Below the pieces are notes generated by a model. The model worked only from the letters and a program-made list of their open reading frames with translations. It did not search any database and was not told the DNA's origin. 53,753 nucleotides of DNA from Halobacterium sp. KA-4 (lineage in GTDB: Archaea; Halobacteriota; Halobacteria; Halobacteriales; Halobacteriaceae): positions 1-53,753 of the forward strand of contig NZ_JAJJZG010000019.1 in assembly GCF_021028995.1 (NCBI RefSeq), given 5' to 3'. The position numbers and the translations under genes were made by a program. Shown here piece by piece: positions 1-53,753 of the stretch. Positions within the stretch are counted from its first letter, which is position 1; every line of letters begins with the position of its first letter.

Positions 1-131
1 CGCTGAACTCGCCGAGAAAACCAACACCCACGATGAATTGGCGCATATGGCTGGCTCGACGTTCTCTCGGCTGACGAACGACCGCGACTACCGCGCGGTC
101 GTTCGTCTCTTCTTCGAGTTGCTTCATCGCC

Positions 132-814
132 GTGTTAACTTAAGCATGATTCCACCAGACGGCGTGGGCTTGCAACCACGTTTCCGCAGTCGGTGGATCG
201 ACATGACTGAAACAGTTTGAAAACGAAGAGGTCCGTCGTTCTACTTCTCTAAAGACACGTTCGACAGAATTTCTGAACCCGTGTTGTTCGACGCGGTAGC
301 TGTAGTTTTCTCGGCGGAGACCACCGATCAGATCGTCTGCGTCATCGACGAGAAACAGAGCGTCTTCGACATCGTGTTTCTGGGCTAATTCAGTGAGAAA
401 TTCTCGTGCGACCGGAATCGTATACGTCGGAAACAGCCGCAAATGAAGGATTCTGTTCGTCTCCGGATCGACAGCAGCGTACAGCCAGTGCTGCTCGTCG
501 TTGATCCGGATCGCTTTCTGATCGACCGCAACGCGATCCGGGCTCTCACCGTTAGCTGGCTGTAAATCGGCTTTCTGCACCCAATTGTGAACAGCAACAC
601 GACTTCGACTGACACCCAACTCCTCAAGAAGAATAACTGTATTCGAAAGTGACAATCCAGCAAGATGGTGGCGAATACCCGTTTCAATAATCTCGCGGGG
701 TGTCCGCTCTCGCTCCACAAATTCCAAGTCGATCCACTCGGTAGACTCGCTGAGGCGGTTGGATTCGGACATGGAACATTCGAACTACCGACCGCCTCTT
801 CCTTAACTTAACAC
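132..814 (-). mobile_element. Complete IS6-family insertion sequence nested in the IS4 remnant
   Basis: The element is about 683 bp. Its imperfect terminal inverted repeats read GTGTTAACTTAAG at 132-144 and, in reverse complement, GTGTTAAGTTAAG at 802-814 (12 of 13 match). The transposase stop codon lies inside the left repeat, as in the other IS6 copy of this window. The flanks (TCATCGCC before, CGCGTGCT after) do not form the expected 8-bp target duplication. Either the duplication has decayed or one side was lost by recombination between copies. Boundaries are inferred from the repeats alone. Confidence 0.75.
140..772 (-). CDS. IS6-family DDE transposase, apparently intact
   Basis: This 210-residue protein has the usual length of haloarchaeal IS6-family transposases. 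An N-terminal helix-turn-helix (GLSLSNTVILLEELGVSRSRV) precedes the DDE core: first Asp in RVAVDQKAIRIND, second in ALFLVDDADDL, Glu in RNSVERVFREVERR, all present. The ATG at 772-770 opens with MSESNRLSESTEWIDLEFVERE, the standard opening of this group. The stop codon falls in the terminal repeat. No frameshift or stop is seen, so this copy could be active. It faces opposite to the IS4 gene it interrupts. Confidence 0.9.
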   Translation of the reverse strand: MSESNRLSESTEWIDLEFVERERTPREIIETGIRHHLAGLSLSNTVILLEELGVSRSRVAVHNWVQKADLQPANGESPDRVAVDQKAIRINDEQHWLYAAVDPETNRILHLRLFPTYTIPVAREFLTELAQKHDVEDALFLVDDADDLIGGLRRENYSYRVEQHGFRNSVERVFREVERRTSSFSNCFSHVDPPTAETWLQAHAVWWNHA

Positions 815-1777
815 CGCGTGCTTCATTCACCCCAGCTCTATCACCAACGTAGCGTCCAACGCAAACGACTCGATTGGCTTCAACGAGCAGTTGTGGCTAC
901 TGATGCGACGAATCTGACCGTTTCTCGCTCGATCAAGATTTCCAGCGAAAGCGATGACACTGAAACTCGACGAGTCATTCAACCGGGTGAGAAAGGCCTC
1001 CATCTCAATGTCTCTGCACGCGTTGATGGCGACGCCAAGCACCCGCTTGGCGTCACCATCACGCCAGGCGTAATGCGCGAGCCGACACAGTTCGACCACC
1101 TCCACAGCGATGTCGAGGTCTTTGCAGACCTCGACTCCCCAATTCAGGTCTTTGATCGGGGCTATCTCGATTATGAGCGGTTTTGCACGCTGAAAACCCG
1201 TGGACGGGATTTCATCTGTCTCCTCCAAGCAGACGCGCGTGTCGACGTTCTGGAACAGATCCAGAACGTCGAGATCACCGACGAAGGAGGAACACGACAG
1301 ATTCGTGATGAACGGGTCGAACTGGCGGAGACTGGGGAAGAATTCCGCCGTATCGTCTTCAAGGATGTCGATGGTGAGGAACTGGCGTATTCTGTCGACG
1401 TAGTGATCAACGAAACTTCTGGGTGAACTGGGATGAGGACTCAGTCGAAGAAAGCCTCTCTACCTTATCTCTGGCACGTGGAGTACCCAAAACTTCTGTG
1501 AACTACTATTGTCGTCAGAATACGCTCCTGTCGAGGTGATGAGTATCTACACGCTTCGCACGATGATCGAGATTCTCTTTCGGGAGCTCAAGCAGTACAC
1601 GAGTATCGAGAATTTTCACTCGAAATCGCTGAATGGCGTCCTCTTTGAACTGTTCTGTACGTCGATCGGATATGTGTTGATTGAGTGGTTCCGGCAACGC
1701 CACCCCACAGTGGGTGGCGTGCCGGAAGCAATTCGGACGCGGTGGAATACGGCTCTTCGCAGCTACGGTTGAGCGTG

Positions 1778-1810
1778 GCTCACGGCGGCGGGTACGCCGG
1801 CGCCGTGAGC
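1778..1810. repeat. Hairpin just after the IS4 transposase remnant
   Basis: GCTCACGGCG (1778-1787) and CGCCGTGAGC (1801-1810) form a perfect 10-bp stem with a 13-base loop, starting 5 bp after the transposase stop codon. It may be a terminator or the subterminal end structure of the IS; nothing distinguishes the two. Confidence 0.6.
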
Positions 1811-1942
1811 AACAGCGTTCTCCAGTGAACGCGTAAGCTGCCCGATCTAAGGTTTTGTCAGGGTCCGACTCGAGGGATTCTCGTCTAGTTCGGATACGGG
1901 ACTGACAATCAGCCAATTCCGTCACTACGACTACGCGGTGAC

Positions 1943-2474
1943 TTTATCAACTCGAAGCGGGACAGTTTTCGATGAGGTTTCGGTTGGTATAGTTGACCCG
2001 ACCGCTCAATCCTAATCGAGCAAGGGCAGTCCGATAGCCGAACTGATCGACGAGAAACTCAGCCTCCGAGAGATCATGTTTCTCGCGGAGTCGATGCAGA
2101 AACGTAGCGGCCGGATCAGTCCCACCGCCCAAACAACGCGACATCGAGGATCAACTTTGTGTCGATGTCTATTGCAGCGTATAACCAAGAACACTCACCG
2201 TTAATCTTGACAGCAGTCTCGTCGACGGCGACCCGCTTCGGCTGCGCCTCAGGCGGGTCGCAGCCACTGTCAGCAAGCCGATGCACCCAGTTCCAAAACG
2301 CTCCATGAGAGCGTTGAACACCTAATGCTTCTAAGATCGTTGTTGTTTCTCTGAGCGAACAACCGGTTTGGTGGAGGCGGACGGCGAACGCCGTGACGGG
2401 CGTCGCCGTCCGCTCATTCTCCCAAGTTTCTTCGAAATACGTTCATAGCGCTCGCTGAGCAGGTCTACGAGCAT
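1943..2474 (-). pseudogene. Decayed IS6-like DDE transposase, two frameshifts, 3' end missing
   Basis: Read on the minus strand, an ATG at 2474 opens MLVDLLSERYER. After a frame change the reading continues TYFEETWENERTATPVTAF and RETTTILEALGVQRSHGAF, then through RVAVDETAVKINGE and WLYAAIDIDTKLILDVALFGR. A second frame change near 2125 leads into DPAATFLHRLREKHDLSEAEF and LVDQFGYRTALARLGLSG. The reading ends in NRNLIENCPASS and a stop, where related transposases continue past the catalytic Glu. First and second Asp are recognisable; the region after NLIE is lost. It belongs to a different subgroup from the copies at 140-772 and 10720-11355. This insertion probably destroyed the adjacent galactonate-dehydratase gene. 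Confidence 0.75.
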
Positions 2475-2516
2475 CTTTGGACAAGAAGCTCAACGACCTG
2501 CTCACTTCTCAAACTC

Positions 2517-2902
2517 ACTCAACTAGACAGTGCCCAACCAGACGTATCACATGCCGGCGGAATAACTGATGTAATAAAAATTGCTTCGATGGTAGACGCT
2601 TACGATATCGCGTTGGCTCCCCACTCTCCGCTCGGGCCGATTTCTCTGGCAGCCAGTCTTCATATTGACGCTGTCGCACCGAACGCAATTGTTCAGGGAC
2701 AACTACTCTATCGTCCTGAAGCTCCAAATTATCTTCAAGACAGTTCTTATTTCGAATATGATTCAGAAGGTTATATTGAATTCCAAGATGCACCAGGCCT
2801 GGGTATTTCCCCGTTCTTAATGAAATTGAAGAAGCAGAAGCTTGTGACACGTGGGTAGTACCACAGTGGTCACATCCGGATAGTAGTGTCGCGGAGTGGT
2901 AA
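2517..2902 (+). pseudogene. 3' fragment of a galactonate-dehydratase-type enolase-superfamily gene
   Basis: The plus strand reads AQPDVSHAGGITDVIKIASM, then YDIALAPHSPLGPISLAASL and DAVAPNAIVQGQLL, and on to FQDAPGLGI. This is the C-terminal barrel of galactonate/mandelate-racemase-type dehydratases (family knowledge). After DAPGLGI (about 2812) the frame shifts, and the original ending resumes as NEIEEAEACDTWVVPQWSHP ending in SSVAEW with a stop at 2900-2902. The 5' two thirds are absent and an IS6-like remnant abuts on the left. The fragment therefore shows both truncation by insertion and later frameshift decay. It implies an ancestral sugar-acid locus here, related in theme to the intact dehydratase at 12833. 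Confidence 0.8.
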
Positions 2903-3051
2903 TTGTTACTGATCTACAAAGTAAAGCCTCGATGCACTCGGCCTGTTCTGCCCTCCATCTAGTAGGCCTAAATTTTGTCGGACGAAATATGGTGGTTCCT
3001 GATTCCCACCTCGATGCTGAGAGTTATAGTCGTCGGCGTGGAGGGGGTTAT

Positions 3052-4167
3052 ATGGGATTTGCAATTGCGACAAAGATCGAAAGAATCGATGGTATGTTGG
3101 CCAAGCGCGGCCTTGACGAAGTGTGGTTCTGTCGACCGGCGAACTATAGCTGGCTGACTGGCGGCGACCCGGTCGTCGACGCGACCAGCGACGTCGGCGT
3201 CACAGCGGTCGGCGTTGGCCCTGACGGCGTGCGTGTGATCGCGCCGAACAACGAATGCCGCCGCATCCTTGACGAAGAACTCCCCGCGCTCGATGAGGCT
3301 GGTGTCGACCCTGACGTGACGGAGTACGAGTGGTACGAGGCGTCGCTCCGAGAATCCGTAGCCTTCCACCACCGCGGCTCGGCCGCCGCGGATGTCGACA
3401 TCGCCGGGCTCAACCGATTCGAACCAATAAGTATGCGTGCGCCGATGCCAGCCGAGGAGCGCGAACGGTATCAGGACGCTTGCGAGGAGACGACGGCAGC
3501 CGTGGAGGCAGTCGCTCGGTCGCTGACTCCGGAGACGACCGAACGCGAAGCCGCTGCCGACCTCTCGCAGGCGCTCCTCGAACGTGGGTTCCGTGCACCG
3601 GTGGTCCTCGTCGGTGGTGGTGAACGCTCCCAGCGCTATCGCCACTACACGCCCCGTGACGACCGACTCGGTGAATTCGCCCACCTGACCGTCGTGTCGG
3701 AGCGCGGGGGCCACGACGTCGCGGTGACGCGAACCGTAACGTTCGACCCGCCGACCTGGTTACGGGAGCGTCACGACGCTGCTGGCCGTGTCGCAGCGAC
3801 GGCGATCGCAGCGACGCGGGAAGCGGGTGTGGCGGAGGCGACTGCGGGCGACGTCTTCGACGCGATTGTCGAGGCGTACGACGAAGTCGGGTTCGAGGGC
3901 GAGTGGCAGGCCCACCACCAGGGCGGTGCCATTGGCTATGCGACTCGTGAGTGGGTCGCCACGCCGGACGCATCAGAAACTGTCGAGGTTCCGATGCCGT
4001 TCGCGTGGAATCCGACAGTACAGGGCGCGAAGTGCGAAGATACGGTCTTCGTTACCGAAGGGGACACTAAAGTGTTGACCGAGACCAGTGATTGGCCAAC
4101 GACGAAGTACGAGGCGATTGGGTACGACAACACTGTAACCCTCCATGACCCGCTCCCAGTCGAATAA
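3052..4167 (+). CDS. M24 (pita-bread fold) family protein without canonical metal ligands
   Basis: The 371-residue protein has an N-terminal creatinase/prolidase-like domain (about 1-130) and a C-terminal M24 fold (about 135-340). I chose the ATG at 3052 because a purine-rich GGAGGGGG lies just upstream and the paralogue at 20807-21892 starts at the equivalent point; an in-frame upstream extension to 2896 reads unlike a haloarchaeal protein. In M24 aminopeptidases two Asp ligands sit 11 residues apart before a TRT motif. Here those positions are Thr213 and Ala224 (AVTRTV). The His region (HHQGGAIGY, 287-295) and final Glu (GAKCEDTVFV, E329) remain. It is therefore probably not a dinuclear metallopeptidase; a creatinase-like, metal-free hydrolase is possible. 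Annotation as Xaa-Pro peptidase would be misleading. Confidence 0.8.
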   Translation: MGFAIATKIERIDGMLAKRGLDEVWFCRPANYSWLTGGDPVVDATSDVGVTAVGVGPDGVRVIAPNNECRRILDEELPALDEAGVDPDVTEYEWYEASLRESVAFHHRGSAAADVDIAGLNRFEPISMRAPMPAEERERYQDACEETTAAVEAVARSLTPETTEREAAADLSQALLERGFRAPVVLVGGGERSQRYRHYTPRDDRLGEFAHLTVVSERGGHDVAVTRTVTFDPPTWLRERHDAAGRVAATAIAATREAGVAEATAGDVFDAIVEAYDEVGFEGEWQAHHQGGAIGYATREWVATPDASETVEVPMPFAWNPTVQGAKCEDTVFVTEGDTKVLTETSDWPTTKYEAIGYDNTVTLHDPLPVE

Positions 4168-4192
4168 CCTCGAGTGATAGACAAACAACGAC

Positions 4193-4201
4193 AAATCTTT
4201 A
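4193..4201 (+). promoter_or_regulatory. TATA-like box of the zinc-ribbon microprotein
   Basis: AAATCTTTA ends 26 bp before the ATG at 4227, the spacing expected for a leaderless haloarchaeal transcript. Sequence-based inference only. Confidence 0.4.
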
Positions 4202-4226
4202 GTCGACTGTCGAACAACCGGGGCAC

Positions 4227-4328
4227 ATGCGCTGGAAGTGCCCTCAGTGCAGCAGCAACGTTACACGAGAACATGGCTCACTTGTCTGCCGAGACTGCGG
4301 CTACGCCCCGCGACACGGTGCCGACTAA
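4227..4328 (+). CDS. 33-residue zinc-ribbon microprotein
   Basis: The reading frame ATG (4227) to TAA (4326-4328) encodes a protein with two CxxC knuckles: C5-PQ-C8 and C21-RD-C24-GY. They are separated by 12 residues, the spacing of a single zinc ribbon. Such tiny zinc-finger proteins are common in haloarchaea; some affect motility, biofilm or stress responses, but this one has no assigned role. It lies between the M24-like gene and the convergent pckA gene. A TATA-like box 26 bp upstream suggests its own leaderless promoter. Alternative frames here lack any motif. Four well-placed Cys in 33 codons make chance unlikely. Confidence 0.7.
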   Translation: MRWKCPQCSSNVTREHGSLVCRDCGYAPRHGAD

Positions 4329-4413
4329 TTTGACGGTCTACGAAAATCCTATCCCGACAGTGGAGCCGACGACGGCAGATTACTGAGGATCCACAGCCTG
4401 ATCTATGGGGTAA

Positions 4414-5928
4414 TCAGTAGGTTGCGTCGCGGATGTCGTCGTCGAGATCGTCGAATTGGTCGAGATAACTCAGCCGTTCCTCGCGTAGCCCAGCCTGCGC
4501 AGTGACGAAGTCATCGACTCGGTCGGGCACGCAGAACTGCTCAATCTCAATACCCGGCACGTCACTGGGCACAGTAAGGTCAAGGTCGTCGTCGTAGGTC
4601 CATTCGATGCTCCCGCGAGCGACCCCTTCAAGGATGGAGACCGTTTCCTCGACGCCAACGTCCGCAGGGTCGTCGGTGCCGACAGCGCCGGTATTGATGA
4701 CATAGCACTCAACATCGAGGTCCGCGATGAGGTCCCGGAAGCGGTTGCCCTCCGCGCCCTCCGAGCCGACAATAAAGGGATTCGTGCCGACGACACGGAT
4801 CGATTCACCTGCTTTAGAGGGGTCGCCAGCGCTCGTTTCGATGGATTCACCGAGCATGAACGCAACGGCGGCCTGCTCGTCGCTGAGGCGTGCGACCGGC
4901 GGCATCAGCGGATTGCGCGTGATGAAGAATACTTGATCGACGCGTTCGAGATCGATGCCGTCAGCGGAGCTTTCGAGATGGTCGCGTTTGACGACCGCAC
5001 GGGCGTTGCGGCCGTAGCGCGGTTCCTCGAAGTGGACGGTGCCGTCGTCGTCGACAGCGACGTTCTCTAAGACCGCGCTCTCGTCGGTTGCAGCGTCGTG
5101 GAGTTCGGGCTGCTCGTCGCTATCGAGACCAATCGTTTTGATGTAAAGACCGCCGCCCTCACTGCCCGCAACCGTCCCCGAAGGAAGGAGCGCGCAGACG
5201 TCGTCCTGAATCATCTCGACGCCCTCCGGGTCATCGAGCCACAATCCATGGCTGGTCAGCGTCGACTTCCCCGTTCCAGAGAGCCCGAGGAAGAGTTGAC
5301 CGACCTCACGGCTGCCCTGATCGTCGTCGAGGGTGACGCGCTTGCTCCCAGCGTGGAGGCCGAGTCCTCCCTGTTCTTTCGCGCGCAGCATGAACAACCG
5401 CAGGAACGACTTCTTCGCCTCACCCGTGTAGTCGCTTCCCAGGACCGTCGTCAGTCCTTCGTCCGGGAGCACCCGGATACGGGGCTCGTTGGTGGCGTCG
5501 GGGAGTTGGACGGTGACGAAGTCCGGCTCTTTTCCCTCGGCGGGTTCGAGGAGTTTCGCCCAAGAGAGCGCGATGCGACCATATTCTTTGGGGAGGAACA
5601 GCCGGCAGACGTACGAGGAATCAGGATGGCGGCCGACCACCCGATCGACACAAATCACGTCGTTGCTGGGGTCGTTCACCCAGTCGAGGCCTTGCTCGAA
5701 GACGGTGAAGTCGTCTTCGCCGAAGTTGGCGTCGACGACGTTTTTGGTTCGGTCAGCACTGCGCGAGCGGTACTCGCTGACATACGACGCCGAACCGTAC
5801 TCGGTGGTCGACTCCAACGACGAGGAGAACTCGCGAAGCGCGTCCAGTGACGGATTATACGTGATGTGCTCAGCTAACTCTGGATCTGGATACGCCGCTG
5901 GTGTCGGCCATTCACTAACTCCCACCAT
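4414..5928 (-). CDS. pckA: ATP-dependent phosphoenolpyruvate carboxykinase
   Basis: Catalyses oxaloacetate plus ATP to PEP, CO2 and ADP in the cytoplasm, the entry step of gluconeogenesis. The 504-residue protein shows the PEPCK-specific P-loop GLSGTGKST at 215-223, the kinase-2/metal motif MIQDDVCALL near 239-248, and the conserved YTGEAKKSF at 167-175 with substrate-contacting lysines. NPLMPPVARLS and GTNPFIVGSEG follow in the C-terminal lobe. Length is slightly under the roughly 530 residues of bacterial enzymes. The ATG at 5928 is followed by an acidic N-terminus and preceded by a long AT-rich upstream region that could hold regulatory sites. With acetyl-CoA synthetase and an acetate-type symporter at the other end of the window it fits growth on acetate or amino acids. 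Confidence 0.93.
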   Translation of the reverse strand: MVGVSEWPTPAAYPDPELAEHITYNPSLDALREFSSSLESTTEYGSASYVSEYRSRSADRTKNVVDANFGEDDFTVFEQGLDWVNDPSNDVICVDRVVGRHPDSSYVCRLFLPKEYGRIALSWAKLLEPAEGKEPDFVTVQLPDATNEPRIRVLPDEGLTTVLGSDYTGEAKKSFLRLFMLRAKEQGGLGLHAGSKRVTLDDDQGSREVGQLFLGLSGTGKSTLTSHGLWLDDPEGVEMIQDDVCALLPSGTVAGSEGGGLYIKTIGLDSDEQPELHDAATDESAVLENVAVDDDGTVHFEEPRYGRNARAVVKRDHLESSADGIDLERVDQVFFITRNPLMPPVARLSDEQAAVAFMLGESIETSAGDPSKAGESIRVVGTNPFIVGSEGAEGNRFRDLIADLDVECYVINTGAVGTDDPADVGVEETVSILEGVARGSIEWTYDDDLDLTVPSDVPGIEIEQFCVPDRVDDFVTAQAGLREERLSYLDQFDDLDDDIRDATY

Positions 5929-6817
5929 TCTACGAGGTACTCAGTCGGATTGTTTCATAAGTGTGTTGAACCTGATGGCGGATACCGGCATGGTTCACTC
6001 ACATCCGTGTACAATTACTTCGTCGTGTGCGGGCACGTCCTCCGGCGTGCCGAGACAGGTTTCCAGGATACCATCATTTTACCGGGCCGTGGGACTCGTC
6101 ACGCACTACGCATTGACCCCGAACATGCAGTTAATATATGTTTAATAATATATTTTTCATCCATTATCTGTCTATTCTGCCACCGGAGATACGGAATTGT
6201 TGCTATACACACCCTGAATTGTACTAATATTACAATATTCTTGCGGTATTTTGGTAACCTATTAGACGCCTACTTTGTGGGAACAATATTCCATATTTTG
6301 CGCATGTAGACCCAACTCTCGGCGGAGTAGCGGGGGCGGGGAGTATCCGGTTTGAATAAGTAAATTCGTGGAATAGATTCTTCAAGTCGGGTTTTAGCAG
6401 CGAAAGACGATACACTTGAGAAGTCGTATATCGTTTCAAGGGGACATGAAAGCCATCTGCTGACTCAAGCCGGTTCCAGCCAAACAGTGCAACGATAAAC
6501 TCGATCTTGACCAAGATATATTGTATAATATACTCAATACTGTGCTAACAGGTTTGCTAATCTCTTCGTCAATTAAGAACGCCAGATTGCCACAACCGCA
6601 AATGTAGATTATGACAATCACTCGAAATATTATACTCGGAAGTGCCATAAAAGCGCTCTACGGCCGGATAATTCCATTAATGTCTTAGTAAGAAAAGAGG
6701 TATCAGCGCTAAACCAACCATACTCCCAACCTCGAATACGCCAATAACTCAGCAAGAAGACTATCCTTGTATAGTATAATTTATACTATACAGTATGGAC
6801 TCCAGCTGTGTCTAGTT
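5929..6817. other. AT-rich gene-free interval upstream of pckA
   Basis: About 890 bp with no convincing gene. From roughly 6110 to 6800 the base composition is far more AT-rich than the flanking genes. Short open frames here code for basic, low-complexity sequence unlike haloarchaeal proteins. The part next to pckA presumably holds its promoter. The far end contains the 25-bp AT palindrome at 6768-6792. The stretch could be a foreign insertion or a regulatory region; I see no recognisable IS end in it. Confidence 0.6.
6768..6792. repeat. 25-bp AT-rich perfect palindrome
   Basis: TGTATAGTATAA (6768-6779), a single T (6780), then TTATACTATACA (6781-6792): 12-bp arms with no mismatch. It lies 26 bp beyond the stop codon of the beta-propeller gene (minus strand), at the edge of the AT-rich interval. 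As RNA it would fold, so a terminator is possible, but the lack of spacer and the extreme symmetry also suit a dimeric DNA-binding protein. Confidence 0.7.
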
Positions 6818-7807
6818 CTAGCGTTCAAGGATCGTTCCGCTCGCCCCGACTGCGATGTGCGGGTGACCGAGTGCAATCGCGTGGAGGTTTTGGCCAGTGG
6901 GCCAAGTTTGGGTCCACAAGTCGAACCAGCGCGCAAGCGTCCGGAGCGGCGGTGTGTCGTAGCCCGTTCGGTGTAAGACTGTCCCGCTCGCGCCGACTGC
7001 ATGGACACAGCCACACGCCTCAACTTCAACGTCATGTAGCGCTGTATTCGCCGCTGATTCCTGCTCCCACTCGCCATCTGAGCCAATAACGACCATTCCA
7101 CTAGACCCCACGAGCACGACAGTCTCAGAACTCCGCATCGCAATATCGGTGAGTGTCTCGTCAAACGAAGGTGTGTCAACTTCGGGCCACGTTTCGCCGT
7201 CAGTTGTCTTGAATATCGAGCCGTTCTGATCGACGAGGAAGCCGGTCGAGCCAGACACGGCCACGGCAGAGATTTCTGCCCCACTCCCAGGGGTCGTGTG
7301 CGTCCACGTGCCAGGTTCGCCGTTCTGTTCGGAGATGTGGATTTTCCCGGATGCATCGACGAGGTAGATGGTTGCGTCCCCCGCAGACCCAGTAATGGCG
7401 ATATCGGTGAACGCGTTCGTCACGTCGTCGGGAGCATTCCGTGAGGTGAACGATTCTGTCGACGGGTCGTATTCGGCGACTGTTCCACTGGCACCAGCGA
7501 CCCAGAGGCGCTCTCCATTCTGTGTAGTCGTGGCACTCGAGAGATTGTTCCCGTTTCCTGCTGGTCCGGATTCGGTGACGAGCGTCCAACCGTCCTCAGT
7601 TCGTTCGAGAACGACGCCGCCAGCACCGACCGCGAACGTCCCTGCATCGGTCCGAGTGACGTCGTATAGCGTTCGCTGTGTCGGCGTATCGACGGCTTCC
7701 CAACCATCTTCGTGCGTTTGTGACTGTGCGGTGCTTCGACTGAGTGCTGTCGGGGCAACCGCCACACCTGTCAGACGAAGGAACGTGCGGCGGGTACGGT
7801 CGGGCAT
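6818..7807 (-). CDS. Tat-exported YCF48/BNR-like beta-propeller protein
   Basis: The ATG at 7807 gives a 329-residue protein starting MPDRTRRTFLRLTG, a twin-arginine signal (RRTFLR) followed by a hydrophobic stretch ending near SRSTAQS. A longer in-frame start at 7942 would bury the signal and is rejected. The mature part has about six repeats of the type T-FAVGAGGVVLE, LWVAGASGTVAEY, GFLVDQNGSIFKTTDG and VLVGSSGMVVIGSDG, typical of YCF48/BNR-like propellers that bind or scaffold other proteins. It is therefore expected to be exported folded to the cell surface. No catalytic residues can be assigned. Cys-Gly-Cys near residue 270 is unusual for an exported haloarchaeal protein. Confidence 0.75.
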   Translation of the reverse strand: MPDRTRRTFLRLTGVAVAPTALSRSTAQSQTHEDGWEAVDTPTQRTLYDVTRTDAGTFAVGAGGVVLERTEDGWTLVTESGPAGNGNNLSSATTTQNGERLWVAGASGTVAEYDPSTESFTSRNAPDDVTNAFTDIAITGSAGDATIYLVDASGKIHISEQNGEPGTWTHTTPGSGAEISAVAVSGSTGFLVDQNGSIFKTTDGETWPEVDTPSFDETLTDIAMRSSETVVLVGSSGMVVIGSDGEWEQESAANTALHDVEVEACGCVHAVGASGTVLHRTGYDTPPLRTLARWFDLWTQTWPTGQNLHAIALGHPHIAVGASGTILER

Positions 7808-8193
7808 GTCACATGGGGTTTGCCGACGTAGCGAAAAGTGTTCTGTGGCCGCTTCGTACAGACGACGCCCGTTCTGCCGGGGAGTGCTTGCGTCGCGACG
7901 ATGTCGTTCCCCGTCCCCGGGGACTTCAAACTCGTCGACCACGCCCTCTCACGCGTCGCCCGCAAAGGCGCGATGGCGGTCGTTACCGCCGAAGGCCCTG
8001 AAGATCACTCCATCTATAATCCCAGCGGGTGAACCCCCTCGGGCTCGTCTCCGAGGCTTCGGGTAAATATTCCGGCTATTTCCGTGCCCGTAGTCCGCGG
8101 CCCACGCTAGTCCAAAACGAACACTGCGGGTCGTAGCTGGAAACGGAGTGAGCCACCGAAGAAATCTTCCGGATTGGTAATCATCTGGTTGCT
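7808..8193. other. Gene-free interval with a hairpin
   Basis: No convincing gene. A plus-strand frame ends at 8032 but has no haloarchaeal look and no family I recognise. CCTCGG (8037-8042) and CCGAGG (8051-8056) form a short GC stem with an 8-base loop. The stretch next to 8194 should contain the promoter of the RraA-like gene. Confidence 0.4.
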
Positions 8194-8829
8194 ATGACGA
8201 AAGCAATTGAACCAGTCGACAGCACAGTTCTGGACCGATTGGAGCGGTGTTCGACGGCTGCGATTGCCGACACGAAACACGAGGACGTCACGGTGATGGC
8301 CACTGGAATTGAACCGGTCAGTATTGATGGCGCGGTTGCCGGACCAGTACGAACGGTGACGCTCGACCCGACGGCGCTTTCGGCGCCGGTACAAACGCTC
8401 GATGCCGCGCACGAAGACGAACTCATCGTAGTCGATGCCGGCAGTACTGCGGAAGCGGTGTGGGGCGAGTTGCTCTCGACGTATGCGGAAGAAGTCGGCG
8501 TACGGGGACTAGTGACGAATGGTGCGGTACGGGACGTAGGTGAAGTCCGAGATCTTGGCTTTCCAATTTTTGCAGGCGGGGTAACGCCGCGGGGGCCCAG
8601 CAGCAACGAAGAAGCGGCACAAAACGAGCAAGTGACAGTCGGCGGCGCACTCGTCGCGCCGGGTGATGTGGTCGTCGGTGACGACACTGGCGTGGTCGTA
8701 ATCGAACACGATGTCGTTGAGGAGGTTGCTGCAGCCGCCGAAGCGATCGCCGAGACGGAACGAGAAGTCGAACGGTTGATTGGGGAGAGACGGTCCCTCG
8801 AAGAGGCCTTTGAGGTCGCCGGATTGTGA
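8194..8829 (+). CDS. RraA-like aldolase (4-hydroxy-4-methyl-2-oxoglutarate aldolase family)
   Basis: This 211-residue protein belongs to the RraA/HMG-aldolase family, whose metal-dependent members cleave 4-hydroxy-2-oxo acids to pyruvate; others regulate RNase E or decarboxylate oxaloacetate. The defining segment is GVRGLVTNGAVRDVGEVRDL (about 109-128) followed by FPIFAGGVTPRGPS. It contains the Arg-Asp pair (R121, D122) that positions substrate and metal. VGGALVAPGDVVVGDDTGVV matches the conserved C-terminal strand pattern. Haloarchaea lack RNase E of the bacterial type, so an aldolase or decarboxylase role is more likely. Nearby sugar-acid dehydratases fit pyruvate-forming catabolism. The substrate is unknown. 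Confidence 0.85.
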   Translation: MTKAIEPVDSTVLDRLERCSTAAIADTKHEDVTVMATGIEPVSIDGAVAGPVRTVTLDPTALSAPVQTLDAAHEDELIVVDAGSTAEAVWGELLSTYAEEVGVRGLVTNGAVRDVGEVRDLGFPIFAGGVTPRGPSSNEEAAQNEQVTVGGALVAPGDVVVGDDTGVVVIEHDVVEEVAAAAEAIAETEREVERLIGERRSLEEAFEVAGL

Positions 8830-9006
8830 TTTTATAGGAACAAGGGCACTGGCGGCAATTTTTGAGAGGATGGTCGATTTCGGCTGGTTTGTATGGTTCT
8901 CTTTGGTTTCACGCCGATTCTAGGTTGTCAAATCAAACCAAGTTAATAATCATCGGGTATTTTTACAAACGCAGGAATTATTTTGTTGCATTCTATTGGT
9001 AGTGGT

Positions 9007-9249
9007 ATGAGCACAACTGGCATGGGCGAAGAGACGATTGACGCACTCGAAGATCTTCCACCAAGCGCAAAACTCGTCGCGAAAGTTCTCGAATACAACG
9101 AGTGGCTCACCCAGAGCGAACTCGCCGAAGAAACCCTCCTTCCGGACCGTACCGTTCGGTACGCGCTCACTCGCCTCGAAGAACAGGACATCGTTGAATC
9201 CCGCTTTTCGTTCTCTGACGCCCGCAAACAAGTATACAAGCTCGCCTAG
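9007..9249 (+). CDS. Small winged-helix (MarR-like) transcriptional regulator
   Basis: An 80-residue protein starting at the ATG at 9007 (MSTTGMGEETIDALED). Almost the whole chain is one winged helix: SAKLVAKVLEYNEWLTQSEL, ETLLPDRTVRYALTRLEEQ (recognition helix) and the wing IVESRFSFSDARKQVYKLA. Single-domain MarR-type regulators of this size are frequent in haloarchaea and have no ligand domain. A T-rich element (GTATTTTTAC, about 8958) lies too far upstream for a leaderless start at 9007. The ATG at 8983 would add eight residues and cannot be excluded. It may regulate itself or the neighbouring RraA-like gene; no operator is seen. Confidence 0.75.
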   Translation: MSTTGMGEETIDALEDLPPSAKLVAKVLEYNEWLTQSELAEETLLPDRTVRYALTRLEEQDIVESRFSFSDARKQVYKLA

Positions 9250-9318
9250 ATCGCAACTCCGCAACAACCCCTCGGAGATAATCCGGGATTCGTGAATTGA
9301 CGCACTAGCCTACCGCTT

Positions 9319-10631
<1,313 letters not shown>

Positions 10632-10680
10632 ACCTCATATGTCTGCTTGATGGTTCAAAAATGCTGGGAGTCAGCCCTGT

Positions 10681-10709
10681 GGCGGTGTTCAGATAAGGAT
10701 GAAGAGTGA
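10681..10709. repeat. Solo remnant of an IS6-family end
   Basis: GGCGGTGTTCAGATAAGGAT and the following GAAGAG closely match the outer sequence of the right end of the adjacent IS6 copy read in reverse complement (GGCACTGTTCAGATTAGGAT, then TGAAGGA). It abuts the left end of that copy. This suggests a second, now lost, IS6 element in tandem, or a rearrangement between copies. Confidence 0.6.
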
Positions 10710-11410
10710 GGGGCACTGTTCAGATTGAGTGATTTTGGATGAAGGCGGTGGTTTGGAGCCATGTTTCGACGGTTGCTGGCTGAGCGTGCCGGAAATGATT
10801 ACTAAACTGGTTGGTTCTTCGTTTTAATTTTTTGAAGATACGTTCTGCAGCGTTCCGCTTCCCATGTGTTTCATGTCGGAAGCGGAGGCCGTGGCGATGG
10901 AGTGCAGCTTGCAGCCACGGCGCTCCATCGACCAAGAATGTTGCCTCCTCGACGTGATGTTTCTCGCGGAGTTCACGGAGAAACATCTCAGTAAGAGCTT
11001 GTGTTCGTGTCGTAAACAGTCTGACGTGGAGGTATTGGTTGGTTGCTGGGTCGACAGCGGCATACAGCCAGTAGCGCTGTCCGTTGAGTCCGATTACAGT
11101 TTCGTCGATCGCAACGTGATCCGGGTTCTTTCCGTCAGTCGGCTGTAAGCCGGCTTTCTGAGCGCAATTATGGACGGTTGACCGAGCGCGCTTGACACCG
11201 AACGTATCGAGAATTGAGACGGTATCCGAAAGTGATAATCCAGCCGCATGGAGATGGATACCGAGCTTCATCAGCTCGCGCGGTGTCTCCTCACGCTCCA
11301 CAAACGCTCACTCAATCCAGTCATTACCACCGCTGAGGCGGCTGATTTCTGGCATAGGCACCAAAAAATTCTGCCGCCTCGTCCTTCAATCCTAATCTGA
11401 ACAGTGCCCC
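10710..11410 (-). mobile_element. IS6-family element with perfect 17-bp terminal repeats
   Basis: GGGGCACTGTTCAGATT at 10710-10726 is exactly mirrored at 11394-11410, giving a 701-bp element. The transposase stop codon lies inside the left repeat, as in the copy at 132-814. No target duplication is seen in the flanks (AGAGTGA on one side, GTTCTCC on the other). Its right end stops 49 bp before the IclR gene, so the insertion sits in that gene's upstream region. Confidence 0.85.
10720..11355 (-). pseudogene. IS6-family transposase inactivated by one in-frame stop
   Basis: From the ATG at 11355 the reading is MPEISRLSGGNDWIE, then TGA at 11310-11308, then AFVEREETPRELMKLGIHLH to the normal end. 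At the stop position the related copy at 140-772 has a sense codon (WIDLEFVERE). Downstream all catalytic motifs survive: Asp in HVAIDETVIGLNGQ, Asp in ATFLVDGAPWLQAA, Glu in RNAAERIFKKLKRRT. A GTG at 11301 could restart translation at VEREETP, losing only about 18 residues before the helix-turn-helix, so partial activity cannot be excluded. Intact terminal repeats suggest recent inactivation. Confidence 0.8.
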
Positions 11411-11459
11411 GTTCTCCCATCCAGAACATTTTACCCGAAATACGTAGTTAGTACCTAGT

Positions 11460-12215
11460 ATGGACGTCAAACATCCGGTGCGGACGACCGAGAAGACCCT
11501 CGCCCTGATCGAAGAATTGAGGAACCGGGGACCCTGCGGCGTGACGGAGCTCACTCAGGGCCTAGATATGGGGAAGAGCGCGGTCCACAACCATCTCACA
11601 ACTCTCCAGAAACACGGCTATGTCCTCAAAACCGGAGACGAGTACCAACTCGGCCTGAAGTTCCTCGAAGTCGGGGGTTCCATGCGGAAGTCCATGGAGT
11701 TCTATCAGATTGCCGAGCCCGAGGTAAAGTCGCTCGCGAACGAGACCGGCGAACTCGCGAACCTGCTCGTCGAGGAGCAAGGAATGGGCGTCTATCTGAT
11801 GCGGTCGAAGGGCGAGGAAGCCGTCGATCTCGACACCTATGCCGGGCGCCGGACGAACCTCCACACGACCGCGCTGGGGAAGGCGATTCTCGCTCACCTC
11901 CCCGACGAGCGAGTCGAGGAAATTATCGAGCACCGCGGACTGGAACGGAAAACGCCGCGCAGTATTGGGTCGCGCGAGGAACTGTTTGAGGGACTGGACG
12001 TGGTTCGTGACCGTGGGTACGCCATCGACGATGGCGAACGTCTCGAAGGACTGCGCTGTATCGCGGCCCCGGTCAAGGACTCCACGGACAAGGTGCTTGG
12101 TGCCATCAGCGTCTCTGCGCCTGCAAGCCGCGTCAGTGACGAGGACCTGCACGGGGAATTCCCCGAACGCGTACTCAGCGCAGCGAACGTCATCGAATTA
12201 AATATCAACTACTAA
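11460..12215 (+). CDS. IclR-family transcriptional regulator, likely of the adjacent sugar-acid genes
   Basis: A 251-residue regulator with an N-terminal winged helix (about 1-75: [40 protein letters not shown]). A C-terminal IclR effector-binding domain (about 85-250) includes [20 protein letters not shown] and [20 protein letters not shown]. The ATG at 11460 is preceded by a T-rich box (CATTTTAC) about 30 bp upstream. In Haloferax volcanii the IclR-type regulator XacR controls xylose and arabinose catabolism beside xacD (established knowledge). Here the gene lies 0.6 kb from an XacD-like dehydratase in the same orientation, so a XacR-like role is likely but unproven. An IS6 element ends only 49 bp upstream. 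Confidence 0.88.
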
Positions 12216-12231
12216 ATAATTATTATAGGTA

Positions 12232-12630
12232 TTAGAATATTTTCTCTCTCTTTTCTGCGTCGTTACCTGGGCGTTTCGGGAGCGTGGTCGCCCTGTTGTT
12301 CGAGGATATCGAGAGTTCGTTTGCGAACTCGACGGTCCGCCGCGGGAGCCCGTATCGCTCCGTGCCCAAGTCGTAGTCACGCAGCTCCGCCACCGTCTCC
12401 GGTGTGTGCGGAAGCGTCGTCGCCGTCTCGCGAACGTCGATTTCCAGCACGCCCTCGTCTGTATCTAGCCACGGCTGCTTGCGCTGTTTCTGGTCGTACT
12501 CGATTGGATGCGTGTCGCCACCCATCGCAGCGACGACGTCATCGACACTCCCGATTTCGACGTGGTCGACAGCGTCCTCGGCGACGAGGAAGAGCGTGTC
12601 GTCCTCGACGACCGGCTCGTAACGTGTCAT
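12232..12630 (-). CDS. Haloarchaeal protein of unknown function
   Basis: This 132-residue acidic protein is converging with the IclR gene (16 bp apart at the stops) and divergent from the dehydratase gene. The first 110 residues look folded and conserved: DDTLFLVAEDAVDHVEIGSV, a central Gly-Gly-Asp, and KQPWLDTDEGVLEIDVRETA followed by TTLPHTPETVAELRDYDLG. No catalytic motif, signal peptide or membrane segment is visible. The last 25 residues are basic and irregular, perhaps extended by loss of an earlier stop. I do not recognise a family with a function. Confidence 0.65.
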   Translation of the reverse strand: MTRYEPVVEDDTLFLVAEDAVDHVEIGSVDDVVAAMGGDTHPIEYDQKQRKQPWLDTDEGVLEIDVRETATTLPHTPETVAELRDYDLGTERYGLPRRTVEFANELSISSNNRATTLPKRPGNDAEKREKIF

Positions 12631-12748
12631 ATCCCGACGTTAGCCTGCTCGCTCCTGTTGGCGCTGAAAAATACGCATCGGTCGTCACCGCGACCCGCTA
12701 GTACAGCCGCGTTAGCCACGACGAGCGGGCCGCTGGCAACGACGACCG

Positions 12749-12760
12749 ATTACCGGTAAT
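12749..12760. promoter_or_regulatory. Palindromic operator candidate upstream of the xylonate-type dehydratase
   Basis: ATTACCGGTAAT is a perfect 12-bp palindrome 38 bp upstream of the TATA-like box of the dehydratase gene and about 120 bp from the start of the divergent unknown gene. It is well placed for an activator or repressor such as the nearby IclR protein. No second copy was seen upstream of the deoxypentonate dehydratase at 14296. Confidence 0.4.
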
Positions 12761-12797
12761 TGCGGGATTTGGGGCGAGATTCAGTAACACATCCAAA

Positions 12798-12806
12798 GTT
12801 TTACTA
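12798..12806 (+). promoter_or_regulatory. TATA-like box of the xylonate-type dehydratase
   Basis: GTTTTACTA lies 26 bp before the ATG at 12833, with an A-rich ACACATCCAAA just upstream in BRE position. The spacing suggests a leaderless transcript starting at or near the ATG. Confidence 0.45.
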
Positions 12807-12832
12807 CCGGGTTGCGAAATATAAGGATGGAA

Positions 12833-14071
12833 ATGGTCGATCACGCGAAGCTCCGCGACCCGAACGCGGAGTACACCATGCGGGACCTCTCCGCAGAGAC
12901 GATGGGCATCTCCAACGAGCGGGGCGGTGTCCGCGACGCGGAGATTACGGACGTACAGACGACAATGGTTGACGGCAACTACCCGTGGATTCTGGTTCGC
13001 GTCTACACCGACGCGGGCGTCGTCGGCACCGGTGAATCCTACTGGGGTGGAGGCGACACCGCCATCATCGAGCGGATGAAGCCGTTCCTCGTCGGGGAGA
13101 ACCCCCTCGACATCGACCGGCTCTACGAACACCTCATCCAGAAGATGAGTGGCGAGGGCTCCATCTCGGGGAAAGTCGTCTCCGCCATCTCCGGCATCGA
13201 AATCGCGCTCCACGACGCAGCTGGCAAGCTCCTCGACGTTCCGGCCTACCAGCTCGTCGGTGGGAAGTACCGCGACGAGGTCCGCGTCTACTGTGACCTC
13301 CACACCGAGAACGAGGCCGACCCGCAGGCGTGCGCCGCCGAAGCCGAACGCGTCGTCGAGAACCTCGGCTACGACGCCATCAAATTCGACCTCGACGTCC
13401 CCTCCGGCCACGAGAAGGACCGCGCGAATCGCCACCTTCGCAACCCCGAAATCGACCATAAGGTCGAAATCGTCAAAGCGACCACCGAGGCCGTCGGCGA
13501 CAAGGCGGACGTCGCCTTCGACTGCCACTGGGCGTTCACCGGTGGCTCGGCGAAGCGCCTCGCCAGCGAACTCGAGGAGTACGACGTCTGGTGGCTCGAA
13601 GACCCCGTCCCGCCGGAGAACCACGAGGTCCAAGAGCAGGTGACGAAGTCCACAACGACGCCCATCGCGGTCGGCGAGAACGTCTACCGGAAGCACGGCC
13701 AGCGGACGCTGCTGGAGCCCCAGGCCGTGGACATCGTCGCGCCGGACCTGCCGCGCGTCGGCGGGATGCGCGAGACCCGCAAGATTGCAGACCTCGCGGA
13801 CATGTACTACATCCCCGTGGCGATGCACAACGTTTCCTCGCCCATCGGGACGATGGCGTCCGCGCACGTCGGCGCTGCCATCCCGAATTCGCTGGCGCTG
13901 GAGTACCACTCCTACGAGCTCGGCTGGTGGGAGGATCTGGTCGAACAGGACGAACTCATCGAAGAGGGCCGCATGGAAATTCCCGAGGAGCCGGGTCTCG
14001 GCCTGACGCTCAACTTCGACGCCATCGAGGACCACATGGTCGAAGGCGAAACGCTGTTCGACGAGGCCTAG
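12833..14071 (+). CDS. xacD: D-xylonate dehydratase-type enolase-superfamily enzyme (XacD-like)
   Basis: Predicted to dehydrate D-xylonate (or a related pentonate/hexonate) to the 2-keto-3-deoxy acid. At 412 residues from the ATG at 12833 it has the length and opening (MVDHAKLRDPNAEYTMRDLS) I recall for the Haloferax enzyme. The N-terminal capping domain covers about 35-150. The barrel has Lys184 (DAIKFDLD), metal ligands Asp230 (DVAFDCHW), Glu256 (WWLEDPVPPE) and Glu282 (AVGENVYR), and His332 (AMHNVSSPIG). ATGs at 12812 and 12827 are less likely given the TATA-like box at 12798. The next gene encodes the following pathway enzyme. Substrate specificity between xylonate, arabinonate and galactonate cannot be read from sequence. 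Confidence 0.85.
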   Translation: MVDHAKLRDPNAEYTMRDLSAETMGISNERGGVRDAEITDVQTTMVDGNYPWILVRVYTDAGVVGTGESYWGGGDTAIIERMKPFLVGENPLDIDRLYEHLIQKMSGEGSISGKVVSAISGIEIALHDAAGKLLDVPAYQLVGGKYRDEVRVYCDLHTENEADPQACAAEAERVVENLGYDAIKFDLDVPSGHEKDRANRHLRNPEIDHKVEIVKATTEAVGDKADVAFDCHWAFTGGSAKRLASELEEYDVWWLEDPVPPENHEVQEQVTKSTTTPIAVGENVYRKHGQRTLLEPQAVDIVAPDLPRVGGMRETRKIADLADMYYIPVAMHNVSSPIGTMASAHVGAAIPNSLALEYHSYELGWWEDLVEQDELIEEGRMEIPEEPGLGLTLNFDAIEDHMVEGETLFDEA

Positions 14072-14264
14072 ATTCGTCGAGCACGGGACACCGGATCCCG
14101 AGCGGCCGACACGTAACCCTCTGACTCACGCGACCGGCCCATGACTCGGATCGGTAACGCGTTGAAGCCCGTTCGGTGGACTTCGCAATACGCCACTTCA
14201 TCGTGCGATCGCGTCTGTCCGACAACCGAGTATTATCAGTGAGTTCACGGGCAGGGCGGCGTTA

Positions 14265-14274
14265 CTCTTTTAAC
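14265..14274 (+). promoter_or_regulatory. TATA-like box of the 2-keto-3-deoxypentonate dehydratase
   Basis: CTCTTTTAAC ends 21 bp before the ATG at 14296, consistent with a separate, probably leaderless, promoter rather than read-through from the dehydratase 224 bp upstream. Confidence 0.4.
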
Positions 14275-14295
14275 TACATCGGTGTATCAACGAGT

Positions 14296-15180
14296 ATGCG
14301 GTACTACCGACTCCCTAGTAGAGAGCAGAGAACGGACTCGGACTCGCTCGTCGTCGTCGACGGGGAAGACGACGCATACAACCTGACGACGGCGTCCGAC
14401 GACCTCGGTTCGTTCACCGAACTCGCACGCGCGGCAAACGCCAGCGACCGAACCATCGACGCCATCGCGCGCGATCGCATTCCCGACGCCGACCAGTTCG
14501 AACTGGACCGCACCGATCGGGACGCGCTACTCCCGGTCGTCCCCGACGAGGTCTGGGCGGCGGGCGTCACGTACAGCATCAGCGAGGAAGCGCGGAAGGC
14601 CGAGAGCGGGAAACCAGAGGTATACATCGACGTCTATGACAGCGACCGACCGGAGCTGTTCCTGAAGGCGACACCCTCCCGGACCGTCGGCCCGAACGAA
14701 GCCATTGGGGTGCGCGGTGACTCTGACTGGAACGTCCCCGAGCCCGAACTCGGCGTCGTCCTGCACCGCGAGGAAGTCGTCGGCTACACCATCGGCAACG
14801 ATGTGTCCAGCCGGGACATCGAAGGTGAGAATCCGCTGTATCTCCCGCAAGCGAAGGTGTACGACCGTTGCTGCTCGCTGGGCCCCTGCGTCGCAACCGG
14901 CGACGTCATCGAGGACCCACACGACCTGGGGATGTCGCTGACCATCGAGCGCGACGGCGAGGTCGTCTTCGAGGACGAGACCACGACTGCGGAGATGGCG
15001 ACGACCTGCGAGACGCTCGTGAAGTACCTTCGCCGCCATAATAATCTCCCGGAGACGCTGGTGTTGCTCACCGGCACTGCGCTCGTGCCGCCGGACACGT
15101 TCACTCTTAGGGAGGGCGACAAGGTCACTATCGACATCGACCATATCGGCGAACTCGTCAACGACACCATTGTCGTCTAA
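14296..15180 (+). CDS. xacE: 2-keto-3-deoxy-D-xylonate/arabinonate dehydratase (FAH family)
   Basis: Predicted to convert 2-keto-3-deoxypentonate to 2-ketoglutarate semialdehyde. The 294-residue protein starts MRYYRL at 14296; an upstream extension to 14176 reads through promoter sequence and is rejected. The C-terminal fumarylacetoacetate-hydrolase fold has the metal-binding pattern E149-x-E151 (PEPELGVV) and D169 (GNDVSSRDIE), plus FLKATPSRTV (123-132) and LPQAKVYDRCCSLGPCVA. These match my recollection of the Haloferax KDX dehydratase family. It follows the XacD-like gene by 224 bp on the same strand. The final enzyme, 2-ketoglutarate semialdehyde dehydrogenase, and the sugar dehydrogenase are not in the window. 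The symbol is by analogy and less certain than the reaction. Confidence 0.83.
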   Translation: MRYYRLPSREQRTDSDSLVVVDGEDDAYNLTTASDDLGSFTELARAANASDRTIDAIARDRIPDADQFELDRTDRDALLPVVPDEVWAAGVTYSISEEARKAESGKPEVYIDVYDSDRPELFLKATPSRTVGPNEAIGVRGDSDWNVPEPELGVVLHREEVVGYTIGNDVSSRDIEGENPLYLPQAKVYDRCCSLGPCVATGDVIEDPHDLGMSLTIERDGEVVFEDETTTAEMATTCETLVKYLRRHNNLPETLVLLTGTALVPPDTFTLREGDKVTIDIDHIGELVNDTIVV

Positions 15181-15585
15181 CTCACTGTGAGAAGGTTCCC
15201 GAACTAGATCAGAATGTTCTCGAATAGAGAACGTTATATCCAGCAGAGATAACAAAAGCTGCTCGCAGAAAACGACTGTAGTGGTCTGCTAAGTCGTAAT
15301 GTTGCTTAATGAAGCCCGAAATCCGTGAAATCGAACGCCCGAAAGGATTCTACTATAGAGAATGATGCTTGAGGGTTGTGGCCAAGATTACCGAATACAA
15401 CCAGTTATTTGATAATATAATGTAAATTCGACCTTAGAAAGGTACTATCTGCCGAGATCGCACTAGCCGGAATTATTAATCATTGGGGCTGAGTATGGTA
15501 CCATAGACAACGAGACTAACGCCTCCAACTGGACGGTGGCGATTACACCAATACATTTGTAATGATCGGGCAAGTAGTTCGTTGC
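15181..15585. other. Gene-free interval before rdfA
   Basis: About 400 bp, AT-rich, no convincing gene. GTTCTC (15216-15221) and GAGAAC (15227-15232) form an inverted repeat with a 5-base spacer, 35 bp after the dehydratase stop; it may be a terminator or operator. AT-rich tracts near 15410 could be promoter elements for the rdfA pair. Confidence 0.5.
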
Positions 15586-16194
15586 ATGAGTGACTCTCCA
15601 TCGCGGCCCAACAGCAAGGTCGCACGCGTCATCGAGAAGTACGACCTTGGCGGCATGGGCGAACAACTCGAAGTAGCCTGGACGGGCGAACACGGCGAGC
15701 GAACGAGCCTACGCGACCTCGCCGACGAGTTCAACCGCGCAGTACTGGACGCAGCCATCCGGCGCTCAGACGGCAGTATCTCCGAGACAGACCTCCAGAG
15801 TGCTTACCAGACACTCACGGGAAACGACGTTTCCAGCGGCGACCGGATGCGGAAGCAGCGCGAACTCGAAGCGATGGGCGTCGACGCCGACGCCGTCCAG
15901 TCCGACTTCGTCACGCACCAGGCAATCCACACGTACCTCACGGAGTACCGCGAGGCCGAACTTCCCGACCAGTCTGGTGACCCCAACCAGAAAGCAGAGA
16001 TGCTCGAACGCCTCCAGGGCCGCACCTCAGCCGTCACTGACTCGACCATCGAAGGGTTAGTGTCCAGCGGCGAACTCAGCGAGCGTGACTACGACGTTAT
16101 CGTCGACGTGCGCGTGTTTTGTGGGGATTGTGGAACCGACTATGCCGCCGGCGAACTGCTCCGGCAGGGCGGCTGCGACTGTGGCGAGGCGTGA
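15586..16194 (+). CDS. rdfA: RdfA-family (rod-determining factor A) protein
   Basis: The 202-residue protein opens MSDSPSRPNSKVARVIEKYD followed by LGGMGEQLEVAWTGEHGERT, the characteristic RdfA N-terminus. RdfA was identified in Haloferax volcanii as needed for rod cell formation (established knowledge). Its mechanism is not settled; homologues are numerous in haloarchaea and often sit beside an SMC-related gene, as here. The middle (SLRDLADEFNRAVLDAAI and NDVSSGDRMRKQRELEAMGV) resembles a helical DNA-binding or adaptor fold. The C-terminus carries C179-GD-C182 and C197-D-C199, a probable zinc knuckle. The ATG at 15586 is preferred over 15562 because family members begin here. The SMC-like gene starts 52 bp after the stop. 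Confidence 0.85.
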   Translation: MSDSPSRPNSKVARVIEKYDLGGMGEQLEVAWTGEHGERTSLRDLADEFNRAVLDAAIRRSDGSISETDLQSAYQTLTGNDVSSGDRMRKQRELEAMGVDADAVQSDFVTHQAIHTYLTEYREAELPDQSGDPNQKAEMLERLQGRTSAVTDSTIEGLVSSGELSERDYDVIVDVRVFCGDCGTDYAAGELLRQGGCDCGEA

Positions 16195-16246
16195 GGAACC
16201 TGAGGGTGACAACACTTAAGCCGTAGCCCCTTATCATACGTAACTA

Positions 16247-18193
16247 ATGGCATCACAGCAGCCTGTCGAACGTGACGTCCGCGTTCACGCTCGCAACATC
16301 GGTGGTATCGACGAGGCCGAAGTCTCGCTCCCCCCGGGTGTGACCGTGCTCACCGGCCGAAACGCGACCAACAGAACGTCGTTCCTCCAGGCGATTATGG
16401 CGGGTCTGGGTAGCGAGCGCGCCTCCCTGAAAGGCGACGCCGACGAGGGTGAAGTCGAACTGCAGGTTGGCGACGAAACCTACACCCGAACACTCACGCG
16501 AAGCGGCGACACCGTCGTCTACGGCGGCGACCCCTACCTCGACGACCCGCTCGTCGCCGACCAGTTCGCGTTCCTCCTCGAAAACACCGAAGTCCGCCGC
16601 GCCGTCGCGCGCGGCGACGATCTCCGTGAGATCATCATGGACCCGGTTGACACCGAGGAAATCGAGTCCCAGATCCGCGAACTCGAAAACGAGAAACGCG
16701 ACCTCGACAACCAGATCAAGGAGCTCGAGCGAATCGAGCACGAGCTCCCGGAACTCGAAGCCGAAAAACAAACCCTCGAAGCGGATCTCGAAGAAGCGCG
16801 CGAAGAGCTCGCCGACGTCGAGGCCGAAATCGAGGAAAAAGACGTCAGTCTCGAACAGAGCCGCTCCCAGAAGGAAGCCATCGAGGAGGCCTTCGAGGCA
16901 CTGCGGGACGCCCAATCCGACCTCGAAGATGTCGAGTTCGAACTCGAAACCGAACAGCAGACCCTCGAAGACCTCCGTGACGAGCGCGACCAGCTTGAAG
17001 CCGAACTTGACGACGTCGACGAGCACAATGAGAACCCCGACCGACTCGCCGGTCGCATCGACGAACTCCGTGAGCGCAAGCGAGCGCTCGACGACACGAT
17101 CAGCCAGCTCGGCAGCGTCATCAGCTTCAACGAGGAGATGCTCGATGGAGAAGGCCTAGACCTCGACGAGTTCGGTGACGATACCGATGCCGACCCGACC
17201 CAACAACTCCTCGGTGAGGCCGAGGACGTCGTCTGCTGGACGTGTGGCTCCGAGGTCGAGCGCGACAGCATCGAGGGGACTGTCGACCACCTCCGGGACC
17301 TCCGTGCGGAGAAACTCGACGAGCGTAGCGACCTCGACGCGCAAATCGACGAGCTCTCGTCGACTCGCTCGGAGATTCAGCGACAGCAGCGCGAACGCGA
17401 GCGCACGGAGCGACGCCTCTCGGAGGTCGAGAACGAAATCGAGGCCACCGAGAAGCGTATCGACTCTCTGGAGGATTCCCTTGAAGAGCAGCGCGAGGAA
17501 GTCCAGCGCCTCGAAGCCGAGACCGAGGACGCCGGCACGGGCGGCGACTACGACGAAGTGCTGGAACTCCACCGCAAGTCCAACGAAGTCGAACTCCGCG
17601 TCGACCGCTTGGAGAGCGACCTCGCGGACGTCGAATCCAGTATCGCCGACCACGAGGAGACGCTGGGCGAGCGCGACGAACTGGCCGAGCGCCGCGACGA
17701 AATCGACGACGAACTCACCGACCTCCGGACGAAAGTCGACCGCATCGAGGCCGAAGCCGTCGAGGAGTTCAATGACCACATGGAGTCCGTGCTCGCAGTG
17801 CTGGAGTACGACAACATCGAGCGCATCTGGGTCGAGCGCCGCGAACGCGAGGTCCGCGAGGGCCGCCGCAAGGTCGAGAAGACCACCTTCGACCTCCACA
17901 TCATCCGCGCGACCGACGACGGTACATCCTACCGGGACACCATCGACCACCTCTCCGAGAGTGAGCGCGAAGTGACTGGACTCGTGTTCGCGCTGGCAGG
18001 CTACCTCGTCCACGAAGTCTACGAAGACGTCCCGTTCATGGTGCTGGACTCCCTGGAAGCCATCGACTCCGACCGCATCGCACGCGTCGTGGAGTACTTC
18101 AGCGACTACGCTGACTACCTCACCGTCGCACTGCTCCCGGAGGACGCCCAGGCGCTCGACGACGACTACGCCTACGTCGAGCAGATCGACTAA
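16247..18193 (+). CDS. Archaea-specific SMC-related protein (Rad50/SMC-like ATPase with zinc hook)
   Basis: 648 residues with SMC architecture: N-terminal ATPase half (1-120), a long coiled coil (about 125-325), a central CWTCG motif (C330, C333) like the Rad50 zinc hook, a returning coiled coil (about 345-540), and a C-terminal ATPase half. The Walker A region reads GRNATNRTS (37-45) instead of GxxGxGKS, lacking the usual Lys; related haloarchaeal proteins share this change, to my knowledge. The Walker B-like segment is DVPFMVLDSLEAID near 604-617, with Ser where Glu usually follows Asp. ATP hydrolysis is therefore doubtful, while dimerisation through the hook is likely. Arrangement directly behind rdfA suggests a joint role in chromosome or plasmid structure or cell shape. 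Confidence 0.85.
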   Translation: MASQQPVERDVRVHARNIGGIDEAEVSLPPGVTVLTGRNATNRTSFLQAIMAGLGSERASLKGDADEGEVELQVGDETYTRTLTRSGDTVVYGGDPYLDDPLVADQFAFLLENTEVRRAVARGDDLREIIMDPVDTEEIESQIRELENEKRDLDNQIKELERIEHELPELEAEKQTLEADLEEAREELADVEAEIEEKDVSLEQSRSQKEAIEEAFEALRDAQSDLEDVEFELETEQQTLEDLRDERDQLEAELDDVDEHNENPDRLAGRIDELRERKRALDDTISQLGSVISFNEEMLDGEGLDLDEFGDDTDADPTQQLLGEAEDVVCWTCGSEVERDSIEGTVDHLRDLRAEKLDERSDLDAQIDELSSTRSEIQRQQRERERTERRLSEVENEIEATEKRIDSLEDSLEEQREEVQRLEAETEDAGTGGDYDEVLELHRKSNEVELRVDRLESDLADVESSIADHEETLGERDELAERRDEIDDELTDLRTKVDRIEAEAVEEFNDHMESVLAVLEYDNIERIWVERREREVREGRRKVEKTTFDLHIIRATDDGTSYRDTIDHLSESEREVTGLVFALAGYLVHEVYEDVPFMVLDSLEAIDSDRIARVVEYFSDYADYLTVALLPEDAQALDDDYAYVEQID

Positions 18194-18688
18194 CGGTCGC
18201 ATCCCCGTTCGACGGCTTCGTGATCGGGACGGAAAATCCGCGTTCGCCACCTGTTCGAATGGCGCTATTCGAATTGGCTATTGCTGTTATATGAGACTGG
18301 TAGTTCATTGTTTCTATAAATTTTATTATCTGCCTTACTTCGACATCGTGTCGCGTATTCCGGACGAAGGTTCGAGACCGTGGTTCAGAGTTTAGACAGA
18401 CCAGTTTCGTGCGAATTAGCCATACCAACCCCATACGAGTGCATCTATGGGTTTCGCTTTGTCGGAAGTGTGTGGTAGTTTTCTATATCTCAATACCGGA
18501 TTGATTTCCGTTATCAGCCAGAAATCGAGTTATTAGGCATTTAACTCCCTTATACTGGCTACTCGCCGAGTGAATCGTCACTATTGCCCGATAAATGTCT
18601 GATACCAATTACGAACCGCGAAACCTCTTTCAAAATAGCAGAACAACCATAATTAGAGAATATATCTAATTCTGGTATTTTTTCTTCG
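18194..18688. other. AT-rich gene-free interval
   Basis: About 495 bp between the convergent SMC-related and DUF2238 genes. It is clearly more AT-rich than its neighbours. No gene, RNA motif or IS end was recognised. Confidence 0.5.
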
Positions 18689-19375
18689 TCAAGACTGCCC
18701 GCCGGGTCGTGCGAACAACGCAATCGCCATCAGTACGGACCCCGCGACGATGGTGGTGCTGGACCAGACGAGTAGTTGTTGCGTCGTGCCGGGAGCAGTA
18801 GCGGCGAGGTCGACGAACACTCGGACGTCGACCGCCACGACGAGCACTGCACCCACGACGTCGAAGACGAGGTCGTAGGCAGTATCTTGCCAGCCATAGT
18901 ATACCAGCACAGGTTCGACGTCGTAGCGGTCGCCGAGGGCTCGCGCGACGAGCTCACCGAGTTCCCAGCAGACGCCGGCGACGACAGTGTAGCCGACTGC
19001 TGCGACGGCGACGACAGCGGTGGAAACAGTGTCACCGATAGTAACGAGCAGGCCGGCGTAAACGAGCGCCGTCAAAAGCGCCGCCGAAAGGGCGTGCGTT
19101 AGGTGGTCCCACCACCAAACCGAGTCGTAGGGGCCGAGCATCCCGATAGAGTGGAGGAGCCCGGCAACTGCCGTCCAGAACGCGAGTTCCGGGGCGACGA
19201 AGCCACGCTGGCCGAACTCGAATCCGGCAGCAGCGGCGACCGCGACTCCGGCGACGCCGAGCGAGACGGCGGCGTTGACGGCTGCTGCGACGTTTTTACG
19301 ACGTACGGCGAGCGCGAGCACGAACGCAATCGCGCCGAGCAGCGCGGTCAAGAGTGCAATCGCAGCGCTGTTCAT
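18689..19375 (-). CDS. DUF2238/YjdF-like integral membrane protein
   Basis: A 228-residue protein with about six or seven membrane segments (for example AIALLTALLGAIAFVLALAV at the N-terminus). Conserved polar motifs lie in or near the membrane: WWWDHLTHALSAALLTALVY, CWELGELVARALG and WQDTAYDLVFDVVGAVLVVA. This His/Asp/Glu pattern is diagnostic of the DUF2238 (YjdF) group, of unknown function. It stands alone: the next plus-strand gene diverges and the left side is AT-rich non-coding DNA. No signal peptide cleavage site is evident. Confidence 0.75.
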   Translation of the reverse strand: MNSAAIALLTALLGAIAFVLALAVRRKNVAAAVNAAVSLGVAGVAVAAAAGFEFGQRGFVAPELAFWTAVAGLLHSIGMLGPYDSVWWWDHLTHALSAALLTALVYAGLLVTIGDTVSTAVVAVAAVGYTVVAGVCWELGELVARALGDRYDVEPVLVYYGWQDTAYDLVFDVVGAVLVVAVDVRVFVDLAATAPGTTQQLLVWSSTTIVAGSVLMAIALFARPGGQS

Positions 19376-19494
19376 GGAATTCGGAACACCGATGCGCGGA
19401 AGATGGCGTCAGTCCGATAAGACTCTTTGGACCATATCCATCCACCCGCCGACGCCACGCGTATATGGGGCTGCGGCACCTATGATGACGTATC

Positions 19495-20244
19495 TTGCAC
19501 TCGGACTCCGCCAGTCTCTACAAGGCACCCCGAACGAACGTCTCCCAGAATCAGGGGAAGTTCCGCATCCACCTCAACTTCCCCGGGCGAAACCTTCGGG
19601 ACCACGAAGACCACGGCTACGGACCGCTCGCAACCGTCGTAGAGTCGTTTATGGATCCGGATACACTGATTTCGATGCACCAACACCGCAACGAGGAAAT
19701 CATCTCGTGGGTGCCCGAGGGCGTGATGCGCCACGATGACGGCGAGGGCAACAAACTCGTCACCGACCCCGAACACCTGATGGTGATGGGGTCCGGCAGC
19801 GGCTTCTGGCACGAGGAGCGCACGCTCACCGACGACCCGCCGCTGCGCATGCTCCAAATCTTCGTGCGGCCCCACAGCCTCGATCTCCCAGCGACCATCC
19901 AACACGAACCTATCCCCGACCCCGTGGCCAACGAGTGGCGTCACCTCTTCGGCCCCGATACGTCAGACGCGCCCCTCACAGTGCGCAATACGGTAGACTT
20001 CTACGACGTCCGCCTCGACGCGGAGAGTAGTGTCGACCTCCCTTCGAAGGCGGGGCGAGACGTCTACTTCTACATCTTCAATGGCGAGGTCACGGCCGAC
20101 AGCACCCACTTCGACACGACGGAAAGCGGCCTGCTCGTCGACGACGACACGGTCACAGTCACGGCAGAAACCGACGCAGTTCTCGTCGCATTCCTCGTCG
20201 ACCCCGACGCCCCTGTCACGCGACAGGGAACAGTCGGTCGCTAG
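19495..20244 (+). CDS. Pirin-family cupin protein, TTG start
   Basis: Pirins are bicupin, metal-binding proteins; some act as quercetinases, others in redox regulation. This 249-residue protein has the N-terminal cupin signature HGYGPLATVVESFMDPDTLI followed by SMHQHRNEEIISWVPEGVMR, giving the His-x-His metal pair and a downstream Glu. GSGSGFWHEERTL supplies a further His-Glu. An in-frame TGA at 19486-19488 forbids an upstream start and the next ATG lies inside the cupin core, so translation must begin around the TTG at 19495. CGTATATGGG at 19459-19468 is a fitting TATA-like box for a leaderless message. The C-terminal cupin is less conserved (SGLLVDDDTVTVTAE), as usual. Confidence 0.8.
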   Translation: MHSDSASLYKAPRTNVSQNQGKFRIHLNFPGRNLRDHEDHGYGPLATVVESFMDPDTLISMHQHRNEEIISWVPEGVMRHDDGEGNKLVTDPEHLMVMGSGSGFWHEERTLTDDPPLRMLQIFVRPHSLDLPATIQHEPIPDPVANEWRHLFGPDTSDAPLTVRNTVDFYDVRLDAESSVDLPSKAGRDVYFYIFNGEVTADSTHFDTTESGLLVDDDTVTVTAETDAVLVAFLVDPDAPVTRQGTVGR

Positions 20245-20283
20245 GAGCGGTCAAAACGACGCGATCGCTGACTCGTTTGGCGT

Positions 20284-20754
20284 TCAGTTGACGTCGACGA
20301 TTTCGACGTCGAACTCCAGCGTCTTGCCGGCGAGTTCGTGGTTGAAGTCCACGCGAATCTCCTCCTCATCAGCGTGAACGATTTCGCCGACCTGGCCGTT
20401 CTGAGCTTCCAGGTACGCGCCCTCTTCGGGCGTCTGCCCGCCGAGCATCTCGCGGAGTTCGGCCGTCTCGAAGGACTGGACGTTCTCTTCGTCCCACTCG
20501 CCGTAGCCCTTCTCGGGCGGGATTTCGATGGTCGTGGACTCGCCCTGCTCGAGGCCCACGAGGCCTTCTTCCATGCCCTCGATGACTTGCTGTTCGCCGA
20601 CGTCGAGCGTCAGCGGCGCGTACTCGCGCTCGCCCTCTGCCTCGGTCAGGCCCGCGTCCTCGGCGACGGCTTCACGCGAGGTGTCAAAGACGGTACCGTC
20701 GTCCATTCGACCAGTGTACTCCAGGGTCACAGAATCGCCGGTAGCGATTGTCAT
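20284..20754 (-). CDS. FKBP-type peptidyl-prolyl cis-trans isomerase (SlyD-like)
   Basis: This 156-residue enzyme isomerises Xaa-Pro bonds and acts as a chaperone in the cytoplasm. It opens MTIATGDSVTLEYTGRMDDG with TVFDTS, the FKBP active-site strand, and has VIEGMEEGLVGLEQGEST and IEIPPEKGYGEWDEENVQSF. The SlyD/FkpA-type insert-in-flap domain (about 75-135) is present, ending in VDFNHELAGKTLEFDVEIVD. His-rich metal-binding tail of bacterial SlyD is missing. It converges on the pirin gene with 39 bp between stops and is probably transcribed from its own promoter in the short space before 20807. Confidence 0.92.
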   Translation of the reverse strand: MTIATGDSVTLEYTGRMDDGTVFDTSREAVAEDAGLTEAEGEREYAPLTLDVGEQQVIEGMEEGLVGLEQGESTTIEIPPEKGYGEWDEENVQSFETAELREMLGGQTPEEGAYLEAQNGQVGEIVHADEEEIRVDFNHELAGKTLEFDVEIVDVN

Positions 20755-20806
20755 ACCCGAATAAGTATCGACGCACCAATAATCCCTTTCATCGACGGAC
20801 GCGCGA

Positions 20807-21892
20807 CTACCGTTCGAGGACTGTGTGTCGTTCGAGCGCTACTGAGGAGTCGACGGCTGAAACCGTTGTCGTCGGCCAGTCACCAGTAACAGTCAGCGGT
20901 TCTATCTCCTCGTCCGTCACGAGAAAGAGATCTTCGCTCTTCGCGCCCTGTACTGTCGGGTTCCAGGCGTATGCCATCGGTAGTTCGACTGACTCGGTGC
21001 TCTCCGGCGTCGCAATCCACTCGCGGCCAGCGAACCCGGCGGCACCCCCCTGATGGTGGTGTTCCCACTCGCCAGCCCAGCCGAGCACCGCATACGCGTC
21101 CTGAATCGCCTCGAAGACATCGCCGGCCGTGCCACCCGTGCGGCCCACTTCCTGGGTCGCGGCGAGCGCGCTAGCCTCGACGCGCATTGCGTCGTGGGTG
21201 CGTTCCGTGAGCCACGTTGGCGCGTCGTCGAACGCGACGGTTCGCGTGCAGCTACTGAAGAGGCCGTCGCGGTGAGCAGTGACCGAGACGAGCGCGTAGC
21301 TGCCGAGTGGTTTGTCCTTCGGGGTGTAGTGCCGGTAGGCCTGCGCGCGCTCGTTTCCCCCGACGAGGACGACCGGCGCCGCGATACCCTGCGATTCGAG
21401 TCGGGTCCGTAGCGTCGTTGCCGCGTCGCGCTCCGTCGTTTCCGGCGAGAGGGAGCGAGCGACCGATTCCACTGCGTCCGCCACGTCGTGAGCGAGGTCG
21501 CGGTACGTCTCGATTTGGTCGGCCGTGAGTGGCTGGCGGAGCGGTGACGCGTCGACGGCTGCGAATCCTTCGACAGGGAAGTCCGCGGCCGCCGGTGTTG
21601 GGCTGACGGCGGCGACGGCGGCCGCGAGGTCGCGCTCGTACCACTGGTACGTCTGGATCGTGATGTCCTCGGGAAGTTCCTCTGCGCGAAGCCGAGGTGC
21701 TTCGATGTTATTCGTGACGACGGTCACCGTGTCGCCGTCGTATCCTACTGCTGCCTCGCCGATATCGCCCGTTCGGTCGACGATGTTATCCCCGCCCTCG
21801 GTGAGCCACGCGAACGAGTTCGGTCGCGCTAACCATACCGCTTCGTAGTCGGTGGACGCCAGATACGCGTCGAGACGCTTCATTACGGTCAT
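20807..21892 (-). CDS. M24-fold protein, paralogue of the gene at 3052, also lacking metal ligands
   Basis: The 361-residue protein aligns along its length with the product of 3052-4167: MKRLDAYLASTDYEAVWLAR near the start, HHQGGAAGFAGREWIATPES and AYAWNPTVQGAKSEDLFLV near the end. The two metal-binding Asp positions before the TRT motif are again replaced, here by Ser and Ser (SSCTRTVAF and the residue 11 positions earlier), while the His region and last Glu remain. A GTG at 21901 is possible; I prefer the ATG at 21892. It starts about 10 bp after the stop of the upstream aminotransferase on the same strand, so the two are probably co-transcribed. An amidinohydrolase- or creatinase-like reaction on an amino-acid derivative is a guess. 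Confidence 0.8.
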   Translation of the reverse strand: MTVMKRLDAYLASTDYEAVWLARPNSFAWLTEGGDNIVDRTGDIGEAAVGYDGDTVTVVTNNIEAPRLRAEELPEDITIQTYQWYERDLAAAVAAVSPTPAAADFPVEGFAAVDASPLRQPLTADQIETYRDLAHDVADAVESVARSLSPETTERDAATTLRTRLESQGIAAPVVLVGGNERAQAYRHYTPKDKPLGSYALVSVTAHRDGLFSSCTRTVAFDDAPTWLTERTHDAMRVEASALAATQEVGRTGGTAGDVFEAIQDAYAVLGWAGEWEHHHQGGAAGFAGREWIATPESTESVELPMAYAWNPTVQGAKSEDLFLVTDEEIEPLTVTGDWPTTTVSAVDSSVALERHTVLER

Positions 21893-21901
21893 ATTATCCA
21901 C

Positions 21902-23059
21902 TTATTGGTTGTCGTCGACGAATTTCTCGAAGCGGTCCAGGCCTTCTTCGAGATTCTCAAGGCTGTTGGCGAACGAGAGCCGAAGGTTGCCCGCGCCGCC
22001 CGGGCCGAAGCCGCTACCGGGCGTGAGGACGACGCCGTAGTCGTCGCAGAGTTCTTTGGCGATTTCGAAGTCGTCGCCGAGCTCGGAGACGTCGATGAAC
22101 GCGTAGAACGCGCCGTCGGGCGTGGGCGCGGTGACGCCGTCAATGTCGGCGATTCGGTCAGCGACGTAGTTACGGCGTTCGAGGAACGCGTCGTACATCG
22201 CCTCGATTGGTTCTTGGTCGCCGGTGAGCGCTTCCGTGGCGGCCGCCTGTCCCACGCTGGACGGGCAGGCAGTCGTCGCCTCGTGAATCTTCGTCGTCTC
22301 CGAAATCAGGTGTTCGGGGCCGGCGAGCCAGCCGACGCGCCACCCGGTCATCGCGTACTGCTTGGAGACGGAGTCGACGACGAGCACGTTGTCAGTCTCC
22401 GCATCAGCGGCGAGACTGCGTGTCGGGCCGTCGTACGTCAGTCCCATGTAGACCTCGTCGGAGATGACCCACGCGTCGTGCTCAGCGGCAGCCTCGACGA
22501 CCTCAAGCGCGGCGTCGCGGTCGAACACCTGGCTGGTCGGGTTCGCCGGCGAGTTCAGGACAACTGCAGCGGTGTCCTCGGTGATGGCGTCGCGAACGAC
22601 GTCTACATCGAGTGCGTACCCTTCGTCCTCGTCAAGCGGGACGTTGACCGGCGTCGCGTCCGCAAGCTTCGCTTGCGCCTCGTAGTTCGGGTAGACCGGT
22701 GACGGAATGACAACCTCCTCGCCGTCTTCGGCGGTCGCGAGCAGCGCAAGGTGTAGTGCCTCCATGCCACCAACAGTCGCCATAATTTCGGACTCGGGGT
22801 CGAAAGATACGCTCCGCTCACGCTCGAACTTCTCCGCGACGGCTTCTCTGAACTCCAACGTCCCGGCGTTTGGCGAGTAGTGCGTCTCGCCACGCCGAGC
22901 CGCGTCGGCGGCCGCCTCGACGATGTGTTCAGGCGTGTCGAAGTCCGGTTCTCCCACCTCCAGTCGGACGAGATCGCCGTCGTGTTGCTCCGCGCGGTCG
23001 AACATCATGCGAATGCGCGAGCGTTCGACGCCCCGCACCCGCTCCGTGACGTCGGGCAT
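21902..23059 (-). CDS. PLP-dependent aminotransferase, class I/II (aspartate aminotransferase type)
   Basis: From the ATG at 23059 the protein has 385 residues and opens MPDVTERVRGVERSRIRMMF; an upstream extension to 23137 is poorly supported. Fold type I features are clear: LVRLEVGEPDFDTPEHI near the start, ATVGGMEALHLALLA cofactor phosphate loop, VVLNSPANPTSQVF with the cofactor-contacting Asn, ISDEVYMGLTYDG with the pyridine-contacting Asp, and the Schiff-base Lys in VDSVSKQYAMTGWRVGW. A C-terminal Arg in AGNLRLSFANS binds substrate carboxylate. The amino donor is unknown. The downstream M24-like gene follows almost without gap, hinting at joint catabolism of an amino compound. Confidence 0.9.
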   Translation of the reverse strand: MPDVTERVRGVERSRIRMMFDRAEQHDGDLVRLEVGEPDFDTPEHIVEAAADAARRGETHYSPNAGTLEFREAVAEKFERERSVSFDPESEIMATVGGMEALHLALLATAEDGEEVVIPSPVYPNYEAQAKLADATPVNVPLDEDEGYALDVDVVRDAITEDTAAVVLNSPANPTSQVFDRDAALEVVEAAAEHDAWVISDEVYMGLTYDGPTRSLAADAETDNVLVVDSVSKQYAMTGWRVGWLAGPEHLISETTKIHEATTACPSSVGQAAATEALTGDQEPIEAMYDAFLERRNYVADRIADIDGVTAPTPDGAFYAFIDVSELGDDFEIAKELCDDYGVVLTPGSGFGPGGAGNLRLSFANSLENLEEGLDRFEKFVDDNQ

Positions 23060-23249
23060 GCTCGCACCGACACCACCCGACGGCATACGGCTGGCGGTTG
23101 CGGCGACCTGTGACTGACGGAGGCTCTGTGGCAGCAAACTAGGTGAATTGCGTCGGCTTTGCGTGCGGCTACGTCATTGGGCGAGTCGCTGCACCGGAAC
23201 GCCCTGCTGGAAGCGCAACCATCCTCCGGGAGCAGCGAGAAGACAAGGT

Positions 23250-24272
23250 ATGCGTGATTCAAACCGCGAGTGGGTGTTCGCCGAACGCCCCGAGGGCGAG
23301 CCAGACATGGATAGCTTCGAACTCCGCGAAAGTGACGTGCCGAGTCCGAAGCACGGCGAACTGCTCGTGCGCGTCCACAACCTCTCCGTGGACCCCTACA
23401 TGCGAGGCCGGATGCGTGATGCCGAATCGTACGCAGAACCGTGGGACGTCGGCAATCCGATGGAGGGCGCTGTCGTCGGTGAGGTTGTCGAGAGCGAGAG
23501 CGACGCGTACGATGTCGGCGACCTCGTGACGGGCAACGGAACGTGGGCGGACTACAGCGTCCTCGACGCCGACAGTGTCGCCCCAGTGGACCCTTCGATC
23601 GCTGACCTGCCGGCGTATCTCGGTGTGCTCGGGATGCCCGGCCGGACCGCGTACTTCGGACTGTTGGAAGTCGGCGAACCCAAGCCCGGCGACACGGTCG
23701 TCGTGTCCGGGGCAGCGGGCGCGGTTGGCTCCGTTGTCGGCCAAATCGCGAAGCTCAACGGCTGTCGCGTCGTCGGGTTTGCGGGGTCCGATGAGAAAGT
23801 CGAGTGGCTCACCGACGACCTCGGGTTCGACGCCGCAATCAACTACAAGGACGTCGACGACTACCGCAGTGCACTCGACGACGCCGCACCCGGTGGTGTG
23901 GACGTCTACTTCGACAACGTCGGTGGCCCGATTACCGACGCCGTATTCACGAAGCTAAACCTCGACGCCCGCGTCGCCGTCTGCGGTCAGATCGCCCACT
24001 ACAACGACGAGGGCGTGCCGACGGGCCCACGGAAGCTCCCGCAACTCATCGCACCGCGCGCGAAAGTACAGGGACTGCTCGTCGGCGACTACGCCACGCG
24101 ATTCGGTGAGGCAAGCGAACAACTCGGCGAGTGGGTCGCGACCGGCGAGATTTCTCACCGGGAGACCGTCGTCGACGGCCTCGAAAACGCGCCCGACGCG
24201 TTCCTCGGCCTGTTCTCCGGGGACAACATCGGCAAGCAAGTCGTCAGCGTGGCCGACTCGGAATCCGAATAG
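23250..24272 (+). CDS. NADPH-dependent MDR-family reductase (curcumin/prostaglandin reductase-like)
   Basis: A 340-residue zinc-independent medium-chain dehydrogenase. The ATG at 23250 gives MRDSNREWVFAERPEGEPDM, typical of the NADP-dependent alkenal/curcumin reductase group; the longer start at 23148 adds Cys/Arg-rich sequence and is rejected. Key motifs: NLSVDPYMRGRM, the nucleotide-binding VVVSGAAGAVGSVVGQIAKL (about 151-170) and GGVDVYFDNVGGPITDAVF. No zinc-binding Cys cluster is present. Members reduce the double bond of alpha,beta-unsaturated carbonyl compounds, a detoxification role. It stands between two aminotransferase genes on the opposite strand, with no operon partner. Confidence 0.85.
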   Translation: MRDSNREWVFAERPEGEPDMDSFELRESDVPSPKHGELLVRVHNLSVDPYMRGRMRDAESYAEPWDVGNPMEGAVVGEVVESESDAYDVGDLVTGNGTWADYSVLDADSVAPVDPSIADLPAYLGVLGMPGRTAYFGLLEVGEPKPGDTVVVSGAAGAVGSVVGQIAKLNGCRVVGFAGSDEKVEWLTDDLGFDAAINYKDVDDYRSALDDAAPGGVDVYFDNVGGPITDAVFTKLNLDARVAVCGQIAHYNDEGVPTGPRKLPQLIAPRAKVQGLLVGDYATRFGEASEQLGEWVATGEISHRETVVDGLENAPDAFLGLFSGDNIGKQVVSVADSESE

Positions 24273-24296
24273 CGCGGCACGCGGCCCGCGTCCCGA

Positions 24297-25442
24297 TTAA
24301 TCGATGAATTCTTCGATGCGTGCGAGCGCTTCCTTGAGGTCACCGAGCCCCGTCGCGTACGTGACCCGCAGGTGGCCCTCACCACCGGTGCCGAAGACGT
24401 CGCCCGGGACGACTGCGACGCCCTGTTCCTCGATGAGCGCTTCGGCGAACTCGCTGCTGTCGTCCCACGGGCACTCGGGGAAGACGTAGAACGCGCCCGA
24501 CGCAGAGAAGCACTCGATGCCCATCTCCTCGAAGCGCGAGAGCACGAAGTTGCGGCGGCGGTCGTACTGCTCGCGCATCTCCGCGACCTCGTCCTCGCAG
24601 TTACGCAGCGCCTCGATAGCAGCATGCTGGGCGGTCGTGGGCGCGGACAGCATCGTATATTGGTGGATGCGGTTCATCGACTCGATGGCTTCCGGCGGGG
24701 CAAGCGCGTAGCCCAGCCGCAGTCCCGTCATCGCGTATGCCTTCGAGAACCCGTTGAACACGACCGTTCGCTCGCGCATCCCTGGCAGCGTCGCGATGGA
24801 CGTGTGGTCGTGCTCGTAAGACAGCGCGGCGTAGATTTCGTCGGCGAACACGCGCAGGTCGTGCTCGCGGACGAAGTCCGCGACCGGCTCTAGTTCCTCG
24901 CGGGTCATCGTCGCGCCGGTCGGGTTGTTCGGGTAGCACAGCACCAGCGTATCCGCGTCGGCGGCACCTGATGCTTCGAGGACGTCGCGCGTAAGCTTGA
25001 ATTCGTCCTCGCGGCGCGTCGGCACGTCAAGGACGTCAGCACCTGCGAGCCGCGCCGCCGGCACGTAGGAGAGATACGACGGCTGTGCGACCGCGACCGT
25101 GTCGCCGGGGTCGTGGAACGCGCGGAACGCGAGGTCGACCGCTTCGCTCGCGCCGGCGGTGACCAGCACTTCCTCGTCGGCGTCGTAGTCGAGGTCGTAG
25201 TTGTCGTCGACGTGCTCGACAATTTCCTCGCGGAGTTCGCGCAGCCCGCGGTTCGGCGTGTACGACGTCTGCCCGCGCTCCAGCGACGTGATAGCGGCGT
25301 CGCGGGCCGCCCACGGCGGCGCGAAGTCGGGTTCGCCGACGCCCAGCGAGATGATGTCATCCTGCTCTTCAGCGAGTTCGAAGTACCGCCGGATGCCGCT
25401 GGGCGGGACGGTTTCGAGGCGCTCGGACTCCTCGAAGCTCAT
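24297..25442 (-). CDS. PLP-dependent aminotransferase, translationally coupled to an Lrp-type regulator
   Basis: The 381-residue fold type I aminotransferase shows IISLGVGEPDFAPPWAARDA, VTAGASEAVDLAFRA, CYPNNPTGATMTREELEPVA, ADEIYAALSYEHDHTSI and the Schiff-base Lys in VFNGFSKAYAMTGLRLGYAL. The C-terminal GEGHLRVTYATGLGD supplies the carboxylate-binding Arg. Its ATG overlaps the stop of the upstream Lrp-type gene in an ATGA arrangement, so both are made from one message. It is clearly diverged from the aminotransferase at 21902-23059 (different active-site loops), so the pair is not a recent duplication. The substrate is unknown; aromatic or aspartate-type substrates are both possible. Confidence 0.9.
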   Translation of the reverse strand: MSFEESERLETVPPSGIRRYFELAEEQDDIISLGVGEPDFAPPWAARDAAITSLERGQTSYTPNRGLRELREEIVEHVDDNYDLDYDADEEVLVTAGASEAVDLAFRAFHDPGDTVAVAQPSYLSYVPAARLAGADVLDVPTRREDEFKLTRDVLEASGAADADTLVLCYPNNPTGATMTREELEPVADFVREHDLRVFADEIYAALSYEHDHTSIATLPGMRERTVVFNGFSKAYAMTGLRLGYALAPPEAIESMNRIHQYTMLSAPTTAQHAAIEALRNCEDEVAEMREQYDRRRNFVLSRFEEMGIECFSASGAFYVFPECPWDDSSEFAEALIEEQGVAVVPGDVFGTGGEGHLRVTYATGLGDLKEALARIEEFID

Positions 25443-25927
25443 GGCGAGACCGAGAGCCGGTCGTCGTCATCGCCGTCCTCGAACTCCACGCCACCCTCCT
25501 TGTACGTCTCCATAATGTAGTGGGTGACCGTCTGCGTAATCTCGGGGACGGGCGCGACCTGCTCGCTGATGAAGTTCGACACCTCGCTCATCGAATCGCC
25601 CTCAACGTCCATCGCGAAGTCGTAGTCACCGCTGACCAACCGCAGCCCCTCCACTTCGGGGAACTTCGCGAGGCGCTCGGCGATGTCGTCGTAGCCCGTC
25701 TCGCGGTCGAGCGTGACGTTCAACTCGACGGACGCCCGCACGCGCTCGGGCTCGATTTGATTCCGGTCGACGATGGCGCGATAGCCGCGCACGACGCCGT
25801 CGCTCTCTAACTCCCGGATGGTCGCTTCGACCTCCTCGACGTCGAGGCCGGTCTGCCGGGCCAGATCTTCGTTCGAGTAGCGCGCGTTCTCGCGCAACAA
25901 CGGGAGTATCTTCTCGCGACTGCTCAT
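25439..25927 (-). CDS. Lrp/AsnC-family transcriptional regulator
   Basis: From the ATG at 25927 it has 162 residues. The N-terminal winged helix is KILPLLRENARYSNEDLARQ with TGLDVEEVEATIRELESDGV; the C-terminal RAM domain contains LRLVSGDYDFAMDVEGDSMS and VTHYIMETYKEGG. The longer start at 25966 adds basic, hydrophobic residues outside the family pattern. A short acidic tail (EFEDGDDDDRLS) follows the RAM domain. It overlaps the aminotransferase by 4 bp, implying it senses an amino acid and controls this operon, probably including itself. No clear operator was identified upstream. Confidence 0.9.
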   Translation of the reverse strand: MSSREKILPLLRENARYSNEDLARQTGLDVEEVEATIRELESDGVVRGYRAIVDRNQIEPERVRASVELNVTLDRETGYDDIAERLAKFPEVEGLRLVSGDYDFAMDVEGDSMSEVSNFISEQVAPVPEITQTVTHYIMETYKEGGVEFEDGDDDDRLSVSP

Positions 25928-26052
25928 GCCTACTCTCCACGGCATCACGACAAAAGGATTTCTCACCCACGGCAGAAACTGACACGCTCCCGAGACTGTT
26001 TACTGAGTCATCACCAGAACGGCTTTCCAAACCCGTCCCCTACCAGTAGTGA

Positions 26053-28380
26053 ATGGACCGCCCGATTCGCGTGCTCCACGTCGACGACGAGCCGGGGTTC
26101 GCGGACCTCAGCGCGGATTTCCTCGTCCGCGAGGACGACCGATTCGTCGTGGAGACGGCGACGAGCACGCGGGCGGCGCTGGACGCACTTGCTGCCGACC
26201 CCTTCGACTGCGTCGTCAGCGACTACGACATGCCGGAGATGGACGGCATCGAATTCCTCGAAACAGTCCGCGAGGACCATCCCAACCTCCCGTTCGTGCT
26301 GTACACGGGGAAGGGCAGCGAGGAGGTTGCCAGTGACGCGATTTCGGCGGGCGTCACCGACTACCTCCAGAAGCAGCGCGGTACCGACCACTACGCGCTG
26401 CTCGCGAACCGTGTGCGAAACGCGGTCGCTCAGTCCCGGACCGAGCAGGTCGCCGAACGCACCCAGCAGCAGTTGACCGAACTCGCCGACAACACGGACG
26501 ACGTCTTCTGGACGTTCTCCGGCGACTGGGACGAATTACTGTTCATCAACGACGCGTACGAGGACGTCTGGGGACGCTCCGTGGACGCGCTAGAGGCGGA
26601 GCCGCACGACTTCCTCGAAGGCATCCACCCGGCCGACCGTGACCGCGCTCGCGCGGGAATGGAACAGCTCTCCGGCGGCGACCCGGTCGACATCGAGTTC
26701 CGAGTCAACGAAGCTGAGAGCTACGGCCGGTGGGTCTGGGTGAAGGGAACGCCAATCACCGATGACAGCGGAAACGTCCTCCGAGTCGTCGGGTTCGCCC
26801 GCGACGTCACCGAACGAAAAGACCACGAGCGTGACCTCGAACGGACGAACGCCGTACTCTCGACGCTCGTCGACACGCTCCCCCTCGGCGTCATGGCAGA
26901 GGACGAATCCCGGAACGTGCTCGCCGTCAACCGGCGCATCCTCGACATCTTCGGGCGTCCGGAGGACCCCGAGGAACTGGTTGGCGCAGACACCGAACAG
27001 ATGGCGGCTATCGTCAGTGAACAGTTCGAGGACCCGGACGCGTTTATCGAGCGGACCACGGAACTGGTGGCCGAACGCGAACGCGTGCAGGGCGAGGTGT
27101 GGGGATTAGCGGACGGCCGGACGCTCGAACGAAGCCACCATCCAATCGAGTTGCCGGGCGGCCACCTCTGGACGTACCGCGACGTCACCGAGCGCGTCGA
27201 CCACGAGCAGCGCCTAGAGACGCTCAGCGAGACGACTCGCGAGTTGATGGCTGCCGACACCCGCGAGCAGGTGGCGGAAATCGGTGTAACCGCTGCTCGG
27301 GAAGTGCTCGGCCTCGACGCGAACGGGATTCACTTCTACGACGACGAGGCGTCTGCGCTCGTCCCGGTCGCGGTTTCCGAGCCCGCCCGGGATATTATCG
27401 GTGACCCGCCTACGTTCACCGAAGGAGACGCTATCGCGTGGCGCGTCTACGAGGACAACGAGTCGCTGGCGCTGGATGACGTGCAGGCCGACCCTGACGT
27501 CTACCGGCCTGACACGCCCGTGCGCAGCGAGATGTTCCTCCCGCTGGGCGAGCACGGTGTGCTCACGGCAGGGTCGACCGAGCCCGCGGCGTTCGACAAA
27601 CAGGACCTCGCGCTCGGCGACGTACTGGCAGAGAACATCGTCACTGCGCTCGAGCAAGTCCAACAAACCGCGCAGTTGCGAGCACGCGAGCGCGAGCTCT
27701 CCAAGCAGAACGACCGCCTAAGCCAGTTCGCGAGCGTCGTCAGCCACGACCTCCGCAACCCCCTGAACGTCGCGGAGGGACGGCTAGAGTTGGTCCAGGA
27801 AACCGGCGAAACTGAACACCTCGACAAAGTGGCGACAGCCCACGAACGAATGCAGGCACTGATAGACGACCTGCTTGCGCTCACGCGGGACGGAACCGAC
27901 GCCACAGACGTCGACACGATAGAACTGGATGCGCTCGTGCAAGACTGTTGGGCGACCGTCGACACCGAGGACGCGACACTGGTCGCCGACGCGACGGCCT
28001 CGGTTCATGGCGACGAGAGCCGCGTCCGCCAATTGTTCGAGAACCTCTTACGGAACGCTGTGGAACATGGTTCGACGAGCCCTACCTCGCAGGCTCGGCA
28101 GGATGCCGTCGAGCACACTGCTCCCGGCGTCACCGTGACTGTCGGCACGCTGGAAGACAACAGTGGGTTCTACGTGGCGGACGACGGACCCGGGATTCCC
28201 GACGAGGAACGCGAGACTGTCTTCGAGTACGGCTACTCGACGTGCGACGCCGGCACCGGCTTTGGCTTGCACATCGTCGAACAGGTGGCGGACGCCCACG
28301 GCTGGACCGTCAGCGTTACCGAGAGCGACGCTGGTGGTGCCCGCTTCGAGGTCACAGACGTCGAGGCCGACAGCCAGTAG
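26053..28380 (+). CDS. Hybrid sensor histidine kinase, REC-PAS-PAS-GAF-HisKA-HATPase
   Basis: A soluble 775-residue signal protein. An N-terminal receiver (1-120) carries the acidic pocket D11-D12 and acceptor D57 (CVVSDYDMPEMDG) with K87 in YTGKG. Two PAS domains follow (about 145-260, with GRWVWVKGTPI, and about 270-390), then a GAF domain (about 400-545, DANGIHFYDDEASALVPVAV). HisKA has the phospho-acceptor H565 in SVVSHDLRNPLNVA. The HATPase shows the N box ENLLRNAVEHG, ADDGPGIPDEE and GTGFGLHIVEQVADAHGW. No membrane segment is seen, so it senses an internal cue or receives phosphate at REC. This layout is a common haloarchaeal kinase type. No cognate output regulator is adjacent. Confidence 0.92.
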   Translation: MDRPIRVLHVDDEPGFADLSADFLVREDDRFVVETATSTRAALDALAADPFDCVVSDYDMPEMDGIEFLETVREDHPNLPFVLYTGKGSEEVASDAISAGVTDYLQKQRGTDHYALLANRVRNAVAQSRTEQVAERTQQQLTELADNTDDVFWTFSGDWDELLFINDAYEDVWGRSVDALEAEPHDFLEGIHPADRDRARAGMEQLSGGDPVDIEFRVNEAESYGRWVWVKGTPITDDSGNVLRVVGFARDVTERKDHERDLERTNAVLSTLVDTLPLGVMAEDESRNVLAVNRRILDIFGRPEDPEELVGADTEQMAAIVSEQFEDPDAFIERTTELVAERERVQGEVWGLADGRTLERSHHPIELPGGHLWTYRDVTERVDHEQRLETLSETTRELMAADTREQVAEIGVTAAREVLGLDANGIHFYDDEASALVPVAVSEPARDIIGDPPTFTEGDAIAWRVYEDNESLALDDVQADPDVYRPDTPVRSEMFLPLGEHGVLTAGSTEPAAFDKQDLALGDVLAENIVTALEQVQQTAQLRARERELSKQNDRLSQFASVVSHDLRNPLNVAEGRLELVQETGETEHLDKVATAHERMQALIDDLLALTRDGTDATDVDTIELDALVQDCWATVDTEDATLVADATASVHGDESRVRQLFENLLRNAVEHGSTSPTSQARQDAVEHTAPGVTVTVGTLEDNSGFYVADDGPGIPDEERETVFEYGYSTCDAGTGFGLHIVEQVADAHGWTVSVTESDAGGARFEVTDVEADSQ

Positions 28381-28816
28381 GTCGCCTTGAGTGACCTCCT
28401 CCTCGCGGTAAACGGCGAGGCTTCCCACGGCACCGCACCGCTGAGTTGGGCTATTTGCTGGTTGACGACCGACCGGCATGACAGGCCGATTGCGGGGCCA
28501 CAACGCCGTTACTCCTATCCCCAGAGGGGACTCGGAGTTATCTTGGGTGAGACACCACAGCGGTTCGAGAGTGTGTCTCGAACATCCTGGGTCTCGCAGA
28601 ACCGATATTGTGCATTTGAGTGGCGGTGTGACCGCCTCGGTGTACGCCATGCTACGATACATTATCACTTAAATATCCGTATTGCTGCTGAACGTGGGTT
28701 GTGGAGGCGTTGTCGGATTCACACCCGTCCCCAGAACGCAGAGCGTTCTGGTGTGCGAACGAGACCCAACGCGTCTCGTCAACGCCGTGAACGGCGGGAT
28801 TCTCTCCTCGAAGAAA

Positions 28817-28830
28817 GATAGGTACCTATC
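28817..28830. repeat. GATAGGTACCTATC palindrome shared with the parA upstream region
   Basis: A perfect 14-bp palindrome. Its 12-bp core GATAGGTACCTA recurs twice upstream of parA (39559-39570 and 39694-39705). A degenerate second half-copy, AATAGGTGTCTATC, follows at about 28835-28848. It lies 177 bp before the peroxiredoxin ATG. Confidence 0.75.
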
Positions 28831-28961
28831 CTGGAATAGGTGTCTATCTCGATGTATCGGGGGTGAGTCGGTGATTCGATCAATGATCGTCGTCCAACTC
28901 GTGTAGGCTGTCGACCCGCATGGTGTGAGTGATTCAGCGAACTCGACCGTGTTCGAACCTA

Positions 28962-28969
28962 ACTTAATG
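28962..28969 (+). promoter_or_regulatory. TATA-like box of the peroxiredoxin gene
   Basis: ACTTAATG ends 24 bp before the ATG at 28994, arguing for a leaderless transcript and for that start. Confidence 0.4.
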
Positions 28970-28993
28970 TGCCAGTACAACGTATTGACTGAC

Positions 28994-29467
28994 ATGGTAT
29001 CTACAGGTGACTCCGCACCGCGGTTCGAGGCGACAGTTGGAACGAGCGACCACGAGGACTTCGCGCTTGAAGACCAGCTCGGTGACGGGCCGGTCGTGCT
29101 GGCGTTCTTCCCGGGCGCGTTCACGCCGCCGTGCACGAACGAGATGATCGCACTACAGGACCGCCTTGACGACTTCGAGGACGCGGGCGCGTCCGTCTTC
29201 GGCGTGAGCGCGGACTCGCCGTTCTCGCAGGGCGCGTTCCGTGAGGAGCACGGCATCGAGTTCGACCTCGTCAGCGACATGGCCGGCGACGCGATTCGCG
29301 CGTACGACCTCGAGATGGACATCGAGGACCTCGGGCTGTACGGCATCGCCAACCGCGCGGTGTTCGTCCTCGACGACGACGGCGAGGTAACGTACGCGTG
29401 GGTCGCCGACGACCCCACCAACGAACCCGACTACGACGCCGTGCTGGACGCCGTTCGGTCGGCCTGA
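28994..29467 (+). CDS. Peroxiredoxin with a single cysteine (AhpE/1-Cys type)
   Basis: The 157-residue thioredoxin-fold enzyme reduces hydrogen peroxide or organic hydroperoxides. The peroxidatic Cys is C47 in FFPGAFTPPCTNEM, with the conserved Thr-x-x-Cys arrangement. The rest of the protein has no other Cys, so a resolving thiol must come from another molecule, as in AhpE-like enzymes. The partner Arg would be in GIANRAVFVLD. The ATG at 28994 is preferred over 28925 because it gives the family N-terminus (MVSTGDSAPRFEATV) and lies correctly behind a TATA-like box. It stands alone and converges on the large lipoprotein gene. Confidence 0.88.
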   Translation: MVSTGDSAPRFEATVGTSDHEDFALEDQLGDGPVVLAFFPGAFTPPCTNEMIALQDRLDDFEDAGASVFGVSADSPFSQGAFREEHGIEFDLVSDMAGDAIRAYDLEMDIEDLGLYGIANRAVFVLDDDGEVTYAWVADDPTNEPDYDAVLDAVRSA

Positions 29468-29563
29468 CCGGCGCAGACACGCCGCGCTTTTTCGGTGCGC
29501 ACGCACCCTGAAGGAGAACGAGGAGCGGCGGAACTACGACCGCGGGGCGGGCTACGAGCCCGC

Positions 29564-31960
29564 CTACGATGGCGCGGTCTCATTGGTCACCTCGACCGTA
29601 ATCGTCCGCTCGTCCGGTATCGCGTACGGCGTGCCGTCCTCGTCTACGACCCAGTCGAGGCCGAACGTGACCGTCTGGGTCGCGTCGCCCTTGACGTCGA
29701 CCGTGCGCTCGTCGGTACGCACGGCGAGTTCGCCGACGGTGACCGTCCCGTCGCTGGTGTTCCCGTCGAACGCGGCGGCGCTGGCGGTCGACCGCCGGTC
29801 GGACCACATCCCGTGGCCCTCGCCGCGACTGGCGTCGATGCCGACGTCGGCTCCAAGACTGATGGCGGGCTCGCCGCTGCGCCGCGCGCTCATCGACATC
29901 GCGCCGACGCCGTCGTCCAGCCCGGACACCGTGACGTTCGTCGCGGACTCGTTGCCGACCGACACGTTCAGCGAGTCGGTTTCGAGCGTGACGTTCAGCG
30001 GCTCGCCGGTCGACTTCCCGACGACGAGCCGCGTGGTCGCGGTCGCGCCGCCGTCGCGGGTGTCGACGCCCGTGACGCGAACGCGGTAGAGGCCGGCGTC
30101 CAGCGCGTCGGCCGACAGCGAGAACTCCTTGTTCCAGCGGGTGTAGCGGTCGTCCATCTCGACATCGTGGGACGGCCCGAGGTCGACGCGCGCGACCGGC
30201 CGGCCGTCCACGCGCTCGACGCCCGCGAACCCGGGCGTGTTCGCGAACGCGTCGCGGAGCGCGTCGGCGCCCGCTCGGTCGCCGCGGAAGCGGTCCGCGC
30301 CGACGTACACCGAGAAGTTCGCGCGCTCCGAGAACAGCGAGACGGTAGTGTCCGCGTCCCCGGTCGTCGCGTCGACGTACGTCGAGTTCGTCTCGGCGTC
30401 GAGGTCGTGACTGGTTACCTCGAAGGCAGCGGTCTCGTTTTCGGTCGTGCGCGTCAGCGTGCCGTTCTCGACCGCGAGCGCGTCACCGCCCGGGGGTTCG
30501 AGGACGTACTCGCCGAGCGGGAGCGTCGCGGACTCGACGACCGCCTCGCCGTCCGCGTCGAGGGCGACGCGGCGCTCGACGTGCCGCTGGAAGTCGTCGT
30601 GTTCGCCGGGCACCGCGACGAGGTCGAGCGCGTCGGCGCTCGCGTTCGGGTACGCAAAGCCGAGCGCCTGTCCGCGGTAGACCGACTCGTTGGACGTCGG
30701 CGCGGCCTCCGCGTCGAGCGTCGTCGGGGCGGTGGCGTCGGGGAACTCCACCGACCAGACGCTCGTCGAGACGTTCCGCGCGCGGAAGTTCATCGTCGCC
30801 GCGATCGCCCCGTCGCCGTCGCCGACTGCGGCGACGACGCGGGCCGTGTCCGCGTGAGTCGTCTGGAACTGCTCGGTACCGTTCGCCGCGACGCCGACGA
30901 ACCGCGTCGTGGTGTTGTCGCTCCACTCCGTGCGGTCCGACCCGACGAGGACAACGCCGTCCTCGGTGTCGAGGACGTCCCTGACGCGCGTCTCGCCCGC
31001 CGTCGGGTAGACGCGGTTCCACTCGGGGACGCCGTCCGGGCCGACGCGCGCGACCCACGGCGTGGACTGGCCGCCGATGAACCCCGGGCGCATCGAGCCG
31101 GCGACGATGAGGTCGCCGTCCCCGGTTGGCTTCACGCCGACGACGCGGCCGCCGGTGGCGTCGCTGTACGTCTCGTTCAGCACGAGCGCGCCGGTCTCGT
31201 TCGCGCGCGCCACCCACGGCGTGTCGAACGAGCCACTGCCCGCGAGGACGAAGCCGTCGCCGGTCGTCTGCAGCGCGGTCGGCGCGGCGTCGACGCCGTA
31301 GGTGCGTTCGAGCGTCGCGTTGCCCGCGTCGTCGTAGCGCGCGAGCCGCACGTTGCTGTCCGCGTGCGTGTACGCGACGGCCACGCCGTCGTCGGCCTGC
31401 GCGAGCGCGAGGCCGCGCGAGACGTAGCCGGTGGTGTTCAGCGAGTCCGCCCACTGTCGCTCGCCGTCGGGACCGAGCCGGGCGATCGAGACGCTGACGT
31501 TCCACTGCGAGGCGTTCTCGGACTGCCGTCGCTCGGTCCGAACGACGTACGCGCCGCCGTCGCCACTGGACGCGACGGCCGCGATGCTCGTCCGGTTCGC
31601 GGACGCGTACTCGCGGGTCCAGTTCGTCGTGCCGTTCGCGCCGATGCGGAGCACGGTCGCGTTGGACGCGGGCAGGCCGCTCGCCCCGCCGACGAGCGTG
31701 CCGCCGTCGCCAGCGTCGGCGAGCGCGGTGACGGAGAAGGCGTCGGCGGTGGCGTTCTCGACGACGTCGCCCACGCCGGGCGCGTCGTCCGTGCTGTTCG
31801 ACTCGGTCGGCGTGCTCGTCGTGCCGTCGACGGTGCCACTGGGCTGGCCAGTGGTCGCCGTCGGGGTCTGCTCGCCGCCGGTGAACGGACCGCCGGCACA
31901 GCCGGCGGTCAGGAGGACGACGGCGACGAGCACGCACGCGAGGACCAATCGTCGGTGCAT
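29564..31960 (-). CDS. Large surface lipoprotein with beta-propeller-like repeats
   Basis: From the ATG at 31960 it has 798 residues and opens MHRRLVLACVLVAVVLLTAG followed by Cys, a lipoprotein signal with lipobox LTAGC. A Thr/Ser/Pro-rich linker (about 25-60) is followed by repeated blades such as SIAAVASSGDGGAYVVRTER, GLALAQADDGVAVAYTHAD, ALQTTGDGFVLAGSGSFDTP and VLDTEDGVVLVGSDRTEW. These resemble WD40/PQQ-like propellers. A C-terminal part of about 300 residues reads as beta-sandwich surface domains. Many Asn-x-Ser/Thr sites suggest glycosylation. The start at 32116 would place the signal internally and is rejected. Function is unknown; a binding or sensing role at the cell surface is inferred. 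Confidence 0.8.
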   Translation of the reverse strand: MHRRLVLACVLVAVVLLTAGCAGGPFTGGEQTPTATTGQPSGTVDGTTSTPTESNSTDDAPGVGDVVENATADAFSVTALADAGDGGTLVGGASGLPASNATVLRIGANGTTNWTREYASANRTSIAAVASSGDGGAYVVRTERRQSENASQWNVSVSIARLGPDGERQWADSLNTTGYVSRGLALAQADDGVAVAYTHADSNVRLARYDDAGNATLERTYGVDAAPTALQTTGDGFVLAGSGSFDTPWVARANETGALVLNETYSDATGGRVVGVKPTGDGDLIVAGSMRPGFIGGQSTPWVARVGPDGVPEWNRVYPTAGETRVRDVLDTEDGVVLVGSDRTEWSDNTTTRFVGVAANGTEQFQTTHADTARVVAAVGDGDGAIAATMNFRARNVSTSVWSVEFPDATAPTTLDAEAAPTSNESVYRGQALGFAYPNASADALDLVAVPGEHDDFQRHVERRVALDADGEAVVESATLPLGEYVLEPPGGDALAVENGTLTRTTENETAAFEVTSHDLDAETNSTYVDATTGDADTTVSLFSERANFSVYVGADRFRGDRAGADALRDAFANTPGFAGVERVDGRPVARVDLGPSHDVEMDDRYTRWNKEFSLSADALDAGLYRVRVTGVDTRDGGATATTRLVVGKSTGEPLNVTLETDSLNVSVGNESATNVTVSGLDDGVGAMSMSARRSGEPAISLGADVGIDASRGEGHGMWSDRRSTASAAAFDGNTSDGTVTVGELAVRTDERTVDVKGDATQTVTFGLDWVVDEDGTPYAIPDERTITVEVTNETAPS

Positions 31961-32006
31961 GCGTCGGGAACGTCGTCGCCAACCCCGTAATAGGTTTCGT
32001 TCGAAC

Positions 32007-32972
32007 TCAGGGGGTGACGACGAGCTTCCCGAGGTAGCTCTCCGCGAGCACGTCGCGGTGAGCGGCGGCGGCCTCGTCGAGGTTGTACGTCTCTGCGAGC
32101 TCGATGGAGAGTTCATCGGTCGCCATCAAGTGCGCAACGCCGCGCAGCGGCACGCGCAGGTCTGGCGTGTTGAACATACTCATAAACTGGTAGGTGACGT
32201 CCTTCGAGCGCGCAGCACCGTCGTCGGTAAAGCCCGGGTCAGGGCTGTTCTCGCCGATGCCGATCACGCGAGCGTCGTGCGCGGCGACGTTCGCGTCGAA
32301 CTGGAGGTAATCGTCGAGACGGTGGTCGAGCACGACGTCCACACCGCCGTTGGAGGCCGACACGACGGCGCCCTCAAGGTCGTGACGTGTGTAGTCAAGG
32401 ACGGTGTCAGCACCGAGCGCGCTGACGTCGTCGTGGTACTCTGGTCGCGCAGTCGTGAGCACGCGCGCGCTCACCGCGTCAGCAATCTGGACCGCAGCGT
32501 GCCCGACGCCACCGGAGCCGCCGTGGACCAGTGCGTACTCCGCGGGGTCGAGAGCAGCGTGATCGACGAGCGCGCGCCACGCCGTGACAGCCGCGACACC
32601 TGCCGCGCCAGCTTCGACGGCGTCCGCGCCGTCTGGCAGCGCGACAGTGCGGTCAGTTGGAACGGTCGCGTACTCTGCGTACGCGCCCTGATGCGCTCCG
32701 TTCCCGATGCCCGTGCCGTAGACACGGTCACCGACCTCGAACGCGTCGACGCCCTCACCGACCTCGGCGACGGTGCCAGCGTAGTCAACGCCGGGCGTGA
32801 ACGGAAGCCCAACCGGCTCGTACGACCCCTCACGGAAGTACGTGTCTACGGGGTTGACGCCCGCAGCCGCTACCTCAATGAGGAGTTCTCCCGCGTCGGG
32901 AGATGGCCGATCAACGTCTTCGACGTGCATGACATCCGGGTCGCCGTGTTCCTGTAAGCGGACTGCTCGCAT
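32007..32972 (-). CDS. NADPH:quinone oxidoreductase-like MDR protein
   Basis: A 321-residue zinc-free medium-chain dehydrogenase. It opens MRAVRLQEHGDPDVMHVEDV and has AAAGVNPVDTYFREGSYEP and LPFTPGVDYAGTVAEVGEGV, typical of the quinone reductase (QOR) group. The NADPH-binding motif is VHGGSGGVGHAAVQIA. GAARSKDVTYQFMSMFNTP and EAAAAHRDVLAESYLGKLVV match the C-terminal catalytic-domain half. Zinc ligands are absent. Members transfer electrons from NADPH to quinones or reduce enones. It follows the lipoprotein gene by 46 bp but in the order QOR first, lipoprotein second, so co-transcription is possible. Confidence 0.88.
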   Translation of the reverse strand: MRAVRLQEHGDPDVMHVEDVDRPSPDAGELLIEVAAAGVNPVDTYFREGSYEPVGLPFTPGVDYAGTVAEVGEGVDAFEVGDRVYGTGIGNGAHQGAYAEYATVPTDRTVALPDGADAVEAGAAGVAAVTAWRALVDHAALDPAEYALVHGGSGGVGHAAVQIADAVSARVLTTARPEYHDDVSALGADTVLDYTRHDLEGAVVSASNGGVDVVLDHRLDDYLQFDANVAAHDARVIGIGENSPDPGFTDDGAARSKDVTYQFMSMFNTPDLRVPLRGVAHLMATDELSIELAETYNLDEAAAAHRDVLAESYLGKLVVTP

Positions 32973-33042
32973 ACTGCGTGGCCACGATACACGGGGGGAT
33001 AAGACTACGGCCTCCGGCGGAACGGACGGCCGAGTGGAGCCT

Positions 33043-33456
33043 CTAGAAGAGTCCGACGCCGATGCTGAGCGTCCAGCCGCCGCTGGCGACCGCTGCGACG
33101 ACGAGCGACCCGCCGGCGAGGGAGACGTTCTTCAAGAAACTGTTCACTTCGTCCTGTCGCTGGTCCTCGGGGACCGCCCAGAAGTCGTGCATGACGACTG
33201 CCGAGACGACGAGGAACGCTGCGAGCCCGATTGCGGCGACGACCGGGAAGATACCGACGATGACGCCCAAGCCGCCGAGGACGAGGAGTGCACCGGAGGT
33301 GAGGACGGAGAGCTTCGGTGCGGGGAGGCCCTTGTACTCGGCGTAGCTAGCCATCTGTTCGGTTTGCGTGAAGTGACTGAAGCCGGTGAATGCGAGGACG
33401 CCACCGAAGAGGATGCGACCGACGATGAGGAGGACTGCGTCGAGTGCGAGCGCCAT
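33043..33456 (-). CDS. DoxX-family four-helix membrane protein
   Basis: 137 residues with four membrane segments: VLLIVGRILFGGVLAFTGFS, LSVLTSGALLVLGGLGVIVG, VAAIGLAAFLVVSAVVMHDF and SLAGGSLVVAAVASGGWTLS. The loop SHFTQTEQMASYAEYKGLPA and the HDFW motif are typical of DoxX/SURF4-like proteins. Such proteins are linked with oxidative stress complexes and thiosulfate:quinone oxidoreductase, but most have no proven role. It is transcribed toward and 70 bp before the quinone-reductase gene, so the two may share an operon and act on quinones. Confidence 0.85.
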   Translation of the reverse strand: MALALDAVLLIVGRILFGGVLAFTGFSHFTQTEQMASYAEYKGLPAPKLSVLTSGALLVLGGLGVIVGIFPVVAAIGLAAFLVVSAVVMHDFWAVPEDQRQDEVNSFLKNVSLAGGSLVVAAVASGGWTLSIGVGLF

Positions 33457-33718
33457 CAGGCACTCACCCGTGTCGGCGTTCGGCGTACACTACTAGCGGA
33501 AGCGTGCGGAGGGTTCGTCATCATACTATACCGGGGTCGTGAGAGGTATACGTTCGTTGACCAGATGGTAAACGACGGGTTGAACCGTACTGAGAAAAGC
33601 CGGTTCTGGGAGCCGTTCCCACCACGAGTATGCTCGTACCGGTTTTAGCTTCGGATACTTCCGGATGTGAATCGCGGCGACGACTACTGTTAAGTTCTGG
33701 ACGCCGCGTACGAAGCGT

Positions 33719-34780
33719 ATGCGCGCAGCAGTCCTACAGGAGTACGGTGAACCGTTGGTTGTCGAGGAGGTGCCGGACCCCGATTTGGACCCCCACGGGG
33801 TCGTCGTCTCGGTCGAAGCGTGTGGTATCTGTCGGAGCGATTGGCACGCATGGAAGGGGCACGGTGAGTGGGCCGACGACCAGGTTGACTTCGGACAGAT
33901 TCTCGGCCACGAACCTGCGGGCACAGTCGTCGAAGTCGGCGACGACGTGGACAGCGTCGCCGTCGGCGATTGTGTTGCTGTTCCCTTCAATCTCGGCGAG
34001 GGAGCGTGTCCGCAGTGCCGGCGCGGCCACGGGAACGTCTGCGAGGACGGCTATGCCCTCGGGTTCGAACACGACGCGCAGGGCGCGTTCGCCGAGCGCG
34101 TTCACGTCCCACACGCCGACTTTAATGCGACCGTCGTCCCCGAGGACGTACCGATGGAGGCAGTGGCGGCGCTGGGCTGTCGGTACGCCACGGCGTTTCA
34201 CGCGCTCGCCCACCGTGCGGACGTTGCGGGCGGCGACTGGGTCGCCATCCACGGCTGCGGCGGCCTCGGGCTCGCTGGGGTTCAGATTGCGACGGCCCTC
34301 GGGGCCGGCGTGGTCGCCGTCGACGTGCGCGAGGAACCACTCGCACTCGCCGAACAGGTCGGCGCTGTAGAAACCGTACGCTCGGATCTTGTCGAGTCGG
34401 TGCCCGAGCGCATCGCGGCGTTGACCGACGGCGGCGCGCACGTCTCGATGGACGCACTTGGACGCGCGGAGACCTGCCGAAACAGCGTCGACTGCCTCCG
34501 CACGCGCGGCACGCACGTCCAAGTCGGCCTGACGTCGGAAGCCGAGAAGGGCGAAGTTTCGCTCCCCGTCGACGAAATCACGCGCTGGGACATCTCCGTC
34601 CTCGGGTCACGCGGGATGCCGCCATCCAGGTACGACGAGCTCCTGCGGATGATTGCCTCGGACCGGCTTCGCCCGAGTGAACTCGTCACCGAGCGTGTCC
34701 CCCTCGAAAACGTCTCCAACCGATTGGCAGCGATGACCGACTACGAGACTAGCGGCATCGAACTCGTCACGGAGTTCTAA
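33719..34780 (+). CDS. Zinc-dependent alcohol dehydrogenase
   Basis: A 353-residue MDR enzyme oxidising an alcohol with NAD(P). Catalytic zinc ligands are visible: C38 (ACGICRSDWH), H64-E65 (ILGHEPAGTV) and C154 (ALGCRYATAFHAL). The nucleotide-binding motif is GCGGLGLAGVQIA (179-191). The structural zinc loop has C97, C100 and C108 (GACPQCRRGHGNVC), but the first of the usual four Cys is Glu94, a replacement seen in some thermophilic archaeal alcohol dehydrogenases. The ATG at 33719 opens MRAAVLQEYGEPLVVEEVPD. It has its own upstream region of 260 bp and converges on a small membrane protein gene. The substrate is not evident. Confidence 0.9.
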   Translation: MRAAVLQEYGEPLVVEEVPDPDLDPHGVVVSVEACGICRSDWHAWKGHGEWADDQVDFGQILGHEPAGTVVEVGDDVDSVAVGDCVAVPFNLGEGACPQCRRGHGNVCEDGYALGFEHDAQGAFAERVHVPHADFNATVVPEDVPMEAVAALGCRYATAFHALAHRADVAGGDWVAIHGCGGLGLAGVQIATALGAGVVAVDVREEPLALAEQVGAVETVRSDLVESVPERIAALTDGGAHVSMDALGRAETCRNSVDCLRTRGTHVQVGLTSEAEKGEVSLPVDEITRWDISVLGSRGMPPSRYDELLRMIASDRLRPSELVTERVPLENVSNRLAAMTDYETSGIELVTEF

Positions 34781-34815
34781 CGAGCGTGTCCACTCGGTTT
34801 CTTCGCTCAGAGCCG

Positions 34816-35016
34816 TCACGCCGGCGCGAGTAGCCTGTACAGGCCGACGAAAAAACTCGTCACTAGGAGGCCGCCCCCGGTGACGACGAGCAGTCGCGAC
34901 AGGTCGAGTATGGCGACGAAGAGAGATTCGGGGACCAACACGCCGAGCGCGACGATGAACAACCCAACCCAGAACACCTCGTTTCGCTGGTAGAGTCCCA
35001 CAAGCGTCTCTCTCAT
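34816..35016 (-). CDS. Small two-helix membrane protein
   Basis: 66 residues from the ATG at 35016: MRETLVGLYQRNEVFWVGLF, then two hydrophobic segments (VGLFIVALGVLVPESLFVAI and LLVVTGGGLLVTSFFVGLYR). Longer upstream readings include basic, non-membrane sequence overlapping the divergent aldo/keto reductase promoter and are rejected. No homologue with a function is recognised. It converges on the alcohol dehydrogenase gene, 35 bp away. Confidence 0.6.
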   Translation of the reverse strand: MRETLVGLYQRNEVFWVGLFIVALGVLVPESLFVAILDLSRLLVVTGGGLLVTSFFVGLYRLLAPA

Positions 35017-35140
35017 ATGGTTACTGACCGGAGATGGGGCATAAGCGTTCGTTCTGTGAGACACTCGTGCCAGCCCGAACCGAGTGGGCTTGCCGCTTGC
35101 CGCACGCTTTTTCGGGCGGTGGACGTATCGTACAACGAAT

Positions 35141-36148
35141 ATGAGCGACTCCGACGACGGGCTCGGGTTCGTCCAGTTCGGCGACACCGGCCTCCAGACC
35201 AGCGAGTTGCAGTTCGGGACGTGGCGATTCGGCAAAGAAACCGAGGAGGGGAACGTCGAAATCGGCGAGAAGCGCGCGAAGAAACTGCTGGACGCGTACG
35301 CCGACGCGGGCGGGCGCTACATCGACACAGCCGACGTCTACGGTGGCGGGAAGAGCGAGGAGTGGATTGGCGACTGGCTCGCCGACCGCGACCGCGAGCG
35401 CTACACCATCGCCTCCAAGATTTACTGGCAGATTCGAGAGGGCGACCCGAACAGCCGCGGGAACAACCGAAAGAACATTCGTGACCGCGTGGACGCCATC
35501 CTCGACCGTCTCGGCACGGACTACATCGACGTCCTGTACATCCACCGCTGGGACGACCAAACGCCGACACGCGAGCTGATGCGGACACTGAACGGCCTCG
35601 TCGAGGCTGGGAAGGTCCACTACATTGGCGCGTCGACGCTGCGGCCGAACGCATGGAAGGTCGCGCAGGCGAACGAACTCGCGCGCAGCGAGGGCTGGGA
35701 GCCGTTCACGGTGCTCCAGCCGCGGTACAACCTCGTCGACCGCGAAATCGAGGGGGACTACCTCGAGATGGCGCGCAGCGAGGGGCTGGCGGTCTGCCCG
35801 TGGAGCCCGCTCGGCCAGGGCTTCCTCACCGGAAAGTACGACCGCGAAGACGGACTCACCGGAGAATCCCGTGCGAGCGAGTCCTCGCGCTTTGAGGAGA
35901 ACTACCTCACCGAGGAGAACTTCGCAGTCCACGACGTGCTCGACGAGATCGGCGACGAGGTCGACGCGTCGCCCGCGCAGGTCGCGCTCGCGTGGCTGAC
36001 TCATCGCGACGGCGTTACCGCACCTATCGTCGGCGCACGCACCGTCGACCAACTGGAGGAGAATCTCGCGGCCGCGGCCATCGACCTCTCCGACGAGCAG
36101 GTCGACCGACTCACCGAAGCCAAGGGAGGTCCGTACGCCGGCCTCTGA
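35141..36148 (+). CDS. Aldo/keto reductase
   Basis: A 335-residue TIM-barrel oxidoreductase using NADPH. The catalytic tetrad is present: D62 and Y67 (RYIDTADVYGGGKSEEWIG), K93 (TIASKIYW) and H135 (DVLYIHRWD). Cofactor-binding segments are CPWSPLGQGFLTGKY and APIVGARTVDQLEENLAA. The ATG at 35141 gives MSDSDDGLGFVQFGDTGLQT; the reading from 35084 would pass through the promoter. It belongs to the bacterial YghZ/YajO-like group acting on small aldehydes. The promoter region is shared with the divergent small membrane protein. There is no operon partner. Confidence 0.9.
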   Translation: MSDSDDGLGFVQFGDTGLQTSELQFGTWRFGKETEEGNVEIGEKRAKKLLDAYADAGGRYIDTADVYGGGKSEEWIGDWLADRDRERYTIASKIYWQIREGDPNSRGNNRKNIRDRVDAILDRLGTDYIDVLYIHRWDDQTPTRELMRTLNGLVEAGKVHYIGASTLRPNAWKVAQANELARSEGWEPFTVLQPRYNLVDREIEGDYLEMARSEGLAVCPWSPLGQGFLTGKYDREDGLTGESRASESSRFEENYLTEENFAVHDVLDEIGDEVDASPAQVALAWLTHRDGVTAPIVGARTVDQLEENLAAAAIDLSDEQVDRLTEAKGGPYAGL

Positions 36149-36229
36149 ATTCGGCGACTCGCGGCTTCTGACGCGCTATTTTTCGAGACGGCAGCGCCTC
36201 ACTAGATATGTTTGGTTAATCGTTGTGTA

Positions 36230-36312
36230 GTAAACACTATTACGCCCGCATATGTATTCTTCTTCGTAGAATTAGACTCGGTTAAAGACAATTATGGAGT
36301 GTAATAGTTTAC
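36230..36312. promoter_or_regulatory. Inverted GTAAAC/TATTAC motif pair upstream of the RCK-domain gene
   Basis: GTAAACACTATTAC (36230-36243) and, inverted, GTAATAGTTTAC (36301-36312) lie in the 210-bp AT-rich leader of the next gene. They differ only by two extra bases in the centre. The pair may be operator half-sites or a fold-back; function is inferred from position. Confidence 0.35.
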
Positions 36313-36358
36313 GTCCGTCGAGTAAAATACTGGGCGGCATTAGCGAAGGGGTCGTGCT

Positions 36359-37117
36359 GTGAAGCACTCGTTGGACACGCCGCTCCGGGCTGTCGTCCGC
36401 CGGCAACTCCTCCGTCAGCTGCTGCGCCCCGTCGCAGCGTTCGCCACGGTCGTCGCAATCGGTGTGGCCGGGTTCAGCTCACTGGGCGGAATCGGTGTCG
36501 TCGACGCGCTGTTCTGGCTGCTCGACCCCACCAGCATCGAACTCCACTTCGAGGCCCACGACGGCCCCGAGACGCTCGTGAAAGCATACGCCGTGGTCGT
36601 ACTCTCCGGGCTCGTCGTCGCCGGGCTCTGGATCGGCGAGACCGTGCTGTCGGCGGCGTTCGGCGGCCAAATCCAAACGGAACTGAAACACATGCAAATC
36701 GAACAAGCAGTCGCGGACCTCCGCGGCCACGTCATCATCTGCGGGTACGGCACGTTCGGGAAAACCATCGCGCGGGCGCTCCAGGAGACCGACCGGGACG
36801 TCGTCGTCATCGAGTCACAGGACGCCGAGTTCCAGCGCGCACTCGACGACGACCTCCTCGCGATTCAGGGCGACGCCCGCCGCGAGGAGACGTTGACAGA
36901 CGCAGGCGTCGAGCGGGCCGGCGTCGTCGTCGGTGCTATCGACGACTCGAACGCGAACATTCAGATTGCGATGAACGCCAGCCAAATCGCGCCGACTGTT
37001 CGACTCGTCGTGCGCGTCGGCGACGAAACCTACGAGCAACTCGCGCGCCGCGCGGGCGCTGATCGCGTCATCATCCCAGAGGTCGCTAGCGCCGAACAGG
37101 TCACGTCGACGCTCTAG
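36359..37117 (+). CDS. Membrane protein with RCK/TrkA-N domain, no potassium selectivity filter
   Basis: 252 residues, GTG start at 36359. Two membrane segments (VAAFATVVAIGVAGFSSLGG and AYAVVVLSGLVVAGLWIGET) flank a loop reading ALFWLLDPTSIELHFEAHDG. A TrkA-N Rossmann domain follows, with GYGTFGKTIARAL (129-141) and the acidic strand end VVVIESQD that binds NAD ribose. Potassium channels of this topology have TVGYG or a close variant in the loop; none is present here. The WLLDPTS loop recalls CASTOR/POLLUX-type channels. It may therefore be a ligand-gated channel of different selectivity or a non-conducting sensor. The stop overlaps the convergent NmrA-like gene by 4 bp. Confidence 0.75.
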   Translation: MKHSLDTPLRAVVRRQLLRQLLRPVAAFATVVAIGVAGFSSLGGIGVVDALFWLLDPTSIELHFEAHDGPETLVKAYAVVVLSGLVVAGLWIGETVLSAAFGGQIQTELKHMQIEQAVADLRGHVIICGYGTFGKTIARALQETDRDVVVIESQDAEFQRALDDDLLAIQGDARREETLTDAGVERAGVVVGAIDDSNANIQIAMNASQIAPTVRLVVRVGDETYEQLARRAGADRVIIPEVASAEQVTSTL

Positions 37118-37752
37118 TAGCCGGTGCCGAGGTAGGTGTGGACGTGGTCCCCGGATTCGAGTTCGTCGACGAACGCCACCGCGAAGTCCTCCATCGAGAT
37201 GTAGCTCTCGCCGTCCTCGTCGGCGACGAGTTCGCCTTCCGCTGTCCGGTACTCGCCCGTTCGTTCGCCAGGTTCGATGAGTGCCGCGGGGGCGACGTAC
37301 GTCCAGTTGAGGTCGTCAGCAGCCTCGAATACCTGGTAGGCTTCGATGGCCGCACGCGCCACCGGCTCCCATTCCTCGGGGAACTCTTCCGTCTCGATGA
37401 GGCGGGTGTCAGGAGCGACGTGGAGACCGCCCGCGCCGCCCGTCCACACGAGCCGGTCGACGCCCGCGTCTCGCATTCCCTCGACGACGGCTTCCGCCAT
37501 CTCGACGAGCACCCCTGGGTCTTCGTCCTCGCTAGGACCGAGTGCGGACGCGACTGCATCATGGCCCTCCGCGAGGTCCGCAATATCGATATGGTTGGTC
37601 GCGTCGCCGGCGACCGCCTCGAAGTCGGGATCGTCGATACCGTCGACGTGACCGCTCCGCGAGACGCCAGTGACGTTGTGCCCGCGATCGAGGAGTTCAT
37701 TCGCGATTCGCTGGCCGATTCGACCGCTCGCACCGAGGAGGAGTACGTCCAT
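37114..37752 (-). CDS. NAD(P)-binding Rossmann protein (NmrA/atypical SDR type)
   Basis: From the ATG at 37752 it has 212 residues: MDVLLLGASGRIGQRIANEL carries the GxxGxxG motif of atypical short-chain dehydrogenases. AVAGDATNHIDIADLAEGHD and LVWTGGAGGLHVAPDTRL are typical of the NmrA/YwnB-like group, which includes NADPH sensors and small reductases. The usual Tyr-x3-Lys catalytic pair is not evident. The start at 37803 adds non-family residues and is rejected. It ends head-to-head against the RCK-domain gene with a 4-bp overlap of stops. Confidence 0.85.
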   Translation of the reverse strand: MDVLLLGASGRIGQRIANELLDRGHNVTGVSRSGHVDGIDDPDFEAVAGDATNHIDIADLAEGHDAVASALGPSEDEDPGVLVEMAEAVVEGMRDAGVDRLVWTGGAGGLHVAPDTRLIETEEFPEEWEPVARAAIEAYQVFEAADDLNWTYVAPAALIEPGERTGEYRTAEGELVADEDGESYISMEDFAVAFVDELESGDHVHTYLGTGY

Positions 37753-37854
37753 GTCAGTTCCAATATTGTACAGTGAGCGACATAGGGTTTTGTGAAGGGG
37801 CACTCCACGGGATTGCGAAGCAACGAATAGTGACTGCGAAATTGGACGACGCGG

Positions 37855-38202
37855 CTACTGTACGGCTTTGACGGCAGCTTCCATTGCCGCCTCCTCATCC
37901 CCGAGGTCGTCGTAGGCGGTCTCATAGCGGTTTGCGAATTCCAGTGCACGCTCGAACGCTGGCTCCCGTTCGTCGAACGTCTCGATTGGTTCTTCGCGAT
38001 CGAACTCGTCGCGATTCCCACGAATCGCACCGGCCCGATACTGGTCCTCGTCGTGAGGCGAGGACGTCGACACCGGGAGCACGTGCACGCCGACGTCCTG
38101 GTCCTCTCGCACGAACAGCGTCGGATTCGTCGCTCGATACTTCTCGGTGATGTAGTCGGGATTCTCTACCTCGTGCCACTCCGCCGGCAAGGACGGCGCC
38201 AT
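37855..38202 (-). CDS. Small acidic protein, third gene of the parA cassette
   Basis: This 115-residue protein starts 42 bp after the preceding gene and is the last of three minus-strand genes behind parA. It opens MAPSLPAEWHEVENPDYITE, followed by TNPTLFVREDQDVGVHVLPV, a beta-rich core, and ends in a helical tail (FERALEFANRYETAYDDLGD). No DNA-binding motif is obvious. I do not recognise a named family. Its position suggests a role with ParA, but it could be an independent passenger. Confidence 0.65.
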   Translation of the reverse strand: MAPSLPAEWHEVENPDYITEKYRATNPTLFVREDQDVGVHVLPVSTSSPHDEDQYRAGAIRGNRDEFDREEPIETFDEREPAFERALEFANRYETAYDDLGDEEAAMEAAVKAVQ

Positions 38203-38244
38203 ACGTTCGCAACCGACGGCTGTGGCTTGTGTTTTCTGGCAGAC

Positions 38245-38667
38245 TCAGTCCTCGCGGCGCGCTTCCTGCACTGCCTCGGCGATTTCGTCGGGATGGTCGG
38301 CAGCGACACGGAGCACAGCGTCGTGGAGTTCGCGCTTCTCCTCGTTGCGGACGCCAGCCTCACGCAGCGTGCGCACGACATCCAAGTCGAGGGTATCTTC
38401 GAGCGCGGTCCACGCCTCCGGCCGCGCGTACATCGGCGCCTGCTTAACGTCGCCGTACTCGAACGCCGGCGTCTCGCTAGTCGTGTCCTCGGACGTCTCG
38501 TCCGATTTTCCGTCCTGATCGGTCGAAGATTCGGACGCGGCACCGCTAACGTCCACTCCCTCGTCGGCCTCGTTCTCGGCTGCTGCTGGCTCGTCGTCGT
38601 GCTCATTCGCCGTGTCGTCCCGGTCCATGTGCTCCTGTTCGGCGGCTTCGAGGTCGTCGAATCCCAT
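38245..38667 (-). CDS. Acidic ParA-partner candidate, overlapping parA
   Basis: 140 residues. The ATG overlaps the TAA of parA by one base (TAATG), so translation is coupled. The first 70 residues are highly acidic and disordered-looking. The rest is a compact helical domain: FEYGDVKQAPMYARPEAWTA, LDLDVVRTLREAGVRNEEKR, ELHDAVLRVAADHPDEIAEA. In bacterial and archaeal partition systems the gene after parA encodes the centromere-binding partner. This domain is small enough to be a novel adaptor, but I see no ribbon-helix-helix or helix-turn-helix with confidence. Confidence 0.7.
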   Translation of the reverse strand: MGFDDLEAAEQEHMDRDDTANEHDDEPAAAENEADEGVDVSGAASESSTDQDGKSDETSEDTTSETPAFEYGDVKQAPMYARPEAWTALEDTLDLDVVRTLREAGVRNEEKRELHDAVLRVAADHPDEIAEAVQEARRED

Positions 38668-39542
38668 TAGCGAGTCACCTCCCCACGTTCGACGATGGCC
38701 GCAAGTTCATCGTACGCCCCGAGTTGGTCGCACCCGGGGTCGTAGTCGCGCAGCGGCACGCCCTCCTGGTGGGCGTCGTCGATGGCCGCACGATATCGAA
38801 TACCCGGGAGGTCACCGTCGTAGTCCCCATCGTCGATGGCCGCCCAGTCCTCTTCGGAGAGGTACGCGAAGTTCGGGACGAGGTGGTCGATGGCGTCCCG
38901 TGTCGTAATCTCGCGGAGGAGTTTGCGGTCTCGGGTCGACTGGTCGATGCGCTTGCGGAGGTCGGAGGGAACGACTGCGAGGATGTTCAACTCGAAGTAC
39001 TCGCGGGCTTCTTGGACGAGTCGGTCGAGCGTGTTCGTCAGGCCGGTTTCGTAGCCGTTCTCCGGGCGAAGTGGAATGATGAGGTTTCCGGTGGCGTACA
39101 TCGCGTTGTCGTTGAGTTTCCCGCGGTTGGCGGGACAGTCAATGACTATGTAGTCGTACTCCTCGCCGAGCAGTGGGTCAACGAGGTCTCGTTTCAGCCG
39201 CGTCGTCCCCATGGTCGCCTCCTTGAGCGCGGACTGCACGCTCTCTAGGTCCTCGTGCGCGGGGAAGAGGTCCAGTCCCTCCGCGACGTCGACGACGTAC
39301 TCGCGTGGGTCCTCCCCTTCGAGCAGTACAGCTTCGGCGTGGTTGCCGCCGTCGCCGTCGGTGCTGTTGTACTCGTCGTCGAACCCGAGGTTGAGCGTCA
39401 TGTGCCCGTTGTCGTCGAGGTCGACGACGAGCGCGCGCTCGTTGCGGTGTGCGAGCTCGCGCGCGAGGTTGAGCGCGGTGGTCGTTTTCGCGAAGCCTCC
39501 CTTCAGGATGCCGACGCTGACAGCGCGTGGTTCCGTTTGCAT
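38667..39542 (-). CDS. parA: ParA-family partition ATPase
   Basis: A 291-residue deviant Walker ATPase that segregates plasmids or chromosomes. The P-loop is KGGFAKTT (14-21) with the signature first Lys; VDLDDNGHMTLNL follows, and the Walker B strand is DYIVIDCPANRGK. The C-terminus is long and acidic, without an N-terminal helix-turn-helix, which places it with type Ib-like or haloarchaeal plasmid ParA proteins that do not bind operators themselves. It is the first gene of a leftward cassette of three. Its upstream region holds TAGGTACCTA repeats, which are good candidates for the centromere or operator of the system. Confidence 0.9.
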   Translation of the reverse strand: MQTEPRAVSVGILKGGFAKTTTALNLARELAHRNERALVVDLDDNGHMTLNLGFDDEYNSTDGDGGNHAEAVLLEGEDPREYVVDVAEGLDLFPAHEDLESVQSALKEATMGTTRLKRDLVDPLLGEEYDYIVIDCPANRGKLNDNAMYATGNLIIPLRPENGYETGLTNTLDRLVQEAREYFELNILAVVPSDLRKRIDQSTRDRKLLREITTRDAIDHLVPNFAYLSEEDWAAIDDGDYDGDLPGIRYRAAIDDAHQEGVPLRDYDPGCDQLGAYDELAAIVERGEVTR

Positions 39543-39558
39543 TGTTTACCTCGTCAGA

Positions 39559-39590
39559 GATAGGTACCTATTGTAACTGAGGTACCTACG
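39559..39590. repeat. TAGGTACCTA repeat pair just upstream of parA
   Basis: GATAGGTACCTATT (39559-39572) is followed after 6 bp by GAGGTACCTACG (39579-39590). The first contains the perfect palindrome TAGGTACCTA; the second keeps GGTACCTA. They lie 17-48 bp upstream of the parA ATG at 39542, where a repressor would block transcription. Confidence 0.75.
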
Positions 39591-39635
39591 CTGAGTCAGG
39601 CGAGGATTCCGCGTCGTCCGGCATAAAACAACGGG

Positions 39636-39712
39636 AATAGGTAGCCCAGGTAGCTGGACGAGGTGAGCTAGATACACCAACTAGCTCAGGTGGGATAGGT
39701 ACCTAAGGTATC
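39636..39712. repeat. Second block of GGTA(CC)-type repeats upstream of parA
   Basis: Includes AATAGGTAGC (39637-39646), CCAGGTAGCTGG (39647-39658), the TGAGCTAG/CTAGCTCA inverted repeat, and GATAGGTACCTAAGGTATCT (39694-39713). The last repeats the 12-mer GATAGGTACCTA exactly. The block is separated from the first pair by about 45 bp. Confidence 0.7.
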
Positions 39713-40518
39713 TCACCTCCCTTGCCTGCACGTGTGGGTGGTGAGAGTCGCCCACAGATTCCGCCAGCGCTCGGCGTGCGACTCGTCGACGAACGCCACA
39801 AGTCTGCGAGACGGTGACGAAGCCGCCCCGGTATCACTCGTAACCGCCCCCACACTACTTCGCTCACCCTGCGGAGTTCGCTCGTCGAGGCCTCGAAAGG
39901 CGACGCCTTTCGGTGGCTTCGACGTGGTTCTCACCGTCAATTGCCGGAAGCCGGTGGTGCACCACCCATTCCGTCGGCCGTCTAGGTCGTAGACTCCACC
40001 AGTCAGGGTCGGGCTACTGTGGCTTTGCTCGTGTTCGAGGAGGCGCTCCGCGCGGCCGTGTGCTGAATCAGCGCCGCCGCCCCACGGCGGCGTCGAACGG
40101 CGCGTCAGCGGAAGCGACGCAGTGGCGACAACCACAGGGCCACCTACAGAATTAATATCGCGAAATGTAGTTTATAGACCGGCTGAGTGGGCGAGTCGTC
40201 GCCGGAACAGGGAGTAACAGGACGAAGGCCAGAGTAACCGGGCGGCTGTGCTCCGTGGAGCACGGTGAATCGAGCCAGTCAACCAGACTACTGCCGGGGC
40301 GTCGACCACCGACGCGACGTCGACCTCGACCAATTCGTGCGTCGGAGGCGCATCCCCCGCAGCTGAAGAGTGGGGCGCTCTGGATACGGTCGGTTGCCGG
40401 ACTGGGAATCGGCCGTACCGATCAACTGGAGCGAACGAGCTAGCTACTCGTGCTAGTGGGTGTCAATGGGTCGAGGACTCGATCGCGCGTCGCTGCCACG
40501 CACAGCGCTCGCCACCGT

Positions 40519-40546
40519 CGGCTGCCCTACCGCGGTAGGGCAGCCG
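40519..40546. repeat. 28-bp perfect GC-rich palindrome
   Basis: CGGCTGCCCTAC (40519-40530), CGCG (40531-40534), GTAGGGCAGCCG (40535-40546): no mismatch and no spacer. Short outer arms ACAGCG (40502-40507) and CGCTGT (40548-40553) add to the symmetry. It lies about 200 bp from the stop of the D-lactate-dehydrogenase-like gene. As RNA it would form a strong hairpin, but without a T-run on either side. Confidence 0.8.
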
Positions 40547-40750
40547 TACGCTGTCCGCGTGACTCGCTCACCGACCAGCGGAGCCTTCGGTAGGCCGTTG
40601 TGGGTTCACGCACGCACGCGCGTTGTCGACTGCAAACCAAGTCTGTAAATCCTATTCTGCGATATAGAGTTATCGTCGCGAGGTGGCAGTCGAGCAGCCG
40701 GCGAGAAACCACGAGAGGGGGGTGACGACGAGCGTCCGGAGTGCGAGCGG

Positions 40751-43700
40751 TTAGTTCTGGACGGCAGCCGCGAGCAGTTCGACAGGCGTCGGCGGACTCG
40801 CGCGGTCCTCGGGAACGAGGTCGGCAGCGTCGCGGGCGTCCTCGTCGAGCATGTCGCCGAGCTGGGTGCGACAGGACGCGCCGGGAGCAACCGCAAGTTC
40901 CCCGTCGCTGTCGTCGAGTTGGTCGACGAGGATGTCGCCGATGGCCTCGCTCATGGCGTGGTGTTCGGCTTCGTAGCCGAACGTCCCGGCCATCCCGCAG
41001 CACGTCGAGTCGACGGGGTCGGTGGCGTAGCCCGCGCGGCGCAGCACGCCGACCGCGTGGTGGTCTTTCTTCGTCGCCTTCTGGTGGCAGTGCCCGTGGT
41101 AGGACAGCGACGCGTCGGGCGTACTCCAGGCGATAGCGTCGTCCAGCCGGAACGCGTCCAGATACTCGCAGACGCCGTACGTGTTCGCGGCGAGCGTCTC
41201 GACGGCGTCACCCGAGAGCAAGTCCAGATAGTCGGATTGGAACATCACGGCGTCGGAGGGCTCGACGAGCACGACGTCCCAGCCCTCGGCGACCCGCGGT
41301 TCGAGCGCCGCGATGTTCTGTCGAGCGGTTTCGCGGGACTTGTCGAGGAAGCCCTTCGAGTGAGCGGGCCGGCCGCTATCGGTGCGGTCGGCGAGGTCGA
41401 CGTGGACGCCCGCGGCTTCCAAGACACGAACGGCGGCTTTCCCGATTTCGGGGTGGGCGTAGTTCGTGTACGTGTCCGGGAACAGCACGGCCTTCCGGTC
41501 GGCGTCGCCGGCGGGGACGGTGGTGCCGCCGCGCGCGTCGAACCAGTCCTGCAGGGTCTCGCGCTCGAAGCGCGGGAGCGAGCGCTCGCTGGCGATGCCG
41601 ACGGTCTTCTCCAGCACCGTGCGAGCGCCCGGCACCTTCGAGACGAGATTCGAGATGGGCGCGGTCGCGCTACCGAGCGCGGCGAGCGCGTCGACGTTCG
41701 CGAACAGCTTGTCGCGGACGCTGGCGCCCTCGCGCTGGTGGCGCTCGTGAGTGACCTCGGCTTTCATCTTCGCCATGTCGACCTCGCTGGGGCAGTCTTT
41801 CGCGCAGCCCTTGCAGCCCACGCAGAGGTCCAGCACTTCTTCGGCGAACTCGTCTCCGGTCGGGTCGTCGGGGAGGTCGCCGCTCATCGCCTGCCGGAGC
41901 ATGTTCGCGCGGCCCCGCGTCGACGTAATCTCCTCGTCTGCGGCGCGGTAGGTCGGACACATCACGCCGCCCGTGGTCTCCTGCTCGGTGCGGCAGCCCC
42001 CACAGCCGTGGCAGAGTTCGACCATCCCACGGAGGCCGTTCTCGTTGTCCCAGTTCAGGTTCGCGTCGAAGCCCGCGTCGAACTCGTAGTCGGGGCTGAA
42101 GCGGAGGTTCTCGGTCATGTCGACGTCCCCGCAGACCTGTCCGGGGTTCAGTATCCAGTCGGGGTCGAAGGCACTCTTGAGGTCGCGGAACGCGCCCCAG
42201 AGCTGGTCGCCGTACAGCTTGCGGTTCCACTGGGTGCGCGCGCGACCGTCGCCGTGCTCGCCGGAGACGCTCCCGCCGAACTCCACGACCACGTCGGTGA
42301 CGCGGTCGGCGATGTCCTCCATCGCCGCGAGCCCGGTCTCAGATTTGGTGTTCACGAGCGGGCGGACGTGGAGAACGCCCGGGCCAGCGTGCGCGTAGAA
42401 CGACGCGAACGTGTCGTTGTCTTCGAGAATCGCCTGGAAGCGCGTGACGAACTCCGAGAGGTGCTCGGGCGGAATCGCACAGTCCTCGATGAACGAGATG
42501 TGTTTCGCGTCGCTCGTGCGACCCAAGAGGATGGGCAACCCGGACTTGCGGAGCTTCCAGTAGGTCTCGCGCTCCTCGTCGTCGTGGGCGACGAGCGAGT
42601 CGAATGCGTACCGGTCGCCACCGCCGCTGGCGTCGGGCTCGCCGCCGTCGTGGCCGCCCTCCACGCGGTCGGCGACGAGGCTAGCGGTCTGCTCGCGGCC
42701 GTCCTCGTCGTTGGCGGCGTAGAACTCCACGAGCAGCGCGGCCCGCGTTCCCTCGGGAAGCAGCGCCACGACGTCCTCGAACTCCGCGGTCTCGCTGGCG
42801 AGGTCGATGAGCGTGTCGTCGATGAGCTCGACCGCCGCGGGGTCGTGGTCGAGGACGTGCGTGACGTCAGTGACGGCGTCGACGACGCTCTCGTACGTCA
42901 ATAGTGCGACCGACTTCGTCTCCGGAATCGGTTCCAGCGAGACCGTCGCTTCGGTGACGATGGCCAGCGTTCCCTCGCTGCCCGCGAGCAGGCGCGCGAG
43001 GTTCACGGTGCCATCTCGTGCTTCGTCGACGAGCCGGTCGAGGTTGTAGCCGGAGACGTTGCGCTTCATGTCCGGGAAGCGCGCTTCGACCTCGTCGGCG
43101 TGGTCGTCGAGGACGGCGACGACGCCCGCGTAGACGCGCGACAGGGGGTCGTCGGCGTTCGCGTCGGCGCGCTCTCGCAACTCGTCGACGGCCATCACGC
43201 CGAGCGTCGCGGTCGACCCGTCCGCGAGCACGACCTCACACGACTCGACGTACGCGTCGGTCTTCCCGTACTTCAGGGAGTGCGCGCCCGTGGAGTTGTT
43301 CCCGATAGCGCCGCCGACGGTGCTCCGGTTGCCCGCAGCGGGGTCGGGCGCGAACTTCAGGTCGTGGGGCGCGAGTCGCTGGTTCAGGTCTTCGAGGACC
43401 GTGCCCGCCTGCACACGGGCTTCCTGGCTGTCGGGGTCGACGTCGACGACGCCGTCCATGTGTCGCGTGAAGTCGAGGACGATGGCCTCGTTGACCGCCT
43501 GGCCCGCGAGGCTCGTGCCGCCGCCGCGGGGCAGCACGGGAATCTCGCGGGTGGCGCAGTAGTCGACGACCGCCGCGACGTCCTCGGTGTCGGTCGGGAA
43601 AACGACGCCGACCGGCGTCACCTCGTAGGCGGACGCGTCGGTCGCGTACAGTTGGCGCGTGTACGTGTCGAAGCGCACGTCGCCGGCGACGCGGTCGGCC

Positions 43701-43816
43701 AGGTCGTCGACGAGTCCGGGCCGCTCGACGTCGCCGCCGACGTAGTCGTACTCCGCACGGTCGTCCGCCGCCGGCGTCGCCTCGCGCCCCGGCAGGCCGC
43801 GTTCGTGGGATGCCAT
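40751..43816 (-). CDS. D-lactate/2-hydroxyacid dehydrogenase, FAD plus 4Fe-4S plus CCG domains in one chain
   Basis: A 1021-residue respiratory dehydrogenase. The N-terminal FAD-binding (PCMH) domain (about 50-260) has LPRGGGTSLAGQAVNEA and AAGNRSTVGGAIGNNSTGAH. A FAD-oxidase C-terminal domain (about 270-560) includes SVSGEHGDGRARTQWNRKLY. Two ferredoxin clusters follow (CHGCGGC, CVGCKGCAKDCP), then a GlpC-like cysteine-rich region with SYHGHCHQKATKK and STCCGMAGTFGYE. The chain thus fuses what GlcD, GlcF or LldE do in separate subunits. It likely passes electrons from D-lactate, glycolate or D-2-hydroxyglutarate to the quinone pool. An SLC13-type permease gene lies 73 bp upstream on the same strand and may import the substrate. 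Confidence 0.9.
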   Translation of the reverse strand: MASHERGLPGREATPAADDRAEYDYVGGDVERPGLVDDLADRVAGDVRFDTYTRQLYATDASAYEVTPVGVVFPTDTEDVAAVVDYCATREIPVLPRGGGTSLAGQAVNEAIVLDFTRHMDGVVDVDPDSQEARVQAGTVLEDLNQRLAPHDLKFAPDPAAGNRSTVGGAIGNNSTGAHSLKYGKTDAYVESCEVVLADGSTATLGVMAVDELRERADANADDPLSRVYAGVVAVLDDHADEVEARFPDMKRNVSGYNLDRLVDEARDGTVNLARLLAGSEGTLAIVTEATVSLEPIPETKSVALLTYESVVDAVTDVTHVLDHDPAAVELIDDTLIDLASETAEFEDVVALLPEGTRAALLVEFYAANDEDGREQTASLVADRVEGGHDGGEPDASGGGDRYAFDSLVAHDDEERETYWKLRKSGLPILLGRTSDAKHISFIEDCAIPPEHLSEFVTRFQAILEDNDTFASFYAHAGPGVLHVRPLVNTKSETGLAAMEDIADRVTDVVVEFGGSVSGEHGDGRARTQWNRKLYGDQLWGAFRDLKSAFDPDWILNPGQVCGDVDMTENLRFSPDYEFDAGFDANLNWDNENGLRGMVELCHGCGGCRTEQETTGGVMCPTYRAADEEITSTRGRANMLRQAMSGDLPDDPTGDEFAEEVLDLCVGCKGCAKDCPSEVDMAKMKAEVTHERHQREGASVRDKLFANVDALAALGSATAPISNLVSKVPGARTVLEKTVGIASERSLPRFERETLQDWFDARGGTTVPAGDADRKAVLFPDTYTNYAHPEIGKAAVRVLEAAGVHVDLADRTDSGRPAHSKGFLDKSRETARQNIAALEPRVAEGWDVVLVEPSDAVMFQSDYLDLLSGDAVETLAANTYGVCEYLDAFRLDDAIAWSTPDASLSYHGHCHQKATKKDHHAVGVLRRAGYATDPVDSTCCGMAGTFGYEAEHHAMSEAIGDILVDQLDDSDGELAVAPGASCRTQLGDMLDEDARDAADLVPEDRASPPTPVELLAAAVQN

Positions 43817-43889
43817 CTGATTGCGAGCGACTACGGCGGACGCCCTCCTTGTGTTTTCGGATGCCTCGAACGAGCTTCGGGAGCCGCCG

Positions 43890-45338
43890 TCAGAACGCGA
43901 GCGCGAAGACGCCGATCTGAATCGGGAGCAGGACGAGCAGCGTCGCCAGCGAGCACAGCGCCGCCATCTTGACGAGCTCCATCGTGTCTACGACGTCGAG
44001 CCCGAGTATCGCGACGAGGACCGCCGACTGGTAGGGGAAGAAGTACGTGTTGAGCGCGACCGCTTCGGTCATCGCGACCGGGACCAGCGGGAGGCCGGCG
44101 CCCTCGGCGAACGCCACGAGCACGGGCGTCAGCACGCTCGCGACCGCCAGCCCCTCCATGAGGAACGTCAACGCGATGGACGCGACCGCGAGGAACCCGA
44201 GCGCGACCGCCAGCGACGCGTCCTGCGGGAACGTCGCGAGGATGACGTCGGCGGCGACCTCCGTGAACCCGGTCTGCTGGAGGCCCGCAGCGATGGCGAA
44301 GATGGCGCCGAGGAAGAACACGATGGAGAAGTTCGCCTGCTCGACGGCGTCCGCGCCGACGACGCCGACGCGGGGCGTGAACGCGAGCACGACGACGACG
44401 AGCGCACCGTACAGCGGGTGGAGGCCGTGGACCGAGTCAGTCAGCCAGATGGCGACGCCGACCAGCAGGAACGCCATCATGCGGCGCGCCTCCGCGGACG
44501 CTCCCGTGGTCCCTTCGACGCTGGTATCCACGGCGTCGGCGTCCGTCGGCCGGTAGAGAACGTACGCGATGGCGGTGACGACGGCGGCGCGACCGACCGT
44601 CATGACGGGCGCGAGCCAGACCGCCCACTCCACCCAGCCGATGGAGACGCCGGCGTTCGTCTCGACCAGCCCGGCGATGATGATGTTCGCCAGCGACCCC
44701 GTGAGGATGCCCGTGCCGGCGAAGTAGGTGACGAACAGTGGGCCGAGGAACAGGCCGACGCGGGCGCGGCGCTCGGAGAAGCTCGTCCCGATGGAGACGA
44801 GGATGGGACCGAGGATGAGCACGCGCACGAGCGCCGACGGGACGAGCACGACAAACGCGAGCGCGGCAGCCGACAGCACGACCAGGAGGTGGCGGTACGT
44901 GGTGGCCGCGTCCGCGGTCGCGTCGCCGGGGAGCACGCCCAGCGCGGCGCGTTCGACGACGGCGGCGAGCCCGCTCTGTCGGGTAGCCTCCCCGAGCAGC
45001 ACGCCGAGGACGACCAGCCACGTGGCCGGCGACTGGAAGCCGGTGAGCGCGAGGTCCGTCGAGAACACGACACCGACGAGTCCAACCGCGAGCAGGCCGG
45101 TGAGCCACGGCTCGACGGGCGCGCCGACCCAGAGGCTGACGCAGAAGACGGTGATGGCGAGCATCGTCGCCGCGTCGGCGGCGACGGGTGCGTACAGGAA
45201 GACGCCGGCGGCGGCTGCGGCGCCGACCGGCAGCGAGAGCCACGAGAGGTCGAACTCCTCCCGGAGGACGGCCAGCCGCGTCGGTTCAGTCGACACGTCG
45301 GAACACCATTCGTCGGGAAACAGGGACACGGACCGCAT
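43890..45338 (-). CDS. SLC13/DASS-type membrane permease
   Basis: 482 residues with about 11-12 membrane segments, for example WLSLPVGAAAAAGVFLYAPV and PWLTGLLAVGLVGVVFSTDL. Motifs GTGILTGSLANIIIAGLVET (helix-breaking loop with Asn) and TEAVALNTYFFPYQSAVLVA resemble the two substrate/sodium-binding hairpins of divalent-anion:sodium symporters. Substrates of the family are di- and tricarboxylates, sulfate or similar anions. It precedes the D-lactate-dehydrogenase-like gene by 73 bp on the same strand, so the pair probably forms an uptake-and-oxidation unit for an organic acid. The first 20 residues are soluble; a slightly later start cannot be excluded. Confidence 0.82.
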   Translation of the reverse strand: MRSVSLFPDEWCSDVSTEPTRLAVLREEFDLSWLSLPVGAAAAAGVFLYAPVAADAATMLAITVFCVSLWVGAPVEPWLTGLLAVGLVGVVFSTDLALTGFQSPATWLVVLGVLLGEATRQSGLAAVVERAALGVLPGDATADAATTYRHLLVVLSAAALAFVVLVPSALVRVLILGPILVSIGTSFSERRARVGLFLGPLFVTYFAGTGILTGSLANIIIAGLVETNAGVSIGWVEWAVWLAPVMTVGRAAVVTAIAYVLYRPTDADAVDTSVEGTTGASAEARRMMAFLLVGVAIWLTDSVHGLHPLYGALVVVVLAFTPRVGVVGADAVEQANFSIVFFLGAIFAIAAGLQQTGFTEVAADVILATFPQDASLAVALGFLAVASIALTFLMEGLAVASVLTPVLVAFAEGAGLPLVPVAMTEAVALNTYFFPYQSAVLVAILGLDVVDTMELVKMAALCSLATLLVLLPIQIGVFALAF

Positions 45339-45417
45339 TCATCTTGCGGAAGGGGCCGTGAGGGCCGGTAGCGGCGCCAACGCGACGGGCATGTGGGTTC
45401 GTCGAGCAGTCGCAGCC

Positions 45418-46206
45418 TCAGAGATTCGACGCCGTGGCGCCGCCGTCGATGGGGACTGCGGCGCCGTTGACGTAGCCGGACTTCGGCGAGCTCAGGAACG
45501 CGACCGTGTTGCCGAGCTCCATCGGGTCGCCGATGCGTTCGAGGGGGTTGTCCGCCCAGTCCGCCAGCCCCTCCTCGTAGCTGTCGTACTCGCCGCGCTC
45601 GATGGCTTGGTCGACGAGCTCGCGGATGCGCGAGGTCTCGTGCGACCCGGGGAGGACGGCGTTCGCGCGGACCTCGGGTGCGAACTCCTTCGAGAGCGTC
45701 TTCTCCAGGCCGACGACGCCCATGCGGACGGAGTTGGACAGCACGAGGTCGTCGATGGCTTCCTTGACGCTACGGGAAGTGATGGTGACGATGGTGCCGC
45801 CGTCGCCCTCCGTCAGGTGAGGTTCGGCCTCGCGGGCCAGCCGGACGACGCTCATCACGAGCAACTCGTAGGCCTCGTACCAGTCCTCGTCGGTCGTTTC
45901 GAGGAACGCGCCGGACGGCGGGCCGCCGGCGCTGGTGACGAGGTGGTCGATGGTGCCGAACTCCTCGACGGTCGTCTCCACGAGCGCCTCGACGTCGTCG
46001 GCGTCGGTCAGGTCGCCCTGCTGGGCGACGACCTCGCCAGTCGCCACGTCCGCGATTTCCTCTCGGGCGTCCGCGAGTCGGTCCTCGTCGCGGCCGTTGA
46101 TGACGACGTCGGCGCCCTCGCGGGCGAGTGCTTTCGCCGACGCTTTGCCGAGGCCGCTGGAGGACGCCGTCACGAGCGCTGCGTTGCCGTCGATTGCCAG
46201 GTCCAT
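45418..46206 (-). CDS. SDR-family protein with altered catalytic Tyr/Lys
   Basis: A 262-residue Rossmann protein opening MDLAIDGNAALVTASSSGLG with the SDR cofactor motif (TASSSGLG, 13-20), the NGRDEDRL segment selecting NADP, and LVTSAGGPPSGAF in place of the NNAG motif. In classical SDRs a Tyr-x3-Lys pair follows the catalytic Ser; here the aligned positions read S157 and R161 (LSNSVRMGVVG). The rest of the fold (GLEKTLSKEFAPEVRANAVL, NTVAFLSSPKSGYVNGAAVP) is standard. It either uses an Arg-based mechanism, as some SDR subgroups annotated 3-oxoacyl reductase-like may, or binds cofactor without classical catalysis. Divergent from the acyl-CoA dehydrogenase gene, with a 137-bp shared promoter region. 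Confidence 0.85.
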   Translation of the reverse strand: MDLAIDGNAALVTASSSGLGKASAKALAREGADVVINGRDEDRLADAREEIADVATGEVVAQQGDLTDADDVEALVETTVEEFGTIDHLVTSAGGPPSGAFLETTDEDWYEAYELLVMSVVRLAREAEPHLTEGDGGTIVTITSRSVKEAIDDLVLSNSVRMGVVGLEKTLSKEFAPEVRANAVLPGSHETSRIRELVDQAIERGEYDSYEEGLADWADNPLERIGDPMELGNTVAFLSSPKSGYVNGAAVPIDGGATASNL

Positions 46207-46343
46207 GTCGTAGCCAATCGGAGTCCCGTTCGAAAGCGTTTCCGTACAGGCAACCAGCGTGGCGACGGGTGGCGTCGAGCATCGACGGCTTGCCCGTTGG
46301 GGCGCGGGCGAGTTATTTATCCGTTCGGGCTGTACGCCGGCGT

Positions 46344-47516
46344 ATGCTCGATTACTTCGGTTTGGAAGCGGACCTCGACCAGGAGGAGCGACTGCTGTTA
46401 GAGTCCGCTCGCGACTTCGTCGACGGAGAAGTCGAGGACATCGGCCAGCACTGGATAGACGGCACCTTCCCCGAGGAACTCATCCCGAAGATGGGTGAGA
46501 TGGGGTTCTACGCTCCGAACCTCGAGGGGTACGGTCTAGCGAACGTCAGCGAGAAGTCCTACGGGCTGTTGATGCAGGAGCTGGAGGCGTGTGACTCGGG
46601 GCTGCGCTCGATGGCGAGCGTGCAGGGCGCGCTCGTGATGTACCCGATTCACGCGTTCGGTAGCGACGAGCAGCGCGAGGAGTGGCTGCCAAAACTCGGG
46701 ACGGGTGAGGCCGTCGGCTGCTTCGGCCTCACCGAACCCGAGCACGGGTCGAACCCCTCTGCGATGGAGACGCGCGCCGAACGTGCCGGCGGGCACGCGG
46801 GCGACGAGTACGTCCTGAACGGCTCGAAGACGTGGATTACGAACTCCCCGATTGCGGACGTCGCGGTGGTCTGGGCGAAAGACCACAGCGAGGACGACAA
46901 CCCCGTCCGGGGGTTCCTCGTGGAGACCGACCGCGACGGCGTTACGACGAACAAGATCGACGACAAGCTCAGCCTCCGTGCGTCCATCACTGGTGAAATC
47001 AGCCTGCAGAACGTACACATCCCGAAGGAGAACCGGCTTCCCGGTGTCTCCGGGATGAAGGGGCCGCTGTCGTGTCTCACGCAGGCGCGCTACGGCATCG
47101 CGTGGGGGGCGGTCGGCGCGGCCCGGGACTGCTTCGAGACCGCTCGCGAGTACGCTACGGACCGCGAGCAGTTCGGCAAACCAATCGGCGGCTTCCAGAT
47201 GCAACAACAGAAGCTCGCGGAGATGGCGACCCAGATTACGCTCGCGCAGTTGCTCGCGCACCGTCTCGCGGATCTGAAGGAGCGCGGCGACATGCGCCCC
47301 CAGCACGTCTCAATGGCGAAACGCAACAACGTCCGGATGGCCCGCGACCAGTCCCGCATCGCCCGGGAGATGCTGGGCGGCAACGGCATCACCACGGACT
47401 ACTCGCCGATGCGCCACATGACGAACATGGAGACTGTCTACACCTACGAGGGTACCCACGACATTCACACGCTGATTCTCGGCGAAGACCTCACTGGCAT
47501 CGCCGCATACAACTAA
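46344..47516 (+). CDS. Acyl-CoA dehydrogenase, glutaryl-CoA dehydrogenase-like
   Basis: 390 residues from the ATG at 46344 (MLDYFGLEADLDQEERLLLE). It is an FAD enzyme of acyl-CoA oxidation. CFGLTEPEHGSNPSAMETRA and WITNSPIADVAVVWAKDHSE are flavin- and substrate-binding segments; the catalytic Glu is in YTYEGTHDIHTLILGEDLTG. The YEGTHDIH pattern and overall length fit glutaryl-CoA dehydrogenase best, which oxidises and decarboxylates glutaryl-CoA to crotonyl-CoA during lysine and aromatic degradation. Haloarchaea have several close members with other substrates, so specificity remains open. The start at 46128 would run through the divergent SDR gene and is rejected. Confidence 0.88.
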   Translation: MLDYFGLEADLDQEERLLLESARDFVDGEVEDIGQHWIDGTFPEELIPKMGEMGFYAPNLEGYGLANVSEKSYGLLMQELEACDSGLRSMASVQGALVMYPIHAFGSDEQREEWLPKLGTGEAVGCFGLTEPEHGSNPSAMETRAERAGGHAGDEYVLNGSKTWITNSPIADVAVVWAKDHSEDDNPVRGFLVETDRDGVTTNKIDDKLSLRASITGEISLQNVHIPKENRLPGVSGMKGPLSCLTQARYGIAWGAVGAARDCFETAREYATDREQFGKPIGGFQMQQQKLAEMATQITLAQLLAHRLADLKERGDMRPQHVSMAKRNNVRMARDQSRIAREMLGGNGITTDYSPMRHMTNMETVYTYEGTHDIHTLILGEDLTGIAAYN

Positions 47517-48032
47517 CTGATATCTGGTAATTTGATTGTCCTATATCTATTTTTATATTTCTTTTGCCAGTCAGTGAATCGTGATTGTGAGTGGGGATTG
47601 TATATCGACAGCCCCCGCGGGCGTCATTCAACCCGTCCAGTATATCCTAATACTAGTTACAATAGGTAGTTTAGGTGCCTATTACTTTTTTAGAGGTCCG
47701 ATATCCGGTCATTTACTATTACAGCGGTTTCAGTAAATTCCAGATACGATCGAGAAACAGGTTTCGATGATGGTCCGAATATGAGGTATAGCTCCCCACC
47801 TCAACAACTAACCCCCATAATTACCAATTTTCGAAGTAATAAATACTATTGACTTTACGGAGTGGTATGCTGTCTCGTAGTGTCGTGACGAGCACGCTAC
47901 TTAATGCAGGCCGAAAAAGCGCGGCCGTGTTTCGAGTGGGGTGGAAATTCCTTGGTTCCTGGCGAGAACTTCTAAGCTTCCGAGAACCAGCCACCATTCT
48001 AATGGAGGTAGGTGGTATCTCTGACGGTAGGT
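47517..48032. other. AT-rich gene-free interval
   Basis: About 515 bp. T-rich runs at 47540-47565 follow the acyl-CoA dehydrogenase stop and could terminate transcription. AATAGG/CCTATT arms around TAGTTTAGGTG (about 47664-47686) resemble the TAGGTACCTA motif near parA but are imperfect. A short frame at 47849-48172 is not convincing as a gene. Confidence 0.5.
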
Positions 48033-48587
48033 ATGTCCACTCAAGAACACCGTCTCGAAAGCACCGTTGCCGGCTTCACTGCCGTCGGGAAGCTCCACTC
48101 GCTGAGCGTCTGGTTCATCCTCGCGTTACGCCTGATGATGGGACTAGCGTTCCTCCAGAGCGGCGTCGATAAGGTTCTTTCCGGGAGTTTCAGCGCGGCC
48201 GGCTATCTCCAGAACGCACCGCCCGCGAACAACAGTCCGGTCGCCGACCTCTTCGTTGCGATGGGGGAGACACCGTGGTTCGTGGACTTCGTGAACATCG
48301 CCGTCCCGTGGGGTGAGGTACTCATCGGTCTCGGCCTGCTCGTGGGCTGTCTCACCCGTCTCGCCGCGTTCTGGGGCGCGTTCATGATGCTCATGTTCTA
48401 CCTCGGGAACTGGGAGATCAGCCACGGCTACATCAACGGCGACTTCGCGTACATGCTCGTGTTCCTCGCGGTCGCCGCGTTCGGTGCCGGCCGCATCCTC
48501 GGGCTGGACTCGTACATCGAACAGTACGAGGTCGGTGGCGAGGCGCTCGTCGAGCGCTATCCGTGGATGCGCTACCTGCTCGGCTAG
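48033..48587 (+). CDS. DoxX/DoxD-family membrane protein
   Basis: 184 residues from the ATG at 48033 (MSTQEHRLES). Four membrane segments are seen: LSVWFILALRLMMGLAFLQS, FVNIAVPWGEVLIGLGLLVG, LAAFWGAFMMLMFYLGNWEI and FAYMLVFLAVAAFGAGRILG. Conserved polar residues include QSGVDK after the first segment and the PWGE motif, characteristic of the DoxX/TQO small DoxD group. It is distinct from and longer than the DoxX protein at 33043. It converges on the small membrane protein that ends the acetate operon. A quinone-linked or redox role is inferred from the family only. Confidence 0.85.
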   Translation: MSTQEHRLESTVAGFTAVGKLHSLSVWFILALRLMMGLAFLQSGVDKVLSGSFSAAGYLQNAPPANNSPVADLFVAMGETPWFVDFVNIAVPWGEVLIGLGLLVGCLTRLAAFWGAFMMLMFYLGNWEISHGYINGDFAYMLVFLAVAAFGAGRILGLDSYIEQYEVGGEALVERYPWMRYLLG

Positions 48588-48606
48588 AAGAAGCGGTCCG
48601 AGACCG

Positions 48607-48822
48607 CTACTGCGATTCTTTCGCGTGCTGTAGCGAGAAGACGAACCCGTAGTAGGCGACGACGCCGCTCGCGAGCGCGCCGTAGTACACCAGCTGCGGT
48701 GCACCGAACGCCTCGAACAGCAGGGTGACGACGATGACCCACGCGAACGCGAACGCGAGGTCGAACAGCATTCCGTCGTGGTGTTCGACGACGTGGTCGC
48801 GGACAGCGTCGAGCAGGCTCAC
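48607..48822 (-). CDS. Small membrane protein ending the acetate operon
   Basis: 71 residues with two membrane segments (MLFDLAFAFAWVIVVTLLFE and LVYYGALASGVVAYYGFVFS) and a short His/Glu-containing N-terminus (RDHVVEHHDG). Its start overlaps the stop of the universal stress protein gene by 4 bp, implying translational coupling. I do not know a function. Confidence 0.75.
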   Translation of the reverse strand: MSLLDAVRDHVVEHHDGMLFDLAFAFAWVIVVTLLFEAFGAPQLVYYGALASGVVAYYGFVFSLQHAKESQ

Positions 48823-49286
48823 GATTCGTCTTCCCCGTGGGCGTCGACGACGAGCACCGGCAGCCGGGTGCGCCGGAGTACTTTCTCGGCGACGCTACCG
48901 AGAACGACCCGGGAGAGCCCGGAGCGGCCGTGGCTCCCCATCACGACGAGGTCGATGTCGTTGTCCTCGACGAACTTCCGGATGGCACGCGCGGGCTCGC
49001 CTGCCGTGACGTGCTCCTCGACGGAGACACCGTGCTCGGCGGCGACGTCCGCGACGTAGCCGGTGGCCTCGTCGGCCTCGGCTTTCACTTCGGGCATCTC
49101 ATCGAGTTTCCCCCGACGGATGCGTTCGACCTGCTCGGTGCCAAGCGCGAGCGTCGTCGCGTCGACGTCGAAGACGAACAACGCGTGGACCGTCGCGTCG
49201 TACTTCGCCGCGAGGTCGACCGCCTGGTCGACCGCACTGCGGGCGGTTTCGCTGCCGTCGGTCGGAACGAGGATGTTGTCGTACAT
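48819..49286 (-). CDS. Universal stress protein, UspA family
   Basis: 155 residues. It opens MYDNILVPTDGSETARSAVD and carries the ATP-binding pattern G-x2-G-x9-G-S in VVMGSHGRSGLSRVVLGSVA. Such proteins bind nucleotide and modulate stress survival or partner transporters. Its start lies directly beside the symporter stop (49287), so both are on one message. In many haloarchaeal genomes a Usp protein accompanies sodium:solute symporters, suggesting regulation of transport by energy state. Confidence 0.92.
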   Translation of the reverse strand: MYDNILVPTDGSETARSAVDQAVDLAAKYDATVHALFVFDVDATTLALGTEQVERIRRGKLDEMPEVKAEADEATGYVADVAAEHGVSVEEHVTAGEPARAIRKFVEDNDIDLVVMGSHGRSGLSRVVLGSVAEKVLRRTRLPVLVVDAHGEDES

Positions 49287-50981
49287 TTAGTCGTCAGAGC
49301 TCACGACGTCTTCGGCGCTCTGCTGTTGGCTCATCGGTTCGGGGCTGTGGCACTGCCGAACGAGCTTCTTCGTTTCGAGGTCGGGTTCGGCGGTCACCAT
49401 CGAGACGACGATGGTCACCACGAACACGACAGGCACGGCGACGAGCGCGGAGCCGATAGCGGGCAGCCACTGTGCGAGCGTCGCGGAGATGATGCCGTCC
49501 GAGCCCGCGGCCCCGCTGAGCAGCCCGTAGTTCGGCACCACTTCGTTGATCATCGGAATCGTCCAGATGACGAGCCCGGTGGTCATGCCGGCGAGTGCGC
49601 CCTGACGGTTCGTGTTCTCCCACCAGAGGCCGAGGAAGAACATCGGGAACAGCACGGCACCGGCCAGCGAGAACGCGTACGAGACGAGCGCCGCGATGGG
49701 CGCTGCCGGGTCGAGCGCGGCCAGCGTCGTGATGACGCCGAGCGCGATGATGCTCATACGGCCGACGAACACCTGCTGGCGCTGCGTCGCGTCCTCGTTG
49801 ATGAGGTTCTTGTAGATGTCGTGGGAGATGGCCGACGACCCAGTGATGAACAGGCCGGCGGTCGTCGCGATGGCGGCTGCGATACCGCCAGCGGCGACGA
49901 GCCCGACGAACCACGTTGGGAGATTCGACAGCTGCGCGGCGAGCACGACGATGACGTCGCCCGCTGCGGACGTCATGCCGGGGTCACCGTAGACGGGACC
50001 GATGTTGTTCGCGTAGAGGTCGGTACCGAACGCCGCGAACGCGGGCGACGCGAGGTACAGCAGGAGGATGAAGCCGAGCCCCCAGACCGTCGACCAGCGC
50101 GCGGTGCGCTCGCTCTCGACGGTGTAGAACCGCACGAGCACGTGCGGTAAGCCACACGTACCGACCACCAGCGAGAACGCGGTGGCAATCCAGAGGTAGT
50201 AGCCGCCGTTGACGAACGGTTCGCTGAACTCGCTGCCGAGTTCGGCGAACAGCGCTCCGTACTCGATCTGCGGGATAATCGTCGAGTAGCCGTTCACGAA
50301 CCCGACGACGTACAGGCCCGCGAGGAACGCGACGATGAGGATGACGTACTGGACGGCCATGTTCTTCGTCGCGCCGAGCATCCCCGACAGCGTGAGGTAG
50401 CCCACCGTGATGGTCATCATGAGTACGACCATCGACTGGTAGCCGGTGAGCCCGAGGATACCGAGGTCGCCGAAGATGTAGAGGCCGACCAGGCCCATGC
50501 CGCGGGCTTGCCCGATGGCGTACACGAACGCGATGAGGAACGTCGTGAGCGCGGCGATGGCGCGGGCGGTGTCAGAGTTGAACCGGTCGCCGACGAAGTC
50601 GGGCGCGGTGTACTTCCCGAACCGCCGCATCTGAGCGGCCATGAAGATTAGCAGCACGAAGTAGCCGGTCGACCAGCCGACGATGAACGCCAGCCCGTAG
50701 AAACCGGAGGTGGCGATGAGCGCGGCCATGCCGAGGTACGACGCGGCGGACATCCAGTTCGCACCGATTGCCATACCGTTCTCGACGTTCCCGATGGAAC
50801 GGCCGGCGACCCACATGCCCTCGGTATCGGCGACCTTGAACACGAAGCCGATGACGAGGAACAACAGCAGCATCGCCGTCACGAGCACGGCGGGCAGCGC
50901 CTTGAACGAGACGTTCAGTCCTTCTGGAAGCAGTCCAGACTGTGCGACTGCGCCGGTCAGGTACGGGAGGAGGGCGCTCAT
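49287..50981 (-). CDS. Sodium:solute symporter, acetate permease (ActP-like) type
   Basis: A 564-residue symporter with about 13 membrane segments. The sequence VADTEGMWVAGRSIGNVENG and MAIGANWMSAASYLGMAALI is typical of the SSS family VC_2705/ActP subgroup that works with a DUF4212 small subunit. GTCGLPHVLVRFYTVESERT and AAGGIAAAIATTAGLFITGS lie in the sodium- and substrate-binding core. The acidic C-terminal tail (about 30 residues) is cytoplasmic. Its start overlaps the DUF4212 gene by 4 bp, and acetyl-CoA synthetase lies just upstream, so acetate or another short-chain monocarboxylate is the likely substrate. Confidence 0.9.
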   Translation of the reverse strand: MSALLPYLTGAVAQSGLLPEGLNVSFKALPAVLVTAMLLLFLVIGFVFKVADTEGMWVAGRSIGNVENGMAIGANWMSAASYLGMAALIATSGFYGLAFIVGWSTGYFVLLIFMAAQMRRFGKYTAPDFVGDRFNSDTARAIAALTTFLIAFVYAIGQARGMGLVGLYIFGDLGILGLTGYQSMVVLMMTITVGYLTLSGMLGATKNMAVQYVILIVAFLAGLYVVGFVNGYSTIIPQIEYGALFAELGSEFSEPFVNGGYYLWIATAFSLVVGTCGLPHVLVRFYTVESERTARWSTVWGLGFILLLYLASPAFAAFGTDLYANNIGPVYGDPGMTSAAGDVIVVLAAQLSNLPTWFVGLVAAGGIAAAIATTAGLFITGSSAISHDIYKNLINEDATQRQQVFVGRMSIIALGVITTLAALDPAAPIAALVSYAFSLAGAVLFPMFFLGLWWENTNRQGALAGMTTGLVIWTIPMINEVVPNYGLLSGAAGSDGIISATLAQWLPAIGSALVAVPVVFVVTIVVSMVTAEPDLETKKLVRQCHSPEPMSQQQSAEDVVSSDD

Positions 50982-51385
50982 TCCGAGACACCCCCGTCAG
51001 GCGAGTGGTCGATGCCGTACTTCTCGTCGAGAGCGTCGCGCTTTCGCGCGTACCAGAACGCCAGAATCAGCGCGCCGCCGGGCGCACCGATCGAGACGAG
51101 GAAGTAGTGCAGCGGGAAGCCGAGAACGGGCATCGTCGACGTCATCACGTCCGGGATAATCGCGGTTAGCGTCACCGGGCCGAAGACGACGACTGCCCAA
51201 ATGGCGAATCCCGTCCAGATGATGCGGAGGTGATCCCGCATGAACGGCGTGCTCGGCCGTAGCAGGTTCACCTCCGACGTGAGGTAGTCGGTGCTGTCCT
51301 CGGACTGCGCGACGCCGGCGACAGCGCCGCCGTCCGGTTCGGCGGGCGGTTCGTCCGTCGGATCGTGGTTGTTGTTGTCTGTCAT
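50978..51385 (-). CDS. DUF4212 small subunit of the symporter
   Basis: 135 residues. An acidic N-terminal half (about 60 residues) precedes two membrane segments: IIWTGFAIWAVVVFGPVTLT and FLVSIGAPGGALILAFWYAR, with the motif FPLHYFLVSIGAPGG between helices that defines DUF4212. These proteins always pair with VC_2705-type sodium:solute symporters, as here with a 4-bp overlap of stop and start. The gene follows acs by 55 bp in the same direction. Confidence 0.9.
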   Translation of the reverse strand: MTDNNNHDPTDEPPAEPDGGAVAGVAQSEDSTDYLTSEVNLLRPSTPFMRDHLRIIWTGFAIWAVVVFGPVTLTAIIPDVMTSTMPVLGFPLHYFLVSIGAPGGALILAFWYARKRDALDEKYGIDHSPDGGVSE

Positions 51386-51440
51386 AGTTAGTGGTCTGTT
51401 AGTTCATTCCGTGTGGCGGTTGTGAAAAGTCGGGGTGGCG

Positions 51441-53447
51441 TTAGTCGTCGGAGACTTTCGACTGGATGTCTTCGACGACCTCCGGATTCCGCAGCGTGGA
51501 GGTGTTGCCGAGATCCTCGCCGTTGGCGATGTCCTCCAGGAGCCGCCGCATAATCTTCCCCGAACGGGTCTTCGGGAGTTCGGTCGTGAACACGACTTCC
51601 TCCGGGCGCGCGATGGGGCCGATGGCGTCCTCGACACCGGCGATGATACGCTCGCGGAGGTCCTCGTCTCCCTCGTAGCCGTCCTCAGTGATGACGTACG
51701 CGTAGACGGCTTCGCCTTTCAGTTCGTGGTCGCCGCCGACGACGGCGGCTTCGGCGACGCCCTCGACACCGACGATGGCGGATTCGATTTCCATTGTGCC
51801 GAGGCGGTGGCCGGAGACGTTGATGACGTCGTCCACGCGCCCGAGTACGGTGATGTAGCCGTCCTCGTCGATTTTTGCGCCGTCTTCGGGGAAGTAGACC
51901 CAGTCCTCGGAGTCGCTGCTCTCGGTGTCCGAGTACTCCGTCCAGTACTCCTCAATGAAGCGCTCGTCGTTGTCGTACAGCGTCCGCAGCATGCCCGGCC
52001 ACGGATTGTTGACCGTAAGGTAGCCGGCTTCGCCGGCGCTGACTTCTTCACCCGTGGTGTCGACGATGTTGGCGTCGATGCCGGGGAGCGGCGGACCCGC
52101 CGAGCCCGGCTTCATGTCGTTGATGGCGGGCAGCGTGGTAATCATCATACCGCCGGTCTCGGTCTGCCACCACGTGTCCACCACCGGGCAGTCCTCGTCG
52201 CCGATGTGCGTGTAGTACCACTTCCACGCGCGCGGATTGATGGGTTCCCCAACCGTCCCCAGCAGCCGCAGACTGGAGAGATCGTGCTGGTCGGGGTACT
52301 CCTTACCCCACTTCATGAACGCGCGGATAGCGGTCGGCGCGGTGTACAGTTGGTTGACGTCGTAGTCGTCGACGATTTCCCAGAGGCGGTCCTTGTCCGG
52401 GTAGTCCGGAGTACCCTCGTACATCACTGACGTGGTACCGAGCGCGAGCGGCCCGTAGACGATGTACGAGTGGCCGGTAATCCAGCCGATGTCCGCCGAA
52501 CACCAGTAGGTGTCCTCGGGCTTGACGTCGAGGACAGCGTGGCTCGTCCACGCCGCGTACGACAGGTAGCCGCCCGTCGTGTGTTTGACGCCCTTCGGCT
52601 GACCGGTGGTCCCCGACGTGTACATCAGGAACAGCATGTCCTCGGCGTCCCGCGGAACGGGGTCGACTTCCGCTCCCTCGAACTCCGCGACGAGGTCGTC
52701 GTAGTCGGTCTGGTTGGCCGCGAGGTCGTGCCCGAAGCCGTCGTCACCGAGGCGGTCGACGACAACCACGTCGCTGACCTCGTGCTCGACGCCTTCGAGA
52801 CCCTCGTTGGTCTTTTCGAGGTGGTCGAGGGGGTCGCCGCGGCGGTAGTAGCCGTCGCAGGTCACCAGGTACTCCGAGTCCGCGGAGTTCATCCGCGTCG
52901 CGAGCGCGTCCGCGGAGAAGCCAGCGAAGACGACGGAGTGCGGCGCGCCGATGCGAGCGCACGCCAGCATCGCAATCGGGAGCTCCGGAATCATCGGCAT
53001 GTAGAGGGTGACGATGTCGTCCTCCTCGACGCCGCGGTCCCGGAGCGCGGCCGCGAACTCCTCGACTTCGCGCTGAAGTTCGGCGTACGTGTACGTGCGC
53101 GTTTCGTCGGTTGGTTCGCCGACCCATTCGAGGGCTTCCTCGTCGCCGCGGCCCTCCTCTACGTGGCGGTCGATGCAGTTGTAACTCGCGTTCAGCTCGC
53201 CGCCCGTGAACCACTCGTAGAACGGCGGGTTCGAGTCGTCGAGTACGGTGTCGTACTCCTCGTCCCACGAGAGGTGGTCGGCGGCGCGCTCCCAACACTC
53301 CGGCCAGTTCTGTTCGAACTCGTCGTAGATGTCGGGGTCCGAGACGTTCGCCTGTTCGACGAACGACTCCGGCGGCTCGAAGACCTCGCCCTCGGGGAGG
53401 CGGGCTTCGAGTTCCGGGTCAGCGTCTTGGTCTGGCATATCCATCAC
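51441..53447 (-). CDS. acs: Acetyl-CoA synthetase (acetate-CoA ligase, AMP-forming)
   Basis: 668 residues; makes acetyl-CoA from acetate, ATP and CoA in the cytoplasm. Adenylate-forming motifs: MYTSGTTGQPKGVKHTTGGY (phosphate loop), VDTWWQTETGGMMI, and the C-terminal lid with INVSGHRLGTMEIESAIVG. The catalytic Lys is K631 in TRSGKIMRRLLED, the residue that is acetylated in bacterial Acs. An ATG nine bases later (53438) is an equal alternative start. It heads a leftward operon with the DUF4212 subunit, symporter, Usp protein and a small membrane protein. Together with pckA this supports growth on acetate. Confidence 0.95.
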   Translation of the reverse strand: MMDMPDQDADPELEARLPEGEVFEPPESFVEQANVSDPDIYDEFEQNWPECWERAADHLSWDEEYDTVLDDSNPPFYEWFTGGELNASYNCIDRHVEEGRGDEEALEWVGEPTDETRTYTYAELQREVEEFAAALRDRGVEEDDIVTLYMPMIPELPIAMLACARIGAPHSVVFAGFSADALATRMNSADSEYLVTCDGYYRRGDPLDHLEKTNEGLEGVEHEVSDVVVVDRLGDDGFGHDLAANQTDYDDLVAEFEGAEVDPVPRDAEDMLFLMYTSGTTGQPKGVKHTTGGYLSYAAWTSHAVLDVKPEDTYWCSADIGWITGHSYIVYGPLALGTTSVMYEGTPDYPDKDRLWEIVDDYDVNQLYTAPTAIRAFMKWGKEYPDQHDLSSLRLLGTVGEPINPRAWKWYYTHIGDEDCPVVDTWWQTETGGMMITTLPAINDMKPGSAGPPLPGIDANIVDTTGEEVSAGEAGYLTVNNPWPGMLRTLYDNDERFIEEYWTEYSDTESSDSEDWVYFPEDGAKIDEDGYITVLGRVDDVINVSGHRLGTMEIESAIVGVEGVAEAAVVGGDHELKGEAVYAYVITEDGYEGDEDLRERIIAGVEDAIGPIARPEEVVFTTELPKTRSGKIMRRLLEDIANGEDLGNTSTLRNPEVVEDIQSKVSDD

Positions 53448-53647
53448 AATCGTTCACGACATCCGTGTTAAGTACCGGCGCTAATTATGCCAACACCCGC
53501 CATATGAGAGAGCAACGCGGAAACCCGGCCAAAGAGCGCCAACTCGGCCCATTAGTCGTCTCTACGTGAGATTCCGCCGGCCACAAAGCACTCCGCAGCT
53601 GGCGTCGTAGAAATTACTCACTAAATGAGGGTGTCATAGAACTCTTC

Positions 53648-53753
53648 TCACACCGTGATGATCGTGCTTCCCGGATTGTCTCCGCGTTCGTAGTTGGTGA
53701 TAGCGACGACAAGGCGAAGGCACAGGGCAAGAAACACCTGCGCTCGTGCGTGG
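53648..53753 (-). CDS. C-terminal fragment of a probable transposase, cut by the window edge
   Basis: The last 34 codons of a minus-strand gene enter from the right edge: HARAQVFLALCLRLVVAITN followed by YERGDNPGSTIITV and a stop at 53650-53648. The sequence resembles C-termini of haloarchaeal DDE transposases, but the family cannot be fixed from so little. It is not the IS4 type seen at the left edge. Confidence 0.45.
   Translation of the reverse strand, partial: HARAQVFLALCLRLVVAITNYERGDNPGSTIITV

Follow-up and report, generated by a model that had tools for sequence, protein, structure and literature searches.

A 9-bp-spaced site set at a chromosomal parA operon in Halobacterium, a putative centromere and operator

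A set of short repeated sites in a Halobacterium genome, consisting of two clusters upstream of a parA gene and two outlying sites (here called L and R), is probably a parS/SegB-like centromere and operator set that would be bound by the partner protein encoded overlapping parA. The first-pass annotation had offered either a parS-like set or a set of operators bound by a ParA partner; this is still the best reading, and at the promoter centromere and operator are probably both true. The window, by which we mean the whole stretch of 53,753 nt that was analysed, is contig C10 of a fragmented source assembly (G000; 55 contigs). It shows synteny with main chromosomes from elsewhere in the genus Halobacterium and represents Halobacterium chromosomal DNA; the nearest named relative among the loci compared is Halobacterium sp. 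CBA1126. No tRNA gene was found in the window. The comparison set comprised 13 Halobacterium genomes (single representatives, cited below by their G numbers), seven with this parA and six without it.

The starting point was the 12-mer GATAGGTACCTA, for which three exact copies had been reported; an exact search of the window finds them at 28817-28828, 39559-39570 and 39694-39705. Their recurrence goes beyond chance, as the first-pass annotation had supposed: with two or fewer mismatches there are eight matches, against 0.89 on average and 5 at most in 100 dinucleotide shuffles. The 10-mer TAGGTACCTA, allowing one mismatch, is found at five places in the window (28819, 39561, 39579, 39696 and 47672) where 0.20 are expected, and none of the 100 shuffles gets to five. 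Throughout the 3.34-Mb, 55-contig assembly, the only copies of this 10-mer are those at 28819, 39561 and 39696, the three places of GATAGGTACCTA, and there is no spread across replicons. The degenerate variants listed earlier are likewise real, and are located as follows.

39579: variant GAGGTACCTA
39638: variant TAGGTAGCCC, followed 9 bp on by CAGGTAGCTG
28837: variant TAGGTGTCTA
47663: variant TAGGTAGTTTAGGTGCCTA

Raw abundance of the motif was tried as evidence and rejected, because genome-wide its count is not higher than that of a reversed-pattern control. Since the reversed pattern is equally common, the signal resides in the location and spacing of the sites and not in their number. The 12-mers stand out as the strongest within a series of AGGTA half-sites arranged on a 9-bp grid, the ideal unit being AGGTACCTN and the PWM consensus TTAGGTACCTAA. 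The palindromes to which attention had been drawn are present, but the unit is the 9-bp grid and not the lone palindrome. The genes and sites concerned are:

38245-38667, minus strand: partner gene, 140 aa, the start of which overlaps the parA stop by 1 base
38667-39542, minus strand: parA, a 291-aa deviant-Walker ATPase with the motif GILKGGFAKTTT
39547-39588, no strand: proximal cluster, half-site 39547-39552 and palindromes 39561-39570 and 39579-39588; PWM score 35.9
39623-39628, minus strand: putative TATA box of parA, TTTTAT, between both clusters
39638-39719, no strand: distal cluster, half-sites at 39638, 39647, 39660, 39687 and 39705 and palindrome 39696-39705; PWM score 33.9
28817-28848, no strand: site L, palindromes TAGGTACCTA and TAGGTGTCTA, 18 bp apart; PWM score 35.6
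47662-47682, no strand: site R, TAGGTA and TAGGTGCCTA, 9 bp apart; PWM score 31.1

The parA product is matched by Pfam AAA_31 (1.2e-28) and CbiA (1.1e-8), and its KGGFAKTT sequence agrees with the KGGxxK[T/S] pattern of ParA/MinD deviant-Walker ATPases. There is no N-terminal DNA-binding extension, the ATPase domain starting at residue 7, and the orthologues on Halobacterium chromosomes are 88-97% identical. Upstream of the gene, AGGT(A/G) half-sites occur in both orientations, mostly on the 9-bp grid. The two proximal palindromes, 18 bp apart, lie between the parA start codon and the putative promoter, at about -23 and -41 from the start codon; the distal cluster spans about -98 to about -180, largely in 9-bp steps. 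Presence upstream of orthologous parA genes had been named as a check on the motif, and it is found there in all seven Halobacterium orthologues as well as in several of those from other genera. The layout of the array is common to the seven Halobacterium orthologues, the upstream DNA having otherwise diverged. In an alignment of the seven upstream regions, the proximal positions -7.5, -25.5/-21.5 and -43.5/-39.5 are kept in most species, and a conserved GTTTTAT block between the clusters is probably the parA TATA box. Further upstream, positions 39720-40740 of the window form an insertion hotspot, the gap between the array and a FAD-oxidase gene being about 1 kb here, 2.9 kb in G002, 22 kb in G009 and G008, 29 kb in G011 and 43 kb in G012.

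A cluster at parA accompanied by a single distant copy had been described. The clustering and the distant site hold, but the outlying places are two and not one, because positions 47663-47681 score like the other sites (31.1 vs. 35.6, 35.9 and 33.9 for L and the proximal and distal parA clusters, respectively). Site L is intergenic, between a histidine kinase gene and a redoxin gene, and resembles the proximal cluster in its 18-bp spacing; site R, also intergenic, between acyl-CoA dehydrogenase and DoxX-like genes, resembles the distal array in its 9-bp spacing. Genome alignment reveals that the position of L is kept in four genomes (this one, G002, G011 and G012): ahead of the redoxin gene in G002 (1292979) and G011 (1613427), and immediately behind the kinase gene in G012 (1052956). 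It was not found in G008 and G009.

The neighbourhood of R is kept in six of six comparable genomes (this one, G002, G008, G009, G011 and G012). The distance from parA to R is +8 kb here, +29 kb in G002, +57 kb in G009 and +89 kb in G011, and in G012 and G008 the site is on other contigs than parA. Weak scores are seen for R in G008 (16.0), G009 (19.6) and G012 (16.5), all of them below the reversed-control maximum of 20.2. The flanks of R are 53-73% identical between genomes, compared with 60 +/- 7% for random 60-mers, so that the site has been kept while its surroundings have not. Other 9-bp-spaced places were also noted: a three-unit site at G007:C1:1116752-1116779 (PWM score 26.2), 43 kb from parA and not matched to L or R, and pairs with two pattern mismatches at G012:C1:1526395 and G008:C130:63467, which are possibly further outlying sites. 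As to the genes beside L and R, the DoxX-like and redoxin genes lie side by side in two genomes that lack this parA, at G001:C1:608125-609206 and G010:C1:1947966-1949050.

All 17 places of TAGGTRCCTA in the seven parA-bearing genomes are at parA, L or R, while the six genomes without this parA contain two such places in total. An 18-bp-spaced pair pattern has no control matches in the 13 genomes, and its zero-mismatch matches are found only at parA and L. With a PWM trained on the parA arrays of six genomes, G002 being left out, we scanned 2,095,000 contiguous bases of G002 (83% of the chromosome); the top four places are L (35.6), the distal parA cluster (30.2), R (26.0) and the proximal parA cluster (23.1), and the fifth-ranked place scores 17.9 against a reversed-sequence control maximum of 20.2. 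At the sequence level the motif is tied to this parA, and the positions of L and R are conserved.

The main rival is a transcriptional operator set and nothing more, in which the partner or another regulator represses parA and regulates the redoxin and DoxX-like genes, no centromere being involved. In its favour, the proximal palindromes separate the parA start codon from its promoter, L and R occupy intergenic positions upstream of the redoxin and DoxX-like genes in the window, and these two genes adjoin each other in G001 and G010. However, the distance from L to the redoxin gene varies (132, 56 and 72 bp, and about 1.8 kb in G012), and R is about 1.2 kb upstream of DoxX in G008 and persists in G011 with no match to the DoxX half of the query beside it. 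Furthermore, in genomes without this parA the DoxX loci carry no site and the redoxin loci none above background; no place with a PWM score of at least 8 was found in the corresponding DoxX loci of six other genomes. We regard an exclusively regulatory role as unlikely, if still worth serious consideration.

The preferred reading, a centromere and operator set, assigns the sites to the partner. This protein has a conserved N-terminal (M)xFDDL motif (MGFDDL here), an acidic linker of variable length and a 74-aa C-terminal domain, and its overlap with parA is -1 in Halobacterium and -1 to -8 in most relatives. Searches of Pfam, NCBIfam and PHROGs gave no family match, and no ParB domain was matched in Pfam or NCBIfam. 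A solved-structure profile search with the partner returned one unrelated chain only (E 0.067), and structure searches with the full protein and with the C-terminal domain gave no usable match. The model of the C-terminal domain (pLDDT 90.5) comprises an extended segment and three helices; a predicted extended strand ahead of the helices is compatible with a ribbon-helix-helix fold, which we do not claim because the structure searches gave no usable match. No homologue was found in the phage collection. Relatives are present on 72 plasmid records, haloarchaeal among the matches listed, where they are annotated as hypothetical proteins and, in the records examined, adjoin "ParA family protein" genes.

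Other par loci of haloarchaea show the 9-bp grid too, built from different hexamers. In the DNA that precedes 33 non-redundant parA relatives, exact 5-mer repeats number 276, 230, 156 and 144 at lags of 9, 18, 27 and 36, respectively, against 22 +/- 9 at other lags; the parA coding and downstream DNA has no 9-bp pattern, showing coding-type multiples of three instead. A held-out test on 12 plasmid par loci, picked via the partner protein and not via repeats, gave 79, 101, 51 and 22 repeats at the same lags vs. 8.0 +/- 5.6. The hexamers differ by group (TAGGTA, TAGCTA, CTACTC, CTATTC, TGTACA, TTCGTA and others) and are generally separated by 3-bp spacers. At least four par loci with differing hexamers are present in the source genome itself:

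Contig C10: TAGGTA
Contig C13: CTACTC
Contig C12: CTATTC
Contig C26: TGTACA/TGTAGA

In a sister clade ParA is 72% identical, the partner only 25-30%, and the hexamer is CTACTC and not TAGGTA. A change in both partner and hexamer is expected if the partner reads the hexamer, for which this is suggestive only. A reading in which residues of the partner strand track the hexamer was judged by eye only and has been set aside. The source assembly contains at least six ParA relatives (contigs C10, C13, C12, C6, C26 and C5), and contig C6 carries a partner-like gene with no clear 9-bp array. We found no prior description of these arrays in the open-access literature.

On these grounds we propose that the partner most likely binds AGGTA half-sites 9 bp apart via its C-terminal domain. 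Bound to the two promoter-flanking clusters, it would act as a repressor of its own operon and assemble a partition complex, which its binding to L and R would extend to flanking DNA. The resulting three-part centromere (L, parA and R) would be moved or positioned by ParA, which the MGFDDL N-terminus of the partner may contact. From this arrangement we infer that the partner binds the sites, regulates its own operon and stimulates ParA, and that the system takes part in chromosome segregation; the simplest account would be one protein with one target set, autoregulating at the promoter and forming a centromere at the array, L and R.

Alternatively, the arrays might be replication iterons, that is, plasmid origin repeats, and the parA region an integrated plasmid remnant. 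The ParA relatives are mostly on plasmids or small contigs, and short tandem repeats like these are typical of iteron origins. Against this, the arrays lie upstream of parA wherever examined, a scan of window proteins found no Orc1/Cdc6 or Rep initiator, complete chromosomes have their nearest Orc1 genes 100-195 kb off, and L and R, being single pairs, do not resemble an origin; we consider an iteron origin very improbable. Accidental recurrence of a rare 12-mer, with L and R shared by descent only, is scarcely credible: the genome-wide raw count is indeed no higher than that of the reversed pattern, but chance appears already contradicted by the 17/17 places at parA, L or R, the 9/18-bp phasing and the top four ranks in the 2.1-Mb scan, and mere descent by the retention of R between flanks of random-level identity.

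By analogy, the centromere and operator set with its two genes would work like SegAB or a type Ib module. As in SegAB of Saccharolobus/Sulfolobus (PMC12284271, PMC5120986), a ParA-type ATPase gene is followed by an overlapping small archaeal partner gene, and palindromic sites occur just upstream of the operon with others on the chromosome, concentrated near the operon. The SegB motif is the 13-bp TCTAGASTCTAGA (TCTAGA-S-TCTAGA) (PMC12284271), and SegB gives 39 ChIP peaks, 83.7% of its sites being intragenic (PMC12284271, PMC5120986). The Halobacterium unit, in contrast, is made up of AGGTA half-sites on a 9-bp grid in place of a 13-bp TCTAGA-S-TCTAGA, with a dense promoter array and just two outlying sites, each of them intergenic. 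The solved-structure profile search revealed no sequence link of the partner to solved SegB. Given the different site and the unproven homology of the partner, we do not assign the system to SegAB.

Type Ib plasmid partition modules consist of a small ParA, a small centromere-binding protein and a repeat centromere upstream. The likeness to these lies in the short ParA (291 aa, no N-terminal extension), the small partner gene downstream and the short tandem repeats, which flank the TATA-like block and appear to overlap the parA promoter as a putative centromere. Unlike such modules, the Halobacterium locus is on the main chromosome and has extra sites kilobases away, and its partner, known here from sequence and model, belongs to no known family. 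With the bacterial chromosomal ParABS system it shares a ParA plus partner and a number of target sites no more than tens of kilobases away from them, but the partner has no ParB domain, the sites differ, and the locus is not origin-proximal, as bacterial parS is. The best Orc1 gene of the chromosome is 1.2-1.3 Mb away from parA, and a second conserved Orc1 gene is at a distance of 102 kb (G002), 136 kb (G009) and 195 kb (G011), from which we conclude that parA does not sit close to an origin in the way of bacterial parS. About half of the genus lacks the system, which is therefore not essential there for chromosome inheritance. A 648-aa protein with an AAA_23 (SMC/Rad50-like) ATPase domain is encoded at positions 16247-18193 of the window, about 20 kb from parA, and is also found near parA in G002 and G009.

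Whether a broader interpretation holds seems to us evenly balanced: several Halobacterium species would have adopted a plasmid-type partition system on their main chromosome, with a three-part centromere (the promoter array and two flanking intergenic sites) kept through rearrangement. Systems of its class would occur throughout the haloarchaea; their partners, from a family so far without classification, would recognise hexamers at a constant 9-bp spacing, and replicons sharing a cell would use different hexamers so as to avoid competition. The nature and placement of archaeal centromeres are among the outstanding questions of a review (PMC5120986). Haloarchaea are polyploid and their mode of chromosome segregation is unclear; the locus suggests what a haloarchaeal centromere could look like and, since it brings together defined target sites, a candidate binding protein and an ATPase on one chromosome, makes the segregation question directly testable. 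If true, the fixed 9-bp spacing combined with hexamers that vary among the replicons in a cell would amount to a specificity code that could be read to judge haloarchaeal plasmid compatibility and to design vectors.
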